Of a DNA stretch of 64,000 nt, positions 1-64,000 are shown piece after piece. The DNA comes from Bacillus sp. (in: firmicutes) (GTDB taxonomy: Bacteria > Bacillota > Bacilli > Bacillales > JACDOC01). Positions within the stretch are counted from its first letter, which is position 1. Each line of letters opens with the position of its first letter. The position numbers and the translations under genes were made by a program. The notes beneath the pieces were generated by a model. That model saw only the letters and a program-made list of their open reading frames with translations. It was not told where the DNA came from and searched no databases. Location of the stretch: positions 1-64,000 of the forward strand of contig JACDOC010000015.1 in the NCBI GenBank assembly GCA_017656295.1, in the 5' to 3' direction.

Positions 1-78
1 GATGAGGTGAATCCAGCTTTGAATAGCCTGGTTTCCTGGTGCGAGAACCATGCGTGGAGAGGCTCCATGTCAAGCTAA
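1..78 (+). CDS. 3' end of an unidentified gene (partial)
   Basis: Frame 1 is open from the window edge for 25 codons and stops at TAA 76-78. A good terminator follows 30 bases later, which supports a real gene ending here. The tail is rich in Trp, Cys and Ser, and I do not recognise the family. It could also be a chance open stretch. Confidence 0.3.
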   Translation, partial: DEVNPALNSLVSWCENHAWRGSMSS

Positions 79-109
79 ATGAATAATAGACAATATACCA
101 TAAGAAAAA

Positions 110-153
110 GGGAGCAATTACCTTTTAAGGATAATTACTCCCGGGGTTTTTTA
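110..153 (+). terminator. Bidirectional rho-independent terminator
   Basis: GGGAG(C)AATTA pairs with TAATTACTCCC (131-142) with one mismatch, followed by six T on the + strand. Read on the - strand, CCCTTTTT follows the same hairpin. It can therefore end both the partial + gene and the - strand fnr. Confidence 0.75.
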
Positions 154-206
154 AACTTCCACTTTTTTGGGGCTAGACCAGAACTCCGATAGGTTTTCTT
201 ATTTCG

Positions 207-893
207 TTATTCCATTCGGCAAATATCAATTGGACAATTTTCGCAATCGATTTCGCGTTTTAAAAATTCGAGGTCATGGACAATGATATGGCCGTTTTTG
301 ATAGAAACAATGTTGTTCTTTTTTAAGTCACCTAACATTCGATTAATGACCTCACGGGATGTCCCACATAAATTCGCTACCTGTTGATTGGTTAACTTAA
401 CATCGATAAGCATTCCATCTTCTACTTCTTTTCCAAAACTGTTAACAAGTCGGATAAGCGTCGAGAAAAGGGCTCCTTTTTTACCGTGTAATATCAAGTC
501 CCGAAACTTCGATTGTTGGCGTCTATTTTGCAGTTGTATCCATTTTAACCATTCAAGGGTAAAGGAAGGATCCGCTGCTAACGCTTCTTCGAATTCGGTT
601 TTTGGTAAAACAAAGACTTCCCCATCTTCCAGCATTTTTCCGTTTAACGAGTAGGTTGTAGACGGACAAAATAATGTAAACTCACCGATAATGTCTCCTG
701 ATTGGCAGATTTGTAAGGACAATTCTTTCCCATCAGGGATGACTTTACTAATTTGAATTTTACCTGTATGGATATAAAATAACTCCTCTACCGGCATCCC
801 TTCTTGAAAAAGATACTTCCCTTTCGCATATTTCCGACGAACATTTTTTTGATGAAACAATTGTTTTACTTTTTCAGTCACTTGCTCATACAT
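207..893 (-). CDS. fnr: Crp/Fnr-family oxygen regulator Fnr (Bacillus type)
   Basis: This is a 228-residue Crp/Fnr protein. An N-terminal cyclic-nucleotide-like beta-roll (about residues 20-115) is followed by a dimer helix and a C-terminal winged helix, with the recognition helix around CGTSREVINRMLG. The last 12 residues carry C217-x2-C220-x4-C225. This matches the C-terminal [4Fe-4S] cysteine cluster of B. subtilis Fnr, which differs from the N-terminal cluster of E. coli FNR. By family knowledge it activates anaerobic and nitrate-respiration genes when oxygen is absent. It lies 46 bases after the uppP stop on the same strand, so co-transcription is possible. No narK is next to it in the window, unlike B. 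subtilis. Confidence 0.88.
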   Translation of the reverse strand: MYEQVTEKVKQLFHQKNVRRKYAKGKYLFQEGMPVEELFYIHTGKIQISKVIPDGKELSLQICQSGDIIGEFTLFCPSTTYSLNGKMLEDGEVFVLPKTEFEEALAADPSFTLEWLKWIQLQNRRQQSKFRDLILHGKKGALFSTLIRLVNSFGKEVEDGMLIDVKLTNQQVANLCGTSREVINRMLGDLKKNNIVSIKNGHIIVHDLEFLKREIDCENCPIDICRME

Positions 894-939
894 GACTGAT
901 CACACGCCTTTTTAAAGATATATTACCATATTTATTCAA

Positions 940-1758
940 CTATAAAAAGAGAAGAACAAGGGGGCCGACAATTAAACAATACACGGCAAAAATAATTAAG
1001 TTTCCTTTCGCCATCACGTTCATAAACCATTTTAAGGAAAAATAGCTGGCTACTAAAGAGCTAAAAAATGCAAGGACATATGGAACAAATAAGTCGTGTA
1101 AGTGTGGATCGTTGACTAAATCACTGATGCTTAATACCATTCCTCCTAAGCTAACCGGGATGTATAGAAGAAAGGAATAACGCAGCGCCGTTTCTTGTTT
1201 CATTCCCCGGGCCATCGCCGCCACAATCGTAGCACCTGAGCGACTAATTCCAGGAATTAAGGCAACGGCTTGGGCGAAACCGACAATAAGAGCATCTTTC
1301 AACGTTAAGTCGCCATCGTTTTTTCGTCCTCTTAAGTTACGAATGAGATAAAGTGCTATACCGGTAATAATTAACGATATTGCCACTGTTCGAATATTGG
1401 ATAGATGCTCTTTAATCCAATCGTCCAATAAAATGCCTAATACACCGGCTGGGATCGTACCCACGATTAAATAAATAATAAAGCGAAAGTCCGTCTTGGC
1501 ATGTTCGTTCTTCGTCGTTAAATACTCCCATCCGTTACTGATTAGCCGAATTAAGTCTTGGCGGTAAATGATTAGTACCGCTATTAACGAAGCGGAATTC
1601 ACCAATAATTCAAAAGTGAAGTTTTCCATCGTAATACCGAAGATATGTTGTGCGAATTGTAAATGGCCGCTGGATGAAATTGGAATTGGTTCGGTAAACC
1701 CTTGAAAGGCGCCCAGTAATAAATATTTGATTAAGACGTACAGCTTTTCCATATCCAT
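940..1758 (-). CDS. uppP: Undecaprenyl-diphosphatase UppP (BacA family)
   Basis: This is a 272-residue integral membrane protein with about eight hydrophobic segments. It has both BacA signatures: [14 protein letters not shown] (about residues 19-32) with its conserved Glu, Ser and His, and PGISRSG near residue 170. The enzyme dephosphorylates undecaprenyl pyrophosphate at the membrane, recycling the lipid carrier for peptidoglycan synthesis. Loss or excess affects bacitracin sensitivity. The ATG at 1758 is favoured because GGAGGAA lies 6 bases upstream; ATG 1752 is a weaker alternative. fnr follows closely. Confidence 0.93.
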
Positions 1759-1922
1759 AAGGAATTTCCTCCATCATATGTTTGTACCATCTCATTTAAC
1801 ACTACACATTCCAGTTTTGTAAAGATACTTTTTATTACATATTTTTTTCATTTTTTCAACTTGTTTAATGAATGATGAACTTTTAAAAAATGGGCAAGAT
1901 AATGGTAAGGAGGTGGTTGTGG

Positions 1923-2102
1923 ATGGGTCAACGTCATCAATTTCGTCCTGGTGAAAAAGCCCCCAACAACGGAACGTATATTGAAATTGGAGAAACAGGA
2001 AGTAATGTAAAAAATCCGAAAAAAATTAAGCTCAAAGCGGGAGATGAATTTCCAGAAGCATCGAATCATAACCGCCACTGGACATATATGCGAAAACCTT
2101 AA
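1923..2102 (+). CDS. yjzC: Small conserved Bacillus protein YjzC
   Basis: This 59-residue protein starts at ATG 1923, where AAGGAGG lies 8 bases upstream. An upstream ATG in the same frame has no such site. It is short, soluble and basic, with the recurring motif FRPGEKAPNNGTY and the C-terminus HWTYMRKP. The family has no known function. In B. subtilis yjzC stands next to yjzD, as here, which supports the assignment. Confidence 0.88.
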   Translation: MGQRHQFRPGEKAPNNGTYIEIGETGSNVKNPKKIKLKAGDEFPEASNHNRHWTYMRKP

Positions 2103-2105
2103 ACA

Positions 2106-2139
2106 AAAAGCGATTGTCTCATAACGACAATCGCTTTTT
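2106..2139. terminator. Bidirectional terminator between yjzC and yjzD
   Basis: AAAAAGCGATTGTC and GACAATCGCTTTTT form a perfect stem with flanking A and T tracts, as expected between convergent genes. Confidence 0.9.
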
Positions 2140-2140
2140 A

Positions 2141-2323
2141 TTAATGCTTTTCTACAGGGTCGTTTGGTAGAATGGTTGGAACGACATAAATTAGTACAGT
2201 AGCAATCACGGCTAATAGGGCTCCAGTTTCAAAATGGTATTCAGCCCCCATCATAGAACTAACTACGTATGAAAGCATTTGTACTAATAAAAATGCCCAG
2301 AAAAACGTTGCTAAATAACGCAC
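2141..2323 (-). CDS. yjzD: DUF2929 small membrane protein YjzD
   Basis: This 60-residue protein has two predicted transmembrane helices (about residues 3-24 and 33-51). It resembles B. subtilis YjzD in length, in its MRxxxTFxW start and in position next to yjzC. The function is unknown. It is convergent with yjzC and shares the intervening terminator. Confidence 0.85.
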   Translation of the reverse strand: MRYLATFFWAFLLVQMLSYVVSSMMGAEYHFETGALLAVIATVLIYVVPTILPNDPVEKH

Positions 2324-2543
2324 GATTTTTCACCTCAATTCTAAAAGTAAGCTATGTACGATACCGATTGAAATTGAAATACATATCTTTTTTCATATTA
2401 CCATAGATAATTAAAATTTTAAATGATTATCCAAATAAAATGAAACCCCTTTCAGCATTGAAAATTAGGTCATTCTCCCATTCAATCTTTATTTTACTGT
2501 CATACGTTATTTAAGAGGACTCTGTCAAAGAGGGGATTTTCAT

Positions 2544-3281
2544 ATGGAACAACGATCATTTCAATTACAAGGACAATGGTGCAAGATTCATTATCCAGAG
2601 CGGCCAAACGGGTTTGCCGTTTTTATTCTTGGGGACGGGCACCATTTTGTTGAACAAAAGGATAGCTTTTGGACACAGCATTATGGCAGAGCGTACCTTC
2701 TTGAGGAGTTAAAACAAGAAGGTTACCTAGTTTTTTATTCTCATCTATTTGGAAAACATTGGGGAAGTAAGCGGGCAGTTGAATTTGCTGTTCAACTATA
2801 TCATTACATTTGCCAAAAAGAAATCATTAATCATAAAATACACATTTTAAGTGAAGGAATGGGTGTTTTAGTCGCTAAACAATTAATGGAACGAATCCCC
2901 GGCCAAATAAGAAGCATGACGTTGTTACAGCCATGTTTGTCTTTAAAAAAATATATACGTCAAGAAAAGAAAAACAAAGTCTTTTATAAAAAATTAAAGC
3001 AAGAAATGGCTGCTGCTCATAAAGTACCGTTGGAACAATGTGAACAAATCATCAATGACGAGTCGTTGAATATTTTGATGAATACCAATATACCGCTTCA
3101 ATTTATTCATATTTTAGATCATAGCCGCTATCAACCACAAATGGAATTGTCGAGAAGAATTAATATTGTCCGTAAACAAAAGGGGAAATCCATTGAAATT
3201 CAATATTTACTGCCAGAAAAAAGAGGAATGGTTGGACGAAAAATGATTCGGTTTTTTAAAAAAAATGAGAAGGTACTATAA
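2544..3281 (+). CDS. yjaU: Alpha/beta-hydrolase-fold protein, YjaU-like
   Basis: This 245-residue protein has the layout of an alpha/beta hydrolase: a core strand FAVFILGDG, then a nucleophile-elbow-like turn at ILSEGMGVLVA (about residues 104-114). In catalytic members this turn reads GxSxG. Here the expected serine aligns with glycine and the first glycine with serine, so classical esterase activity is doubtful. The assignment to YjaU rests on fold and on position before yjaV, med and comZ. There is no signal peptide. The role is unknown. Confidence 0.6.
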   Translation: MEQRSFQLQGQWCKIHYPERPNGFAVFILGDGHHFVEQKDSFWTQHYGRAYLLEELKQEGYLVFYSHLFGKHWGSKRAVEFAVQLYHYICQKEIINHKIHILSEGMGVLVAKQLMERIPGQIRSMTLLQPCLSLKKYIRQEKKNKVFYKKLKQEMAAAHKVPLEQCEQIINDESLNILMNTNIPLQFIHILDHSRYQPQMELSRRINIVRKQKGKSIEIQYLLPEKRGMVGRKMIRFFKKNEKVL

Positions 3282-3350
3282 GCCATTTGTTTTATCTGAC
3301 CTTCTTCATGCATACGATACAAAGAGGACATTTGTCAGAGGAGGGTCATA

Positions 3351-4184
3351 ATGAATCAGGCAGTAGTGATGGCAGCAGGGCAGTTCCTCGGATTTGAAAT
3401 ATGTAAAGCATTGTTAGAGGAAGGATATGAAGTTGTTGGATTGGATGATATTTGTGAAGAGAACCGGGGGTTAATTGAACAAAAATGGTTGGAAGTAGGG
3501 AGGAATGCTAATTTTTCAGCTGGAACAATGGACGAAAGGGAAGTGTGCCTCACGAAGCCAACCTTTATTTTTTTACCGATTTTTGACTATTATTTTCACC
3601 ATGACGTTTATTTTCAACGGTTACAACAAATCCAACACAACGTGTCCCAATGGTCATTACCACCAAAAAATGAGTTCATTTTTATCCTCCCTACTCAAAT
3701 GTTATATGAGCGTAATGAACGAGTAGAAGACGTAAAAGAAGTTTTACAGAAAATGAAAACGTGGATGGAAGAAAAGAGATATAAGATAACTGATTATTAC
3801 GTGCCGACGGTTTATGGACCCTATCAACCGGAAGTTTTTCTATTTCATCAACTTTTGAAGAAAAATTTACATTCTGAACCATCGAATATTGAATTTATGG
3901 ATGATCCATCCGATGCGATTTATGTGCAGGATGCAGCCGTTTCCATCATTCAACACGTATTATCGGGGAAAAAGGAGGAGAAAGGTCCATTTCTTCTTTC
4001 GAGCGGTGAAAAAAATCGCTGGAAAAACATTATCCATAAAATCACGTCCTATACGAATCAATATTTGCTCAAAGAAGAGAGGAAATATCCACTTACAGTA
4101 AAACAAATACCTATATCTCAACAAACCCCTTTAGAAGAAGGTTTGGAGCGACAGGCTGTTTGTATACAAAACTATCTGAAGTGA
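3351..4184 (+). CDS. yjaV: NAD(P)-binding epimerase-like protein YjaV
   Basis: This 277-residue protein has an N-terminal Rossmann-type start (VVMAAGQFLGFEICKALLEEGYEVVGLD), like extended short-chain dehydrogenase or sugar-epimerase proteins. The glycine pattern is loose (AAGQFLGF rather than GxxGxxG). A YGP motif (about residue 162) follows a Tyr-rich stretch, recalling the epimerase fold. The SD is GAGGAGGG before ATG 3351. It lies 69 bases after yjaU and precedes med, as in B. subtilis. The substrate is unknown. Confidence 0.65.
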   Translation: MNQAVVMAAGQFLGFEICKALLEEGYEVVGLDDICEENRGLIEQKWLEVGRNANFSAGTMDEREVCLTKPTFIFLPIFDYYFHHDVYFQRLQQIQHNVSQWSLPPKNEFIFILPTQMLYERNERVEDVKEVLQKMKTWMEEKRYKITDYYVPTVYGPYQPEVFLFHQLLKKNLHSEPSNIEFMDDPSDAIYVQDAAVSIIQHVLSGKKEEKGPFLLSSGEKNRWKNIIHKITSYTNQYLLKEERKYPLTVKQIPISQQTPLEEGLERQAVCIQNYLK

Positions 4185-4321
4185 CAGGAATACAAATGCC
4201 TCTTTTCATGTTATCGATTCAAGGGTAGAATAAAAGAGATTGAGAATCCTAGGGAAATATACGAAATTTTGGCTGTAACATCCCCTTTTACCTGTAGCAA
4301 TGGAAAAAGGAGTTGCTATAT

Positions 4322-5290
4322 ATGATGAAAAAAATAATCGGAATTGCACTTACGCTCCTCCTTCTTACGGCTTGTTCCTCGATACAAGATCAATCTAACT
4401 TAACAAAAGCAGGATTACTCGTACCTGATACGATCAGTGATCAAGTGTGGGGAACAAAAGGGTATAAAGGAATGTTAAAAATTCAATCGAAATATAATGT
4501 TGATGTATTTTATAAAGAAGGAATGAATTCCAAAGCTTTAGTGGAACAAGCGGTCAAAGAATTTGACCAAAAAGGGGTTAATCTCATTTTTGGTCATGGA
4601 AGCGAGTATGCAGAATATTTTAACGAAATAGCTAATGAATATAAACATATCCATTTTGTCAGCTTTAACGGTAATGCGACTGCTTCAAATACGACGAGCC
4701 TTCAATTTAAAGGCTTCGCTATGGGGTATTTTGGTGGAATGACCGCCAGTCACATGTCCAAAACGAAAAAAGTGGCCGTTTTAGCGGCATTTGAATGGCA
4801 ACCAGAAGTCAAAGGTTTTATTGAAGGGGTACAGTTCCAAAATAGCGATACCGAAGTTATTGTCACTTACACGCATAATTGGGATGATGTTGGTATCGCA
4901 CTTGAAGCATTAGAGGAAATGATTGCAAAAGGCGTAGACGTCGTCTATCCCGCAGGTGATGGCTTTAATGTTCCCGTCATTGAAAAGCTAAAAGAACAGG
5001 GGTTATATGCCATTGGTTATGTGTCCGACCAATCGGACTTAGGAGAAACGACTGTGCTAACTAGTACGGTACAACATATTGATAAATTATATGAATTAGT
5101 CGCTGAGAAGTTTATACAAGGGGCATTAGAGCCAGGCAATTTACAATTTGATTTTCAAGATGGAGTTATTTCCATGGGGAAATTCAGTCCGTTAGTTGAC
5201 AATGAATTCAAAGAGCAATTAAATAAATATATCGACCAATATATAAAAACTGGGCAATTACCGGATGAACAACCTATGGAGGGATCGTAA
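4322..5290 (+). CDS. med: Med, PnrA-like lipoprotein, positive regulator of comK
   Basis: This 322-residue protein has a lipoprotein signal peptide (MMKKIIGIALTLLLLTAC; lipobox LTAC) and a BMP/PnrA-type periplasmic-binding fold. Segments such as DTISDQVWGTKGYKGM, YPAGDGFNVPVIEK and GYVSDQSDLGE are close to B. subtilis Med. In B. subtilis Med raises comK expression and so supports competence. Nucleoside binding is suggested by the PnrA relation only. Start ATG 4322 (or 4325) is chosen because AAAGGAG lies 9 bases upstream; the in-frame TTG 4313 abuts that site. The stop overlaps the comZ start by one base. Confidence 0.92.
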   Translation: MMKKIIGIALTLLLLTACSSIQDQSNLTKAGLLVPDTISDQVWGTKGYKGMLKIQSKYNVDVFYKEGMNSKALVEQAVKEFDQKGVNLIFGHGSEYAEYFNEIANEYKHIHFVSFNGNATASNTTSLQFKGFAMGYFGGMTASHMSKTKKVAVLAAFEWQPEVKGFIEGVQFQNSDTEVIVTYTHNWDDVGIALEALEEMIAKGVDVVYPAGDGFNVPVIEKLKEQGLYAIGYVSDQSDLGETTVLTSTVQHIDKLYELVAEKFIQGALEPGNLQFDFQDGVISMGKFSPLVDNEFKEQLNKYIDQYIKTGQLPDEQPMEGS

Positions 5291-5481
5291 TGTCACCAGA
5301 CAAATCAATGGAATTTATGCAAATTGCGATGAAATATTTACCAGAAGCGAAAGAGAAGTTGGATGAAACAGGGATTGAGTTAACAATGGAAATGCTTCAA
5401 CCGTTTATGGAGTTATTTATGAAAGTGATGAATGAAGCATATGAACTTGGTCGTAAAGATGCTTTACATGAAGAACAGTAA
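5290..5481 (+). CDS. comZ: ComZ, repressor of the comG operon
   Basis: This 63-residue acidic helical protein matches B. subtilis ComZ closely across MKYLPEAKEKLDETGIELT and NEAYELG. In B. subtilis ComZ lowers comG (competence pilus) expression, so med and comZ form a paired competence-tuning operon. Its ATG overlaps the med TAA (TAATG), which implies translational coupling. A terminator follows at once. Confidence 0.92.
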   Translation: MSPDKSMEFMQIAMKYLPEAKEKLDETGIELTMEMLQPFMELFMKVMNEAYELGRKDALHEEQ

Positions 5482-5508
5482 GCTTGTCGTATATCGGCAA
5501 GCTTTTTT
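5480..5508 (+). terminator. comZ terminator
   Basis: AGCTTG and CAAGCT form the stem with a CG-rich inner part, then TTTTTT. The repeat element copy 1 begins 20 bases downstream. Confidence 0.85.
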
Positions 5509-5527
5509 AGTGGATATTTAAAATAAA

Positions 5528-5779
5528 GGTTCTACCCTAAAATAACTGTTGATAACTTTTGCTGTTATTTTATTCATCGATGTGCCAATGGCAATTGGCA
5601 TGAATGTCAGTTAAACGATACTGTTGATATTCATACATTACGCTTGTGGCGGACGCTTTCCGCGGGCAAGCCGCTTCCCTCGCTACGCTCAAGTAAGGGT
5701 CTTGCGGCTTCTTGTTCCCGCTGGAGTCGCCGCCGTGTAAATAACTTGCTAAAAATCAACAATGACATATAACATAGCC
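5528..5779 (+). mobile_element. MITE-like inverted-repeat element, copy 1 (252 bp)
   Basis: The left end is GGTTCTACCC and the right end ATAACATAGCC. The flanks AAAATAAA (5520-5527) and TAAATAAA (5780-5787) match at 7 of 8 bases. The GC-rich core holds nested inverted repeats: GGCGGACG..GCGGG (5648-5667) with CCCGC..CGCCGCC (5717-5734), and AAGCCGC (5668-5674) with GCGGCTT (5704-5710). No coding capacity is seen. The same sequence recurs at 17692-17960 and 23225-23408. Confidence 0.8.
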
Positions 5780-5833
5780 TAAATAAAAAAATCCATTCTG
5801 TAAATAAGAATTGTTTAGACCGAGGCGATGATC

Positions 5834-6901
5834 ATGGCACTCATTCAAAAACTGAAGCATTTTATCGGAGGAAGAATTATAAAAACGGCCCTATCCGTGT
5901 TTTTAACGGCACTCATTTGTAATTGGCTACATATTCCTGCGATATTTGCGATTATTACGGCTATCGTCACCATTGAGCCGACCGCGTCGGATTCTATTCA
6001 AAAAGGAATCATTCGCTTTTTTGCTTCTGCCATTGGGGCAGGATATGCCATCCTTTTTTTAACGTGGTTTGGCCATACTCCATTCACCTATGCGTTTGTA
6101 ACGGCGGCAACCATTATGACATGTCATAAATTACGTTTAGAAGCCGGGATGCTTGTGGCAACTTTAACGGCCGTGGCGATGGCCTCATTAATGGAGCAAT
6201 TAACTATCACGTCATTTTTCATTCGCTTATCGACAACTACGATAGGAATTGTCATCTCAACCATTGTCAATTTATTGATCTTACCGCCTAAGTATTCTAC
6301 ATTTATCACCAATAACATTCACCAATTATACAAACGGACCGCTAACGTACTGGAGCAACGTCTATTAGAAATTGTGCATCAAAGACCACAACAAAAAGAT
6401 ACAAAATTAAAATACCAACTGATAATTCGTCAAATAGAGAAAACGGAGCAACTTTGTCATTATCAAAAACAAGAATGGAAATTTCATCGTTATTCGAAAC
6501 AAGAAATGCGAAAGTATCATTACGAACATAAAAAGTTAGCCGTTTTACAACAGATGCTTTATCATTTAGCCAATTTAGTTTATTTACCTTTTTCAAAAAT
6601 TTTCTGGGATGAAAAGGAAAAAAAACATTTATTAAATATCGTCGAAGCGCTTGTAGATGGATTAAATAATTGCTCTTATTCGTTTGGAGAACGTCAAAAA
6701 CAATTAGCGCGAGAGTTATTCGATGATTTTAAAGACGACTTATATAATTTGAAAACACATTCTCCGGATACATATGAACATATTTTTTCGCCGAAGTCGA
6801 TTGTCATATATGAAATCTTATCCATTTATGATTTAGTCGAAGAATTACATCATATTCACCTTCAAGAAGAAAAGCATCAAAATCTCGTCGTTTACCAATA
6901 A
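5834..6901 (+). CDS. Aromatic acid exporter family protein (DUF939/ArAE-like)
   Basis: This 355-residue protein has an N-terminal half with about five to six transmembrane helices (residues 15-150, containing VTIEPTASDSIQKG, a family hallmark). The C-terminal half is soluble, charged and helical. It resembles B. subtilis YqjA and the FUSC/aromatic-acid exporter family. The exported compound is unknown. ATG 5834 is preferred because GAGGCG sits 6 bases upstream, whereas ATG 5828 touches it. A convergent terminator follows. Confidence 0.75.
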   Translation: MALIQKLKHFIGGRIIKTALSVFLTALICNWLHIPAIFAIITAIVTIEPTASDSIQKGIIRFFASAIGAGYAILFLTWFGHTPFTYAFVTAATIMTCHKLRLEAGMLVATLTAVAMASLMEQLTITSFFIRLSTTTIGIVISTIVNLLILPPKYSTFITNNIHQLYKRTANVLEQRLLEIVHQRPQQKDTKLKYQLIIRQIEKTEQLCHYQKQEWKFHRYSKQEMRKYHYEHKKLAVLQQMLYHLANLVYLPFSKIFWDEKEKKHLLNIVEALVDGLNNCSYSFGERQKQLARELFDDFKDDLYNLKTHSPDTYEHIFSPKSIVIYEILSIYDLVEELHHIHLQEEKHQNLVVYQ

Positions 6902-6934
6902 AAAACCAGTTTGCATCAAGCGAACTGGTTTTTC
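6901..6934. terminator. Bidirectional terminator
   Basis: AAAAACCAGTTTGC pairs with GCGAACTGGTTTTT, between two convergent genes. Confidence 0.9.
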
Positions 6935-6948
6935 TCATTAACATCTGG

Positions 6949-7191
6949 TTAATTGTCATTATTAAAAAAATTTTGGAAATGAGGCGTAATCTTTTTCAGC
7001 AATGGCTTGATGGAAGAAGCAACTTTCATTACTTCATCAAGACTATTGAACAGTTGGTCAATATCTACCTCGTTTAATATATTTTCAAACGTATGCACTG
7101 TATCCTCTGTTTTTTGTTCTATTTTTTGTTTCTTACCAAACATCAATTCATCAAACCGTAGAAACGGGTGTTGATTGTTCTCTTGATCCAT
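6949..7191 (-). CDS. yjzB: Small conserved protein, YjzB-like
   Basis: This 80-residue acidic, helical, soluble protein contains LRFDELMFGKK near the N-terminus and an amphipathic C-terminal half. It lies between comZ and fabH, where B. subtilis carries yjzB. Assignment rests mainly on position and size, and no function is known. The short FDxLMFG motif is also seen in other small Bacillus proteins, so the family name is tentative. Confidence 0.55.
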   Translation of the reverse strand: MDQENNQHPFLRFDELMFGKKQKIEQKTEDTVHTFENILNEVDIDQLFNSLDEVMKVASSIKPLLKKITPHFQNFFNNDN

Positions 7192-7285
7192 CGTATCACC
7201 TCACAAACAGAAGTTCGGACCTACTGTAACATATGCATATTCCTTAATTTCGACTAGACTTGAACACAAAATTGAGTGAAATACA

Positions 7286-7314
7286 TTGCCAGATTGCTTA
7301 TTTTCCGATAAAAT
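7286..7314 (+). promoter_or_regulatory. SigA promoter of fabH-fabF
   Basis: TTGCCA (7286-7291), a 17-base spacer, and TAAAAT (7309-7314). The FapR-type box starts at the last base of the -10. Confidence 0.75.
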
Positions 7315-7330
7315 TAGTACCAAGTCATAA
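7314..7330 (+). promoter_or_regulatory. FapR-type operator upstream of fabH
   Basis: The 17-base imperfect palindrome TTAGTACC-A-AGTCATAA recurs, in inverse orientation and with one difference at its centre, at 48161-48177 before fabI. It resembles the TTAGTACC half-site known for FapR, the malonyl-CoA-responsive repressor of fatty acid synthesis in Bacillus. Confidence 0.75.
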
Positions 7331-7394
7331 TAATTGATATCAAAAATAAACTGATGATAGATGAGTTTAAAAAAAGAAAGAAGGGGAAACTTGA

Positions 7395-8327
7395 ATGAAC
7401 GCTGGAATTATCGGAATTGGCAAGTATGTACCTGAAAAGGTGTTAACAAACCATGATTTGGAAAAAATAATGGACACGTCAGATGAATGGATTCGGACAC
7501 GAACAGGGATTGAGGAGCGTCGGATTGCCGATGATTCGATGGATACTTCTGATTTAGGGTTTGAAGCGGCAAAAAAAGCAATTGAGAATGCAGGCATTTC
7601 TCCAGAGGAGATCGACTTAATTTTAGTAGCCACGGTTACCCCAGACCAACCGTTTCCAACCGTAGCTTGTATGTTACAAGAGCGGTTAGGAGCGAAAAAA
7701 GCAGCAGCGATGGATATAAGTGCAGCATGTTCTGGATTTATGTACGGTGTGGCTACAGCGAAACAATTTATCGAATCAGGTGCCTATAAATATGTGTTAA
7801 TTGTGGGTGTAGAAAAATTGTCAAAAATCTTGAACTGGAAAGACCGGAATACCGCTGTACTGTTCGGGGATGGAGCTGGAGCAGCTGTCATGGGTCCTGT
7901 ATCAGAAGGTCGTGGCGTTCTTGCGTTTGAACTTGGGGCAGATGGAACAGGGGGAAAACATTTGTACCAAGACGAATATGTAATTATGAACGGTCGTGAA
8001 GTATTTAAATTTGCTGTTCGACAAATGGGTGAATCTTGTATGAACGTCTTAGAAAAAGCGGGATTAACGAAAGAAGACGTTGATTTTCTTATTCCACATC
8101 AAGCAAACATTCGGATTATGGAATCTGCACGACTTCGTTTAGATTTACCGGAAGAAAAAATGTCGAAAACGATTCACAAATATGGAAATACATCAGCAGC
8201 CTCTATTCCAATTTCTCTTGTTGAAGAGGTGGAAGCTGGTAAAATAAAAGATGACGATATTGTCGTTATGGTAGGCTTTGGTGGAGGATTAACGTGGGGT
8301 TCCATCGTTATGAGATGGGGAAGATAA
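7395..8327 (+). CDS. fabH: 3-oxoacyl-[ACP] synthase III FabH
   Basis: This 310-residue condensing enzyme has the catalytic triad Cys112 (ISAACSGF), His235 (IPHQAN) and Asn265 (KYGNTSAAS). It starts fatty acid chains by condensing an acyl-CoA primer with malonyl-ACP. In Bacillus, branched-chain primers set membrane composition. It is first in the fabH-fabF pair, behind a SigA promoter overlapped by a FapR-type box. The SD is AAGGGG, 10 bases before ATG 7395. It corresponds to B. subtilis fabHA. Confidence 0.96.
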
Positions 8328-8380
8328 TAATTTCATTTACTATATTAGTCTTCATAAGAAATAAAAAGGAGATGAAGATT

Positions 8381-9619
8381 ATGCAAAAAAGACGAGTCGT
8401 TGTAACAGGACTTGGAACAGTTTCACCACTTGGGGTGGATGTGAAAACGACATGGGAAAATATTATTAATGGAGTTTCTGGAATTGGTCCGCTTACAAGG
8501 GTCAATGCAGATGATTTTCCGGCAAAAGTAGCAGCAGAAATCACTGATTTTAATCCAGAAAATTTTATGGATAAAAAAGATGCCCGTAAAATGGACCGCT
8601 TTACGCAATATGCGGTAGCTGCATCGATGATGGCCGTGAAAGATGCCAACTTAACAATCGATGATTCCAACGCCCATCGGGTAGGAGTTTGGATCGGTTC
8701 TGGTATTGGGGGAATGGAAACGTTCGAACAACAATTCGAAATGTTCCAAAAGCGAGGTTACCGCCGAGTAAGTCCATTCTTTGTTCCGATGATGATTCCT
8801 GATATGGCATCCGGACAAGTATCCATTATGTTAGGAGCTAAAGGCATTAACTCTTGTACCGTCACTGCATGTGCAACTGGTACAAACTCTATTGGTGATG
8901 CTTTTAAAGCGATTCAACGTGGCGATGCGGACGTTATGATTACCGGTGGAACAGAAGCGCCGATTACGAAAATGTCTGTTGCTGGATTTAGTGCAAACAC
9001 GGCTCTTACTACAAACCCTGATCCAAAAACAGCTAGTCGTCCGTTTGACAAAAATCGTGACGGATTTGTTATGGGAGAAGGAGCTGGCGTGATTGTACTG
9101 GAAGAATTAGAACATGCGTTAAAACGTGGGGCCAACATTTACGCAGAAATCGTCGGCTACGGTGCAACAGGAGACGCTTACCACATTACGGCTCCAGCAC
9201 CAGGTGGTGAAGGTGGCGCGCGCGCGATGAAGCTTGCTCTTGAAGATGGTGGATTACAACCAGAAGATATTGATTACATTAACGCCCACGGTACAAGTAC
9301 ACCATACAATGACAAATATGAAACAATGGCGATTAAAGAAGTGTTTGGCGATCATGCTTATAAATTAGCGGTGAGCTCTACAAAATCCATGACAGGGCAT
9401 TTACTTGGAGCGGCTGGTGGTGTAGAGGCGATCTTTACTATACTAGCCATTAAAGAAAATATTTTACCGCCAACAATTAATTATGAAACACCAGACCCAG
9501 ACTGTGACCTAGACTACGTGCCAAATAAAGCTCGTAAAAAAGAAATCAAAGCGGCAATAAGTAACTCACTTGGATTCGGTGGACATAACGCAACGATTGC
9601 GTTCAAAAAATATGAATAA
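8381..9619 (+). CDS. fabF: 3-oxoacyl-[ACP] synthase II FabF
   Basis: This 412-residue elongating condensing enzyme has Cys164 ([10 protein letters not shown]), one catalytic His in [11 protein letters not shown] and the second in [13 protein letters not shown], plus the glycine-rich C-terminus GFGGHNA. It extends acyl-ACP with malonyl-ACP. AAAGGAGA lies 9 bases before ATG 8381; an in-frame upstream extension into fabH lacks a site. It is co-transcribed with fabH and ends at a strong terminator. Confidence 0.96.
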
Positions 9620-9633
9620 GAGATCGTTTGATG

Positions 9634-9673
9634 AAAGGTGACTCAACAAATAGAAATTGAGTCACCTTTTTTA
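9634..9673 (+). terminator. fabF terminator
   Basis: AAAGGTGACTCAA pairs with TTGAGTCACCTTT, followed by TTTTTT. Confidence 0.9.
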
Positions 9674-9838
9674 TGTAAGTGATAGTATTTCTAGATACCA
9701 TGTAGTATTATGGATCCTTTCCTTCTGTATTGCGACATCCATTTTTGGTTTTTCAAAAGCACATTTACTTCTTTTTGTTTCCCACTTTCTTTCGCTTCCT
9801 CATATGATGAAAAAGGAAAATTAGATGAGGTGACAACC

Positions 9839-10630
9839 GTGGGAGTGATTAACACTAAAAAGTGGCTCGACAAATATTTTGACGATCCAATCAAGATTTG
9901 TTCTGCCTTCGATCAAGAGAGGTCAAAAGAAGTCTATAAATATTTACAGCTCTTCGGAATGTATCAACCTTCCTCATTAAATCGAGGCATATACAAAGAG
10001 TTAGTAGAAGCAAAAGCATGGCAAAAGATTCTTCAACTTTTTAAAAAGTATCAGAAAAAATGGAAAGGGCCCAATCCATCTATTTACATTTTTCCGATCG
10101 ATGGAAGGAACGGTAAACTATTAAAAACGACCGGAGGAAAATCGGGAGTAACTTTCAAAGATAAAATATTTTTATTTTTATCAAAGCCAAAAAAAGAGAA
10201 AGATTGGGAAGCGTTATTTGTCCATGAGTATCACCATTGTACCCGGATGAATCAACTAAATAAAAAAGAAGACGACTATAACCTGCTAGATTCCCTTGTT
10301 TTTGAAGGATTAGCAGAGCATGCCGTTCTTGAATATTGTGGAGAAAAATATTTAGCATCTTGGTGCAACCGCTACAAAGAGAACATATTAAAAATTTATT
10401 GGGATCGTAAAATTAAACATTATTTAGACCTCCCAATGAGTGATTCTGTTCATGATGATATAATGTACGGAAGGAAATTTTATCCTGAAATGTTAGGATA
10501 CGCATTAGGGTTTCAAATCATCTCCCACTTTAAGAAAAAGGGAACTTTTTCGATTACCCAAAGCTTTTCAATGGATTCAACGGAATTTTTAAAAGATGAT
10601 TTTTTTAAAGAACAAAAGCCCAAAAAATAG
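9839..10630 (+). CDS. yjaZ: Predicted zinc metalloprotease YjaZ (DUF2268)
   Basis: This 263-residue soluble protein has the gluzincin-type motif HEYHH (about residue 166) and a downstream EGLAEH that could supply the third zinc ligand. DUF2268/YjaZ proteins are predicted Zn-dependent proteases of unknown substrate. GTG 9839 is chosen as start because GAGGTG lies 6 bases upstream and the resulting length agrees with B. subtilis YjaZ. It sits between fabF and the app operon, as in B. subtilis. Confidence 0.82.
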   Translation: MGVINTKKWLDKYFDDPIKICSAFDQERSKEVYKYLQLFGMYQPSSLNRGIYKELVEAKAWQKILQLFKKYQKKWKGPNPSIYIFPIDGRNGKLLKTTGGKSGVTFKDKIFLFLSKPKKEKDWEALFVHEYHHCTRMNQLNKKEDDYNLLDSLVFEGLAEHAVLEYCGEKYLASWCNRYKENILKIYWDRKIKHYLDLPMSDSVHDDIMYGRKFYPEMLGYALGFQIISHFKKKGTFSITQSFSMDSTEFLKDDFFKEQKPKK

Positions 10631-10639
10631 GGCTTTTTT
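10614..10639 (+). terminator. yjaZ terminator
   Basis: AAAGCCC and GGGCTTT form a stem overlapping the yjaZ stop, followed by a T tract. Confidence 0.8.
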
Positions 10640-10681
10640 AATTTTATTTATTTCAGAATTAAAACAAAATACAAAAAAATC

Positions 10682-10710
10682 TTGAAATTGAAATAATTTT
10701 GTAATACTAT
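10682..10710 (+). promoter_or_regulatory. SigA promoter of the app operon
   Basis: TTGAAA (10682-10687), 17-base spacer, TACTAT (10705-10710). A CodY-like core TTTCAGAA lies just upstream near 10651, but it matches the CodY consensus poorly. Confidence 0.6.
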
Positions 10711-10760
10711 TTTATAAAAAATAACAAATATCCTAAAAATAGTTAATTTGGGGTGGCCAA

Positions 10761-11786
10761 ATGATTGAGAAAAAACGGGTTTACGAACAGCAACCACTAC
10801 TTGAAGTAAAAAATTTAGAAACAGCCTTTGACATTGATGGTGAAGAATATAACGCCGTTGATAACGTCTCGTTTAAAGTCGAACGCCGTAAGATTATCGG
10901 CGTTGTTGGAGAATCGGGATGTGGGAAAAGTGTCATGTCCTTATCCATTATGAAGTTACTCCCGAAAGGAATTGGTCGAGTTAAAAACGGTGAAATTTGG
11001 TTTGAAGGAACCAATTTAGCGAATTTATCTGATCGGGAGATGAATAAAATTCGAGGAAAAGATATTTCAATGATTTTCCAAGAACCAATGACCTCTTTGA
11101 ACCCAGTATTTACAATTGGCTTCCAATTAGAAGAAGTTTTTTTTAACCATTTTAAAATCTCCAAAAAAGAAGCACGTATGAAAAGTATTTCTCTCTTAAA
11201 AAATGTCGGAATTTCTAGACCTGAAAAAATTGTGGACGAGTATCCACACCAATTATCCGGTGGTATGCGGCAACGGGTCATGATTGCCATGGCCATTGCC
11301 TGTCAACCCAAGCTACTTATCGCGGACGAACCAACAACGGCTCTTGACGTAACGGTGCAAGCACAAATTCTTGAGCTGTTAAAAGAAATTCAACAAATGA
11401 ACAATATGTCCATTATTTTAATTACTCACGATTTAGGCGTCGTTGCCGAAATGTGCGACGAAGTACTTGTCATGTATGCCGGAAAAATCGTGGAAAGAAC
11501 GGATGTCGATTCGTTGTTCTATAACCCGAAACATCCGTATACGCAATTGTTGATGGGGGCCATTCCGCGAATGGACGAAGAAGTCGATCGTTTAAGCTCA
11601 ATTAAAGGAATTGTTCCTTCATTGAAAAATATGCCGAAAGTAGGGTGTCGCTTTGCTAATCGTTGTCCGCATGCGATGCCAGAATGTGCGGCCGTCACGC
11701 CATTGTTAAATGAAAACGAAACAGGGCATGAAGTAGCGTGCTTACTGTATGAAACGAGTAAGCCGAAAGAAGGGATGAACGCTTAA
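10761..11786 (+). CDS. appD: Oligopeptide ABC transporter ATPase AppD
   Basis: This 341-residue ATPase has Walker A GESGCGKS (about residue 52), the signature LSGGMRQR and Walker B LLIADEPT. The C-terminal Cys-containing oligopeptide/dipeptide extension ([14 protein letters not shown]) can hold an iron-sulfur cluster in this family. It is first in the appDFABC operon, the B. subtilis order. It powers import together with AppF. Its TAA overlaps the appF ATG. Confidence 0.92.
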
Positions 11787-12805
11787 TGACAGTGACAAAA
11801 TCAATTCGCTTAAACCTAGAAAACAAACAAGCAACGAATCTATCAGAAATCTTGTTAGAAGTGAAAAATCTAAAAACGTATTATCCGATTAAAGGTGGTT
11901 TTTTTCGCCGTACGATAGGGGTCGTCAAAGCGGTCGACGATGTATCTTTTGAAATCAAACGCGGGGAAACCCTCGGGTTAGTTGGAGAATCTGGTTGTGG
12001 AAAATCAACTACCGGTCGGACGATTTTACGATTGCTTGAACCAACGAACGGACAAATCCTTTTTGATGGGAAGGATATTACATACCTTCGTGGTCGCGAG
12101 TTACGCGAGGCACGCCGCGATTTTCAAATGGTGTTCCAAGACCCATACGCCTCACTTAATCCGATGCAAATGGTGGGGGACATCGTTTCCGAACCAATTC
12201 AAAACTATACAAAGAAATCAAGAAAACAAATAATGGACGAAGTAATGGATTTGCTGGAACGGGTAGGACTGCCAGAAGATGCATATTACAAATATGCGCA
12301 CGAATTTTCTGGAGGACAGCGCCAACGAATCGGCATTGCCCGTGCCTTAGCCTTACGTCCAAAACTCATCGTGGCGGATGAACCTGTTTCGGCACTTGAT
12401 GTGTCCGTTCAGTCACAAGTGTTAAATCTATTAAAAGAGCTGCAACAAGATTTCGATCTTACTTATTTATTTATTGCCCACGACTTAAGTGTGGTTAAAC
12501 ATATGAGCGACCGTATTGGGGTCATGTATTTGGGAAATCTTGTCGAAATTGCTGATAAAAAAAGCATTTATCAAGAACCGTTACATCCGTATACACAAGC
12601 GCTTATTTCAGCAATTCCAGAACCCGATCCACGAAAGAAAAAAGAACGAATCGTGCTTCAAGGAGATGTTCCAAGTCCGGTGAATCCTCCTTCAGGCTGT
12701 CCGTTTCATACGAGATGTCCGGTAGCCAAAGAGGAGTGTTCTATACAAAAGCCTTCTTTAAAGGAGGTGAAACCAGGTCACAAAGTAGCTTGCCTTCTTT
12801 ATTAA
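11786..12805 (+). CDS. appF: Oligopeptide ABC transporter ATPase AppF
   Basis: This 339-residue ATPase has Walker [10 protein letters not shown], signature [10 protein letters not shown], Walker [13 protein letters not shown], and a C-terminal Cys motif [14 protein letters not shown]. An N-terminal leader of about 24 residues precedes the ABC domain. It pairs with AppD as a nucleotide-binding heterodimer under AppBC. One-base stop-start overlap with appD indicates coupling. Confidence 0.92.
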
Positions 12806-12830
12806 ATGAAAACTAAATGGGGGGAAGAAA

Positions 12831-14558
12831 ATGAAAAGTAAAAAATCGATCTTTTGGCTAACGTCCATTATGCTGGCGTTATCCATGTTTTTAGCTGCAT
12901 GTAGTGGCGGGGAATCGACGAGCAAACCGACAGAAGATAACAATTCATCTGATGAAAATAACACAGCAAATGAAGGTCCAGTAGATGGCGGAACATTAGT
13001 GTACGCGATGGAATCAGAATTTAAAGGGCTGTTAAACTTTAACTTCTATGACAGTCAATCCGATTGGGAGATTATTGCATTCTTTGATGAAGGATTAATT
13101 GATTATGATGAAAACTTAAAACCACAGCCAAATATTGCCTCATGGGAAACAGATGATAATAAAGTGTTTACATTTACTTTTGAAAAAGGGGTTAAATGGC
13201 ATAACGGGGAAGAATTAACGGTTCATGACTGGGTATTCGCCCTTGAAACGATTGCGACACTTGGACCTGAGCACCACCGTTGGTCGAACGTCAATACAAT
13301 TGAAGGCGCGAAAGACTTCCATGAAGGAAAAGCGGACAGCATTTCCGGTATTGAAGTCATCGATGATTACACGGTTAAAATTACGTTTGATAAAGCACGT
13401 GTTAACAACTTAGAAAACTTATGGACATATCCACTTTCTCGTAAAGAGTTTGAAGGAATTGCCCCAGAAGATATGGCCGCTTCTGACCAAGTTCGCCTAA
13501 ATCCTGTTGGGCTTGGACCATTTAAAGTAAACAAAGTCATTCCTGGTGAGTCTGTTGAGCTCGTTCGATTTGATGATTATTGGAAAGGAAAGCCGCATAT
13601 TGAGCGTATCGTTGTAAAAGTCATTGACGGCTCTCTCATTGTCGGTGAATTACAAAACGGCGGAGTAGACTTTACTGCATTCCACCCAACATTGTTACCT
13701 GAAATTGAAAAAATCAATAACGTTCGTGTTGAAAAAGTACCTGGTCTCTCCTACTATTATATTGGTTTTAAGCTGGGAGAATTTGACGGTAAGAAAAACG
13801 TGATGAACAAAGACAAATATGCGAACAAAAAATTGCGTCAAGCGATGCTTTATGCAATCGACCGTGAAGCTTGGGTAGAAGCCTTCTTTAGTGGATTAGG
13901 ATCTCCTGTTAACCGACCAGTACCTTCAGCGCACTGGATCGCAGCGGACCATAGCGAACTGCCAAACAATTATACGTACGATCCAGAAAAAGCGAAACAA
14001 TTGTTAGACGAAGCCGGTTATAAAGACGTGGATGGTGATGGCTTCCGCGAAGATCCGAACGGTAATGAATTTGTTGTGAAATTCTCTCACTACGCAACGG
14101 GTAATCCAACGTATGAAGCACGTGCCAAAGCTCTAACACAATATTGGGAAGATGTCGGCTTAAAGGCTGAATTAACGATGACAGACGTCAACCTTTACTA
14201 TGATCAGTTAGAAAACGACGACCCATCTATGGAAGTATTCTACGGTGGTTGGGGAACTGGTGCTGATCCAGATCCATATCCGTTATGGGGTATTGAGTCT
14301 GTCTGGAACTATCCTCGTTGGGTAAACGAAGAAGCTGAACAACTTCTATTAGATGCCACTGACATTGAAGTAGTCGGTACAGATACAGAAAAACGGAAAC
14401 AGTTATACGTAGAATGGCAAAAAATCTTTAACGAAGAAGTTCCAGCATTACCTATCATGGAGCTTTATGACGTATATGCTGTAAGCAGTAAATTGAAAGG
14501 TATTACGTTTGACGTTTCTGGTTTCAACTCTCCACACGAGTGGTGGCTAGAACAATAA
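12831..14558 (+). CDS. appA: Oligopeptide-binding lipoprotein AppA
   Basis: This 575-residue family-5 solute-binding protein starts with a lipoprotein signal (lipobox LAAC, Cys23) followed by a Ser/Asn/Glu linker. Typical SBP_bac_5 features include KWHNGEELTVHDWVFALE and the late AGYKDVDGDGFREDPNG segment. It captures peptides outside the membrane and delivers them to AppBC. The SD is GGGGGAAG before ATG 12831. It is third in the operon, as in B. subtilis. Confidence 0.92.
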   Translation: MKSKKSIFWLTSIMLALSMFLAACSGGESTSKPTEDNNSSDENNTANEGPVDGGTLVYAMESEFKGLLNFNFYDSQSDWEIIAFFDEGLIDYDENLKPQPNIASWETDDNKVFTFTFEKGVKWHNGEELTVHDWVFALETIATLGPEHHRWSNVNTIEGAKDFHEGKADSISGIEVIDDYTVKITFDKARVNNLENLWTYPLSRKEFEGIAPEDMAASDQVRLNPVGLGPFKVNKVIPGESVELVRFDDYWKGKPHIERIVVKVIDGSLIVGELQNGGVDFTAFHPTLLPEIEKINNVRVEKVPGLSYYYIGFKLGEFDGKKNVMNKDKYANKKLRQAMLYAIDREAWVEAFFSGLGSPVNRPVPSAHWIAADHSELPNNYTYDPEKAKQLLDEAGYKDVDGDGFREDPNGNEFVVKFSHYATGNPTYEARAKALTQYWEDVGLKAELTMTDVNLYYDQLENDDPSMEVFYGGWGTGADPDPYPLWGIESVWNYPRWVNEEAEQLLLDATDIEVVGTDTEKRKQLYVEWQKIFNEEVPALPIMELYDVYAVSSKLKGITFDVSGFNSPHEWWLEQ

Positions 14559-14591
14559 GTCATACCCTTTTACTAGATAAGGAGAATGCAT

Positions 14592-15557
14592 ATGCTGAAA
14601 TACACCATTCGTCGACTACTTGGGATGATTCCGATGCTTTTCCTTATCTCCATTGTAGTGTTTACCCTGGCAAAATTAATGCCAGGGGATTCACTCAGTG
14701 GAGAAATTGATCCGTCCAATACGGATCCGGAGTATATTGAAACGATGCGCGAAAAGCTCGGGTATAATGACCCAATTCACGAACAATATTTCCGTTGGAT
14801 TACGAATTTCTTTCAAGGAGATTTCGGAAAATCGACTAGATATAAAATTCCAGCAAGTGAAATCATTATGGAACGATTGCCGAATACGATTTTGCTCGGA
14901 TTCACCTCATTAGTCATTACGTATATTTTAGCTTTTGCCATGGGAATCTACGCCGGAAGAAAACCGTACACCATTGGTGACCATTTAATCGGTGGAGCGA
15001 ACTATTTGGGACTTGCTCTTCCATCGTTTGTTGCTGGGGTGTTCGCCATTTATTTTTTCTCCTTTAAATTAGGATGGTTTCCTTCTAACGGTTCCGTAGA
15101 TATTAGCTTAGAAGAAGGGACATTGGCATATTGGATTAGTCGCTTTCATCACGTCTTTTTACCAGCACTTGTCTTAGGAGCGCTCAGTACTGCAAGTTAT
15201 ACGCAATTTTTACGAAATGACATTATTGAAAATAGCCGGAAGGATTTCGTACGTACCGCTCGAGCGAAAGGGACTCCAGAATCAAAGATTTATAACCAGC
15301 ATATTTTACGAAATTCTATTATTCCAATTGTAACGTTTTTAGGATTTGATATTGTTACATTAGTGAGTGGGGCAATTATTACAGAAACAATTTTTACTTA
15401 CCCAGGCATTGGACAACTCTTTTTAAATTCGGTGACGAATAAAGATTATCCGGTATTAATGGCTCTCACGTTAATGTTCTCGTTTCTTACATTGATTGGT
15501 AATTTGGTAGCGGATTTACTATACGGAATTGTTGATCCGAGAATTCGGGTAGAGTAG
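14592..15557 (+). CDS. appB: Oligopeptide ABC transporter permease AppB
   Basis: This 321-residue DppB/OppB-type permease has about six transmembrane helices. The EAA-type cytoplasmic loop is at FVRTARAKGTPESKIYNQHILRN (positions 15247-15312). ATG 14592 is preferred: AAGGAGA lies 7 bases upstream, while ATG 14586 touches it. It partners AppC. Confidence 0.92.
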   Translation: MLKYTIRRLLGMIPMLFLISIVVFTLAKLMPGDSLSGEIDPSNTDPEYIETMREKLGYNDPIHEQYFRWITNFFQGDFGKSTRYKIPASEIIMERLPNTILLGFTSLVITYILAFAMGIYAGRKPYTIGDHLIGGANYLGLALPSFVAGVFAIYFFSFKLGWFPSNGSVDISLEEGTLAYWISRFHHVFLPALVLGALSTASYTQFLRNDIIENSRKDFVRTARAKGTPESKIYNQHILRNSIIPIVTFLGFDIVTLVSGAIITETIFTYPGIGQLFLNSVTNKDYPVLMALTLMFSFLTLIGNLVADLLYGIVDPRIRVE

Positions 15558-15568
15558 GAGGAATGGCG

Positions 15569-16477
15569 ATGGAAGTAGTTACTCAAAAATCAACAAGAAC
15601 GAATTTAAAACCAAGGAAGAGTATGTCTCCATGGGCCATTGCTCGTCGCAAATTTGTCCGCAATAAACTGGCGATGGTTAGTTTATGTTTCCTAATGTTT
15701 ATAGCGATCATTTCGTTTTTAGCTCCACATATTACCACACAAGATATTACGAGGGTCAACATTAGTCAAATGTCATTAGAACCTTCCTCTGATCATTGGT
15801 TAGGGACCGATAAAAGTGGAAGGGATGTCTTTACAAGGCTGTTGTATGGGGGACGTATTTCACTCTTTGTAGGTATCTCTTGTACCCTAATCGTAATTTT
15901 CATAGGTACCGTCATTGGGGCTATTGCTGGGTATTTTGGTGGCTTTGTAGATGGTATTCTTATGCGCTTCACTGATTTTATATTAAATTTCCCAGTTTTA
16001 GTTTTTGTAATTGTTTTAAACACGATTTTTTTCGGTAAAGCGAATGGGGTATGGGTATTAATTGTCGTCATTGGAGTTCTCTATTGGGGTGGTATAGCAC
16101 GTGTTGTCCGAAGTAAAGTGTTAGCTGAAAAAGAGAACGAATACGTATTGGCTGCTGTATCTATCGGAAGTTCTCCAGCTAAGGTAATTATCAAACACTT
16201 ATTACCTAACGTGTTATCAACAATTATTGTTCAAGCAACGCTTACATTTGCTACTATGATTATTATTGAGTCTGCGTTAAGCTACTTAGGCTTCGGCGTT
16301 CCTCAAGAAGTTCCAAGCTGGGGGAATATGTTATCCTTTGCGAATGAACCAGACGTTTTACAATCGAAACCTTGGATGTGGATGCCGCCTGCGTTAGCGA
16401 TTATCCTTACGATACTTTCTATTAACTTTATCGGTGAAGGAATTAAAGACGCGCTAAATCCAAAATCTCGAAGATAA
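15569..16477 (+). CDS. appC: Oligopeptide ABC transporter permease AppC
   Basis: This 302-residue DppC/OppC-type permease has an N-terminal OppC_N segment (WAIARRKFVRNKLAM) then a transmembrane helix. The family motif DHWLGTDKSGRDVFTRLLYGGR and the EAA loop NEYVLAAVSIGSSPAKVI follow. ATG 15569 follows AGGAGG by 7 bases; ATG 15563 is too close. It is last in the app operon and is followed by a strong terminator. Confidence 0.92.
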   Translation: MEVVTQKSTRTNLKPRKSMSPWAIARRKFVRNKLAMVSLCFLMFIAIISFLAPHITTQDITRVNISQMSLEPSSDHWLGTDKSGRDVFTRLLYGGRISLFVGISCTLIVIFIGTVIGAIAGYFGGFVDGILMRFTDFILNFPVLVFVIVLNTIFFGKANGVWVLIVVIGVLYWGGIARVVRSKVLAEKENEYVLAAVSIGSSPAKVIIKHLLPNVLSTIIVQATLTFATMIIIESALSYLGFGVPQEVPSWGNMLSFANEPDVLQSKPWMWMPPALAIILTILSINFIGEGIKDALNPKSRR

Positions 16478-16508
16478 ATCTACCATATTTAATTATGGTA
16501 GATTTTTT
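16476..16508 (+). terminator. app operon terminator
   Basis: AAATCTACCATA and TATGGTAGATTT form a perfect stem, then TTTT. Confidence 0.9.
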
Positions 16509-16621
16509 GCATGTTCACACAACTTCTTTCATATACATACAATAAATGGACAAGTTTGCAAAGGTGTAAAAAAATTCATTAACAATGGAGGAAACTACAA
16601 CCATTGAGGGTGGAAAATAAA

Positions 16622-16828
16622 ATGTTTCGTATTTTTTTCGTATTAACTGGGTTTGGGTTGGCGGTTTCGGGTGGTGTCACGACGATTATGTATTTAAATT
16701 TGTTGACAACCGGGTATACGTTTTTTGAATATGTTTCATTTATTTTCACCCGTGTGGAATGTTATTTACTCTTCATCGGGATGATGATGGTTTCTTTCGC
16801 TATTTATGCACCTCGTCGAAAAGAATAG
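16622..16828 (+). CDS. Small membrane protein of unknown function
   Basis: This 68-residue protein has two hydrophobic helices (about residues 4-28 and 43-62) and a basic C-terminus PRRKE. ATG 16622 follows GAGGGTGG by 8 bases. An in-frame TTG at 16604, with TGGAGG 12 bases ahead, is an alternative. I do not recognise the family. It precedes yjbA on the same strand. Confidence 0.6.
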   Translation: MFRIFFVLTGFGLAVSGGVTTIMYLNLLTTGYTFFEYVSFIFTRVECYLLFIGMMMVSFAIYAPRRKE

Positions 16829-16891
16829 GAATAATTTTACTTTATCCTGCCCATACTGATGGACAAACAGTGTTGAAGCGAGGGGTCAAGC

Positions 16892-17644
16892 ATGCTGTAT
16901 TTACATGACGTATGGGTCAATTGGTTTGAAGGTGAAGAAAACGGGTATAATGTTTGTCACTTTCATGAGTGGAGAAAAGATGACGTCATTGATTTATTGG
17001 ACCAAGTTCCCATCATCAAAGTTGAAAGTGTTTTATTTCACTACATAGAAAATGATTTGTCCGAACTTCCGAAGCAATTGTTAAATGATGTGTACCAAAA
17101 AGCCTATTTACGGAAAAATCATGAGCGCGTACAACTTGACTATTGCTTCATTGTATCTGATGGAAAAGGGATATTAGCTGTAGATACGATTGGCTATCAT
17201 ATTCCGATTCGAAAAAGCCGCTTAATTCCAAGACAAGAACAACTTGTTTATGAAATGATTGAACAGCTAGAACCGGTCGTTTATGAATTTGATTCGTACC
17301 AAACGAAGAAAGAGTATCATATGTTGTCACCACACCCACAATTAATGTACGGATTAACAAGGAAGGAACGCCAGTTAAAACAGTTATTATTTATGGCGTT
17401 AGATCAACTCTTTTCTTCCCAAAATACGGCCGAAATTCGCTACTGGTATACCGAGTGGGCACCGGAAAAGTATAGAGAAGTGCAGCAGCTCGATTTTTTT
17501 CAAGTGTGGAATCGTCTCTACGAAGAGACGAAAATCGGTTGGACAGATCAACATATAAACCTTTGTGAAAAACTAATAAAAGGGCAACCGTTTTTTGAAC
17601 GGTTATGGGAAGCTGAAAACGGATCGAAAGTAAATGAACCATAA
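16892..17644 (+). CDS. yjbA: UPF0736 family protein YjbA
   Basis: This 250-residue soluble protein starts [19 protein letters not shown], typical of the UPF0736/YjbA family of Bacillaceae. It has no recognisable catalytic motif, signal peptide or membrane helix. GAGGGG lies 8 bases before ATG 16892. In B. subtilis yjbA also lies between app and trpS. Its function is unknown. Confidence 0.85.
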
Positions 17645-17659
17645 GATGTTTAAAGAGTA

Positions 17660-17691
17660 GGAGGTGATTACATCACTCTCCTTTTTTATTT
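17660..17691 (+). terminator. yjbA terminator, disrupted by repeat element copy 2
   Basis: GGAGGTGAT..ATCACTCTCC hairpin with a one-base bulge, then TTTTTTATTT. The repeat element begins directly at the end of this T tract, and TTTTATTT is its target duplication. Confidence 0.75.
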
Positions 17692-17960
17692 GGTTCTACC
17701 CTGAAATAACTGTGGATAACTTTTGCTGTTATTTCATTTATCGATGTGCCAATTTTTATTGGCATGGTTGTCTGTTAAATGATACTGTTGAAATTTATAC
17801 ATTACGCTTGTGGCGGACGCTTTCCGCGGGCAAGGTGCAAGCTACTTCCCTCGCTACGCTCAAGTTTAGGTCTTGCGGCTTCTTGTTCCCGCTGAAGTCG
17901 CCGCCTTTCGCTTCATATGAATAACTTGTTAAAAAGTCAACAATGAAATATAACATAGCC
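17692..17960 (+). mobile_element. MITE-like inverted-repeat element, copy 2 (269 bp)
   Basis: The left end is GGTTCTACCC and the right end ATAACATAGCC. It is flanked by a perfect 8-base direct repeat TTTTATTT at 17684-17691 and 17961-17968. The core carries the GGCGGACGC..GCGGG and CCCGC..CGCCGCC arms seen in copies 1 and 3. It shares with copy 1 a left extension of about 90 bases (AACTGTGGATAACTTTTGC and onward) that copy 3 lacks. Confidence 0.85.
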
Positions 17961-17975
17961 TTTTATTTAGAATCA

Positions 17976-18005
17976 TGGATAAAACAAAGCATTTTGGTCA
18001 TGCTA
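17976..18005 (+). promoter_or_regulatory. Candidate SigG-type promoter of the germination operon
   Basis: TGGATA (17976-17981), 17-base spacer, CATGCTA (17999-18005). This resembles forespore SigG/SigF promoters (TGMATA, CATNNTA), the expected class for germinant receptors. It begins 16 bases beyond the repeat element. Confidence 0.5.
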
Positions 18006-18047
18006 TTTATTAAAGGAAAAAGTTGCTGTATTAGGTAGGGGTTGACC

Positions 18048-19607
18048 ATGAAATGGCGTGATAAAATGCATCAAAAAAAAAAGCAACAAGACAATATCAA
18101 AAAAGATAACAACCATGCAAAAAACGTTCTTTCTGAACGGCTCAATGAAAATATTACTTTTTTGATGGATGTATTTGAAGATTGTGCAGATATTGTCTTT
18201 CGTCCGTTTTCGATTGGAGGAGAAGTGGCTGCATGCCTCGTTTTCTTTGAAAACCTTGTCGATACGGCCAAAATGGATGAACATATTTTAGCACCGCTTA
18301 TGCGAGAGACGAAAATTCGTAATGATAATACAGAGCGATTATTACTTGAAGTGATCTCGGTTGAGAATGTAGAAAAAGCAGATTTCTTAGAAGATTGCAT
18401 TGAATGGATTATAAATGGCTATACTCTTCTATTGGTCAATGGGATGGTAAAAGGTTACGTCATCCAATTAGCGAAATGGGTAACGCGAGCCATCGAAGAC
18501 CCACCGGCAGAATCGGTCATTCGTGGTCCACGGGAAGGGTTTATCGAATCAATACATGTAAATACGTCCCTTATTAGACGGAAAGTGAAAAGTCCAAAGC
18601 TAAAAATGAGAAAGTACGTACTCGGGCGTTACACCCATACACAGGTCGTCATGGCGTATATTGAAGATCTTGTAGACGTAGATTTACTAGATGAAGTCGA
18701 AAATCGTTTAAAGCGGATTGATATAGACGGAGTGATTGAAAGTGGCTATTTAGAAGATTTTATTGAGGATAATACTTTTTCTCCGTTTCCACAAATTTTA
18801 CATACGGAACGTCCGGATGTTGCTGCCGCAAGTTTACTTGAAGGACGGGTTGTTCTAATAGTTGATGGATCACCGTTTGTGTTAATTTTACCAATCACAT
18901 TATTTTCCCTTCTTCAAGCACCAGAAGATTATTATCAACGGTCCATAATGAGTTCGTTAGTCCGGTTGCTTCGGGATTTCTTTTTTGGCATTGCCTTATT
19001 ATTACCTTCGCTTTATGTTGCGATTTTAACCTATCATCAAGAAATGGTCCCGACCACTTTATTACTACGCTTTGCTGGTGCTAGGGAACAGCTACCGTTT
19101 CCAGCTCTTGTGGAAGCGGTGATAATGGAACTTACTTTTGAAGCATTGCGAGAAGCTGGTTTGCGCTTACCGAAGCAAGCAGGTGCAGCAGTTAGTATCG
19201 TCGGGGCATTAGTTGTGGGGGAAGCGGCTGTTTCTGCAGGACTTGTTTCTTCACCAATGGTTATGGTAGTTGCGATTACGGGAATCGCATCATTTACGAT
19301 TCCTCGATTCTCAATCGCCATTTCTCTTCGAATGCTACGATTTCCAATGATTTTTTTAGCTGGAACGTTAGGGCTTGTGGGAATTATGTTAGGCATTATC
19401 GTAATCGTCGTGCATTTATGTGGGTTACGTTCATTTGGTGTACCATACCTTTCACCGTTAGCCCCATATAAACCACACGAGTTAAAAGATACATTGATTA
19501 GAGCCCCGTGGTGGAGCTTACGGAAGCGTCCTCATTTTACAGGTCGATATAACTCAACACGGACGGGGAATAGCAAAAAAACAAATTCAAACAACATGCG
19601 TGACTAA
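18048..19607 (+). CDS. Spore germination receptor A subunit (GerA family)
   Basis: This 519-residue protein has a soluble N-terminal domain (about 1-270, including DCADIVFRPF and a RGPREGFIESIHVN-type stretch). A transmembrane domain of four to five helices follows, then a Lys/Arg/Asn-rich C-terminal tail. It is the A subunit of an inner-spore-membrane GerA-type receptor, which assembles as an amino-acid or nucleoside-gated ion channel in current models. ATG 18048 is preferred over the overlapping TTG 18042. Which receptor (GerA, GerK or other) cannot be told. Confidence 0.92.
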   Translation: MKWRDKMHQKKKQQDNIKKDNNHAKNVLSERLNENITFLMDVFEDCADIVFRPFSIGGEVAACLVFFENLVDTAKMDEHILAPLMRETKIRNDNTERLLLEVISVENVEKADFLEDCIEWIINGYTLLLVNGMVKGYVIQLAKWVTRAIEDPPAESVIRGPREGFIESIHVNTSLIRRKVKSPKLKMRKYVLGRYTHTQVVMAYIEDLVDVDLLDEVENRLKRIDIDGVIESGYLEDFIEDNTFSPFPQILHTERPDVAAASLLEGRVVLIVDGSPFVLILPITLFSLLQAPEDYYQRSIMSSLVRLLRDFFFGIALLLPSLYVAILTYHQEMVPTTLLLRFAGAREQLPFPALVEAVIMELTFEALREAGLRLPKQAGAAVSIVGALVVGEAAVSAGLVSSPMVMVVAITGIASFTIPRFSIAISLRMLRFPMIFLAGTLGLVGIMLGIIVIVVHLCGLRSFGVPYLSPLAPYKPHELKDTLIRAPWWSLRKRPHFTGRYNSTRTGNSKKTNSNNMRD

Positions 19608-19620
19608 AGGAGGGATAACG

Positions 19621-20733
19621 ATGCTGGAAAAAGGAAAAATATCAGCCTTACAAATGGCGTTAATTTTACATCCGACGGTTATTGCTACTGGTATATTAAT
19701 CGTTCCAGCCATTTCCGGAAAACATGCGGGGCGTGACTTATGGTTAACCCCGTTAATAGCCTGTGTTGCCGGTTTTTTTGCCTTTTGGATAGCCTACACC
19801 CTCCATAAAATGTATCCTGGAAAAACCGTAATGGAATATAGTGAAATTATTTTGGGAAAATGGTTAGGAAAAATCGTTTCTTTCTGTTTGTTGTTTTATT
19901 ATATCGATAATTTAGGGATCGTCGTCCGGGAATATGCGGATTTTATTACGGGAGGTTTTTTGCCGAAAACTCCTTTATACATTATTAGTGGCTCAATACT
20001 CTTTGTCTGTGCGCTTGCAGTATACAGTGGGATTGAGGTAATTGCCCGGGCCACTCAAGTTTTTTTTCCGGCAACAATTATCCTTTTAGTCGGTGTATTT
20101 ATTTTTTTAATACCTGAATTGGAATTAAACAACATGTTTCCTATTTTAGAAAAAGGAATTGGGCCTGTTTTTAAAGGTTCGGTAGTTTTTTTCGGATGGT
20201 TTAGTGAGTTTTTTTTAGCAGCGTTTTTATTACCATTTGTTACCGATAAAGAAAATGTAAGGAAATGGGGGAATCTATCGGTTGTATCCGTATTGTTTGC
20301 GATGATGATCACGAATTTTACAGGACTTTTCCTTTTTGGCGAATCAGTGGAGAAACTTATGTACCCCATTTTAACCGCGGCAAAATATATTAGCGTAGCG
20401 GACTTTATTGATCATATCGAAGTCCTATTTGCTATGATTTGGGTTGCTGGAATCTTTATGAAAACCTCTTTTATCTTTTATGCAGCAGCTATGGCTACCG
20501 CACAATGGCTTGAACTATCTGATTATAGATCACTTGTTTTTCCGCTGGCATTCGTTGGCGTTGTTTGGTCTATTTGGACAACACCAAATATATCGCATTT
20601 TACTCATTTTTTAGGGACGATTGGCCCTTTTTATTTTATATCCGTCAATCTAGCAATTCCAACTTTTTTGCTTTTCATAGCGTTAATTAAACGGAGTATA
20701 AATAAAGGAAAGGGTGGACAGGTGCATGGGTAA
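19621..20733 (+). CDS. Spore germination receptor B subunit (GerAB/APC-type)
   Basis: This 370-residue protein has about ten transmembrane helices, related to amino-acid permeases (GerAB, PF03845). Early residues carry MALILHPTVIATGIL. The B subunit is the likely germinant-binding protein. AAAGGAGGG lies 7 bases before ATG 19621, so a longer start overlapping the A gene is rejected. Its 3' end overlaps the C-subunit start. Confidence 0.92.
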   Translation: MLEKGKISALQMALILHPTVIATGILIVPAISGKHAGRDLWLTPLIACVAGFFAFWIAYTLHKMYPGKTVMEYSEIILGKWLGKIVSFCLLFYYIDNLGIVVREYADFITGGFLPKTPLYIISGSILFVCALAVYSGIEVIARATQVFFPATIILLVGVFIFLIPELELNNMFPILEKGIGPVFKGSVVFFGWFSEFFLAAFLLPFVTDKENVRKWGNLSVVSVLFAMMITNFTGLFLFGESVEKLMYPILTAAKYISVADFIDHIEVLFAMIWVAGIFMKTSFIFYAAAMATAQWLELSDYRSLVFPLAFVGVVWSIWTTPNISHFTHFLGTIGPFYFISVNLAIPTFLLFIALIKRSINKGKGGQVHG

Positions 20734-21910
20734 AGTCGGTCTTATTAGTCTTCTTTATCTTTCATTGTGCTTGGTCCTTTCTGGATGCTGGGATCGTAAA
20801 GAAGTAAATGACTTGGCCATCATTGTTGGGGCAGCGATTGACGAGGGAAAGGAAGACCCCGTTTTGTTAACATTATTATTTATGGTTACCAGTGGCGGTA
20901 CAGGAGGTTCATCTATGGGGTCTCAATCGAATGAAACGCAGCAACAAGAAGTTCTCATGTCGGTAGAAGGTAAAACAATTGCCGATGCAGTATCAAAAAT
21001 GCAAGAAAAATTGTCGCGTAGAATTTTTTGGGGACATAATCGGGTCATCATTTTTGGTGAGAAACTAGCGAAAAAAGGTATAAAAGAGCATATTGATTTT
21101 TTTGTCCGCCATCCAGAAACACGACTTCGGGCTTTTACGTTTATTTCTAAAGGAGAGGCCCATACCTTATTGGAAACGGAACCCCTTTTAGAAGAAAGTC
21201 GAGCGGAAATGCTGCGTGAACTAATGGAACTTGATATCGCAATTAAAGTACCAATAAAAGAATTAATGTCTCTATTAAGTAAAGAAGGAGAAAATGCGGT
21301 TATCCCGTGGATTGAAACAGCAGAACTGACACCGGAAAAACCAGAGAAAGGCTATCGATTAAATGGACTCGCTGTTATTTCTAATGGAAAAATGATAGAT
21401 AAACTTACACAAAAAGAATCCCGTGGATTAATGTGGATTCAGGATAAAATTGAACAAGCAACGATTACTGTTCAGCCAAACGAAGAAGAAAAACCCGTTA
21501 CGATGATTCATTTACATGCGAAAACAGATTTGAAAGCGAAAGTAGAAAACGGGGAACCAATCGTATATTTGAAGATTCGTACAGAGGACGATGTTTTGCA
21601 AAATGCCTCAAAAATCAACTTATTAGATGAAAAGGCAGTAAAAGATCTTGAAAAGCAAGCAGCACAAGATATTTCGTCTTATATTGATTTAGTTTTAAAT
21701 CGTGTTCAAAAAGAATTACAAGTGGATGCGTTAGGTTTTTCCGATGCTTTTTTACGAGCTGATCCGAAATGGTGGAAAAGTGTAGAAAAAGAATGGGACG
21801 AAATTTTTCCTACTATTAAAGTAGAAAAAGATGTTAAAGTGTTTGTTCGCCGTCAAGGAATGGTGACCGAACCGTCTGGTATTCCAAAAGAAGAACTGAA
21901 AGAGAAGTGA
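20726..21910 (+). CDS. Spore germination receptor C subunit (GerAC lipoprotein)
   Basis: This 394-residue lipoprotein begins with MGKVGLISLLYLSLCLVLSG then the lipobox Cys, and CWDRKEVND, the standard GerAC start. The three-domain C protein sits on the outer face of the inner spore membrane. ATG 20726 lies within the end of the B gene; an in-frame GTG 20714 is possible. Confidence 0.92.
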   Translation: MGKVGLISLLYLSLCLVLSGCWDRKEVNDLAIIVGAAIDEGKEDPVLLTLLFMVTSGGTGGSSMGSQSNETQQQEVLMSVEGKTIADAVSKMQEKLSRRIFWGHNRVIIFGEKLAKKGIKEHIDFFVRHPETRLRAFTFISKGEAHTLLETEPLLEESRAEMLRELMELDIAIKVPIKELMSLLSKEGENAVIPWIETAELTPEKPEKGYRLNGLAVISNGKMIDKLTQKESRGLMWIQDKIEQATITVQPNEEEKPVTMIHLHAKTDLKAKVENGEPIVYLKIRTEDDVLQNASKINLLDEKAVKDLEKQAAQDISSYIDLVLNRVQKELQVDALGFSDAFLRADPKWWKSVEKEWDEIFPTIKVEKDVKVFVRRQGMVTEPSGIPKEELKEK

Positions 21911-21916
21911 TGATTA

Positions 21917-22147
21917 ATGTTTGTGAAGGTCGGAGCTACCATTGCGATGATGGTTCTTTCTTATTTCATTGTATACGTTTCATGGAAACCATTAAAGAAA
22001 AAGCAGAAAAAAGAGAAAGTAGCGGTAGTAGGGATTACCTTATTTGGACTTGTATCTGGAATTTGGCTTCTTTATGATCCTAATCTACCAAGTCCGACGA
22101 GAATAATTGAGCTGATTTTTGATCCTATAAGATATCTACTTGAGTAA
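21917..22147 (+). CDS. Small two-helix protein, candidate germinant-receptor D subunit
   Basis: This 76-residue protein has two predicted transmembrane helices (about 5-24 and 36-54) separated by a very basic loop (KPLKKKQKKEK). It follows the C gene by 6 bases and ends before the operon terminator. D proteins of this size and topology accompany some Bacillus receptors and modulate germination rate. The assignment is by size, topology and position; sequence-level family membership is not proven. Confidence 0.65.
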   Translation: MFVKVGATIAMMVLSYFIVYVSWKPLKKKQKKEKVAVVGITLFGLVSGIWLLYDPNLPSPTRIIELIFDPIRYLLE

Positions 22148-22155
22148 TATCTTTT

Positions 22156-22194
22156 CAAAAAGGGATGACTCCTTTTATAGGAATCATCCCTTTT
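22156..22194. terminator. Terminator between the germination operon and trpS
   Basis: AAAAAGGGATGACTCC pairs with GGAATCATCCCTTTTT, bidirectional between convergent genes. Confidence 0.9.
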
Positions 22195-22198
22195 TAAA

Positions 22199-23408
<1,210 letters not shown>

Positions 23409-23410
23409 TA

Positions 23411-23695
23411 AATAAAAAAACCATTCATCCCCCAATTAGGGACGAATGGTATATCCGCGGTGCCACCCTAAGTGCCATAAAAGGCCACTCAACTCCCAGT
23501 AACATACAACTGGGTACCTTTTTAACGTCAGGTTCACGCTAAAGAATACTAAGAATCATCCGTTCTTCTTTAGGGCTCGAAAGTCCATTCCATTTGGACG
23601 GTAGTTTGTTTCCACCAACCACAAACTCTCTGAAGTACCGCTCCCAAATGTACTCTTCTTTCTCATCGCCTATCACGAAATATCGATTTGTGCAA
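23411..23695 (-). ncRNA. T-box riboswitch (tryptophan) controlling trpS
   Basis: On the - strand the T-box AGGGTGGCACCGCGG is at 23469-23455. It is followed by a terminator hairpin (CCATTCGTCCC with GGGGGATGAATGG) and T7 at 23450-23411. Upstream, stem I has AGAGAG and GGTTGGTGGAAAC distal-loop motifs near 23610-23635 and TGG codons at 23592-23590 and 23587-23585 in the specifier region. Uncharged tRNA-Trp should stabilise the antiterminator. Confidence 0.93.
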
Positions 23696-23698
23696 TTT

Positions 23699-23727
23699 AT
23701 TATATGACATGTAAAAAAGGGAATCAA
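23699..23727 (-). promoter_or_regulatory. SigA promoter of the trpS leader
   Basis: TTGATT (23727-23722), 17-base spacer, TATAAT (23704-23699) on the - strand, just upstream of stem I. Confidence 0.8.
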
Positions 23728-23737
23728 GTGGGAACGA

Positions 23738-24094
23738 TTAATTATAGTAAAAATACAGTGCTCCGATCATGACAAAAAGAATCAAAATCCCTGTTAATAA
23801 AAAAGGAAGGTAATTAACCGTCACCAGTTCTGATAGTTTTCTCATCTCTTCTACTTCTTCTTTTGATAAAGTTCTCCCATTAACGCTAAATACACGGCGA
23901 AAACCATATACGGTTAAGTCGAGAAATCCGCTACTCATTAAAAAGATCGATAAAGCAATAAAGAAGAATAATCCACCGATTAGAAACGAAACATTGATAT
24001 AGTCAATTAATGGAATAGAATTTGTACGAATGAGTACTAAAAGGATAATAACAATTTGTGAGATAGAGAACATGGTTGCTACCTTCTTCCACAC
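23738..24094 (-). CDS. DUF3899-type membrane protein
   Basis: This 118-residue protein has three hydrophobic segments: an N-terminal pair and one at the very C-terminus. A charged middle loop contains FGFRR/YGFRRVFSVNGRT-like sequence. GTG 24094 is chosen because AGGAGGG stands 8 bases upstream; the longer ATG 24160 start has no site. The DUF3899 label is from general resemblance and position next to trpS and opp. Function unknown. Confidence 0.6.
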   Translation of the reverse strand: MWKKVATMFSISQIVIILLVLIRTNSIPLIDYINVSFLIGGLFFFIALSIFLMSSGFLDLTVYGFRRVFSVNGRTLSKEEVEEMRKLSELVTVNYLPFLLTGILILFVMIGALYFYYN

Positions 24095-24457
24095 TATGGT
24101 TAACCCTCCTAAATAATCATACAAGAAATGATATTTTTTTAGTAGAAAATATGATAACATAATGTATAAATAATAAATTTATTGTATAAATATTATAATC
24201 ATGCAAACTTAATTCTTCCTTCAAATTAATTAAGAATAATTATACTGATAACACAATTATATGGTATTTGTATCCTCATAATTTTAACAGAAAATACTCT
24301 AACATCCAATTATATCATGTGTTTGTCACGTTTAGTGATAAAATTTTGTTTCATTTGTGTTAATTTTTTTAATAAAAAATAATGTACAAATTCTAAAAAA
24401 TATGTATAATAGTCAATGTAGCGATTTTTCAGAAAAATAAAAAAGGGAGGTCTACTA
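24095..24457. other. AT-rich intergenic region upstream of oppA
   Basis: This stretch of 363 bases has no gene that I can support. It holds a -10 TATAAT (24405-24410) with a weak -35, the CodY-like box 24424-24438, and several A/T inverted repeats. Confidence 0.7.
24424..24438 (+). promoter_or_regulatory. CodY-like operator of the opp operon
   Basis: The perfect palindrome ATTTTTC-A-GAAAAAT matches the CodY consensus AATTTTCWGAAAATT at 13 of 15 bases. It lies 14 bases after the -10 TATAAT and before the SD, where CodY binding would block initiation or elongation. CodY represses peptide uptake genes when branched-chain amino acids and GTP are plentiful. Confidence 0.65.
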
Positions 24458-26128
24458 GTGAGAAACTCTAAGTTTTTATTGTTCTTGAGTTTCACCCTTG
24501 TTCTAAGCATGTTTTTAGCAGCATGCGCTGGCGGTAGCAACCAAACCGATCAAGGACAAGGTAATGAACCTCAAGATGAACCAAAAGAAGAAGTGAAACA
24601 AGTACTTAACTTAATTGAAAGCGCTGAAATTCCAACAATGGACAGCGTAAAAGGTACAGACGCTGTTGCCTTCAACGTCATGAACAACGTATTTGAAGGT
24701 CTTTACCGTCTTGGACAAGACAATGAACCTGTCTTGGGTGTTGCGGCTGAAGAGCCACAAGTGAACGAAGACGGTACAGTGTATACGTTCAAAATCCGCG
24801 ACGATGCGAAATGGTCTGACGGATCTAACGTAACTGCTCACGACTTCGTATTCGCATGGCGCCGTGCGGTGGACCCTAATGTTGGTTCTGAGTACGGTCC
24901 ATACATGATGAATGGTGTTATTAAAAACGCTGATAAAGTATCTGCTGGTGAATTACCATTAGAAGAACTTGGCGTTAAAGCACTTGATGACAAAACGCTA
25001 GAAGTTACGCTTGAGCGTCCAGTTCCTTACTTCAAATCTCTAATGACATTCCCAACATTCTATCCACAAAAAGAAGAATTCGTTACTGAGAAAGGCGACC
25101 AATACGCTTCTAACAGCGATAACTTACTATATAACGGTCCATTCGTATTAACTGACTGGAACGGAACAGGTCTTTCTTGGAAAATGGTGAAAAACGAACA
25201 CTATTGGGACAAAGACACAGTTAAACTTGAAGAAATTAACGTAAACGTTGTTAAAGAAACAAGTACGGCTGTTAACCTTTATGAAACTGGTGAAATCGAC
25301 CGTGTAGCATTAAGCGGTGAATTTGCACTGCAATATAAAGGTCATGAAGAATACCAAACTTACTTAGAGCCAGTAATTTTCTGGTTTAAATTCAACCAAA
25401 AGAACGAAGCTCTTGCGAACGTAAACATTCGTAAAGCGATTTCTATGGCAATTGACCGTCAAGCGATGGTTGACAACATTTTAGCAAACGGTTCTGTGGT
25501 AGCAAACTACGCTGTACCAAAAGATTTCGTATTCCATAACGGTAAAGACTTCCGTGATGGAAACGGCGACTTACTTGCTTATGACCCTGAAAAAGCCAAA
25601 GAATACTGGCAAAAAGGTTTAGAAGAGCTTGGTAAAACTGAACTTGAGTTAGAAATTCTTGGTGGCGACACTGAGCTATCTAAGAAAATGGACGAATTCT
25701 TCAAAGACCAACTGGAAAAAACACTTCCAGGTCTTACAATTAAGCTAAAAGAAGTTCCATTCAAAATTCGTCTTGACCTAGATACGAAAGAAGAGTATGA
25801 CATCCAAGTGGCTGGTTGGGGTCCTGACTATCAAGATCCAATGACATTCTCCGACCTTTGGGTAACTGACGGTGGAAATAACCATATGAATTACTCTAAC
25901 CCTAAATACGATGAGTTAATAGAAGCAGCGAAGACAACGCTTGCAACGGATTTAGATGCACGTTGGGAAGCTCTTCAAGAAGCTGAGCGCATCCTTATGG
26001 AAGACGCAGCCATCGGTCCTCTTTACCAACGTGGTGTAGCGGTACTTCAAAAACCATATGTTAAAGGATTGGTTGTACACCCATTCGGAGCTGACTTTAG
26101 CTACAAGTGGGCATACATCGAGAAATAA
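24458..26128 (+). CDS. oppA: Oligopeptide-binding lipoprotein OppA
   Basis: This 556-residue SBP_bac_5 protein has a lipoprotein signal (lipobox LAAC, Cys23), then KWSDGSNVTAHDFVFAWRRAVDP, a family signature. Start is GTG 24458, with GGGAGG 8 bases upstream. It binds peptides for OppBCDF. In B. subtilis Opp (Spo0K) also imports the Phr and CSF signalling peptides needed for competence and sporulation. A hairpin after the gene may raise its expression over the rest of the operon. Confidence 0.93.
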   Translation: MRNSKFLLFLSFTLVLSMFLAACAGGSNQTDQGQGNEPQDEPKEEVKQVLNLIESAEIPTMDSVKGTDAVAFNVMNNVFEGLYRLGQDNEPVLGVAAEEPQVNEDGTVYTFKIRDDAKWSDGSNVTAHDFVFAWRRAVDPNVGSEYGPYMMNGVIKNADKVSAGELPLEELGVKALDDKTLEVTLERPVPYFKSLMTFPTFYPQKEEFVTEKGDQYASNSDNLLYNGPFVLTDWNGTGLSWKMVKNEHYWDKDTVKLEEINVNVVKETSTAVNLYETGEIDRVALSGEFALQYKGHEEYQTYLEPVIFWFKFNQKNEALANVNIRKAISMAIDRQAMVDNILANGSVVANYAVPKDFVFHNGKDFRDGNGDLLAYDPEKAKEYWQKGLEELGKTELELEILGGDTELSKKMDEFFKDQLEKTLPGLTIKLKEVPFKIRLDLDTKEEYDIQVAGWGPDYQDPMTFSDLWVTDGGNNHMNYSNPKYDELIEAAKTTLATDLDARWEALQEAERILMEDAAIGPLYQRGVAVLQKPYVKGLVVHPFGADFSYKWAYIEK

Positions 26129-26147
26129 TATAAGCTTTATGGGGATG

Positions 26148-26180
26148 AAAAGAGAGTATATTCCGATATACTCTCTTTTT
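26148..26180 (+). terminator. Intra-operon hairpin after oppA
   Basis: AAAAGAGAGTATA pairs with TATACTCTCTTTT, then T. It lies between oppA and oppB and probably acts as a leaky terminator or mRNA stabiliser. Confidence 0.75.
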
Positions 26181-26244
26181 CCCTGTAAGGAAATTGTCGA
26201 ATATTGAAGAATTTTTTGAAATAACTTTGTAGGAGGTGCAAAAC

Positions 26245-27174
26245 ATGGCGAAGTATATTATCCAGCGTTTAATATACATGTTCATAACGCTCTTTCTTAT
26301 TGCTTCCGCCACCTTTTTCCTCATGAAATTTATGCCTGGGACTCCCTTCACTGCACAGGAAAAATTGACTGAGGCCCAACTCGAAATTTTGAACGAAAAA
26401 TATGGATTAAATGATCCTCTTCCTGTCCAATATGCCAATTACATGTTGAACTTATTGAAGGGAGACCTAGGTACATCCTTCCAATTTGATAACCGCAGTG
26501 TCACTGAATTACTTACAGATCGAATTGGTCCTTCCGCCTTACTTGGTCTCCAAGCGATGATTGTAGGTACGATTTTAGGTGTTATTTTTGGGGTAGTTGC
26601 CGCTATAAAACAAAATACATGGCTGGATTATGGTAGTACGTTTTTAGCGGTACTAGGTAAATCGATTCCATCCTTCGTATTTGCGGCCCTTCTTCAATAT
26701 TGGATTGGGGTTAAAGCCGGTTGGTTACCAGTAGCCTTCTGGGGCGAATTTAAACACACGATCATGCCAACGATTGCGTTATCCATCTTTCCGTTATCCA
26801 TTGCGGCACGTTTTATGCGTACAGAGATGATTGAAGTTTTAAGCTCAGATTACATCTTGTTAGCACGTGCGAAAGGGGCAAACGGTTTCGAAATTGCCTT
26901 TAAACACGCATTTCGTAACGCCTTAATTCCATTGATTACAGTTTTAGGACCACTAGCTGTTGGTCTTTTAACGGGTTCACTTGTTATTGAGAAAATTTTC
27001 TCAATTCCAGGTCTTGGGGAACAATTCGTTAAGTCCATTATGGTACTTGACTTCCCTGTTATTATGGGAACAACACTTTTGTTCGCGTTCTTATTAATCC
27101 TTATTATATTAATTGTCGATATTTTATACGGCGTCATTGACCCTCGAATTCGTTTAGCGGGAGGTAAGAAGTAA
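26245..27174 (+). CDS. oppB: Oligopeptide ABC transporter permease OppB
   Basis: This 309-residue permease has about six transmembrane helices and the EAA loop YILLARAKGANGFEIAFKHAFRN (positions 26851-26919). ATG 26245 follows AGGAGGTG by 6 bases. The stop overlaps the oppC start (TAATG). Confidence 0.93.
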   Translation: MAKYIIQRLIYMFITLFLIASATFFLMKFMPGTPFTAQEKLTEAQLEILNEKYGLNDPLPVQYANYMLNLLKGDLGTSFQFDNRSVTELLTDRIGPSALLGLQAMIVGTILGVIFGVVAAIKQNTWLDYGSTFLAVLGKSIPSFVFAALLQYWIGVKAGWLPVAFWGEFKHTIMPTIALSIFPLSIAARFMRTEMIEVLSSDYILLARAKGANGFEIAFKHAFRNALIPLITVLGPLAVGLLTGSLVIEKIFSIPGLGEQFVKSIMVLDFPVIMGTTLLFAFLLILIILIVDILYGVIDPRIRLAGGKK

Positions 27175-28193
27175 TGAAAGCGACTGAAGAAAGAATTCCG
27201 AAAGAATTATTTGAACCCGCTCAAATTGACCAATTAAATAATGAAAAAATTGCGAAACCAAGTTTAAACTTTTGGCAAGATTCATGGTTACGTGTTCGTA
27301 AAAATAAAGGGGCCATTATAGCCTTGGTTGTGTTAATCTTTTTAACGTTTATGGCCTTTGTAGGACCGTATATGAACGATTACACCTTTGATGAACAAAA
27401 CTTGGCCCATGCGAACTTACCTCCACGTGTACCTGTGTTAGAGAATTTCGGTATTTTAGATGGGACATCAGAGCGTAACGGCCAAACGTTTAATATGTAC
27501 GAGCTTAAAGGAATTGAAGATTATTATTGGTTTGGTACAGATAGCCTTGGTCGTGATATTTTTACCCGTTTATGGAAAGGGACGCAAGTTTCCCTTTATA
27601 TTGCAGTTATAGCAACATTAATTGACGTGTTAATCGGTGTAGCTTACGGAGGAATTTCGGCATATTACGGCGGTCGTGTCGACAATATTATGCAGCGAAT
27701 TCTTGAAATTCTTGCGGGAATTCCAAACTTAGTCATCGTCATTTTAATGATTCTCGTTTTAGAGCCGGGAATTACTTCGATTATATTTGCTTTAGCTTTA
27801 ACTGGCTGGATAGGAATGGCTCGTGTCGTACGGGGACAAGTATTAAAACTGAAAAATCAAGAGTTCGTATTAGCGTCCAAAACACTTGGAGCCAGTGACG
27901 CGAAAATTATTTTTAAACACCTAATTCCAAACTTAGCGGGTATTATCATCATTAACACGATGTTTACGATTCCAAGTGCCATTTTCTTTGAAGCCTTTTT
28001 AAGCTTCATCGGACTTGGTTTACAAGCTCCGTTAGCATCTTTAGGTACGCTAATTGATGATGGGTACAAGACAATGCAATTTTTACCACACGCATTGTTC
28101 TTCCCGGCATTAGTCCTCAGTTTATTATTGATTGCATTTAACTTATTAGCAGATGGATTACGCGATGCGTTTGATCCGAAAATGCGCGATTAA
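27174..28193 (+). CDS. oppC: Oligopeptide ABC transporter permease OppC
   Basis: This 339-residue permease has a long cytoplasmic N-terminus, a first helix (about 45-65), an external loop, the motif WFGTDSLGRDIFTRLWKGT and the EAA loop EFVLASKTLGASDAKIIFKH. It pairs with OppB. Translation is coupled by a one-base overlap. Confidence 0.93.
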   Translation: MKATEERIPKELFEPAQIDQLNNEKIAKPSLNFWQDSWLRVRKNKGAIIALVVLIFLTFMAFVGPYMNDYTFDEQNLAHANLPPRVPVLENFGILDGTSERNGQTFNMYELKGIEDYYWFGTDSLGRDIFTRLWKGTQVSLYIAVIATLIDVLIGVAYGGISAYYGGRVDNIMQRILEILAGIPNLVIVILMILVLEPGITSIIFALALTGWIGMARVVRGQVLKLKNQEFVLASKTLGASDAKIIFKHLIPNLAGIIIINTMFTIPSAIFFEAFLSFIGLGLQAPLASLGTLIDDGYKTMQFLPHALFFPALVLSLLLIAFNLLADGLRDAFDPKMRD

Positions 28194-28210
28194 AAAGGCA
28201 GGTGATTGAC

Positions 28211-29269
28211 GTGGAAAAAATTTTAGAAGTGAAAGATTTAAACATTTCTTTCCATACGTTTGCCGGCGAAGTAAAGGCCATTCGTGGAGTTAACTTTGAT
28301 TTATACAAAGGTGAAACGTTAGCGATTGTAGGGGAATCAGGTTCCGGTAAATCGGTAACAACGAAATCGATTATGCGTCTGTTACCAGAGCATAACTCGG
28401 AAATTAAAGGCGGACAAATTTTATTTGAAGGAAAAGATTTAGCAAAAGCATCGGAAAAAGAGATGCAAAAAATTCGCGGAAAAGACATTTCAATGATTTT
28501 CCAAGACCCAATGACATCACTGAACCCAACGATGACAGTTGGTAAACAAATTATGGAACCATTGTTAAAACACCAAAAATTAAGTAAAGCGGAAGCAAAA
28601 CAACGGGCGATTGAATTGTTAAAGCTTGTCGGTATTCCGAAACCAGAAATTCGGTTTAAACAATATCCACACCAATTCTCTGGTGGTATGAGACAACGTG
28701 TTGTAATTGCGATTGCGCTAGCTTGTAATCCAAAAATATTAATTGCCGATGAACCAACTACGGCTCTTGACGTAACGATTCAAGCGCAAATTCTTGATCT
28801 GATGAAAGACTTACAAAAGAAAATTGATACGTCCATTATTTTTATCACCCACGACTTAGGGGTTGTAGCGAACGTTGCTGATCGTGTAGCTGTTATGTAC
28901 GGAGGACGTATTGTTGAAATTGGAACAGTAGATGAAATTTTCTATAATCCGAAACATCCTTACACATGGGGACTCATTAGCTCCATGCCAAGCTTAGATA
29001 CAAAAGATGATGAACTATATGCTATTCCAGGTTCACCACCAGACTTACTTGACCCTCCGAAAGGGGATGCGTTTGCTCCGCGAAATGAATATGCGTTAAA
29101 AATTGATTTAGAAAAACAGCCGCCAATGTTCAAAGTGTCGGATACTCATTATGCAGCCACATGGTTACTACATCCAGATGCACCAAAAGTGGAACCGCCA
29201 GAAGCGGTGAAGAAGCGGATGCAACAGTTTAAAGCAAACAGCACATCTCCCAAAAAGGAGGGGAAATAA
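28211..29269 (+). CDS. oppD: Oligopeptide ABC transporter ATPase OppD
   Basis: This 352-residue ATPase has Walker A GESGSGKS, signature [10 protein letters not shown] and Walker [13 protein letters not shown]. The C-terminal oligopeptide-transporter extension lacks the usual Cys cluster seen in AppD. GTG 28211 is favoured by SD spacing over GTG 28202. Confidence 0.92.
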   Translation: MEKILEVKDLNISFHTFAGEVKAIRGVNFDLYKGETLAIVGESGSGKSVTTKSIMRLLPEHNSEIKGGQILFEGKDLAKASEKEMQKIRGKDISMIFQDPMTSLNPTMTVGKQIMEPLLKHQKLSKAEAKQRAIELLKLVGIPKPEIRFKQYPHQFSGGMRQRVVIAIALACNPKILIADEPTTALDVTIQAQILDLMKDLQKKIDTSIIFITHDLGVVANVADRVAVMYGGRIVEIGTVDEIFYNPKHPYTWGLISSMPSLDTKDDELYAIPGSPPDLLDPPKGDAFAPRNEYALKIDLEKQPPMFKVSDTHYAATWLLHPDAPKVEPPEAVKKRMQQFKANSTSPKKEGK

Positions 29270-29272
29270 CTG

Positions 29273-30214
29273 ATGGAGCAAAGAGAAAAGTTACTCGAAA
29301 TTAAAAATTTAAAGCAATATTTTAACGTGGGAAAACCAAACGAAGTACGGGCGGTTGACGACATTTCCTTTGATATTTATAAAGGAGAAACATTAGGACT
29401 GGTTGGTGAGTCCGGTTGTGGAAAATCAACGACTGGGCGTACGATTATTCGTCTGTATGATGCGACAGATGGAGAAGTTCTATTCAAAGGAAAAAACGTA
29501 CATGGTAAAAAATCTCGTGCGGAATTGAAAGAATTTAACCGTAAGATGCAGATGATTTTCCAAGACCCTTACGCATCGTTAAACCCACGGATGAAGGTGG
29601 CTGATATTATTGCCGAGGGTATTGATATTCATGGGCTAGCTAAATCGAAAGAAGAACGGATGGAAAAAGTTTATCAACTGTTAGAAACAGTTGGTTTGAA
29701 CCGTGAGCACGCCAACCGTTACCCACACGAATTCTCTGGCGGTCAACGGCAACGGATCGGAATTGCCCGCGCATTAGCGGTTGAACCTGAATTCATTATT
29801 GCGGACGAGCCAATATCTGCCCTTGACGTATCCATCCAGGCCCAAGTCGTTAACTTAATGAAAAAACTCCAAAAAGAAAAAGGGTTAACCTATTTATTCA
29901 TTGCTCACGATTTATCGATGGTTAAATACATTAGTGACCGTATTGGGGTAATGTATTTTGGTAAATTAGTAGAGTTAGCACCAAGTGATGAGCTGTACAA
30001 CAATCCAATTCATCCATATACTCAAGCATTGTTATCAGCCATACCGTTACCAGATCCAGAATATGAGCGCTCCCGTAAACGGAAAATTTATGATCCAAGC
30101 ATTCATAACTACAAAGAAGGCGAAGAAGTAAAAATGCGTGAAGTGAAACCAGGTCACTTCGTCTACTGTTCAGAATCAGAATTTGAAATGTATAAACGTA
30201 AATACGGTCAATAA
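29273..30214 (+). CDS. oppF: Oligopeptide ABC transporter ATPase OppF
   Basis: This 313-residue ATPase has Walker [10 protein letters not shown], signature [10 protein letters not shown] and Walker B IIADEPISALD. It is the partner of OppD. AAAGGAGGGG lies 8 bases before ATG 29273, and the gene is last in oppABCDF. Confidence 0.93.
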   Translation: MEQREKLLEIKNLKQYFNVGKPNEVRAVDDISFDIYKGETLGLVGESGCGKSTTGRTIIRLYDATDGEVLFKGKNVHGKKSRAELKEFNRKMQMIFQDPYASLNPRMKVADIIAEGIDIHGLAKSKEERMEKVYQLLETVGLNREHANRYPHEFSGGQRQRIGIARALAVEPEFIIADEPISALDVSIQAQVVNLMKKLQKEKGLTYLFIAHDLSMVKYISDRIGVMYFGKLVELAPSDELYNNPIHPYTQALLSAIPLPDPEYERSRKRKIYDPSIHNYKEGEEVKMREVKPGHFVYCSESEFEMYKRKYGQ

Positions 30215-30215
30215 T

Positions 30216-30257
30216 AGCGATCTCCCTCATATGGGGATCGCTTTATTCTTTTTTTCA
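30216..30257 (+). terminator. opp operon terminator
   Basis: AGCGATCTCC pairs with GGGGATCGCT, then a T-rich run. Confidence 0.85.
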
Positions 30258-30467
30258 AATGTATCATTTTGCTACAATGACTTTTCTTTTTAGAAATAGG
30301 TAAGGTATGAACAATGAGTGAATACATTTATTAAAAGGAGGTGAACGGTTGTAAGCAATTTCCTCGGAAATTCGACAAAATTTAATAACTTCATTTTTCT
30401 CTTCTGTAATTACTGATAGAATAATAGTAAATACTGACAAAATATACGTCTGAGAGGAGATTCATAG

Positions 30468-31658
30468 GTGGTTACCATCAAACGATTAACCTTTTTTCTC
30501 GTCATCGTGCTTATTCTGTCCCTTTCTACACCTGTTTTCGGGACACAAACGTACCTCATCCACACTGAAAGAAAACATGGCCCGTTGACGAAACAATGGG
30601 AACAACCTTTAAAACGGTTTGTGTATGATTCGGGATTGACGTTTCAATATCCAGATGCCGTCCGAGGAATTTATGTAACGGGACATTCAGCCGGGGGCAA
30701 CCGTTTTCAAGAACTCATTCAGCTTATTGAATCAAGTGATTTAAATACCATGGTAATTGATATTAAAGACGATTGGGGCAATTTAACATATGTTCCAAGT
30801 GAGAATTCTCCTTTTTATGACATTGGACAAAATTATATAAAAGATCCAAAAGCATTATTAAAAACGTTAGAAGAAAAACAAATTTATCCGATCGCCCGTA
30901 TCGTCGTCTTTAAAGATTCGGTATTATCACGTAAAAAGCCGGAGTGGTCCTTTGTCAATCAAAATCAAGTATGGAAAAATGGGCGTGGGGAGTCGTTTGT
31001 AAATCCATTCGTCAAAGATGTTTGGAATTATAACGTACAAATTGCTATAGAAGCAGCAAAAATGGGATTTCAAGAAATTCAATTTGATTACGTACGGTTC
31101 CCAGAAGGATTTGAAAAACGTGATAAAATTTTGACATACAGTATGGGTGACTATGAACAAATCGAGCTAGATAATGTTCAAAAACGAGTAAAAGCGGTCA
31201 CCGATTTTGTGGCCTATGCAAAAAAACAGCTAGAACCTTATGGTGTAAAGGTTTCCGTCGATATTTTCGGATATACGGCTACTCTACCAGAAGCGCCTGG
31301 CATTGGACAAAATTTCTCCAAAATATCAGAACATGTTGATGTGATTTCTTCGATGATTTATCCAAGTCATTGGACTTCGTATTTTGGCATTAGTAAACCT
31401 GACTTAGAGCCATATCGACTAGTAAGCGAGTATGCAAAAGTAGAGAATGAAAAATTAAGTCAACTCGAATCCCCGCCAATCTCGCGTCCATGGATTCAAG
31501 ATTTTACCGCCTCTTGGTTAGGGAAAGGTAATTATCAAGTGTATGGAAAAGAAGAAGTGGAAGCCCAAATACGTGCGTTACATGATCATGGTATACAAGA
31601 GTTTTTAATTTGGAATGCAGGTAACCATTATACACCAGGAGTCGATTATACGCCTTAA
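30468..31658 (+). CDS. Secreted putative glycoside hydrolase (DUF4015)
   Basis: This 396-residue protein has a Sec signal peptide (hydrophobic to about residue 24, cleavage near FGT) and a TIM-barrel-like DUF4015 domain. Segments include GIYVTGHSAGG, MVIDIKDDWGNL, EIQFDYVRFPEG and VDIFGYTA. The Asp in FDYVRFPEG and the later acidic residues suit a glycosidase active site. The substrate, probably a cell-wall or extracellular polysaccharide, is unknown. GTG 30468 follows GAGAGGAGA by 8 bases. The 253 bases before it hold no gene. Confidence 0.8.
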   Translation: MVTIKRLTFFLVIVLILSLSTPVFGTQTYLIHTERKHGPLTKQWEQPLKRFVYDSGLTFQYPDAVRGIYVTGHSAGGNRFQELIQLIESSDLNTMVIDIKDDWGNLTYVPSENSPFYDIGQNYIKDPKALLKTLEEKQIYPIARIVVFKDSVLSRKKPEWSFVNQNQVWKNGRGESFVNPFVKDVWNYNVQIAIEAAKMGFQEIQFDYVRFPEGFEKRDKILTYSMGDYEQIELDNVQKRVKAVTDFVAYAKKQLEPYGVKVSVDIFGYTATLPEAPGIGQNFSKISEHVDVISSMIYPSHWTSYFGISKPDLEPYRLVSEYAKVENEKLSQLESPPISRPWIQDFTASWLGKGNYQVYGKEEVEAQIRALHDHGIQEFLIWNAGNHYTPGVDYTP

Positions 31659-31661
31659 ATG

Positions 31662-31700
31662 CAACAAATCTCCCTTGAATGGGAGATTTGTTGTTTATTT
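31662..31700 (+). terminator. Terminator of the DUF4015 gene
   Basis: CAACAAATCTCCC pairs with GGGAGATTTGTTG, then TTTATTT. Confidence 0.85.
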
Positions 31701-31727
31701 CCGAAAAAAACGGGTATAACATGAATG

Positions 31728-31910
31728 TCATTTACGTATGCGATGAATTTTGTTCCAATTTTGTTGCGTTCTTTTTGTTTGCACGATGAACTCTCTTGAT
31801 GAAGAACGGCTGAACAACCATTCTCCTAAAGAGTTCGTTATTACACCTAAAAAAGCTGTAATCCCTACAATAAAAATCGTTAATAAAAGTAATTCAATGA
31901 CGATGCCCAC
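31728..31910 (-). CDS. Small membrane protein of unknown function
   Basis: This 60-residue protein has one long N-terminal hydrophobic helix (about 4-33) and a basic, Gln/Arg-rich C-terminal tail. GTG 31910 is preceded by GGAGGGGG 7 bases upstream, which supports real translation. It is divergent from yjbC. No family is recognised. Confidence 0.55.
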   Translation of the reverse strand: MGIVIELLLLTIFIVGITAFLGVITNSLGEWLFSRSSSREFIVQTKRTQQNWNKIHRIRK

Positions 31911-32021
31911 GTAATACCCCCTCCATTTTTCTTGTTCATTTTATTTGTATGAAGGTTGTACAGAATGTAATGCTAGCGAGGGAAAAATAATAATCAAATG
32001 GAAGAAAAGGGAGTTGAGTGT

Positions 32022-32594
32022 ATGCATTGGTATGAAAAATTAAGTCAATATTTCCCGATTGAAGAAATGAAGTCGAGGGAACATATGGAAACTTTACTAA
32101 AGGAAAGAGGCGAAATTTATCATAAAGACGAAGGGCCAAATCATGTTTTGATGTATGCAGAATTAGATGATTTTATTTTTATTGATTATTTATTTGTTTC
32201 TAAAAATGCTCGTGGTCAAGGATTAGGACACCAATTGATTGAAAAATTAAAAAAGAAAGGAAAACCGATTATCTTAGAAGTTGAGCCTTTAGACTATGAA
32301 GATTCCGATACCGAAAAACGGTTACGTTTTTATAAACGTGAAGGTTTTGAGCACGCGTCCAGTATTGGATATCGTCGTCGATCGCTTGCAACAAACAAAA
32401 TTAACGAAATGGAAATTTTATATTGGGCACCGAATAATGAACCGGAAGAGCTTGTTTATGAAGCGATGAAAAAAACGTACGAAATGATTCATACCTATAA
32501 AGATGAGGACTTATATGGAGAATCATACCAACCTGTAGAAGAAGTATTGACATTTGAGGAAAACCGCCAAAAGGATATTTTAGAGGAAATTTAA
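32022..32594 (+). CDS. yjbC: GNAT acetyltransferase YjbC
   Basis: This 190-residue protein has a GNAT core. FIFIDYLFVSKNARGQGLGHQLIEKL contains the acetyl-CoA site (R/Q-x-x-G-x-G/A: ARGQGLG), followed by LRFYKREGF. The substrate is unknown. In B. subtilis yjbC precedes spxA and both are stress controlled, as the order here suggests. ATG 32022 follows AAGGGAG by 8 bases; the in-frame ATG 31998 lacks a site. Confidence 0.85.
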   Translation: MHWYEKLSQYFPIEEMKSREHMETLLKERGEIYHKDEGPNHVLMYAELDDFIFIDYLFVSKNARGQGLGHQLIEKLKKKGKPIILEVEPLDYEDSDTEKRLRFYKREGFEHASSIGYRRRSLATNKINEMEILYWAPNNEPEELVYEAMKKTYEMIHTYKDEDLYGESYQPVEEVLTFEENRQKDILEEI

Positions 32595-32747
32595 ATAAAA
32601 AATGAAACCTTTTTGCATTATATTTCGTATAACTTAATAGAATGAAAAATGTGTTTGTTGTAGGGTGGAATTGCATAAAAGGAAATGTGAAATTTTTATT
32701 AAAACTATATCTTTAGTTCGCTAAATAGTATATAATAAACTATATAG

Positions 32748-32780
32748 ATTTTTTATTTATAGTAATTATAAATAAAAAAT
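32748..32780. repeat. Perfect A/T-only inverted repeat upstream of spx
   Basis: The 14-base arms ATTTTTTATTTATA (32748-32761) and TATAAATAAAAAAT (32767-32780) flank a 5-base loop. It lies between a TATAAT (32731-32736) and a TTGACA (32785-32790), in the spx leader region. Confidence 0.8.
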
Positions 32781-32839
32781 GATTTTGACATCTTCGTTCA
32801 GTCGATTCACATATATTTTCTTTTTAAGGAGAGTGATGC

Positions 32840-33238
32840 ATGATGGTAACATTGTACACAACACCAAGTTGCACATCATGTCGTAAAGCAAAAGCATGGC
32901 TTGAAGAACATGGAATTCCTTACAAAGAACGTAACATTTTTTCTGAGCCATTAACGATCGATGAAATTAAGGAAATTTTACGTATGACGGAGGATGGAAC
33001 GGACGAAATTATTTCCACACGTTCCAAGGCGTTTCAAAAGCTAAACATCGATTTAGATACACTTCCACTACAAGACTTATTTGAATTAATTCAAAATAAT
33101 CCAGGTTTATTGCGCCGTCCGATTATTATGGATGAAAAGCGTTTACAAGTGGGATATAATGAAGATGAAATTCGTCGTTTCTTACCAAGAAAAGTACGTA
33201 CGTTCCAGTTACTCGAAGCACAAAAAATGGTAAACTAA
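32840..33238 (+). CDS. spx: Global redox regulator Spx
   Basis: This 132-residue ArsC-fold protein is very close to B. subtilis Spx. Counting from the second Met, Cys10 and Cys13 form the CxxC disulfide switch ([10 protein letters not shown]), followed by [25 protein letters not shown]. Spx binds the RNA polymerase alpha C-terminal domain and turns on thiol-stress genes. ClpXP degrades it with the YjbH adaptor, encoded in this same window. ATG 32840 has the better SD spacing (AAGGAG, 8 bases); ATG 32843 gives the 131-residue homologue length. Confidence 0.95.
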
Positions 33239-33247
33239 GTCCCGTTT

Positions 33248-33279
33248 GAGCTGACAGTTAAAGTGTCAGCTCTTTTTTT
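33248..33279 (+). terminator. spx terminator
   Basis: GAGCTGACA pairs with TGTCAGCTC, then TTTTTTT. Confidence 0.9.
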
Positions 33280-33343
33280 ACATTAAAAGCATACATCCAC
33301 GAACTTCAGAAGAAAATATACGTAATATTTATAAATTTCTGGC

Positions 33344-33372
33344 TTGAATTCGCACTTATTTTTCGTTAAAAT
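33344..33372 (+). promoter_or_regulatory. SigA promoter of mecA
   Basis: TTGAAT (33344-33349), 17-base spacer, TAAAAT (33367-33372). The 5' leader to mecA is then about 180 bases, in a 321-base gap (33239-33559) that otherwise holds only a small hairpin GAAATGG/CCATTTC near 33412-33440. Confidence 0.7.
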
Positions 33373-33559
33373 GATGTGACAATACTAGTGATAGGCAGAA
33401 GTTGATTTTAGAAATGGGAAGATATTTTGTTTCCATTTCATTAATTTTTATCATAAAATAGAATTACCAACATCAATAGTGCTCAAGTCTCACAGTTTCC
33501 GTTCTTAATTGGGGTGTTCAATCCCTTCATTACTTTCTAACGGAAGGGAGAGGTGTACA

Positions 33560-34216
33560 ATGGAAATCGAACGCATTAACGAAAACACCGTTAAGTTTTA
33601 CATTTCATACGTTGATATAGAAGAGCGCGGCTTTGACCGTGAAGAGATTTGGTATAATCGGGAACGGAGCGAAGAACTATTTTGGGAAATGATGGATGAA
33701 ATTCATCAAGAAGAAGATTTTACGTTTGAAGGTCCACTATGGATTCAAGTGCAAGCGTTGGAAAAAGGACTAGAAGTGGTAGTGACCAAAGCACAAATTT
33801 CGAAAGATGGTCAGCGATTTGAACTTCCGATTCCTGAAGATAAACTGCGAGACTTTCCTGTTGACGAGCGCATTGAGCAGTTTTTGGATGAACATTTCCA
33901 TATCAAATCTGAAACAGATGATGAAACGTTAGATTTTACGTTAATGTTTCAAGATTTTGAGCACGTGTTAGCTTTAGCAAAACGCCCCCGTCTTGAGCAA
34001 TTAAAAACGAAGCTATTCTCGTTTGAAAATAAATACTTTCTTCAAGTCGAGTTTCCAGAGGGTACGTTCGAAGAAGATGAAATTGACGACATTTTAAGTA
34101 TTTTACTCGAATACGGACAAGAATCACTAGTAACTGTTCATCGTTTAGAAGAATACGGGAAAGTGATTATTTCTGAAAATGTATTCGAACAATTAAATAA
34201 CTATTTCTCTTCATAA
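33560..34216 (+). CDS. mecA: Adaptor protein MecA
   Basis: This 218-residue acidic adaptor has an N-terminal substrate-binding domain (MEIERINENTVKFYISYVDIEERGF) and a C-terminal ClpC-binding domain. It feeds ComK and other targets to ClpCP and helps assemble the ClpC hexamer, so it limits competence in exponential growth. ATG 33560 follows GGGAGAGGTG; an in-frame extension to 33509 lacks an SD. B. subtilis also has mecA near spx. Confidence 0.93.
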   Translation: MEIERINENTVKFYISYVDIEERGFDREEIWYNRERSEELFWEMMDEIHQEEDFTFEGPLWIQVQALEKGLEVVVTKAQISKDGQRFELPIPEDKLRDFPVDERIEQFLDEHFHIKSETDDETLDFTLMFQDFEHVLALAKRPRLEQLKTKLFSFENKYFLQVEFPEGTFEEDEIDDILSILLEYGQESLVTVHRLEEYGKVIISENVFEQLNNYFSS

Positions 34217-34247
34217 AAGGTTGTCTTGGCATGTGACAACCTTTTTT
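34215..34247 (+). terminator. mecA terminator
   Basis: AAAAGGTTGTC pairs with GACAACCTTTT, then TT. Confidence 0.9.
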
Positions 34248-34345
34248 CTTTGTACATACTACTTACGTTTTTCTCCCAATTTTTATGAAAATAAGGTATA
34301 TTTCTAAAAGGAAGACATGTTGATTTTGGTTGGGCAGGTGTTTAT

Positions 34346-35857
34346 ATGAGAAACACGGTACGGGTGATCATCTTCTTATTATTATTAATCGGCATTTATT
34401 TGATTTTTCAAAATCAATTTCCATCTGAATTACTAAAATATTTTAGTTTGTTTATTTCTTTTTCCGTTTTGTTTATTAGTTTTTTAATTTTCTTAGAAAA
34501 TCGTCATCCCGCCCAAACATTAACTTGGCTGGTGGTGTTAGGGAGCTTTCCGCTAGTTGGCTTTATTTTTTACCTTTTGTTTGGGCGCAACTATCGGAAA
34601 GAACGGATTTTTCGAAAAAAATACATTTTAGACCAAGAAGCGTATAGTAAATATGAACGAATCGATGAACGAGCGGAAGAAAAAATTCATCAATTAGGAA
34701 AACATCAACAAAAACTGTTCCGTCTTGCCCATCGTTTAGGAAATAGCCCAATTTCATTTGCAACGGAAACGAAAGTTTTAACAAACGGTCAAGAAACGTT
34801 TGATCACATTTTACAAGAGCTAGAAAAAGCGAGACATCACATCCATTTAGAATATTATATTGTTCGCCACGATGGCATTGGAACCAAAATTAAAGACATT
34901 TTGATTAGAAAAGCTCGTTCGGGAGTGACCGTTCGTTTTTTATATGACGCCGTCGGTTCGTGGAAACTTTCTTCTGCTTATATTCAAGAATTACGGGATG
35001 CTGGTGTCGAAATGGTACCGTTTGGTCCTGTTAAGTTACCATTTTTAAATAATAAGTTTAATTTCCGCAATCACCGTAAAATTATTGTTATTGACGGCAA
35101 TATTGGTTTTGTCGGTGGCTTGAATATCGGTGACGAGTATTTAGGGTTAAATGAACATTTTGGCTTTTGGCGAGATACGCATTTAATGGTGAAGGGGGAA
35201 GCCGTTCGCACCCTGCAGCTCATCTTTTTACAAGATTGGTATTACATGACGAACGATAGCTTCTTTTCACCAGGTTATTTGTCTCCTAATCCAGTCCCTG
35301 TTCAAGACAGTGGGGGAGTTCAGTTAATTGCAGGAGGGCCGGATAACGAATGGAGTGTTTTGAAAAATATTTTCTTTTCTATGATCACATCAGCAGAAAA
35401 GTCCGTTTGGATTGCTTCTCCATACTTTATTCCAGATGAAGATATTTTTTCTGCGTTAAAAATTGCGGCGTTAAGCGGGATTGACGTCCGGTTGTTAGTC
35501 CCGAAGCGTCCTGATAAACGAATTGTATTTTACGCATCGAGGTCGTATTTTCCGGAAATGCTTGAAGCCGGTGTAAAAATATACGAATATAATAAAGGAT
35601 TTTTGCATAGTAAAATTATGATTGTTGATGAAGAATTAGCATCGATTGGTACATCTAATATGGATATGCGAAGCTTCCATTTAAATTTTGAGGTAAATGC
35701 CTTTTTATATCGTACCAATAGTACGCAAACATTAGTGAACGACTTTTTAAATGACTTACAAAATGCTGATGAAATTGATTACGAACAGTTTAAAAAACGA
35801 TCGCTTTTTCATCGAATTGTCGAATCAACTTCCCGTTTGCTGTCCCCTCTTTTATAA
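34346..35857 (+). CDS. cls: Cardiolipin synthase
   Basis: This 503-residue phospholipase-D-family enzyme has two N-terminal transmembrane helices (about 6-24 and 33-52) and two HKD motifs: HRKIIVIDG near residue 245 and HSKIMIVDE near 425. It condenses phosphatidylglycerol into cardiolipin. B. subtilis has no cls between mecA and coiA, so this is a local difference from that genome. Confidence 0.93.
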   Translation: MRNTVRVIIFLLLLIGIYLIFQNQFPSELLKYFSLFISFSVLFISFLIFLENRHPAQTLTWLVVLGSFPLVGFIFYLLFGRNYRKERIFRKKYILDQEAYSKYERIDERAEEKIHQLGKHQQKLFRLAHRLGNSPISFATETKVLTNGQETFDHILQELEKARHHIHLEYYIVRHDGIGTKIKDILIRKARSGVTVRFLYDAVGSWKLSSAYIQELRDAGVEMVPFGPVKLPFLNNKFNFRNHRKIIVIDGNIGFVGGLNIGDEYLGLNEHFGFWRDTHLMVKGEAVRTLQLIFLQDWYYMTNDSFFSPGYLSPNPVPVQDSGGVQLIAGGPDNEWSVLKNIFFSMITSAEKSVWIASPYFIPDEDIFSALKIAALSGIDVRLLVPKRPDKRIVFYASRSYFPEMLEAGVKIYEYNKGFLHSKIMIVDEELASIGTSNMDMRSFHLNFEVNAFLYRTNSTQTLVNDFLNDLQNADEIDYEQFKKRSLFHRIVESTSRLLSPLL

Positions 35858-35880
35858 TAAAGAGGGGATTCCCTTTTTTT
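35844..35880 (+). terminator. cls terminator
   Basis: CCCCTCTTT pairs with AAGAGGGG across the cls stop, then a T-rich tract. Confidence 0.75.
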
Positions 35881-35900
35881 AGATTAAAGGAGGCGATTGA

Positions 35901-37094
35901 TTGATTACTGCTAAGACGAATGATGGTACAAGTATTACCGTTCATCCTGGGATGAAACGAGACAAGTTATTCCGCTTAAGAAAGAAGTATTCCTTTTATT
36001 GTCCAGGGTGCCACGAGCCAGTTATGTTAAAAATAGGTCAAGTGAAAAGTCCTCATTTTGCTCACGTAAGAAAAAGGTGTGATTGTTGGAGTGAAGGAGA
36101 AACTGACCAGCATTTGCAAGGAAAATGGCTTCTTTATCAATGGCTTCAATCCCAAAACGATCATGTCTATTTAGAGAAGGCCATTGGACAGACAAGACAA
36201 CGCCCCGATCTTTTCATTTCCTCCCATTCTTCGTATGCTATTGAATATCAATGTGCGACCATTCCTATTTCTATTTTTATCACTCGTACGAATCAATATA
36301 ACCAACTAGGCATTTGCCCGGTTTGGATTTATGGGCATCCTTTAACAGAAATCGCACGTTTTCCCGAAATGGTTCGTTTGAATCGATTTCAGTCCCTGTT
36401 TGTCCAATACGATGAGTACGCAGGATTTTGGTTATGTACGTTTTCCCCAGACACGCAATCCTTTATTTTTTATACCCATTTACTTTCTATTACCTCTCAC
36501 AAAGTGTTTACAAAAAAGATGACGGTTCCCCTTACAAGGGCGACCTTTCCTATTCAACCGCCTTCAAGTCTTCCGTCTCTATCCGCATTATATGATCACT
36601 GGTTTCAAGAAAGGCGTTACATGCTGCAAGAACGTATTCGTTATCCACACCGAACCGATTCCTTCTTACAATTTTTATCTAAAAAGCAAACGACCGTATG
36701 GACATTACCTCTCGTCGTTGGACTTCCTTTACGTGAAAATTTGATGTTTACGCCATCTGTGCTCGATTGGCAAGGATATCTTTATTTTTCCCTCATACAT
36801 CAAAGAAAAAAAGGAGAAGTATGTTCCGTTCAAGAGGGTACAAAGGTACTGCAAATGTGTTTAAAGAGAAAATGGTTACATCAACGTTCCATGCCGCTTG
36901 TTTCGTACTCATTGAACAAAGCAGTTGTTTCCTATTTCAATGTGCTCACTCATTTACATGTTTTAAAAAGGGAGACGAAAGAGGTCTATCGAATCATTGA
37001 CAAACCAAAAATACCGTATACCCTTTTGGAATTGGAGAAACTAGAAAAAGATATTGCTCATCGCTTGTCCAAACGCATCACGCATCCTTTTTGA
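35901..37094 (+). CDS. coiA: Competence protein CoiA
   Basis: This 397-residue protein has the CoiA layout: an N-terminal zinc-finger-like segment (CPGCHEPVMLK, then HFAHVRKRCDC) and a nuclease-like core EKAIGQTRQRPDLFI..AIEYQC. The D and E-x-Q residues recall PD-(D/E)XK nucleases. CoiA aids processing of incoming DNA during transformation. Start is TTG 35901 with AAAGGAGG 7 bases upstream. No clear ComK box is visible in the short 43-base gap. Confidence 0.88.
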   Translation: MITAKTNDGTSITVHPGMKRDKLFRLRKKYSFYCPGCHEPVMLKIGQVKSPHFAHVRKRCDCWSEGETDQHLQGKWLLYQWLQSQNDHVYLEKAIGQTRQRPDLFISSHSSYAIEYQCATIPISIFITRTNQYNQLGICPVWIYGHPLTEIARFPEMVRLNRFQSLFVQYDEYAGFWLCTFSPDTQSFIFYTHLLSITSHKVFTKKMTVPLTRATFPIQPPSSLPSLSALYDHWFQERRYMLQERIRYPHRTDSFLQFLSKKQTTVWTLPLVVGLPLRENLMFTPSVLDWQGYLYFSLIHQRKKGEVCSVQEGTKVLQMCLKRKWLHQRSMPLVSYSLNKAVVSYFNVLTHLHVLKRETKEVYRIIDKPKIPYTLLELEKLEKDIAHRLSKRITHPF

Positions 37095-37195
37095 CATTAG
37101 TAGATTGGAACGAAATAATAGTAAAAGATGAAAGGATTTTGTGAAAATATCAAGAATTGTTTAAAGACAGAATAATTTTCCAATGGAGGGTGTCT

Positions 37196-39010
37196 ATGGC
37201 AAACGAAACCAAAGTAAAACAATTACCAAAGCGACATGAAGTCCCTGAAGATTTAACATGGAGACTAGAAGATATTTTTGCAAGCGACGAGGAATGGGAA
37301 AAAGAATATCAGAGTGTGGCTAACGAAATTCAAAAAGCAGAACAATTTAAAGGAACTCTAATCGAAAGTGCGGAGCGGCTACTCGAAGCTCTTCAATATC
37401 AAGATAAGATTTCTGAAAGAACAGGGAAATTGTACGTGTATGCCCATATGCGTTACGATCAAGATACAACGAATACATTCTATCAAGGTTTAGATGACCG
37501 TGCGAAATATTTATATAGCCAACTTTCCAGTGCGTTATCGTTTATGGTTCCTGAAATTTTATCGATCCCGGAAGAACGCTTAAAACAATTTATTGCCCAA
37601 AATGAAGATTTGAAGCTATACGAGCATGCATTAGAAGAAATTACACGCAAGCGGCCACATGTATTATCTGCTGAGCAAGAAGAAATGCTTGCAGAAGCAT
37701 CCCAAGCACTCAATGCATCAAGTCAAACGTTTGGTATGCTCAATAACGCAGATTTGCAATTTCCGACTATTAAGGATGAAAACGGAGAAGAAGTTCAACT
37801 TTCCCACGGACGATTTATTCAGTTTATGCAAAGCGAGGATCGACGGGTTCGTCAAGATGCGTTTAAAGCAATGTATGACACGTACGGCAAGTTTAAAAAT
37901 ACGTTTGCTAGCACGCTAAGCGGGGCAGTGAAAAAAGATAATTTTTATGCGAAAGTGCGCAATTATGAGTCCGCACGTCAAGCTGCTCTTTCAGAAAATA
38001 ACATTCCGGAAAAAGTATATGACAATTTAGTCGAAACCATTAATAAGCATCTTCCGTTATTACACCGGTACATCTCATTACGCAAAAAAGTGCTTGGTGT
38101 CGATGAACTTCATATGTACGATGTGTATACACCGCTTGTGAAAGAATCGAAAATGAAAGTTACATATGAAGAAGCAAAAGAGTATCTGTTGAAGGGACTT
38201 GCCCCATTAGGCGAAGAATATATAAATATCGTAAAAGAAGGATTAGAAAATCGCTGGGTCGATGTAGTTGAAAACGTCGGGAAACGCAGTGGGGCGTATT
38301 CATCCGGAACGTATGGAACGAATCCGTATATTTTAATGAACTGGCAGGACGATATGAATAATCTATTTACGTTAGTTCACGAATTTGGACATAGTGTCCA
38401 TAGCTATTTAACGAGAAAGTATCAACCGTACACGTACGGACATTATTCGATTTTTGTCGCTGAAGTTGCCTCTACTTGTAACGAAAACTTATTAAATGAT
38501 TATTTATTAAAGACTGTAACGAATGAAAAGCACCGCTTATACTTATTAAACCATTATTTAGACGATTTCCGAGCAACCGTCTTCCGTCAAACAATGTTTG
38601 CCGAATTCGAACAATTGATTCATGAGAAAGCGCAACGTGGAGAGGCGTTAACCGCCGAGTTACTGACAAAAGAATATTACGAATTAAATAAAAAATATTT
38701 CGGTCCTGATATGGTCGTTGACGAAGAAATTGGCTTGGAGTGGGCCCGTATTCCACACTTCTATTACAATTTCTACGTTTATCAATACGCGACAGGTTTT
38801 AGTGCCGCAACCGCTCTTAGCAAACAAATTTTAGAAGAAGGTGAGCCAGCTGTTACCCGATATATTGATTTCTTAAAGGCTGGATGCTCTGATTATCCAA
38901 TCGAAGTGTTGAAAAAAGCTGGGGTGGACATGACAACGTCCCAACCGATTGAGGAAGCATGTCAAGTATTTGAGCAACGGCTAAATGAATTAGAAAGCTT
39001 GTTATCTTAA
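37196..39010 (+). CDS. pepF: Oligoendopeptidase F
   Basis: This 604-residue M3B metallopeptidase has HEFGH (LVHEFGHSVHSY, about residue 397) with a downstream Glu ligand in the EVASTCNE segment. It cleaves oligopeptides in the cytoplasm, which fits the two peptide importers nearby. In B. subtilis excess PepF reduces sporulation by cutting signalling peptides. ATG 37196 follows GGAGGG by 6 bases. Confidence 0.95.
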   Translation: MANETKVKQLPKRHEVPEDLTWRLEDIFASDEEWEKEYQSVANEIQKAEQFKGTLIESAERLLEALQYQDKISERTGKLYVYAHMRYDQDTTNTFYQGLDDRAKYLYSQLSSALSFMVPEILSIPEERLKQFIAQNEDLKLYEHALEEITRKRPHVLSAEQEEMLAEASQALNASSQTFGMLNNADLQFPTIKDENGEEVQLSHGRFIQFMQSEDRRVRQDAFKAMYDTYGKFKNTFASTLSGAVKKDNFYAKVRNYESARQAALSENNIPEKVYDNLVETINKHLPLLHRYISLRKKVLGVDELHMYDVYTPLVKESKMKVTYEEAKEYLLKGLAPLGEEYINIVKEGLENRWVDVVENVGKRSGAYSSGTYGTNPYILMNWQDDMNNLFTLVHEFGHSVHSYLTRKYQPYTYGHYSIFVAEVASTCNENLLNDYLLKTVTNEKHRLYLLNHYLDDFRATVFRQTMFAEFEQLIHEKAQRGEALTAELLTKEYYELNKKYFGPDMVVDEEIGLEWARIPHFYYNFYVYQYATGFSAATALSKQILEEGEPAVTRYIDFLKAGCSDYPIEVLKKAGVDMTTSQPIEEACQVFEQRLNELESLLS

Positions 39011-39029
39011 ATGAAATGATACTAACGTG

Positions 39030-39068
39030 AAAAAGGAGAACACGAAGGTATAAGTGTTCTCCTTTTTT
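39030..39068. terminator. Terminator between pepF and yizD
   Basis: AAAAAGGAGAACAC pairs with GTGTTCTCCTTTTT, between convergent genes. Confidence 0.9.
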
Positions 39069-39243
39069 AACGAAATCCTCTAAACCGTTTCCGCTCATTT
39101 AAATAATAGAAAAATAGTAAAAATGAAAGAAGCAATAGTGGTGAAGTGAGATAAATAGGAATTAAATTTAATAAGCCGAGGATGTGTAATCCAAATGAAA
39201 AAACGATCAATAAGATCATGAAACTAAGCATGATTTTTTTCAT
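39067..39243 (-). CDS. yizD: Small membrane protein YizD-like
   Basis: A 58-residue frame starts at ATG 39243 with GGAGGACC 6 bases upstream, and stops at TAA 39069-39067. It is MKKIMLSFMILLIVFSFG..., with two hydrophobic segments (about 3-29 and 33-47) and a basic tail NERKRFRGFR. In B. subtilis yizD lies between pepF and the RoxS RNA, as here, which is the main support for the name. Confidence 0.75.
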   Translation of the reverse strand: MKKIMLSFMILLIVFSFGLHILGLLNLIPIYLTSPLLLLSFLLFFYYLNERKRFRGFR

Positions 39244-39310
39244 GAAAACGGTCCTCCATTAGGATGTTAGGAGTATTAATATATGTGTCGAAAATAAAAA
39301 TATGACAATA

Positions 39311-39328
39311 TTGTGAAATAAAAAACAA
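39311..39328 (+). promoter_or_regulatory. Possible Rex operator upstream of roxS
   Basis: A perfect Rex half-site TTGTGAA (39311-39317) is followed after 4 bases by AAAACAA, which matches the second half TTCACAA at 4 of 7. It ends 5 bases before the -35. B. subtilis roxS is known to respond to Rex and ResD. Confidence 0.4.
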
Positions 39329-39332
39329 AGTG

Positions 39333-39362
39333 TTGCAAAAATTTGTCGAGATATGTTATATT
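39333..39362 (+). promoter_or_regulatory. SigA promoter of roxS
   Basis: TTGCAA (39333-39338), 18-base spacer, TATATT (39357-39362). Transcription likely starts near 39369-39371. Confidence 0.75.
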
Positions 39363-39368
39363 TTATTC

Positions 39369-39485
39369 GTGAGGTTGATCACAAGCAAACATATACCCCT
39401 TTGTTTGACCGTGAAAAATTTCTCCCATCCCCTTTGTTCGTAGAAAGAAACACCCTAGCCTTAATGGCTAGGGTGTTTCTATTTA
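39369..39485 (+). ncRNA. roxS: RoxS (RsaE) small regulatory RNA
   Basis: The roughly 115-base transcript has two copies of CCCCTTTGTT (39396-39405 and 39429-39438), the C-rich seed regions of RoxS/RsaE that base-pair with mRNA ribosome-binding sites. It also has the conserved TTTCTCCCATCCCC, and ends in a 15-bp perfect hairpin (39446-39480). It lies between pepF-yizD and yjbH, the same place as in B. subtilis and Staphylococcus aureus. RoxS tunes NADH-producing metabolism in response to redox state and NO. Confidence 0.93.
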
Positions 39486-39494
39486 TTATTTTCA
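39446..39494 (+). terminator. roxS terminator (also usable by yjbH)
   Basis: AGAAACACCCTAGCC pairs perfectly with GGCTAGGGTGTTTCT, followed by T-rich sequence. It also lies downstream of yjbH on the - strand. Confidence 0.85.
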
Positions 39495-39512
39495 TATCAT
39501 TTTTTTCGAATA

Positions 39513-40379
39513 CTAGTACTCGTTTTGTTTGTCCCCATTATAACGCCAAAATGTGCCGTACTTCGCAGGTATTCGTTCGACTTTATTCTGAAGGACCCAT
39601 TTTTTCATTTCTCGTTCGGCCTCTGCCATGGAAAGATCGTAGACGACTGAAATTTCTTTTGTTGCAACAAGTTTAAAGTGTTGTAAAAACATTTCCAACG
39701 GTGGTTTTGGTAGTGGTTCTAGCTTTTTCCCTAACATTTCCTCTAATATCGTGACGTATATATCATACGGATAAATGCCTGAAATTTTTAAACCCTCATC
39801 CTCAATGTTTTCATTAAAAAAGACGAGTGTTGGAATTTCGTCTACTTCCATTTCCGAGGTGATTTTTAAGTCACATTGAAAGGCTTTGGCTGCACTTTCT
39901 GAATGAAGGTCCTTTTTAAATTCCGTAACATCCAGACCAGCTTTTGTTGCCACTTCCACTAAAATATTGATATCAGAAATGTTTTGCTTACCTAAAAAGA
40001 CATATTCTTGAAGAATACGTTGAAATTTCAATCCATACTTACGTCCTTGCAGCTCTGCTGCCTTAATTGCAATGGACGCAATAAACGGTGACTCAATTGG
40101 ATTTTCCAACCATAAGCTTCCATCACAGGACATTCCGGAGCGGCTAGCCGTTCGTTCCCAAATTTCAGCGATATTTTCATGATGCTTGCGAGCTGTTATG
40201 TTCAACCTTGCTAAATTTCCGCTCAACACGTGTTTTAGGCGAAAGTATTGTCCATATTCAATATGGAGTTTTTTAATGTATGGTTCCAATGCCCAACATT
40301 CCGGGCAAAGAGGATCTATAAAGAAATAAATCTCGATTGGCTTGTTATCAGAATTTGTACAAAAAGTCAAATGGCTCAA
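39513..40379 (-). CDS. yjbH: ClpXP adaptor YjbH (SpxH)
   Basis: This 288-residue DsbA-like thioredoxin-fold protein has CPECW (about residue 26, [15 protein letters not shown]). YjbH binds Spx and delivers it to ClpXP; in B. subtilis it also forms stress-sensitive aggregates. The N-terminus has no signal peptide, so it is cytoplasmic. Its start overlaps yjbI by 4 bases (ATGA). The target Spx is encoded 7 kb away. Confidence 0.92.
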
Positions 40380-40774
40380 TGTGACTCACCTTCATGTTCA
40401 GGTTGATTCACCATATGATGAGCGGTTAATGTAAACCGTTGCATTAAATACTCCTTTAATGGACCCGAAATTTCCACTTCGTCTAACGCCTCATTCATGC
40501 AAGCTAGCCAGGCATTCGCACGTTTTGGCGTAATTGGGAAAGGTAAATGGCGCGCCCGAAGCATCGGATGACCATATCGCTCAGAATAAATCGGCGGTCC
40601 ACCTAAAAATTGGGTTAAAAACAATTTTTGTTTTTGGGCTGTATTCGTTAAGTCGTCCGGGAAAATAGGCGATAAGTCCGGATGAGCTTTGACTCGACGA
40701 TAGAAGGCATCAACGAGCATCGAGAGTTTTTGTTCACCGATTAACTGATACGGCGTGTCTATTTTCTCGACCAT
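40376..40774 (-). CDS. yjbI: Group II truncated haemoglobin YjbI
   Basis: This 132-residue two-over-two globin has a proximal His in [11 protein letters not shown] (about residue 73), Phe and Tyr in the distal pocket region, and Trp near the G helix (ANAWLACM). It binds oxygen or NO and may protect YjbH or Spx. It is in an operon with yjbH, coupled by the ATGA overlap. Confidence 0.93.
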
Positions 40775-40893
40775 TTAAAAAACTCCTTTTAGTCAATTTT
40801 GTATGTCCTATTTTAGCAATGCCCATTTTATATCTCAAACATAATGCTTAATTGAGGGGCAACTCCCATTATACTGAGACAACATGAAAAAGA

Positions 40894-40929
40894 AAAACGT
40901 CAATTTAAGACACGCTTAAATTGACGTTT
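40894..40929 (-). terminator. yjbJ terminator
   Basis: AAACGTCAATTTAAG pairs with CTTAAATTGACGTTT. On the - strand TTTTTCTTTTT follows. Confidence 0.88.
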
Positions 40930-40934
40930 CATCT

Positions 40935-41516
40935 CTAGGCTAAAAATGCTTCTTTTACTTTTTGCACATATGCGATCGTTTCTTTAAATGGAGGAATTCC
41001 TCCATGTTTTTTCACATTTCCAGGACCAGCGTTGTATGCCGCTAATGCTAAATCTATATCTCCATTAAATTGGTCTAATAGCTGACGTAAGTATTTTGTA
41101 CCAGCCATTATATTTTGTTCAGGATCAAAGATGTTGGTTACTCCGAGCGCTTTAGCGGTAGACGGCATGAGCTGCATGTATCCAGATGCCCCCGCACGGC
41201 TTACGGCCATTGGATTAAAATTCGATTCATGTTGAATAATGGCCTTTATTAATTTTTTAGGTACATTATACGTTTGGGCAGCTTTTTGAATCAGCGTTTC
41301 GACATTTTTATGTAAAATGATCCAATTATTAGTCGGCATGACAGGAAGCGGTCTCTTCCTTTTTGTCATTGCCGAAGTGGTTGGTTCATCATTTTTTAGC
41401 CATTCTGCAAAGACGGAAGCAAAGCTGTCCGTTGCATAACTGTTTTCGATTGGAGCGGACCGAAAGCTACGTATCGCTTGAATTTGTAGAAGAGCTTGAA
41501 GCTGTTGAATATTCAT
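40935..41516 (-). CDS. yjbJ: Lytic transglycosylase, SLT domain (YjbJ)
   Basis: This 193-residue protein has a C-terminal lysozyme-like SLT domain: catalytic Glu in IIQHESNFNPMAVSRAGASGYMQLMP and later AALAAYNAGPGNV/ALAAYNAGPGN. No signal peptide is seen in the N-terminal 80 residues, as for B. subtilis YjbJ. It cleaves peptidoglycan glycan strands if it reaches the wall. It follows yjbK by 3 bases. Confidence 0.88.
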   Translation of the reverse strand: MNIQQLQALLQIQAIRSFRSAPIENSYATDSFASVFAEWLKNDEPTTSAMTKRKRPLPVMPTNNWIILHKNVETLIQKAAQTYNVPKKLIKAIIQHESNFNPMAVSRAGASGYMQLMPSTAKALGVTNIFDPEQNIMAGTKYLRQLLDQFNGDIDLALAAYNAGPGNVKKHGGIPPFKETIAYVQKVKEAFLA

Positions 41517-41519
41517 CGT

Positions 41520-42128
41520 CTACTTCCTTTCCTCGGTTCGGTCAGCTTGAAGCTGACGATATTTCTCCTCGTAGAATCGTCTTACTTTGTTTTTCGTTGG
41601 ACGAGTAGGAATCGCCAATTGTTGCAGTAATTTGTCAAAAGCTTGTTTTCCGCTTACAGGATCTGTCACTTCGTATTCTATCTCAAAATCTTCCTTCGAT
41701 AAATAGTAGCTATGGTCTAGGACAAGTAGCCCGTTTTTATATGTAAGCTCCGCTCGATCTGTACTTAACGTTCCAAAATACTTGATCGTAGATAAGGATA
41801 TGTTCATTTTTTCTAATTCATGCGCAACTTCTCCAGCCATAAATTTTCCTTCAGTAAGCATTGCTTCAGCTGCATCTTTTGTCAGCGGTTCATTAGTTTC
41901 TAAAAGTCCATTTGGATGCGGCTGTTTTAACGTCCATTCAAATGCTCCGTTTTTTTCGCGAATACGTAAAGCAGCCCCTTTTTCTTTCAAGGCAAATGAA
42001 GGGGTGTCAAAATAATGATTATGCTGAGTGATAAAAGCAGAGGGAGGAACTTGAAAAAAATCAACGAGTCGATCAAACTCCACTTTTGTTAGCATATTTT
42101 TAAATTCGATTTCTACTTCTTTCGTCAA
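41520..42128 (-). CDS. yjbK: CYTH-domain phosphohydrolase YjbK
   Basis: This 202-residue CYTH (triphosphate tunnel) protein begins TKEVEIEFKNML, the ExExK metal and phosphate motif. Further charged pairs (LRIREKNG, WTLKQP, ELTYKNG, FEIEYEVTD) line the tunnel. The substrate is likely a tri- or polyphosphate; adenylate cyclase activity is not implied. TTG 42128 is chosen because AAAGGA lies 9 bases upstream and it gives the family N-terminus. Confidence 0.85.
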   Translation of the reverse strand: MTKEVEIEFKNMLTKVEFDRLVDFFQVPPSAFITQHNHYFDTPSFALKEKGAALRIREKNGAFEWTLKQPHPNGLLETNEPLTKDAAEAMLTEGKFMAGEVAHELEKMNISLSTIKYFGTLSTDRAELTYKNGLLVLDHSYYLSKEDFEIEYEVTDPVSGKQAFDKLLQQLAIPTRPTKNKVRRFYEEKYRQLQADRTEERK

Positions 42129-42257
42129 CGCGATTCGTCCTTTCTCTATTCTTCTAGCTTTATTATCTATTTTGAAAAAGAAAACATCAATATTTAGAAG
42201 AATAAAGGGGGAGTATGTTAAAATAAATAAGGATATGAAAGTGGAAGGGGTATTTTC

Positions 42258-42632
42258 ATGAGAAAAAAGGTACATATTCAAACAGCAACCATTGAAAACT
42301 CAACATTAACATTACAACCAACAGAACCGGTCTCATTGAATGATATGGTGCCTTCTGGACAAATGATTGTTGATTCGGACGAATTAGCGTTCGTTTATTT
42401 AGTAAAGGAGCAAAATGAGTATACATATATTTATTTACACGAAACGATTTGGTCTCAGCTCAAAGAAGCGATGGAACAACAGCTTCAAGTCAAAATCGTA
42501 AGTAATCACGAAGAAATCGTGCTTGAAAATGCGGTTGAAGAATTACAGTACTTAGTGGCCAATATCGAAGGAAACGGCAACTATGGGGAAAAAATGGTCG
42601 AAAAAGTAGAACATATTTTTCTTGGAAAATAG
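42258..42632 (+). CDS. yjbL: UPF0738 protein YjbL
   Basis: This 124-residue protein, mixed alpha/beta and acidic, contains MIVDSDELAFVYLVKEQNEYTYIYL, typical of UPF0738. The function is unknown. It starts divergently from yjbK and is followed within 23 bases by relQ. Confidence 0.85.
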   Translation: MRKKVHIQTATIENSTLTLQPTEPVSLNDMVPSGQMIVDSDELAFVYLVKEQNEYTYIYLHETIWSQLKEAMEQQLQVKIVSNHEEIVLENAVEELQYLVANIEGNGNYGEKMVEKVEHIFLGK

Positions 42633-42655
42633 GGGATTTGTTGAGGTGGTCATCG

Positions 42656-43306
42656 GTGAAACATTGGGATTTATTTTTGGCACCGTATAAACAAGCGGTT
42701 GAAGAATTAAAAGTAAAGTTAAAAGGAATGCGTGCCCAATTCGAATTAAATAACGTCCATTCGCCGATCGAGTTTGTGACTGGAAGAGTCAAACCGATTG
42801 CGAGTATTTTAGATAAAGCGAATCAAAAAGGAATTCCGTTAGATAAATTAGAAACGGAAATGCAAGATATTGCTGGGCTACGAATGATGTGTCAATTTGT
42901 TGATGATATTAAAAAAGTTGTAGAATTGCTTCGAATGCGAAATGATTTCCGTATAGTGGAAGAGCGCGATTACATTTCTCATAAAAAGCCGAGCGGATAT
43001 CGTTCGTATCATGTCGTCATTGAATATCCTGTGCAGACGATTTATGGGGAGAAAAAAATTTTGGCGGAAATTCAAATTCGTACGCTAGCAATGAATTTCT
43101 GGGCGACGATAGAACATTCGTTAAATTATAAATATAAAGGTCAATTCCCAGAAGAAATTAAAACGAGATTGCAACGAGCTGCGGAAGCCGCATTCCTATT
43201 GGACGAAGAAATGTCGCAAATTCGGGAAGAAATTCAAGAGGCACAAGCATTTTTTACAAAGAAAAAAGAAAAAAATGAACAAGACAAATTAAAAAGTAAC
43301 GATTAA
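42656..43306 (+). CDS. relQ: Small alarmone synthetase RelQ/SAS1 (YjbM)
   Basis: This 216-residue RelA/SpoT synthetase domain lacks a hydrolase. Conserved stretches are SPIEFVTGRVKPIASILDKA (pyrophosphate donor site), MQDIAGLRMMCQFVDDI, KPSGYRSYHVVIEYPVQT and EIQIRTLAMNFWATIEHSLNYK (positions given by frame). It makes (p)ppGpp and pppGpp. GTG 42656 follows GAGGTGG by 6 bases. A run of Lys and Glu ends the protein. Confidence 0.93.
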   Translation: MKHWDLFLAPYKQAVEELKVKLKGMRAQFELNNVHSPIEFVTGRVKPIASILDKANQKGIPLDKLETEMQDIAGLRMMCQFVDDIKKVVELLRMRNDFRIVEERDYISHKKPSGYRSYHVVIEYPVQTIYGEKKILAEIQIRTLAMNFWATIEHSLNYKYKGQFPEEIKTRLQRAAEAAFLLDEEMSQIREEIQEAQAFFTKKKEKNEQDKLKSND

Positions 43307-43340
43307 TCTTCTAGCAATCTAATGAAAAGGGTGGCGTACG

Positions 43341-44138
43341 ATGAGATTTTCCATCACATCCAAAGGAGACTCTAAATCGAATACGTTGATGCATAAAATG
43401 CGAACGTATCTCCAAGATTTTGATTTAATTTATGATGAAGATCAACCAGATATTGTGATTTCTGTAGGTGGAGACGGAACACTTTTATATGCGTTTCACC
43501 GGTATAGCTCCCGCTTAGATAAAACTGCTTTCGTTGGGGTGCATACCGGCCATTTAGGCTTTTATGCAGATTGGGTGCCTGAAGAAATCGAAAAACTAGT
43601 CATTGCGATTGCGAAAACCCCGTATCAAATCATTGAATATCCGTTACTAGAAGTGATCATTAGATACCAACATGGGGGGAAAGAATCGCGGTATTTAGCA
43701 TTAAACGAGTCGACAGTCAAAAGTGTCGAAGGAACCCTAGTGATGGACGTAGAAATTCGTGGGCAACACTTTGAGCGATTCCGCGGAGACGGACTGTGTA
43801 TATCTACCCCATCAGGAAGTACGGCCTACAATAAAGCGCTCGGGGGAGCGATTATACACCCATCATTACAAGCCATTCAAATTGCTGAAATGGCTTCCAT
43901 TAATAATAAAGTGTTCCGTACAATAGGTTCACCGCTTATATTACCTGCCCATCATACGTGTATGTTAAAACCGGTCTATGGTCCGGATTTTCTCATTACG
44001 ATTGACCATTTGACGTTATTACATAAAGATGTGAAATCAATTCAGTTTCGGGTCGCTGATGAAAAAATCCGGTTTGCCAGATTTCGACCGTTCCCTTTTT
44101 GGAAACGAGTGCACGATTCCTTCATAGCGGATGAATAA
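43341..44138 (+). CDS. nadK: NAD kinase
   Basis: This 265-residue enzyme has GGDGT ([13 protein letters not shown], about residue 45), the NE/D motif ALNEST, and [14 protein letters not shown]. It phosphorylates NAD to NADP. It follows relQ by 34 bases and precedes the pseudouridine synthase. In B. subtilis (ppnKA/nadF) the order is the same. Confidence 0.95.
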
Positions 44139-44159
44139 TAACATGAAAGGTCGTTGTCA

Positions 44160-45050
44160 ATGAGTCCTTTTACTTTATCGTGGGTCATACGTAAGAATGA
44201 ACAAAATCAATTGATACGGGATTTTTTACTACAACACCATATTTCCAAAACCACTCTAACTGCCATTAAATTTAAAGGTGGAAAGATTACAGTCAACGGT
44301 ATCGAACAAAATGTTCGCTACCGATTGCAAGAAGGGGATCAATTAACGGTGACCTTTCCCCATGAGCAAACGACGGTCAAGGGGGAGGACATTCCCCTCC
44401 AAATTTGTTATGAAGATCGGGATGTGCTGGTAATCAATAAGCCTCCGCACATGAATACCATCCCTTCCCGGGAGCATCCTTCAGGGAGTTTAGCTAATGC
44501 AATTATAGGTTACTATGAAAAAATAGGATACGAAGCAACGGTCCATGTCGTGACGCGACTTGACCGGGATACGTCGGGGTTAGTGTTAGTGGCAAAACAT
44601 CGATATGTTCATCATTTATTCAGTCAATTGCAGCAAAAAGGAAACGTAAAACGGACTTATCAAGCATTTGTCGAAGGAACGTTGAAAACGAAAAAAGGAA
44701 CGATTGAAGCACCGATTGGAAGAAAAGACACCAGTATCATTGAACGAGAAGTACGAGAAGATGGGCAATATGCATGCACACATTACGAAGTCATTGCGGA
44801 AAAAAGAACCGCCTCTCATGTTCAACTTCGGTTAGAAACAGGGAGAACGCACCAAATTCGGGTACACATGTCTTATCTTGGACACCCATTGCTAGGAGAT
44901 GAATTATACGGAGGTTCTCGGAAATATATTCATCGACAAGCACTCCATTGTAGTGAGTTGTCTTTTTATCACCCGTTAAAAGAAGACATTCTTTCGTTTC
45001 GCGCTCCCATTCCGGAAGACATGCTTACAGCGTGGAAGGAATGTGAATAA
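44160..45050 (+). CDS. yjbO: RluA/RluD-family pseudouridine synthase (YjbO)
   Basis: This 296-residue protein has an N-terminal S4-like RNA-binding region (ISKTTLTAIKFKGGKITVNG), then the catalytic VTRLDRDTSGLVLVAK with the active-site Asp in RLDRDTSG. GRTHQIRVH follows toward the C-terminus. It isomerises uridine in rRNA or tRNA, with the exact site unknown. ATG 44160 has better SD spacing than TTG 44154. Confidence 0.9.
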   Translation: MSPFTLSWVIRKNEQNQLIRDFLLQHHISKTTLTAIKFKGGKITVNGIEQNVRYRLQEGDQLTVTFPHEQTTVKGEDIPLQICYEDRDVLVINKPPHMNTIPSREHPSGSLANAIIGYYEKIGYEATVHVVTRLDRDTSGLVLVAKHRYVHHLFSQLQQKGNVKRTYQAFVEGTLKTKKGTIEAPIGRKDTSIIEREVREDGQYACTHYEVIAEKRTASHVQLRLETGRTHQIRVHMSYLGHPLLGDELYGGSRKYIHRQALHCSELSFYHPLKEDILSFRAPIPEDMLTAWKECE

Positions 45051-45082
45051 GGACGAGCCAAATGAACGGTTCGTCCTTTTTT
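45048..45082. terminator. Terminator between yjbO and prpE
   Basis: AAGGACGA..GG(T)TCGTCCTT hairpin with flanking A and T runs, between convergent genes. Confidence 0.8.
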
Positions 45083-45104
45083 GTTATCCGATTGGTTTAA
45101 ATTT

Positions 45105-45821
45105 TTATGGAACATACGGCATAGAAGAAAGGACGCTTACGGTTTCTAACTCAGGATAACGTAAAGCGGTGAGTTTCCCACCAAATACACAGCCTGTATC
45201 AATGTTGACCGTTCGATTCACCCATCGAGGTTCTTTCACGGGTGTATGACCATACACAATAAGTGCCTTTCCATGATACGATTGAGCCCAATCTCTCCGG
45301 ATGGGCGTTCCATCAGGATGCGTTTCCCCTGTAATATCACCGTATAAGACAAACGTTTGTATTCGCTTATTTGTTCGACCGATATCTTTTTCTTTTATTC
45401 CTGCGTGAGCGATGACCAGTTTATGATCATCTAGTACATGATAAAGGGGAGATTGTTCGTACAGCTCCATATATTTTTTTTTGATTTCCTTTTGTTTTTC
45501 AGGCGGTAGGGCGGTAAATTCAGCGACGGTCGTTTCTAACCCATGTGTAATTTGGACATTCCTTCCTAAAAAATACCGATAAAGCTTGTTGCAATGATTT
45601 CCAGGAGCATAGAAGGCGAGGTTGTTTTTCCAAAGCTTGTACACCGTTTTTACCACTTTTAATGAGTGGGGGCCACGATCCGTTAAATCGCCTACAAATG
45701 CTAATTTTCTCCCAAAAGGATGAATCGGATATCCGCTTTGCCAATCGTAACCGAGCATTTTTGTCAGTTCGTAAAATTCATCCCAACAACCGTGGATATC
45801 TCCAATAATATCGACTTTCAT
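45105..45821 (-). CDS. prpE: Metallophosphoesterase PrpE
   Basis: This 238-residue calcineurin-type phosphatase has [20 protein letters not shown] and the C-terminal VYGHTPV, the full metal set. It corresponds to B. subtilis PrpE (diadenosine tetraphosphatase or protein phosphatase), which affects spore germination. It is opposite to yjbO and the antiporter. Confidence 0.9.
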
Positions 45822-46018
45822 GGTGTCCTCCTAAAAAGTTTTGTTAAATTCATCTATTTTTCTTGCGTTTTCTTTCTTTTTCCTTTAAAAAGGTAAATAA
45901 AGTGTCAAAGTCAAAGGTAGAATTTTATATAAGGACAGTAGGTGGAGATTTGTTAGTATATAAAGGTCTTCCATTTTAAGTATAGCCTTTTTGGTGTAGG
46001 AAAACGGAATAAAAAGTA

Positions 46019-46047
46019 TTATGTTTTTTATAAAAAGATGGTATAAT
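46019..46047 (+). promoter_or_regulatory. Candidate SigA promoter of yjbQ
   Basis: TTATGT (46019-46024), 17-base spacer, TATAAT (46042-46047). It lies in the 348-base gap 45822-46169, where I find no gene. Confidence 0.5.
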
Positions 46048-46169
46048 CGACAGAAGTTCTTTGGCAATCCCCATCGAACATAATGATGTGAGAGGACGAA
46101 TCAGCATATAGTAATACAAATCGTTTGTCAAAAAAGTATGGGAAAAGAAGTAGGGAAAGGAGAATGGGG

Positions 46170-48029
46170 ATGGAGCAACATGCATCAGTTACATCACTCG
46201 TTATCGTTATTTTAGTGGCCTTCATCACGCCCATTTTGTTACATCGATTAAAATTAAACGCTATTCCTGTCGTGATTGCAGAAATTATTATGGGTTTGTT
46301 TATCGGAAAAAGTGGATTTGACCTTGTCGAACCTGACATGTGGCTAGAGACATTATCTACCCTCGGATTCATTTTTTTAATGTTTTTAAGTGGGTTAGAA
46401 ATTGATTTCTCGGCTTTTTCGAACGGGAAAAAACGAGAAAAATTACCGAATGGAAAAGAAGAACCGAACCGTTTTCTCGTTTCAATGATCGTCTTTATTG
46501 GAATTTTTCTTGTGTCATTAGCGTTGTCATACGTGTTTGTTCTGTTAGGTCTTATAGATAACGTCTTATTAATGACCATAATTATTTCCACCATTTCTCT
46601 TGGTGTGGTCGTACCAACGTTAAAAGAAGCACATATTATGAAGTCACCTATTGGTCAAACGATTTTGCTTATTGCGGTGATTGCTGATTTAGTGACGATG
46701 ATCTTACTCGCTTTGTTCGTGTCGTTAAATGATACTGGACACGGTAATATGTTTTTATTACTTCTTTTGTTTGGAGCGTGTGTTTTCTTCTATATCTTTG
46801 CCAAACGATTCCGAAACAAAAAATTTATGGAGAAGTTATCAGCTGGAACCGTTCAAATCGATACACGGGCCATTTTTGCCTTAATTACGTTATTCGTTGC
46901 TTTATCCGAATCGGTTGGTGCGGAAAACATTTTGGGAGCCTTTTTAGCTGGTGTTCTCGTTTCGCTTTTATCACCGAACCCGGATTTGGTGCATAAATTA
47001 GATTCTTTTGGCTACGGATTTTTAATTCCGATATTCTTCGTAATGGTCGGTGTTGAGTTAGACTTATGGTCAATGTTAAGTAACAAAAAAATGCTCATGT
47101 TGATTCCGTTACTTTTACTTGCGTTCTTTATTTCGAAATGGATTCCAGCCTTGATTTTAAGAAGATGGTATGATTGGAAAGTGGTTCACGCATCCGCCTT
47201 TTTATTAACTTCCACATTATCATTAGTCATCGCAGCGGCAAAAATTGCTGAGCGGATGGGAGTCATTACACCGGAAATGAGCGGAACGTTAATTTTAGTT
47301 GCGGTTATCGCATGTGTGATTACACCGATTATGTTTAAAAAATTGTTCCCACTTGAAGAGGAAGTGGAGACAAAAATCAAAGTGGCCATTGTTGGAGCGA
47401 ACCAATTGACCATGCCGGTTTATCGCGAACTAAAATCGTCGTTATATGAACCGATGTTGTATCACACTAAACAAGATAAATCCGATCAAATCATCTCCGA
47501 TTCATTATTTCATATTGAAGAAATTGATGATTACGAAATTGAAACGCTCCAAAAGGAAGGTATTTTTGAAGCCGATATTGTCGTCATTTCCACGGGTGAC
47601 GAAGAACGAAACGCTACCCTTGCCGTAGCCGCTAAAGAACAAGGTGTCGAACGTGTCATTGCCCGCATTGAAAGCCCAGATTTAGAAGAGTCATTGCGTG
47701 AGCAGGACGTCGAAGTATTCTCTGTCTTTTTATCAACGAAAGCGTTATTACGTGCCCTTATTGAATCACCAAGTGTAATCAATATTTTAACGAACCAAGA
47801 AACAAGCCTATATGAAATAAATATGCGAAATCATTTGTTTGAAGGCATGACGTTACGAAAATTCCCGTTTACGGGCGATGTCATCTTTGTCCGCATTTTC
47901 CGTGGGAAAGATTCCATTGTTCCGCACGGAGATACGGAACTTCATATGGGCGATCGACTCATTGTAACAGGATCGAAAGAATATGTCGATGAACTGAAGC
48001 GCGAGCTCGAATTTTGTGAGAAATGTTAG
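46170..48029 (+). CDS. yjbQ: Cation/proton antiporter of the CPA2 family with TrkA-N domain (YjbQ)
   Basis: This 619-residue protein has an N-terminal domain of about 12 transmembrane helices (FVALSESVGAENILGAFLAGVLV is typical of KefB/CPA2). A cytosolic TrkA-N (RCK-type) domain from about residue 405 (KVAIVGANQLTMPVYRE) and a TrkA-C domain at the end follow. It exchanges Na+ or K+ for protons, gated by a nucleotide or ion at the RCK domain. ATG 46170 follows AAAGGAG by 7 bases; ATG 46164 is too close. Confidence 0.88.
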   Translation: MEQHASVTSLVIVILVAFITPILLHRLKLNAIPVVIAEIIMGLFIGKSGFDLVEPDMWLETLSTLGFIFLMFLSGLEIDFSAFSNGKKREKLPNGKEEPNRFLVSMIVFIGIFLVSLALSYVFVLLGLIDNVLLMTIIISTISLGVVVPTLKEAHIMKSPIGQTILLIAVIADLVTMILLALFVSLNDTGHGNMFLLLLLFGACVFFYIFAKRFRNKKFMEKLSAGTVQIDTRAIFALITLFVALSESVGAENILGAFLAGVLVSLLSPNPDLVHKLDSFGYGFLIPIFFVMVGVELDLWSMLSNKKMLMLIPLLLLAFFISKWIPALILRRWYDWKVVHASAFLLTSTLSLVIAAAKIAERMGVITPEMSGTLILVAVIACVITPIMFKKLFPLEEEVETKIKVAIVGANQLTMPVYRELKSSLYEPMLYHTKQDKSDQIISDSLFHIEEIDDYEIETLQKEGIFEADIVVISTGDEERNATLAVAAKEQGVERVIARIESPDLEESLREQDVEVFSVFLSTKALLRALIESPSVINILTNQETSLYEINMRNHLFEGMTLRKFPFTGDVIFVRIFRGKDSIVPHGDTELHMGDRLIVTGSKEYVDELKRELEFCEKC

Positions 48030-48033
48030 TATT

Positions 48034-48071
48034 GAAAGAGGTCTCTCCGTTACAGGGAGAGGCCTTTTTCT
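48034..48071 (+). terminator. yjbQ terminator
   Basis: GAGGTCTCTCC pairs with GGGAGAGGCCT, then TTTTT. Confidence 0.85.
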
Positions 48072-48132
48072 TTGTAAATGAACATATCCTACTTGGATTT
48101 CCGGATAAAACCAATTGATTTTCGTTCTTCTC

Positions 48133-48161
48133 TTTTCAAATCCCCTAATTTCGGTTAAAAT
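48133..48161 (+). promoter_or_regulatory. SigA promoter of fabI
   Basis: TTTTCA (48133-48138), 17-base spacer, TAAAAT (48156-48161). The FapR-type box begins at the last base of the -10, as at fabH. Confidence 0.6.
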
Positions 48162-48177
48162 TATGACTAGGTACTAA
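48161..48177 (+). promoter_or_regulatory. FapR-type operator upstream of fabI
   Basis: TTATGACT-A-GGTACTAA, the inverse of TTAGTACC-T-AGTCATAA, differs by one base from the fabH box 7314-7330. Confidence 0.75.
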
Positions 48178-48203
48178 TAACAGATGAAAATAGGAGGAGT
48201 TTT

Positions 48204-48980
48204 ATGACCCTATCGTTAAAAGGAAAAACGTTTGTTGTTATGGGTGTAGCGAATAAACGTAGTATTGCTTGGGGGATTGCCCGATCCTTACATAATGCTG
48301 GAGCACGATTAATTTTTACGTATGCAGGTGAACGTCTCGAAAAAAGTGTTCGTGACTTAGTTGAAACGTTAGAAGGAAACGACTCACTTGTATTACCATG
48401 CGATGTAACGAATGATGAAGAAATTGCAGCATGCTTTGCCACCATCAAAGAACACGTAGGAAAAATTGATGGAATTGCTCATTGTATTGCGTTTGCGAAT
48501 AAGGAAGAACTGCAAGGCGAGTATATGAATACAACAAGAGAAGGTTTCTTATTAGCTCATAATATTAGCTCGTACTCTTTAACGGCTGTTGCTAAAGCAG
48601 CGAAGGAGTTAATGTCAGAAGGCGGAAGCATCGTGACATTAACTTACCTTGGCGGTGAGCGTGTCGTAACGAACTACAATGTTATGGGTGTAGCGAAAGC
48701 TTCTTTAGAGGCAAGTGTTAAATATTTAGCCAACGATTTAGGAAAATACGGTATTCGTGTTAATGCGATTTCAGCTGGACCGATTCGTACGTTAAGTGCG
48801 AAAGGGGTAAGTGATTTCAATAGCATTTTAAAAGAAATTGAAGAGCGTGCTCCGCTTCGTCGTACAACTACGCAAGAAGAAGTTGGCGATACAGCGTTAT
48901 TCTTATTCAGTAATTTATCTCGTGGAATTACAGGGGAAACGATTCACGTAGACTCTGGTTACCATATTTTAGCACGGTAA
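48204..48980 (+). CDS. fabI: Enoyl-[ACP] reductase (NADH) FabI
   Basis: This 258-residue SDR-type reductase starts GKTFVVMGVANKRSIAWGIA (the FabI glycine motif). The catalytic Tyr and Lys are in VTNYNVMGVAKASLEASVKYLA. It reduces the trans-2-enoyl-ACP double bond at the end of each fatty acid cycle and is the triclosan target. It shares FapR-type control with fabH-fabF. In B. subtilis the thi operon lies before it; that is absent here. Confidence 0.96.
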   Translation: MTLSLKGKTFVVMGVANKRSIAWGIARSLHNAGARLIFTYAGERLEKSVRDLVETLEGNDSLVLPCDVTNDEEIAACFATIKEHVGKIDGIAHCIAFANKEELQGEYMNTTREGFLLAHNISSYSLTAVAKAAKELMSEGGSIVTLTYLGGERVVTNYNVMGVAKASLEASVKYLANDLGKYGIRVNAISAGPIRTLSAKGVSDFNSILKEIEERAPLRRTTTQEEVGDTALFLFSNLSRGITGETIHVDSGYHILAR

Positions 48981-49026
48981 AACAAAGGCTGACTCGAATA
49001 TAAAAAAACGAGTCAGCCTTTGTTAT
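48981..49026 (+). terminator. fabI terminator
   Basis: AACAAAGGCTGACTCG pairs with CGAGTCAGCCTTTGTT. Confidence 0.9.
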
Positions 49027-49200
49027 TTCAAGGAGGTAGGTCATGACTATGACAGTATCAATAAATTATCAATCATCAATCAATATTTTGTAAAGTTATT
49101 TTTAAAATTTGCTCCTCCATACACGAAATAAATATTTATGAAACGTCCGCTTTATCCTTGCATACATTTAGATGAGGGAATTTTATTTGGAGGTGACATA

Positions 49201-49707
49201 ATGGGAAAAGAATCAAATGAGCCAAAAAAACCGCTACTTTATATTCAGCAACCATCTTTACAATTAGTAAAACCAAAAATGCAAGATATGTTTAAAACAA
49301 GAGCCAATGAAAAATCGGTAAAAGAATCAAAAAAAAAGCAGAAAAAACAAGCAGAACAAACTAAGGAAGTCAGCTCATTAGTCGGTACTCTTGATGAGCC
49401 GAAGGAAAAAAAAGATGAAAACGAACAAGTAGAACAACCAAGAGAGGATCGGTTTGGACTTTACAGGGTTCGTGATGTCAAACCGTTCAAAGAGCTATCA
49501 GTTGTAGAAAAAATCGACTATTTATCTCGTTTTCCGAGCTTAATTGCTCCATTGCCATGCGAATTTGTAACAAAAAATGGTTCCGTTAAAGGGATTCTCT
49601 ATCGTCGAAATAACGATCAAATAATCATTCGTATGTTCAACGGGGAAACGAAAGACATCCCGCTGTCTCAAATAAAAAATATCCATATGATTGGGCAAAG
49701 AAATTAA
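49201..49707 (+). CDS. cotO: Spore coat protein CotO-like
   Basis: This 168-residue protein has a Lys/Glu-rich low-complexity middle (KESKKKQKKQAEQTKE) and a C-terminal domain PFKELSVVEKIDYLSRFPSL..CEFVTKNGSVKGILYRR. This is the CotO/coat-protein type (YjbX) found after fabI in B. subtilis, where CotO is a coat morphogenetic protein. ATG 49201 follows GGAGGTGAC by 5 bases. The cotZYXWV genes that follow in B. subtilis are missing here. Confidence 0.78.
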   Translation: MGKESNEPKKPLLYIQQPSLQLVKPKMQDMFKTRANEKSVKESKKKQKKQAEQTKEVSSLVGTLDEPKEKKDENEQVEQPREDRFGLYRVRDVKPFKELSVVEKIDYLSRFPSLIAPLPCEFVTKNGSVKGILYRRNNDQIIIRMFNGETKDIPLSQIKNIHMIGQRN

Positions 49708-49740
49708 CCAGCCGATACATTTTGTTTGGCTGGTTTCCTT
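49706..49740 (+). terminator. cotO terminator
   Basis: AACCAGCC pairs with GGCTGGTT. The rest of the 254-base gap to 49961 holds nothing I can assign. Confidence 0.75.
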
Positions 49741-49961
49741 CCGTTATTCGTAATTGTCCATAAACACAACGGCCACGCAAGGAATCGTACAAAAAGCAAC
49801 GTCGATCAACAGTAATTTTATTTTTATGAAATCAACTACATTAGATTCTTTATCAAGATTAATGCATCATTCATCATTCTCAGTTACTAATTCACCTACC
49901 TTATGACTTTTAGTGAGTGAGCTAATACACGAAGTAGAGCACAATAGAAAGGGGCGCAATT

Positions 49962-50315
49962 ATGCATGTTTCCTGGTTGTTCCTATTTATATTAAGTTTT
50001 GCAGTGTTTCGTATGACTCGGCTCCTCGTTTTTGACCGTATAACTGAATTTATCCGAGCCCCTTTTTTTGAAAAAATAAAAGAGAGAGATGAAAACGGGG
50101 AATGGGAAACGTATCTTGTGCCGAAAAAAGGGGGGATTCGTGGATTTATCGGTGAATTGCTAAGTTGCTATTGGTGTATGGGAATTTGGGTGACGGGCTT
50201 TGTTCTTGCTGCCTATTGGTGGTATCCAACCATATCGTTTCCGTTCATTCTTCTTTTTTGTATTGCTGGCTTAGCCGCTCTTATTGAGTCTGTATTGCAA
50301 CATTGGTTCAATTAG
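49962..50315 (+). CDS. yjcA: DUF1360 sporulation membrane protein YjcA
   Basis: This 117-residue protein has two or three transmembrane helices and the DUF1360 motif GELLSCYWCMGIW. B. subtilis YjcA, also downstream of the coat cluster, is made in the mother cell during sporulation. The function is unknown. The SD is AAAGGGGCG, before ATG 49962. Confidence 0.82.
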   Translation: MHVSWLFLFILSFAVFRMTRLLVFDRITEFIRAPFFEKIKERDENGEWETYLVPKKGGIRGFIGELLSCYWCMGIWVTGFVLAAYWWYPTISFPFILLFCIAGLAALIESVLQHWFN

Positions 50316-50350
50316 GTCATGCATAAAGAACAATATCTGTATGTGTGCAA

Positions 50351-50359
50351 CATATAGTA
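50351..50359 (+). promoter_or_regulatory. SigK-type -10 before the small Cys/Lys peptide
   Basis: CATATAGTA fits the CATANNNTA mother-cell consensus. The -35 AC is 19 bases upstream rather than 17, so support is moderate. Confidence 0.4.
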
Positions 50360-50397
50360 GAAAAGAGCATTCTTTTACAAGAGAGAGGAGAAAGGTA

Positions 50398-50520
50398 ATG
50401 ATACAAAAACCGGTTAAAGTACAGAAAAATAGTACCATCGTTAAACATCCGAAAACAAAAAAAGGTGGATGTGGCTGCGGAAAAAAGAAAAAAACATACC
50501 GTAGCTTCTTTCGATATTAA
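50398..50520 (+). CDS. Small Lys/Cys/Gly-rich protein, likely spore-associated
   Basis: This 40-residue protein has a C-terminal GGCGCGKKKKTYRSFF. ATG 50398 follows AGAGGAGAAAGG. Cys/Lys clusters of this kind occur in coat or crust peptides. It sits inside a sporulation block with a SigK-like -10 and its own terminator. I do not recognise the family. Confidence 0.6.
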   Translation: MIQKPVKVQKNSTIVKHPKTKKGGCGCGKKKKTYRSFFRY

Positions 50521-50543
50521 ACTCGGCTCATGCCGGGTTTTTT
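50519..50543 (+). terminator. Terminator after the small Cys/Lys gene
   Basis: AACTCGGC-tcat-GCCGGGTT followed by TTTT. Confidence 0.85.
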
Positions 50544-50615
50544 CGTGTGATAAAACATAAAATCTGAATTTCGGAAAAAACTAATGATAACGAAAAAAAC
50601 ATAAGGAGAATGGTG

Positions 50616-51083
50616 ATGAAGAAACAATGGATTGTTAGTACATTTACGTTGGTTCTTTTTCTTTTCGGATGTGCAGGGGGAAATGATGAAATAAAGGATA
50701 GCCAGCTTTCTTTACTGAAAACCACGAATCCCCCTCCGTTAGAACTAAATAAGGAGAAGGAAACGGTCGCTTCTCAAGTCAAAAAAGAAGTGCAACAGAT
50801 GAAAGAACTATACGATGTGGCCGTCATTGTAGGTGAAGAGGATATTTTAGTGGCTTATAAAGTGAAGCATCTTTATCGTATTCGTATGAAAAAAATTGAA
50901 AAGAATCTCAAAAAAACGTTAGAGAAGAAATTTCCAGGTGAAAACTTTTCTGTCTCCAGTGATTACAAAGTTTTTCTTGAAGCTGTTCGATTAAAAGAAA
51001 AACTAGATGAAGGAAAAATAAGTAAAAAAGAAGCGAATAAAAAATTAAAAAAGTTAATTAAATTGAAGGATAAACAAACATAG
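50616..51083 (+). CDS. YhcN/YlaJ-type sporulation lipoprotein
   Basis: This 155-residue protein has a lipoprotein signal peptide (lipobox LFGC, Cys about 19). A domain with VAVIVGEEDILVAYKVKH then a Lys/Glu-rich helical C-terminus follows, resembling YhcN/YlaJ spore lipoproteins. It is first in an operon with spoVAC-spoVAD-spoVAEb, the arrangement of supplementary spoVA clusters. ATG 50616 is preferred over 50610 from SD spacing. Confidence 0.75.
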   Translation: MKKQWIVSTFTLVLFLFGCAGGNDEIKDSQLSLLKTTNPPPLELNKEKETVASQVKKEVQQMKELYDVAVIVGEEDILVAYKVKHLYRIRMKKIEKNLKKTLEKKFPGENFSVSSDYKVFLEAVRLKEKLDEGKISKKEANKKLKKLIKLKDKQT

Positions 51084-51095
51084 GAGGTCTCTGGA

Positions 51096-51560
51096 ATGAA
51101 AAACCAACAACAAGTTCAACAAGAGTATCAGCAGTTAGAAAAGCAATTAGAGATAAAACGTCCACTGTTAAAAAATTGCATTAAAGCTTTCTTTGTTGGA
51201 GGGACGATTTGTCTCATTGGACAGGCCGTTACATATTTTTATGTTTATTTCTTTAATTTTACGGAACAATCGGCTGGGAACCCAACCGTGGCAACAATGG
51301 TATTTTTCTCTATGTTGTTGACGGGATTCGGTATATATGACCGTATTGGCCAATTTAGTGGGGCTGGAAGTGCGGTACCGGTTACAGGCTTTGGTAATGC
51401 AGTTATTTCAGCGGCGATCGAACATCGGACGGAAGGATTTGTCCTAGGTGTTGGCGGGAATATGTTTAAGCTTGCTGGCTCGGTCATTTTATTCGGTGTA
51501 TTTTCCGCGTTTGTTATAGCCATTATCAAAACGATCCTCATTAAATGGGGGGTTATTTAA
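51096..51560 (+). CDS. spoVAC: Stage V sporulation protein SpoVAC
   Basis: This 154-residue integral membrane protein has a short helical N-terminus (MKNQQQVQQEYQQLEKQLE) and about four transmembrane helices with GGTICLIGQAV and FSGAGSAVPVTGFGNAV. SpoVAC is part of the inner-membrane channel that moves dipicolinic acid into and out of spores and acts as a mechanosensitive pore. Its stop overlaps the spoVAD ATG. Confidence 0.92.
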   Translation: MKNQQQVQQEYQQLEKQLEIKRPLLKNCIKAFFVGGTICLIGQAVTYFYVYFFNFTEQSAGNPTVATMVFFSMLLTGFGIYDRIGQFSGAGSAVPVTGFGNAVISAAIEHRTEGFVLGVGGNMFKLAGSVILFGVFSAFVIAIIKTILIKWGVI

Positions 51561-52576
51561 TGAAAAAAGGAAATGGTAGTTGGGTATTTCCTAATCAGCC
51601 GACCATCCTTACGACAGGGGTAGTGGGGGGACCTTTTGAAAAAAACGGGTTACTAAAAGATGACTTTGATTTTTTTTACAACGATTTATGGATGGGACAA
51701 AAATCGTACGAAAATGCGCATCGAGTGCTGATTGAAGATGCTGTTCAAACCGCGTTACAAAAGAAAAAGATATCCCCCCAACAAGTGCAATTTTTTCTAT
51801 CTGGGGATTTAATCAATCAAATCACTCCTTCGAGTTTTGCTGCTCGTTCGATCGGTATCCCGTATATTGGCCTTTTCGGAGCATGTTCCACGTCAATGGA
51901 AGGATTAGCGTTATCTGCGATGATTATAAATGGTGGTGGTGCAGATTACGTCGTAACTGGGGCAGCAAGCCATAATGCAGCAGTAGAAAAGCAGTTTCGA
52001 TACCCAACAGAATACGGCAGTCAAAAACCTCCAACCGCACAATGGACGGTCACTGGAGCAGGATATGCGCTCATCGGGACAAGAGAGCAGGAGGTGAATC
52101 CTGCTCCACGAATTATATCAGCCACCATTGGAAAAGTGTTAGATTTAGGATTGAAAGACCCGTTTAATATGGGGGGAGCTATGGCGCCTGCTGCTGTGGA
52201 AACCATCACCCAACATCTGGAAGATTTAAACATTGAACCATCCTATTATGACCTCATTGTCACAGGAGATTTAGGAACAATTGGTCGTAATGTGGCATTA
52301 GAGTTATTTGATCAAAGAAAAATCGCCATCGATAAATCGATGTTCCAAGATTGTGGACTCATGATTTATAGAGACGGCCAACCGGTGCAAGCTGGGGGAA
52401 GTGGTGCCGGCTGTTCTGCAACAGTCTTGTACGGACACTTATTGAACCAAATGAAGGAAGGAACGTATAAGCGAATATTAGTAGTTGCTACAGGAGCTTT
52501 ATTAAGTCCATTAACGTTTCAACAAAATGAATCCATTCCATGCATCGCGCATGCGGTGGCTATCGAATGGATATAA
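51560..52576 (+). CDS. spoVAD: Stage V sporulation protein SpoVAD
   Basis: This 338-residue thiolase-fold protein contains GLFGACSTSMEGLALSAM. The Cys sits where KAS enzymes keep the nucleophile, although SpoVAD acts as a dipicolinic-acid-binding protein. ATG 51560 overlaps the spoVAC stop and follows GGGGGG by 8 bases; ATG 51545 is less likely. Confidence 0.92.
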   Translation: MKKGNGSWVFPNQPTILTTGVVGGPFEKNGLLKDDFDFFYNDLWMGQKSYENAHRVLIEDAVQTALQKKKISPQQVQFFLSGDLINQITPSSFAARSIGIPYIGLFGACSTSMEGLALSAMIINGGGADYVVTGAASHNAAVEKQFRYPTEYGSQKPPTAQWTVTGAGYALIGTREQEVNPAPRIISATIGKVLDLGLKDPFNMGGAMAPAAVETITQHLEDLNIEPSYYDLIVTGDLGTIGRNVALELFDQRKIAIDKSMFQDCGLMIYRDGQPVQAGGSGAGCSATVLYGHLLNQMKEGTYKRILVVATGALLSPLTFQQNESIPCIAHAVAIEWI

Positions 52577-52594
52577 AGGAGGGTGATTCGAAAT

Positions 52595-52951
52595 ATGCTG
52601 GCCATGTTTTTTTGGGCGTTTGTCGTTGGTGGACTTATTTGTGTCATCGGCCAACTGTTGTTTGATGTAGTAAAGTTTACACCAGGGCATACGCTAAGTA
52701 CATTAGTTGTTATTGGCGCAATTTTAGAAGGATTCGGTTTGTATGAACCATTAATTGATTTTGCTGGTGCAGGAGCCACTATTCCGATTACGAGTTTTGG
52801 TAATGCGCTTGTTCACGGAGCAATGCAAGAGGCGGAAAAACACGGTCTTGTCGGTGTATTAACCGGAATGTTTGAAGTGACAAGTTCTGGTATTTCAGCA
52901 GCCATTATTTTTGCGTTTATCGGTGCGCTTATATTTAAGCCAAAAGGTTAA
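52595..52951 (+). CDS. spoVAEB: Stage V sporulation protein SpoVAEb
   Basis: This 118-residue membrane protein with three to four helices starts [24 protein letters not shown], typical of SpoVAEb, and contains [20 protein letters not shown], paralogous to SpoVAC. It completes the minimal C-D-Eb channel set. ATG 52595 gives the family N-terminus; AAAGGAGGG is 11 bases upstream. Confidence 0.9.
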
Positions 52952-52980
52952 AAACAGCTTTCATGAGCTGTTTTTTTTAT
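52950..52980 (+). terminator. spoVA cluster terminator
   Basis: AAAACAGCT-ttcatg-AGCTGTTTT then T. Confidence 0.88.
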
Positions 52981-53043
52981 TTTTTTAAAGTAAAGGTATT
53001 TGTTTGCAAGGAAGAAAACGCGGGGAGTTAGGATGGTGCCTAT

Positions 53044-53071
53044 ACCGTTTGTAGAGAAATGACATATGTTA
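53044..53071 (+). promoter_or_regulatory. SigK-type promoter of yjcZ
   Basis: AC (53044-53045), 17-base spacer, CATATGTTA (53063-53071), matching AC-N17-CATANNNTA. Confidence 0.65.
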
Positions 53072-53105
53072 ATAGTGAGCTTAACAAAAAGTGAGGTGAC
53101 TGTTC

Positions 53106-53246
53106 ATGTTTGGTTACGGTGGTTACGGCGGTTACGGCTGTGGTTGTGGATACGGCGGATACGGCGGATACGGCGGAGGATCAACATTCGTGTTAATCGT
53201 TGTATTATTCATCTTGTTAATTATTGTAGGCGCAAGCTTCTGCTAA
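53106..53246 (+). CDS. yjcZ: YjcZ-family small sporulation protein
   Basis: This 46-residue protein has an N-terminal Gly/Tyr/Cys repeat region ([16 protein letters not shown], residues 3-18) and one C-terminal transmembrane helix [20 protein letters not shown] (residues 27-46). This is the YjcZ/PF09680 pattern. GAGGTGA lies 8 bases before ATG 53106, and a SigK-type promoter is upstream. Confidence 0.88.
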
Positions 53247-53261
53247 TGGATTGAGGGTGAA

Positions 53262-53305
53262 GGATGGGATCTCGTATGGTTGATTCCATCCATTTTGTTT
53301 TTTTT
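53262..53305 (+). terminator. yjcZ terminator
   Basis: GGATGGGAT pairs with ATTCCATCC, then T8. Confidence 0.8.
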
Positions 53306-53308
53306 ATC

Positions 53309-53336
53309 ACCAATGAGGATGTCGTATCATACGTTA
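53309..53336 (+). promoter_or_regulatory. SigK-type promoter of spoVIF
   Basis: AC (53309-53310), 17-base spacer, CATACGTTA (53328-53336). Confidence 0.65.
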
Positions 53337-53368
53337 ACAGTAGATAAAAGGGAGGGCGGAATGAACAA

Positions 53369-53629
53369 ATGGATAATCAATTTTTTAAGAACATCGAGAA
53401 AAAAACCGGTGTCAATATGAAAGACGTATTTGAATTAGCGAATTCGCTGCAAAATGCGAATTTTAATGATGAGAAAACGATACGTGGAGTCATTAAGCGA
53501 GTTTCTCAAATTGCGAATAAACCTGTGTCGAAAGAGTTAGAAGATAAAATTGTGCAATCAATTATTAAAGATGGCAAAAAAATAGACTTTGGTACGATTT
53601 CCAATATGATCAACAAAAATAACAAATGA
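53369..53629 (+). CDS. spoVIF: Stage VI sporulation protein F (SpoVIF)
   Basis: This 86-residue helical protein contains MDNQFFKNIEKKTGVNMKDVFELANSLQ..MINKNNK and matches the SpoVIF (YjcC) family. In B. subtilis it is made in the mother cell under SigK and is needed for proper coat assembly and lysozyme-resistant spores. ATG 53369 is in frame; AAAGGGAGG is 13 bases away, which is rather far. Confidence 0.88.
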   Translation: MDNQFFKNIEKKTGVNMKDVFELANSLQNANFNDEKTIRGVIKRVSQIANKPVSKELEDKIVQSIIKDGKKIDFGTISNMINKNNK

Positions 53630-53659
53630 GACTTGTCATCAGACAAGTCTTTCTTTTTA
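53628..53659 (+). terminator. spoVIF terminator
   Basis: AGACTTGTC-atca-GACAAGTCT, then TTCTTTTT, overlapping the spoVIF stop. Confidence 0.85.
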
Positions 53660-53723
53660 CGGTCATTAAATGAGAGTAACTAACGTATGAATATGGTAAA
53701 TACAAGAAAAAAGGAGTGGTCGG

Positions 53724-53996
53724 ATGGGTTATCTCTTACCCCTTTCTTCATTTGAACGGGAACAATTTCATCACCGGATGATTAATGAACAAAAGGAGCT
53801 GTATCGGTTAACGGCCACGTATAAATCAATGTTTCAACCGATCGATTCACGATTTCAGCGAAAGGATGTCCCTTTTTCCAAGAAAGAAAAGAAACCCTCC
53901 TTTTTCCGCAACCAGTCTGCAGCTTCTCATTCCACCAATGAACAGCTCATTGCAGACATAACCGGGAAAGGACGGCTATTTAATGAAAGAATTTAA
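53724..53996 (+). CDS. Small hypothetical protein in the sporulation block
   Basis: This 90-residue basic protein has no membrane helix. It starts MGYLLPLSSFEREQFHHRM and has Lys/Phe/Ser-rich middle sequence. AAAAGGAG lies 8 bases before ATG 53724. No family is recognised. Location suggests a sporulation role. Confidence 0.6.
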   Translation: MGYLLPLSSFEREQFHHRMINEQKELYRLTATYKSMFQPIDSRFQRKDVPFSKKEKKPSFFRNQSAASHSTNEQLIADITGKGRLFNERI

Positions 53997-54007
53997 AGAA
54001 AGCATAC

Positions 54008-54688
54008 TTATTTAGACGAATATCCTTGTATAATCATGGCTTTCCCTTCTTCATACTCGGCGTACAACACCTCGCGAATGGTTGAAAATCCCTCTTTTTT
54101 TACTTTTGATTCTAGCCACTGTTGATCTTTTCCAACAAGCTCTAAGTTACGATGAATGATTTCTCCATCCATAATTAAGGCAACAGGTAAGGAAGGGGCG
54201 GATAAAGAGAGATCCAAATCCTTCTTTGTTACCGATTCATATTCGGGTTTTTTTAAGGTGCTGATCGTCCCATCTGTTTCCAAAAGAGCATATTCGCATT
54301 CCCGAATAGAAAAGATGCCTTTCGATCGAAGGAGATGTTGAAGTTGATTTAAATCTAAATGATTTTTTTTCAATTCTTCATAAATAATTTTCCCTTTTCT
54401 TATCACAATGGACGGTGTGCCTTCTAGTACATTCCGCAATTTTCTTGATTTTTGCGTGGCGATTTCTGTAAAAAATATTAACAACCCCCATAATCCGATC
54501 GCAAATAATATGTGATGAATATAAACATTTTGATCGAATAACGCATTCCCTACGAACTCACCGAGGATGAGGGCCGAGATAAAATCAAACGCTGTAATTT
54601 GGGTAATTTGTGTTTTTCCTAAAAATTTCGTTAAAAACAATAAAGCGAAGTAACCAATAATAAGCTCAATTGTAATTTGTATATACAT
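54008..54688 (-). CDS. DUF421 (YetF-type) membrane protein
   Basis: This 226-residue protein has about three N-terminal transmembrane helices (ISALILGEFVGNALF is typical). The cytosolic DUF421 domain contains GTPSIVIRKGKI and LRSKGIFSIRECEYALLETDG. YetF-type genes accompany the YhcN-SpoVAC-AD-AEb set in supplementary spoVA clusters of Bacillaceae, so its nearness here (on the opposite strand) is notable. Function is unknown. Confidence 0.82.
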   Translation of the reverse strand: MYIQITIELIIGYFALLFLTKFLGKTQITQITAFDFISALILGEFVGNALFDQNVYIHHILFAIGLWGLLIFFTEIATQKSRKLRNVLEGTPSIVIRKGKIIYEELKKNHLDLNQLQHLLRSKGIFSIRECEYALLETDGTISTLKKPEYESVTKKDLDLSLSAPSLPVALIMDGEIIHRNLELVGKDQQWLESKVKKEGFSTIREVLYAEYEEGKAMIIQGYSSK

Positions 54689-54761
54689 AAAACGATTCTC
54701 CCTCTATATAAATACATTTTCATTGTAGACGGTTTCAAACGTTATCATACATACAAATAAA

Positions 54762-54804
54762 AAAACGCTTATTCTTTGCCCAAGGAGCAAAGAATAAGCG
54801 TTTA
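54762..54804 (-). terminator. yjcG-yjcF terminator
   Basis: AAAACGCTTATTCTTTGC pairs with GCAAAGAATAAGCGTTTT. On the - strand TTTTTTTATTTG follows. Confidence 0.9.
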
Positions 54805-55224
54805 TAACATTTTTTCCATTGTTTGATGAGGGATGCCAGCGTCCATAAATTCATCAGAAATCACTTTGTAATGGAGCCGTTCGTAAAAAGGAATCGCGTG
54901 TGTTTGCGCATTTAACACCACTTTGGATAATTGCTTTCGTCTAGCTTCTTCTTCAATCGCTTTCATAATAAGTTTTCCTGCCCCTTTGTTTCGATAAGCA
55001 GGGAGTACACAAATTCGTTCGATTTTTCCTTTCCCATTGAGAATCCTCAAACGTCCCGCGCCTACTGGTTCTTTTCCATCGTATAATACGAAATGGGTTG
55101 CTGAATTTTCGTGTTCATCGATTTCTTCTTCAGGAGGAACGTTTTGTTCTTTGACAAATACTTCATGTCGAACAAAAAAAGCATCTTCTAATTGCTCAGG
55201 TGTGTCAACGACCTTAACTTCCAT
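54802..55224 (-). CDS. yjcF: GNAT acetyltransferase YjcF
   Basis: This 140-residue GNAT protein has acetyl-CoA-binding IERICVLPAYRNKGAGKLIMKAI (RNKGAG) and a C-terminal strand VLNAQTHAIPFYERLHYKV. It matches the YjcF family; the substrate is unknown. It lies 6 bases after yjcG, in the same operon. Confidence 0.9.
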   Translation of the reverse strand: MEVKVVDTPEQLEDAFFVRHEVFVKEQNVPPEEEIDEHENSATHFVLYDGKEPVGAGRLRILNGKGKIERICVLPAYRNKGAGKLIMKAIEEEARRKQLSKVVLNAQTHAIPFYERLHYKVISDEFMDAGIPHQTMEKML

Positions 55225-55230
55225 GAACCA

Positions 55231-55743
55231 TTATTCCTTTCCTAATCTAAATGTTTCATAAACTGTCCATGAACCATTTTCTAACTGATACAACAAATGG
55301 AAACGGTCGATGGTTTCCTCATGTGTAACGTCCAGCATGCGTAGTGAACTGTATACGTCGGCTAATTCCCCATTTGACAGCTTTTGTCCAATTGTAATAT
55401 GAGGGACAAACATGTATTCAGGTTCCCCGCCTAATTCTCCGGAGTGTAAATCATTATGCAGATTTTTTAACGTTTCCGTGCACTCCACCTTTAAATAAAT
55501 CACGTTATTTACTGGTTGAAAGGAACTAATTTTGGTTACTTTTAACGGGAAAGGATCATATTTTTTGGCAATTTGATGCAGGGTATCGGCGATTTTTTTT
55601 ATTTCGTCTTCATCTGCTTCAAACGGGTATTTTAATGTAAGGTGCGGAGGAATCAATGCGTAATGAGGGTCATAACGTTTTCGATAAGAGTTGGCTAAAT
55701 CTTGGAGCTTCTTTGAAGGGAAGATGGCAATTCCGTACTTCAT
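55231..55743 (-). CDS. yjcG: 2H-family phosphoesterase YjcG
   Basis: This 170-residue protein has two HxT(x) motifs of the 2H phosphoesterase/2'-5' RNA ligase-like family ([10 protein letters not shown] and PHITIGQ). It may hydrolyse cyclic phosphates or RNA ends. B. subtilis carries yjcG-yjcF in the same pair. The SD is AAGGAGG before ATG 55743. Confidence 0.9.
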
Positions 55744-55834
55744 ATGTGTAACCTCCTTATTGGAAATATTTCCAATTGATTAATAATAAATGATGTATAT
55801 TATTATATCAAATTTTCCGAAATTTTAGTATAGG

Positions 55835-55858
55835 AAAAGAGAAGGGGTTTCCCTTCTC
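55835..55858 (-). terminator. yjcH terminator
   Basis: GAGAAGGG-gttt-CCCTTCTC, with CTTTTCC on the - strand side. Confidence 0.6.
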
Positions 55859-55904
55859 AATAACCTACTCGTTAAACAAACTTTCGATCAACATACGTTA
55901 TATT

Positions 55905-56630
55905 TTATCCAAACATATGGGTAAGTGCCCGTTTTAAATCTGGCTGCCAATATTTCCACGTATGGTCCCCGTCAAATTCTTCATAAAAATGTGAGAAGCC
56001 TTTCTCGTTAAACAATTGATGTAGTTGACGGTTTGGTTCTAAGAAATCTTTCACTTGCCCATCTGTCGTTTCAACTGCAGTTTCATTTTTACCAATAATT
56101 TGATAGACCGATAATAGTTGTAATTGTTGATGATTTTTTACGGCGTCTAGAACGTGTTCATCGACATAAGGGGATTGGAGAATGGCTTTTCCAAATGTGT
56201 GTGGATATTTTAGAGCGGTCATTAATGAAACCGTAGCTCCTAAAGAATCCCCAATGAGCGCTCGTCCCATTCCCATTTGATACGTCGGAAACTCATCGTC
56301 TAAAAACGGCACAAGTTCGTGTGCAAGAAAGCGGATGTATGCTTCATTTTGCTCACCTTCTGGATGATATTTCGCCCGGCGATCTTGAACATTCTTATAT
56401 GGAATTCCAACAATAATTAAATTATCAATTTCCCGGTGATGAAGAAGCTCGTCGACTACGCGTGCAATTCTTCCTAGTTGGAAATAGTCTTTTCCATCTT
56501 GAGCAATGAGAAGAGAGTATTTATATAAGGGAGAAAACGTTGCCGGCAAATATACCCAAAGCTGAAGATCTTCATTTAAGGATGTACTATGAAACGTCAT
56601 TTCTTTAATTTGACCTTTTGGAACTGTCAT
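55905..56630 (-). CDS. yjcH: Esterase-like alpha/beta hydrolase YjcH
   Basis: This 241-residue protein is of the esterase D/enterochelin-esterase type (PF00756). GDSLGATVSLMTAL carries the nucleophile Ser and DGDHTWKYW the catalytic His; DGKDYFQ lies near the N-terminus. The natural substrate is unknown. ATG 56630 is chosen from a preceding GGGGGAA; a longer ATG 56675 lacks a site. It corresponds to B. subtilis YjcH, near yjcG and yjcF. Confidence 0.83.
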   Translation of the reverse strand: MTVPKGQIKEMTFHSTSLNEDLQLWVYLPATFSPLYKYSLLIAQDGKDYFQLGRIARVVDELLHHREIDNLIIVGIPYKNVQDRRAKYHPEGEQNEAYIRFLAHELVPFLDDEFPTYQMGMGRALIGDSLGATVSLMTALKYPHTFGKAILQSPYVDEHVLDAVKNHQQLQLLSVYQIIGKNETAVETTDGQVKDFLEPNRQLHQLFNEKGFSHFYEEFDGDHTWKYWQPDLKRALTHMFG

Positions 56631-56758
56631 GCTGATTCCCCCAATTGAATTAGTTAAGCGATTACATTGTACCATAACTTAAGGAAAATTCCCAAAACAG
56701 TAATAGAAAGCGTTCCGTGTTATAATGAATAGTAGCTGACAGCTAGGGAGGGAGAAAA

Positions 56759-57304
56759 ATGACACAAAAACGAATTCATTCCGATGAAGTAACAAAAGCG
56801 GCACGGCAACGATTACTAGATCGTGGTGTCACGATTGAAGCGATCGCTGAAATTGTCTATGAAATGCAATATCCATACAACCCACAATTAACAATGGAAG
56901 AATGTATCGAAAGTGTGGAAAAAGTTTTGTTAAAACGAGAAATTCAACATGCGATTTTAGTCGGTGTTGAACTTGATATGCTAGCAGAACAAAAAAAGCT
57001 ATCTGAGCCTTTACAAACCATTGTAGAAACGGACGAAGGGCTGTTTGGTGTCGATGAAACGATCGCGTTAGGTGCGGCCCTTGGTTATGGAAGTATTGCT
57101 GTTACGACATTTGGGCATTTAGACAAGAATAAAGTTGGAATTATTCGGGACTTAGATACGAAGAAAGGAAAAGGGGTACATACCTTTTTAGACGATATTG
57201 TCGGAAGTATTGCGGCTAATGCAGCATCGCGTTTAGCTCACCGTTCCCGTGACCTCGAAGAAGGGCTTAGTCGCGAATTAAATGATGAAGAATTAATTGG
57301 ATGA
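56759..57304 (+). CDS. Phosphatidylglycerophosphatase A-family protein
   Basis: This 181-residue protein contains RVTTFGHLDKNK-like IAVTTFGHLDKNKVG and HTFLDDIVGSIAANAASRLAH, plus ELDMLAEQKKLSEP, as in the PgpA/YutG family. It would dephosphorylate phosphatidylglycerophosphate, though Bacillus also uses another enzyme for this. GAGGGAG lies 6 bases before ATG 56759. Confidence 0.85.
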   Translation: MTQKRIHSDEVTKAARQRLLDRGVTIEAIAEIVYEMQYPYNPQLTMEECIESVEKVLLKREIQHAILVGVELDMLAEQKKLSEPLQTIVETDEGLFGVDETIALGAALGYGSIAVTTFGHLDKNKVGIIRDLDTKKGKGVHTFLDDIVGSIAANAASRLAHRSRDLEEGLSRELNDEELIG

Positions 57305-57328
57305 AGACCCTTAAACGAGGGTCTTTTA
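57304..57328 (+). terminator. Terminator after the PgpA-family gene
   Basis: AAGACCC-ttaaacga-GGGTCTT, then TTA. It is short. Confidence 0.65.
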
Positions 57329-57339
57329 ATGTTAGTTAT

Positions 57340-57353
57340 TGTAAGCGTTTGTA
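57340..57353 (+). promoter_or_regulatory. cre-like site upstream of the TAXI/TRAP operon
   Basis: TGTAAGCGTTTGTA matches the CcpA cre consensus TGWAANCGNTNWCA at 12 of 14 positions. It lies about 130 bases upstream of the likely promoter, which would suit activation more than blocking. Confidence 0.35.
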
Positions 57354-57472
57354 TACATTTTTTATGCAAAAACTTTGGGAGGGATTTGCCGAATCTAGTA
57401 GATTCATATTTTTTAAAAGCATCAACAAATTCTTTCATGCCGAAAAATAATGTCACAAATAATAATAAAAAT

Positions 57473-57503
57473 TTGACAATTGTGTCATAGGTTATGTTAA
57501 AAT
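57473..57503 (+). promoter_or_regulatory. Candidate promoter and small palindrome of the TAXI operon
   Basis: TTGACA (57473-57478) and TAAAAT (57498-57503, 19-base spacer) or TTAAAA (18). The inverted repeat TGACA-ATTG-TGTCA (57474-57487) overlaps the -35 and could bind an operon regulator. Confidence 0.5.
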
Positions 57504-57545
57504 ATGATACAGCAATCTGTAATTTTATAAAAGGGGGAATAGAAT

Positions 57546-58523
57546 ATGAAGAAGCGTAGCTTTTTTCTTTTCACTGCGTTGATCGTTGCCCTGTCCATGG
57601 TGCTTGGAGCATGTGGTACTAACGACGATTCTTCCAATGGTGGAGACGTAGACTTCATTAGTATCGTAACAGGGGGTACGGGTGGTACATATTATCCGTT
57701 AGGCGGTATTTTTGCAAAGCTTATTTCAGATGAAACGGACATTGAAGCAAACGCTGTTACTTCCGGTGCTTCTGCTGAAAACATGGCTACGTTAAAAGCA
57801 GGCGATGCAGAAATCGCTTTCACACAATCGGACATTGCCACATATGCGGTTGAAGGAAAATTAATGTTTGAAGGAAATAAAGTAGAAAACGTAAAAGCTA
57901 TCGGTACGCTTTATCCAGAAACGATTCAAATTGTAACAACAAAAAAATCTGGTATTAAGTCTGTGGAAGACTTAAAAGGAAAAGTTGTTTCTGTTGGTGA
58001 AGCAGGCTCAGGTACACGTGCAAATGCTGAGCAAATTCTTGAAGTACACGGTTTAACACTTGATGATTTACAAGTTCGTAACTTAGATTTTGGTGATTCT
58101 ACAACTGGTATTCAAGACGGAACGATTGATGCTGCGTTTATTACAGCTGGTACTCCAACTGGTGCCGTTGAAGGTTTAGCAGCAACAGAAGATATCGTCA
58201 TCGTGCCTATTGCGGAAGACAAAATCAATGAAATCATTGAAAAGTATCCTTACTATGCAAAAGATGAAGTACCTGCTGGAACTTACGGCATTGAAGAAGC
58301 TGCACCTACTGTAGCAGTTCAAGCGATGCTTGTTGTTCGAGAAGATTTATCAGAAGATGTTGTTTATAACATCACAAAAGCGATCTTCGATAACGCTGAA
58401 GAAATTGCGAAAACACACGCAAAAGGGGAATTTATCAAAGCGGAAGATGCACTTCAAGGTTTAGGTGTGGAATTACACCCAGGTGCGAAAAAATACTTTG
58501 ATGAAAAAGGAATTTCCCAATAA
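57546..58523 (+). CDS. TAXI-family TRAP transporter solute-binding lipoprotein
   Basis: This 325-residue lipoprotein (lipobox LGAC, Cys23) contains IVTGGTGGTYYPLGGIFAKLI, the standard start of TAXI (TRAP-associated extracytoplasmic immunogenic) proteins, and GEAGSGTRANAEQILE. It captures an organic anion, possibly glutamate, 2-oxoglutarate or a related acid, for the fused permease downstream. A hairpin after it (58551-58586) could raise its level over the permease. Confidence 0.9.
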   Translation: MKKRSFFLFTALIVALSMVLGACGTNDDSSNGGDVDFISIVTGGTGGTYYPLGGIFAKLISDETDIEANAVTSGASAENMATLKAGDAEIAFTQSDIATYAVEGKLMFEGNKVENVKAIGTLYPETIQIVTTKKSGIKSVEDLKGKVVSVGEAGSGTRANAEQILEVHGLTLDDLQVRNLDFGDSTTGIQDGTIDAAFITAGTPTGAVEGLAATEDIVIVPIAEDKINEIIEKYPYYAKDEVPAGTYGIEEAAPTVAVQAMLVVREDLSEDVVYNITKAIFDNAEEIAKTHAKGEFIKAEDALQGLGVELHPGAKKYFDEKGISQ

Positions 58524-58550
58524 GAGGATTTCATGCATACGTAAGGAGGA

Positions 58551-58586
58551 GAATAGACCGAATAAGTCTTTCGGTCTATTCTTTTC
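58551..58586 (+). terminator. Intra-operon hairpin after the TAXI binding protein
   Basis: GAATAGACCGAA pairs with TTCGGTCTATTC, then TTTTCTT. Confidence 0.8.
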
Positions 58587-58631
58587 TTGTGTGGAAATAT
58601 ATGCACGGATTATGGAAAAGAAGTGAATCAG

Positions 58632-59153
58632 ATGATTAATAGAAAATTTTTTGTTTTTCTATTATTAAGTCTATTAGGGGGGATTATAATTTTTACTTGT
58701 ATCCCCTTTCAAAAAGCGGTAATATTTGAAATGCCAAGCAACCATCAACTCCTCGCATATATTCCATTAGATGGTAAACAAACCTTTCAAATTCAATACA
58801 CCCATTCCATTCATTTATCTGAAGTTCGTGAAACATACCAAGTAATAGAGGATGATCGACTTCAACTAGTCGAATTAATGTATGAAGACATGGCCATTGG
58901 AATGCCCCAAGATGCGAGTGAGGGAGAGGTATTCGAAAAAATCGATGGTAAGTATTATATTAAAAATATGAGGCGAACCTTTTCCTTGTTTGATCTTCGT
59001 GTAGGGCAAGTGATAGCGAACCATCGGCTGATTTATCAAGATCATGTCTATCCTTTTCACTCTTTTGTCGAACCAGGAACGACAATTCGGATTAAAGTTG
59101 ATACCCTCACATTGTGGGAGCTTTGGAAAGGAGTGAATGTCATTGAGCGATAA
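58632..59153 (+). CDS. DUF1850 protein of the TAXI/TRAP operon
   Basis: This 173-residue protein has one N-terminal membrane anchor (about 5-24) and an exported beta-rich domain containing YTHSIHLSEVRETYQV and LVELMYEDMAIGMP. DUF1850 proteins regularly stand between TAXI binding proteins and fused TRAP permeases. It may assist assembly or be a small membrane subunit. ATG 58632 is chosen; an upstream in-frame start lacks a site. Confidence 0.78.
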   Translation: MINRKFFVFLLLSLLGGIIIFTCIPFQKAVIFEMPSNHQLLAYIPLDGKQTFQIQYTHSIHLSEVRETYQVIEDDRLQLVELMYEDMAIGMPQDASEGEVFEKIDGKYYIKNMRRTFSLFDLRVGQVIANHRLIYQDHVYPFHSFVEPGTTIRIKVDTLTLWELWKGVNVIER

Positions 59154-61101
59154 AAAGTTCGAAACGTTATCGCCAGAAAAACAACAGCAGCTGTTAGAAA
59201 AATATGATCCAGAATCCGCAACTAGGAAACTATCAGGTGCTGCGAAGTGGATTGCCTTTTTTGGTTTGTTAGCATTTTCGATTTTTCAATTGTTGTCAGC
59301 TATTACGCAAATTTTTCCACGACAAATTTTATTGTCTATCCATTTAGGATTTGCCCTTTCGTTAATCTTTTTACTTTTTCCTGCCCGTAAAAGAAGCGGG
59401 AAAAAGCATAAAGTTGCTTGGTATGATGTCATTCTATCCTTGTTATCCATTGTGGTCGGATTGTACTGGCCGATCATGCTAGATCAAATTGTCAATCGTG
59501 TTGGTCTTTTAACCACAACGGACTTTTTTGTTGGTCTTATTGCAGTTTTATTAGTGTTAGAAGCGACACGCCGAGCGGTAGGACTGCCGATTACGATCAT
59601 TGCGTCCATCTTTTTAATTTATGCTTACTTTGGTCCATACATGCCGGGCTTTTTAGCACATCGTGGGTTGAAGCTTGAAACCCTTGTGAAAACGATGTTC
59701 TATACGTCTGAAGGTATTTTAGGAACGCCGTTGTATGTATCGGCGACATTTATTTTCTTGTTCCTATTATTTGGTGCTTTCCTTGTGAAAACAGGTGTTG
59801 GGCAATATTTTAACGATTTAGCGGTAGCGCTTGCTGGTCGCCGTACGGGTGGTCCGGCAAAGGTAGCGATTTTCTCCAGTGCCCTTCAAGGAACGATTAG
59901 CGGAAGTTCGGTAGCTAACGTGGTTACTTCCGGTTCCTTTACGATTCCAATGATGAAGCGACTTGGATATCGCAAAGAATTTGCTGGTGCCGTTGAAGCA
60001 GCGGCGTCAACAGGTGGTCAATTAATGCCGCCGATTATGGGAGCTGCCGCCTTCTTAATGGTGGAGTTTATTGGTGGTGGCATTACGTATTGGGAAATTG
60101 CAAAAGCAGCCGCCATTCCAGCTCTTTTATATTTTTCTGGTATTTGGATTATGACGCATTTTGAAGCCAAGCGTATCGGTTTAAGAGGTCTTTCCAAAGA
60201 AGATTTGCCAGACCGTACAGAAGTATTGAAGAAAATTTACTTACTCATTCCGATTTTAGCGGTCATTTTGCTGTTAATGAGCGGTATGAGTGTAATGAGA
60301 GCGGCGCTTTGGTCTATTGTTGTAACGATCGCCGTTAGTGCGATTCGTAAGGAAACACGTATTGGGTTTAAACAAATGGTTGAGGCCCTTGTAGATGGAG
60401 CGCGTACAGCTCTTGCTGTAGCTGCAGCAACGGCATGTGCCGGTATTATCGTAGGGGTCGTTACAAAAACAGGATTAGGATTAAAGCTCGCTAACGGATT
60501 AGTTGATTTAGCGGACGAAAAATTATTCCTAACATTGCTATTTACGATGATTGCGGCGATTATTTTAGGTATGGGTTCTCCGACAACGGCGAACTACGTC
60601 ATTACTTCAACCATCGCGGCACCAGCTATTATTCTTTTAGGGGTACCTGAACTAGCGGCGCACCTGTTCGTCTTTTACTTCGGTATTATCGCCGACATTA
60701 CCCCACCGGTAGCCTTAGCCGCGTTTGCCGCAGCTGGTGTATCGGGAGGAGAACCAATTCGTACCGGGCTTAACTCAGCGAAGCTCGCTATTGCCGCGTT
60801 TATTATCCCGTACATGTTTGTCTATAATCCAGCGTTATTAATGATTGATACAACGATTCCGCACCTTCTATGGGTCATTTTCACAGCTATTTCAGGAATG
60901 ATTGCCATTGGTGCAGGGATGATTGGCTACTGGTATCGTAAGCTTATGATTCCTGAACGTCTTCTCTCCATTGCTGGGGGGCTTATGTTGATTTACCCAG
61001 AAGGAATGACGGATATGATTGGTCTAGGCATTTTTGTGCTCATGATCGTGCTTCAATTTGTCTTCAAACGTGAAAATAAAGAAGTTAACGCACGTGCGTA
61101 A
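59137..61101 (+). CDS. TRAP transporter fused permease (TAXI type)
   Basis: This 654-residue protein with about 17 or more transmembrane segments has a small-permease-like N-terminal part and the DctM-like large permease. Conserved stretches include FSSALQGTISGSSVANVVTSGSF, ASTGGQLMPPIMGAAAFLM and GMGSPTTANYVIT. It drives sodium-coupled uptake of the TAXI ligand. ATG 59137 is only 3 bases from AAAGGAG; TTG 59143 has better spacing. It overlaps the DUF1850 gene by 17 bases. Confidence 0.9.
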   Translation: MSLSDKKFETLSPEKQQQLLEKYDPESATRKLSGAAKWIAFFGLLAFSIFQLLSAITQIFPRQILLSIHLGFALSLIFLLFPARKRSGKKHKVAWYDVILSLLSIVVGLYWPIMLDQIVNRVGLLTTTDFFVGLIAVLLVLEATRRAVGLPITIIASIFLIYAYFGPYMPGFLAHRGLKLETLVKTMFYTSEGILGTPLYVSATFIFLFLLFGAFLVKTGVGQYFNDLAVALAGRRTGGPAKVAIFSSALQGTISGSSVANVVTSGSFTIPMMKRLGYRKEFAGAVEAAASTGGQLMPPIMGAAAFLMVEFIGGGITYWEIAKAAAIPALLYFSGIWIMTHFEAKRIGLRGLSKEDLPDRTEVLKKIYLLIPILAVILLLMSGMSVMRAALWSIVVTIAVSAIRKETRIGFKQMVEALVDGARTALAVAAATACAGIIVGVVTKTGLGLKLANGLVDLADEKLFLTLLFTMIAAIILGMGSPTTANYVITSTIAAPAIILLGVPELAAHLFVFYFGIIADITPPVALAAFAAAGVSGGEPIRTGLNSAKLAIAAFIIPYMFVYNPALLMIDTTIPHLLWVIFTAISGMIAIGAGMIGYWYRKLMIPERLLSIAGGLMLIYPEGMTDMIGLGIFVLMIVLQFVFKRENKEVNARA

Positions 61102-61135
61102 CAAATCGAGGGGAGAACCCTCGATTTGTTTTTTA
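61101..61135 (+). terminator. TRAP operon terminator
   Basis: ACAAATCGAGGG pairs with CCCTCGATTTGT, then TTTTT. Confidence 0.9.
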
Positions 61136-61194
61136 AGCATATTTCTCGCGTTTTAGTAAAAGACGTGATACGTTAGCATTGGAAGGTGAAAAGC

Positions 61195-61830
61195 ATGAAA
61201 ATTACCGTTTATTCAGATTTTGTTTGTCCGTTTTGCTTTTTAGGCAAACAAACGTTACACGAAGCCGTAAAAGATAAAGATGTAGAAATCGAATGGAAAC
61301 CGTTTGAATTACGACCTGAAGGAACCCAACCGCTATCACCAAAAAGCCAATACATTCAGCAAGGCTGGAAAATGTCTGTGAAGCCGTTAGCAGATCGGTT
61401 AGGAGTTAAGATGATGTTACCGGAAATGGATCCGCACCCACGTACCCAAAAAACGCATGAAGGCTTCCAGTTTGCGAAAGAACGTGGAAAAGGCAAAGAA
61501 TACGTTGAAGCCGTCTTCCAAGCGTTTTGGCAGGAAGGGAAGGACATTGGAAACGTGGACGTCTTAGCTTCCATTGCTGAAGAAGTGGGCCTTGAACGTG
61601 AAAAGTTTACTGAAGCGTTACAAAATGGAGAGTACGCTCAAGCGCATCAAGTTGAGCTCCAACACGCCTACCGTGAAGCGAACGTTACCGCTGTTCCAAC
61701 GATCATCATCGGAAACCGCAAACTGCAAGGCGTCCAACCGAAAGAAGTGCTTGAACAAGTCATCGCTGAACAAAGCACTGGTCATGACGATCATTCTGGC
61801 CAAGCCTGTGGAATCGACGCGTGTGAATAA
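61195..61830 (+). CDS. DsbA-family FrnE-like oxidoreductase
   Basis: This 211-residue thioredoxin-fold protein has SDFVCPFCFLGKQTL (CPFC near residue 12) and the cis-Pro region TAVPTIIIGNRKL. It belongs to the DsbA/2-hydroxychromene-2-carboxylate isomerase-like FrnE group. No signal peptide, so it is cytoplasmic. A His/Cys-rich C-terminus (HDDHSGQACGIDACE) may bind metal. ATG 61195 follows GGAAGGTGA. Confidence 0.85.
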   Translation: MKITVYSDFVCPFCFLGKQTLHEAVKDKDVEIEWKPFELRPEGTQPLSPKSQYIQQGWKMSVKPLADRLGVKMMLPEMDPHPRTQKTHEGFQFAKERGKGKEYVEAVFQAFWQEGKDIGNVDVLASIAEEVGLEREKFTEALQNGEYAQAHQVELQHAYREANVTAVPTIIIGNRKLQGVQPKEVLEQVIAEQSTGHDDHSGQACGIDACE

Positions 61831-61856
61831 AACAGTCTTATAAGGCTGTTTTATTC
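61829..61856 (+). terminator. Terminator after the FrnE-like gene
   Basis: AAAACAGtCTTATAAGgCTGTTTTATT. Confidence 0.8.
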
Positions 61857-61880
61857 ACTCAAAAAAAATAAAAAAACCCG

Positions 61881-61909
61881 TTGACAGTTCAGGTTAAATC
61901 ATGTATATT
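61881..61909 (+). promoter_or_regulatory. SigA promoter of tRNA-Val
   Basis: TTGACA (61881-61886), 17-base spacer, TATATT (61904-61909). Confidence 0.9.
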
Positions 61910-61938
61910 ATTAATTGTCCGATACAACAGCATAACTT

Positions 61939-62011
61939 GATTCCGTAGCTCAGCTGGGAGAGCGCCACCTTGACAGGGTGGAGGTCGCTGGTTCGAGCCC
62001 AGTCGGAATCA
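61939..62011 (+). tRNA. tRNA-Val (anticodon GAC)
   Basis: Acceptor GATTCCG (61939-61945) pairs with CGGAATC (62004-62010), with A as discriminator. The T-loop is GGTTCGAGCCC, and the anticodon loop TTGACAG reads GAC. CCA is not encoded. It has its own SigA promoter and a downstream terminator. Confidence 0.95.
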
Positions 62012-62022
62012 TCAGTTGGAGA

Positions 62023-62062
62023 AGCCGTAAATCCTTGGATATAAAAGGGTTTACGGTTTTTT
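62023..62062 (+). terminator. tRNA-Val terminator
   Basis: GCCGTAAATCC pairs with GGGTTTACGG, then TTTTTT. Confidence 0.85.
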
Positions 62063-62199
62063 GTGTTGTTTTAACTTTAATAAAGTTAGGTGCAGCGGGC
62101 TATATGGCGACGAACTTGGCGACCGATTGGCGACAATAGTACAACAGTAGTTATTTTTTAGTGTTAGCTAAACAATGCTTTATTTAGTTTTTCAGTAGC

Positions 62200-62671
62200 T
62201 TCTTTCTGCATGGTAGGTAAAACGTGTTTGGGCTTCCGTAAATCTTACGGGCGATTTAAGCCATTACACAAGGACATACAGCTCTATTTTTGACAGCTGA
62301 CGATTTAGTAGCCAAGTGCCGTAAGGTCAATGATAAAGGCACTCTCCAACGGCTCTTTAACCGATGGAGTCATTCGGATGTATTAATCATTGATGAAGTC
62401 CTCCGGTTATTTTCCTTTTGATGAACTGACTGCCAGTGTCTTCTTTCAAGTCGTATCAAAACGATACGAGCAAGGAGCCATGATTTTAGCATCGCACAAA
62501 TCTTACCCTGAATGGGGAAAGGTGTTTTGTGACGATGTATTAGCAACGGCCACTTTGGATGGGCTCTTACATCATGCGATTACGTTCAACATCAAGGGAG
62601 ATTCCTATCGTTTACGAGAAAAGAAAAAGCAGAAATTTATCCTGTTCATGCAACTCCTAAACCATTCATAA
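62200..62671 (+). pseudogene. Decayed IS21-family helper ATPase (istB-like)
   Basis: Conceptual translation in shifting frames gives a degraded Walker A near 62230 (FGLP..KSY), then AITQGHTALFLTADDLVAKCRKVN, the Walker B LIIDE at about 62382, and after a frameshift near 62396-62402 GYFPFDELTASVFFQVVSKRYEQGA (positions follow the sequence), ending LREKKKQKF. The N-terminal part is missing and no matching transposase istA is in the window. Confidence 0.75.
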
Positions 62672-62721
62672 TGAGGAATATCATTTCGTTGAAATTGGGG
62701 AAAATTAAATAGATGTTGACA
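62200..62721 (+). mobile_element. Relic of an IS21-family insertion sequence
   Basis: The istB remnant is followed at 62697-62721 by GGGGAAAATTAAATAGATG then TTGACA. This is the type of terminal inverted repeat seen at the right end of IS21-family elements (ending CA-3'). The left end is not identified; 62100-62200 may include further relic sequence. Confidence 0.5.
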
Positions 62722-62742
62722 GTGCGAATTCAAGAGAAATGA

Positions 62743-62778
62743 AACTACCTGTCCTCTGCGGTATACAGGGGGCAGGTA
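62743..62778. repeat. Strong hairpin downstream of the ABC-F gene
   Basis: CTACCTGTCCTCTG pairs with CAGGGGGCAGGTAG across a 7-base loop, with one mismatch. No clean T tract follows on either strand, so a terminator function is uncertain. The stretch 62722-62940 otherwise holds no gene I can support. Confidence 0.6.
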
Positions 62779-62941
62779 GCCTAGGTGGTTGTATGTGTTC
62801 TATTTTAAGAGTTCAGTTCACTTATGATTCTCTAGACAGAATATCGTTTTTTCGTTTTTGGGATATGGTTTTGTCTTACCTTGATGGACATGACGTGCTA
62901 CCATCAATTAAACAAAAATTGCATTTGTTTTTAGTGTTATT

Positions 62942-64000
62942 CTATTCACTTAGCTGTTTCTTTTTTCTTAACAAATCCGTATATTTCGCTTCTAGTAATT
63001 GCTTTTCTTCTTCCTTTCTTACAACAGATAATTTGCTAATCGTCTCCGCTAACTCCATTTCAATTGCCAGTAAACTGGTTTCTTTATCTTGTTTTGTGAC
63101 AGATGTTTTCGTTGCATTCAAATGGTCAATATCTTTTAAAACAGCCTTATTGTTTTCAATAATAAGGACGTGAGTTGCCAATTCTTTCACGAAATAACGG
63201 TCATGAGTAACAAAGACAATCGTTCCAGGATAAGCTTTTAACACCTTTTGCAGTGCTTCTTTTGTTTGAATATCTAAATAATTTGTCGGTTCATCGAGTA
63301 ATAGAACATTGTAGTTTCCTAAAAATATTTTTGCTAATGCTGTTTTAACTCGTTCTCCTCCACTTAACATGTATACTTTTTTATGGACATCTTCTCGCTT
63401 GAAAAGCAGTCTAGATAAAATTGTTCGAATAAATTGCTCCGTGTAATTACTCGTTTCTTTTACGTTTTCTAATATCGTCTTGTTTTCATCAAGATTTTCT
63501 AGTTGTTGATGAAAAAAGCCTATTCTTACTGGTTTCGCAACTGATATTCCCTCGTGCCCTCTTGCAATCATGTTTAATAATGTTGATTTTCCAACACCAT
63601 TGTTTCCTATTAGTGCTACTTTTGAACCTGGTTTAATCACGCCATTCAATTGACTAAATAATATGCGCTCTCCCACTTTGGCACTTACTTGTTGAAACGA
63701 AATAGCTATTTTACTATGAATTCGATTAAAGCCATTAATATCAAAGATGATATCTTCTTCTGTTTTTGGCTTTTCCTTTTTTTCAAGTTGGTCAATTCTA
63801 GATCGAATAGACTTTACCTTTTTATCTAATTTAGCACTTTTTTTACCAATAACACTTTTATACCGTTTTGCTTCCGAATTCCCCATATTATTTGGTGCTT
63901 TTTTAAAAGACTTTTGACTAATGTTAAGTGCTGCCTGCTCTAGACGTTGTTTTTCCTTCCTATATTGTTCATATTCAAACCTTTGTCTATCTTTCATATG
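62942..64000 (-). CDS. ABC-F ribosomal protection protein, partial (Vga/VmlR-like)
   Basis: The C-terminal part of an ABC-F ATPase runs off the window edge. The inter-domain linker (KDRQRFEYEQYRKEK, basic and helical) is followed by the second ABC domain with Walker A GNNGVGKST, signature LSGGERVKTALAKI and Walker B VLLLDEPTNYLD, then a charged coiled-coil tail. Vga, Msr and VmlR proteins free the ribosome from lincosamides, streptogramins and pleuromutilins. The class is a judgement from the linker; a housekeeping ABC-F is possible. Confidence 0.8.
   Translation of the reverse strand, partial: HMKDRQRFEYEQYRKEKQRLEQAALNISQKSFKKAPNNMGNSEAKRYKSVIGKKSAKLDKKVKSIRSRIDQLEKKEKPKTEEDIIFDINGFNRIHSKIAISFQQVSAKVGERILFSQLNGVIKPGSKVALIGNNGVGKSTLLNMIARGHEGISVAKPVRIGFFHQQLENLDENKTILENVKETSNYTEQFIRTILSRLLFKREDVHKKVYMLSGGERVKTALAKIFLGNYNVLLLDEPTNYLDIQTKEALQKVLKAYPGTIVFVTHDRYFVKELATHVLIIENNKAVLKDIDHLNATKTSVTKQDKETSLLAIEMELAETISKLSVVRKEEEKQLLEAKYTDLLRKKKQLSE

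Follow-up and report, generated by a model that had tools for sequence, protein, structure and literature searches.

The stretch of DNA analysed here (the window, 64,000 nucleotides of a Bacillus sp. contig) carries three copies of one short repeat, all placed next to rho-independent terminators when the sequence alone was read, and this raises the question of whether the element seeks out terminator T-tracts or reaches them for other reasons. Copy 2 (17692–17960, plus strand, long form, 269 bp) was found in the intrinsic terminator of yjbA (DUF3603; hairpin and T-tract, 17659–17691, plus strand): the gene ends at 17644, the hairpin AGGAGGTGATTACATCACTCTCCT occupies 17659–17682 (−10.8 kcal/mol), and the T-tract that follows contains the left target duplication (TSD; TSDs are given without strand) TTTTATTT at 17684–17691, which is matched perfectly by the right one (TTTTATTT, 17961–17968). 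In 25 of 30 relatives yjbA is likewise followed by a terminator, which makes it very probable that the terminator is older than the insertion. Copy 3 (23225–23408, plus strand, short form, 184 bp) is flanked by perfect duplications (TAAATAAA, 23217–23224 and 23409–23416), the right one overlapping the minus-strand T-tract GGTTTTTTTATTTA of the trpS T-box terminator; since the T-box leader itself lies at 23435–23675 (minus strand, Rfam RF00230, 125.3 bits), copy 3 sits inside the tract, within the part of the trpS leader that separates the T-box terminator from the start codon. The segment 23225–23416 is thereby part of the read-through mRNA. Copy 1 (5528–5779, plus strand, long form, 252 bp; left duplication AAAATAAA at 5520–5527, right duplication TAAATAAA at 5780–5787 with one mismatch to the left) is indeed close to the comZ terminator upstream of it (hairpin and T-tract, 5480–5509, plus strand; ComZ Pfam match), but it starts 17 nt past the first T, outside a tract that it did not hit. 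The window also contains an RsaE/RoxS small RNA (39369–39479, Rfam RF01820).

In the host genome (3.1 Mb, 60 contigs), the core GGCGGACGCTTTCCGCGGGC occurred 98 times at no more than three mismatches, compared with no occurrence of a reversed control pattern, and 100 copies were read from genome stretches, 91 of them with both ends. Eighty copies carried an 8-bp TSD with at most two mismatches and were taken as those with a usable TSD; these duplications were mostly perfect and A/T-rich (A/T only in 46 of 80, seven of eight positions A/T in 29 of 80). Two forms were distinguished, a short one of ~180 bp with terminal inverted repeats (TIRs) of ~25 bp (GGCTCTGTTAAA...TGTTGAT) and a long one of ~260 bp with ~80 bp inserted after GGCTCT. 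At 127–271 bp, the copies are too short for a transposase gene and have no coding capacity. In size, TIRs and lack of genes, as well as in its TSDs and high copy number (~100), the element is a MITE. Its copies have diverged (mean 93% identity to the consensus), and no match to it was obtained in an Rfam search at gathering score or in a plasmid collection. None of the ~100 copies was located on one contig of 239 kb (G000:C3), for which 7.7 were expected (P ~3e-4 for this contig alone, uncorrected for contig number); the stretches sampled from it (L165–L167) do contain suitable target sites.

An order-wide search revealed a modular element whose right end recurs across many genomes. The TIR GGCTNTGTTAAA...TGTTGAT bounds or borders IS1595-family transposase genes in two of them as well as many other small MITEs: in G137 (L135), an IS1595 transposase is accompanied by a MITE-type TIR, with ends that match those of the MITE at 19–22 of 25 positions, and in G113 (L136), where PF12762 was matched at 48.1 bits, one end is identical to the right TIR of the MITE at 23 of 25. 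The host genome itself has a single PF12762 match (66.1 bits), in an element with the same type of TIR and a perfect TSD TTATTATA (G000:C18, L155 969–2691). Besides these TIRs, which are common to elements bearing PF12762 transposases, the MITE shares with the IS1595 family (ISXO2-like) the 8-bp A/T-rich target duplication given for the family and its derivative ISApl4 in the excerpted account of the latter (PMC12561309). Unlike ISApl4, the MITE lacks a transposase gene, and its TIR begins with GGCTCTGTTAAA instead of GGGGCTGTACTAGA; the same excerpt reports neither a defined T-run/A-run target nor an association with terminators (PMC12561309). We infer that the MITE is mobilised in trans by an IS1595 transposase. 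A counterpoint to this assignment is that the genome's own IS1595 copy is single, has a split reading frame and has a right TIR that agrees with that of the MITE at only 18–20 of 25 positions, so that this copy is at most a candidate for the mobilising element. Its transposase, which is divided into two overlapping frames, would be either inactivated or expressed via frameshifting; the split lies near an A-run, the passenger gene of the element encodes a GNAT acetyltransferase, and an HU-like gene lies next to it.

The left end of the long form, GGCTCTACCCTAAAATAACTGTGG, differs from TIRs of the IS1595 type and is somewhat like an ISL3-type end, and ISL3 transposases are also encoded in the genome. 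ISL3 was nevertheless rejected as the partner family: the ends of the genome's own ISL3 elements (GGCTCTCTGTCAATTGTGG or GGTTCTCCGTCAAATG) differ from the MITE beyond GGCTCT, and the loose resemblance is limited to this one end. The extra left module of the long form (GGCTCTACCCTAAAATAACTGTGGATAAC..., e.g. 5528–5632 in the window) is also present in other genomes of the order (G173, G346 and G004). The G/C-rich core hairpin (GGCGGACGCTTTCCGCGGGC...GTCGCCGCC, e.g. 17812–17900) is also found, at ~70–80% identity, in numerous genomes of the order, where the ends of the MITE are often unmatched.

To define the target, the flanks of each copy were joined minus one duplication, and the resulting 80 empty sites gave the palindromic consensus TTTTT-[TTWWWWAA]-AAAA, with 8 bp between the T-run and the A-run (T at −1, 0.89; T at T1, 0.80; A at +1, +2 and +3, 0.92, 0.81 and 0.72). 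With ~460 kb of genome stretches as the background, insertions per 1000 background sites, to be read as relative rates, numbered 0.14 at target scores of −5 to 0, 55 at 6–9, 355 at 9–12 and 733 above 12. The real target is the palindrome TTTTT-(8 bp)-AAAA; a T-tract on its own provides half of this palindrome. A complement of the Shine-Dalgarno sequence (CTCCT beside the site), spotted by eye, was not above the score-matched background.

All copies were then mapped against predicted terminators, using gene and terminator calls from our own heuristics, which were checked by eye only, on known cases in the window. Under the strict caller, an insertion was counted as in-tract if its TSD lay between −3 and +12 relative to the first T of a terminator at a gene end. 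By this definition, 28 of the 69 clean insertions in intergenic DNA (41%; 48% when the calls were not gated on gene ends) fell in a predicted terminator T-tract, compared with 2.5% of all intergenic positions and 10.8% (ungated, 15.1%) of intergenic controls matched with a 12-bp PWM, and a value as high as that observed did not arise in any of 400 resamplings. The excess was confined to the tract, as 7.2% of insertions and 6.1% of controls lay 13–60 nt downstream of the tract start. Under a relaxed caller, 51 of 80 insertions had a hairpin of −10 kcal/mol or below, compared with 24.5% of background sites scoring at least 2. Related MITEs behaved similarly in a second genome, G370, where 13 of 27 were in tracts (3.8% of intergenic positions, 17–20% of score-selected ones); in a third, G347, the terminator excess was not repeated (1 of 12 MITEs in tracts).

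One explanation is direct recognition of the terminator by the transposase, which would sense a hairpin or cruciform, or else the bubble-bearing RNA polymerase as it pauses and terminates, and would then insert in the adjacent T-tract. In line with this, the insertion peak is sharp (0–7 nt after the first T), and T-rich sites with a hairpin of −8 kcal/mol or below upstream make up 44% of insertions versus 13% of the background (OR 5.0). Our first test, based on the 12-bp PWM, overstated the effect; later tests used a 20-bp leave-one-out PWM and also took gene-end distance into account. Adjusted for the 20-bp target score, the terminator effect had an OR of 3.4 (LRT 17.2), but once the distances to stop and start codons were included it fell to 1.39 (LRT 1.0, not significant). 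Matching for both score and distance (relaxed caller, E ≤ −10) yielded an MH-OR of 2.05 (p = 0.09) in the host genome and of 2.31 (p = 0.015) with G370 added. Stratified tests with the same caller gave ORs of 1.3–3.3 depending on genome and cut-off, and for both genomes together 1.5–2.3, with p-values that, depending on the energy cut-off, lay between 0.015 and 0.23 and that, where borderline, are uncorrected for the several terminator definitions and cut-offs tried. When only the best-scoring sites no further than 100 nt from a stop codon were compared, strict-call tracts accounted for 17 of 28 insertions and 21 of 34 unoccupied sites (OR 0.96). The result for G347, the many insertions without any terminator and the orientation of copies relative to transcription (20:12, p = 0.22, no significant bias) also argue against recognition. 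Because stop distance correlates with terminators, the stop-distance covariate may mask a real effect of modest size. We consider recognition of the terminator unlikely, and slightly less credible still is its extended version, in which an IS1595-type transposase senses intrinsic terminators (hairpin or terminating polymerase) as safe harbours and the 8-bp duplication rebuilds the U-tract at no cost to the host.

At the other extreme, insertion could be random across A/T-rich DNA, the terminator pattern reflecting only survivorship at harmless gene ends, an argument that has also been made for pneumococcal repeats (PMC3049150). Insertions were in fact enriched close to stop codons (within 100 nt) outside tracts as well (OR 4.3, p = 1.7e-5), and they were nearly absent within genes, with nine 'in-gene' calls, most of them at gene edges. 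Because sites scoring at least 6 are about as numerous in coding (586) as in intergenic (458) DNA, this scarcity looks like purging of insertions; the site preference avoiding genes that the sequence-only reading had proposed is thus borne out as a near-absence from coding sequence but not as targeting. Survivorship alone is improbable nonetheless, given the strong palindromic consensus and the lack of an excess 13–60 nt past the tract start, where insertions should be equally harmless. It is very improbable that copies were kept as useful terminators or 3'-end stabilisers. For the consensus, a single long hairpin is predicted on each strand (−68 and −72 kcal/mol), which could affect read-through, as the sequence-only reading had suggested, and in a tract-landed copy the element end is followed by the duplicated T-rich TSD; yet both orientations are used, the copies have drifted from the consensus as described above, and the original terminator was already present and keeps its U-tract. 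RNAalifold gave a poor fold for the consensus alignment, and covariation could be assessed at only a few pairs.

The score and distance controls, the near-stop enrichment outside tracts and the near-absence from genes therefore indicate that target sequence and gene-end tolerance account for most of the terminator pattern, with a small terminator effect left after matching; across the controlled tests its OR was 1.4–2.6, at borderline significance. Of the proposed preference for terminators, the position-specific T-tract excess over A/T-rich intergenic DNA holds, but the hairpin as a recognised target does not, the residual being small and caller-dependent. We regard as likely a model in which an IS1595-family (ISXO2-like, DDE) transposase would mobilise the non-autonomous MITE and insert it with an 8-bp stagger at the palindromic A/T target. 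Terminator T-tracts provide half of the consensus and lie just beyond stop codons, where insertions would be tolerated, which in this model is why ~40–65% of the surviving copies are found in them. The MITE represents a quantified case of a transposable element whose landing sites cluster at transcription terminators, and reveals to what extent such clustering stems from target sequence and tolerance.

The recombinase of Tn916 belongs to the tyrosine family and is unrelated to the IS1595-type transposase proposed for the MITE. Tn916 has nearly the same target, TTTTTA[AT]4AAAAA, and likewise an intergenic bias, but it is an integrative conjugative element, and the excerpted account does not report terminators as targets (PMC12084037); two different enzymes appear to have converged on the same, mostly harmless kind of site. 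The pneumococcal BOX, RUP and SPRITE elements resemble the MITE in being small interspersed repeats that are over-represented downstream of coding sequences, which has been explained by tolerance, but they belong to other repeat families, and SPRITE is itself terminator-like, whereas the MITE lands in an existing terminator (PMC3049150). TnGBS, ISLre2 and ISKra4 are DDE transposons that also spare genes and whose insertion preference is linked to a transcription signal; unlike the MITE, they insert upstream of promoters rather than at terminators, 15–17 bp upstream of sigma-A −35 boxes in a fixed geometry (PMC3942029).

Insertion into a tract leaves the terminator U-tract intact because the duplication copies the T-tract, which would offer a simple way to multiply to many copies without harming the host. 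Where the element had landed in a tract, the initial 12 bases of the tail were nearly unchanged (median 11 of 12) and the mean tail score was 4.40 before and 4.41 after insertion; the 8-bp duplication keeps the U-tract beside the old hairpin, and, judged from these tail bases and scores, the old terminator should therefore still work.
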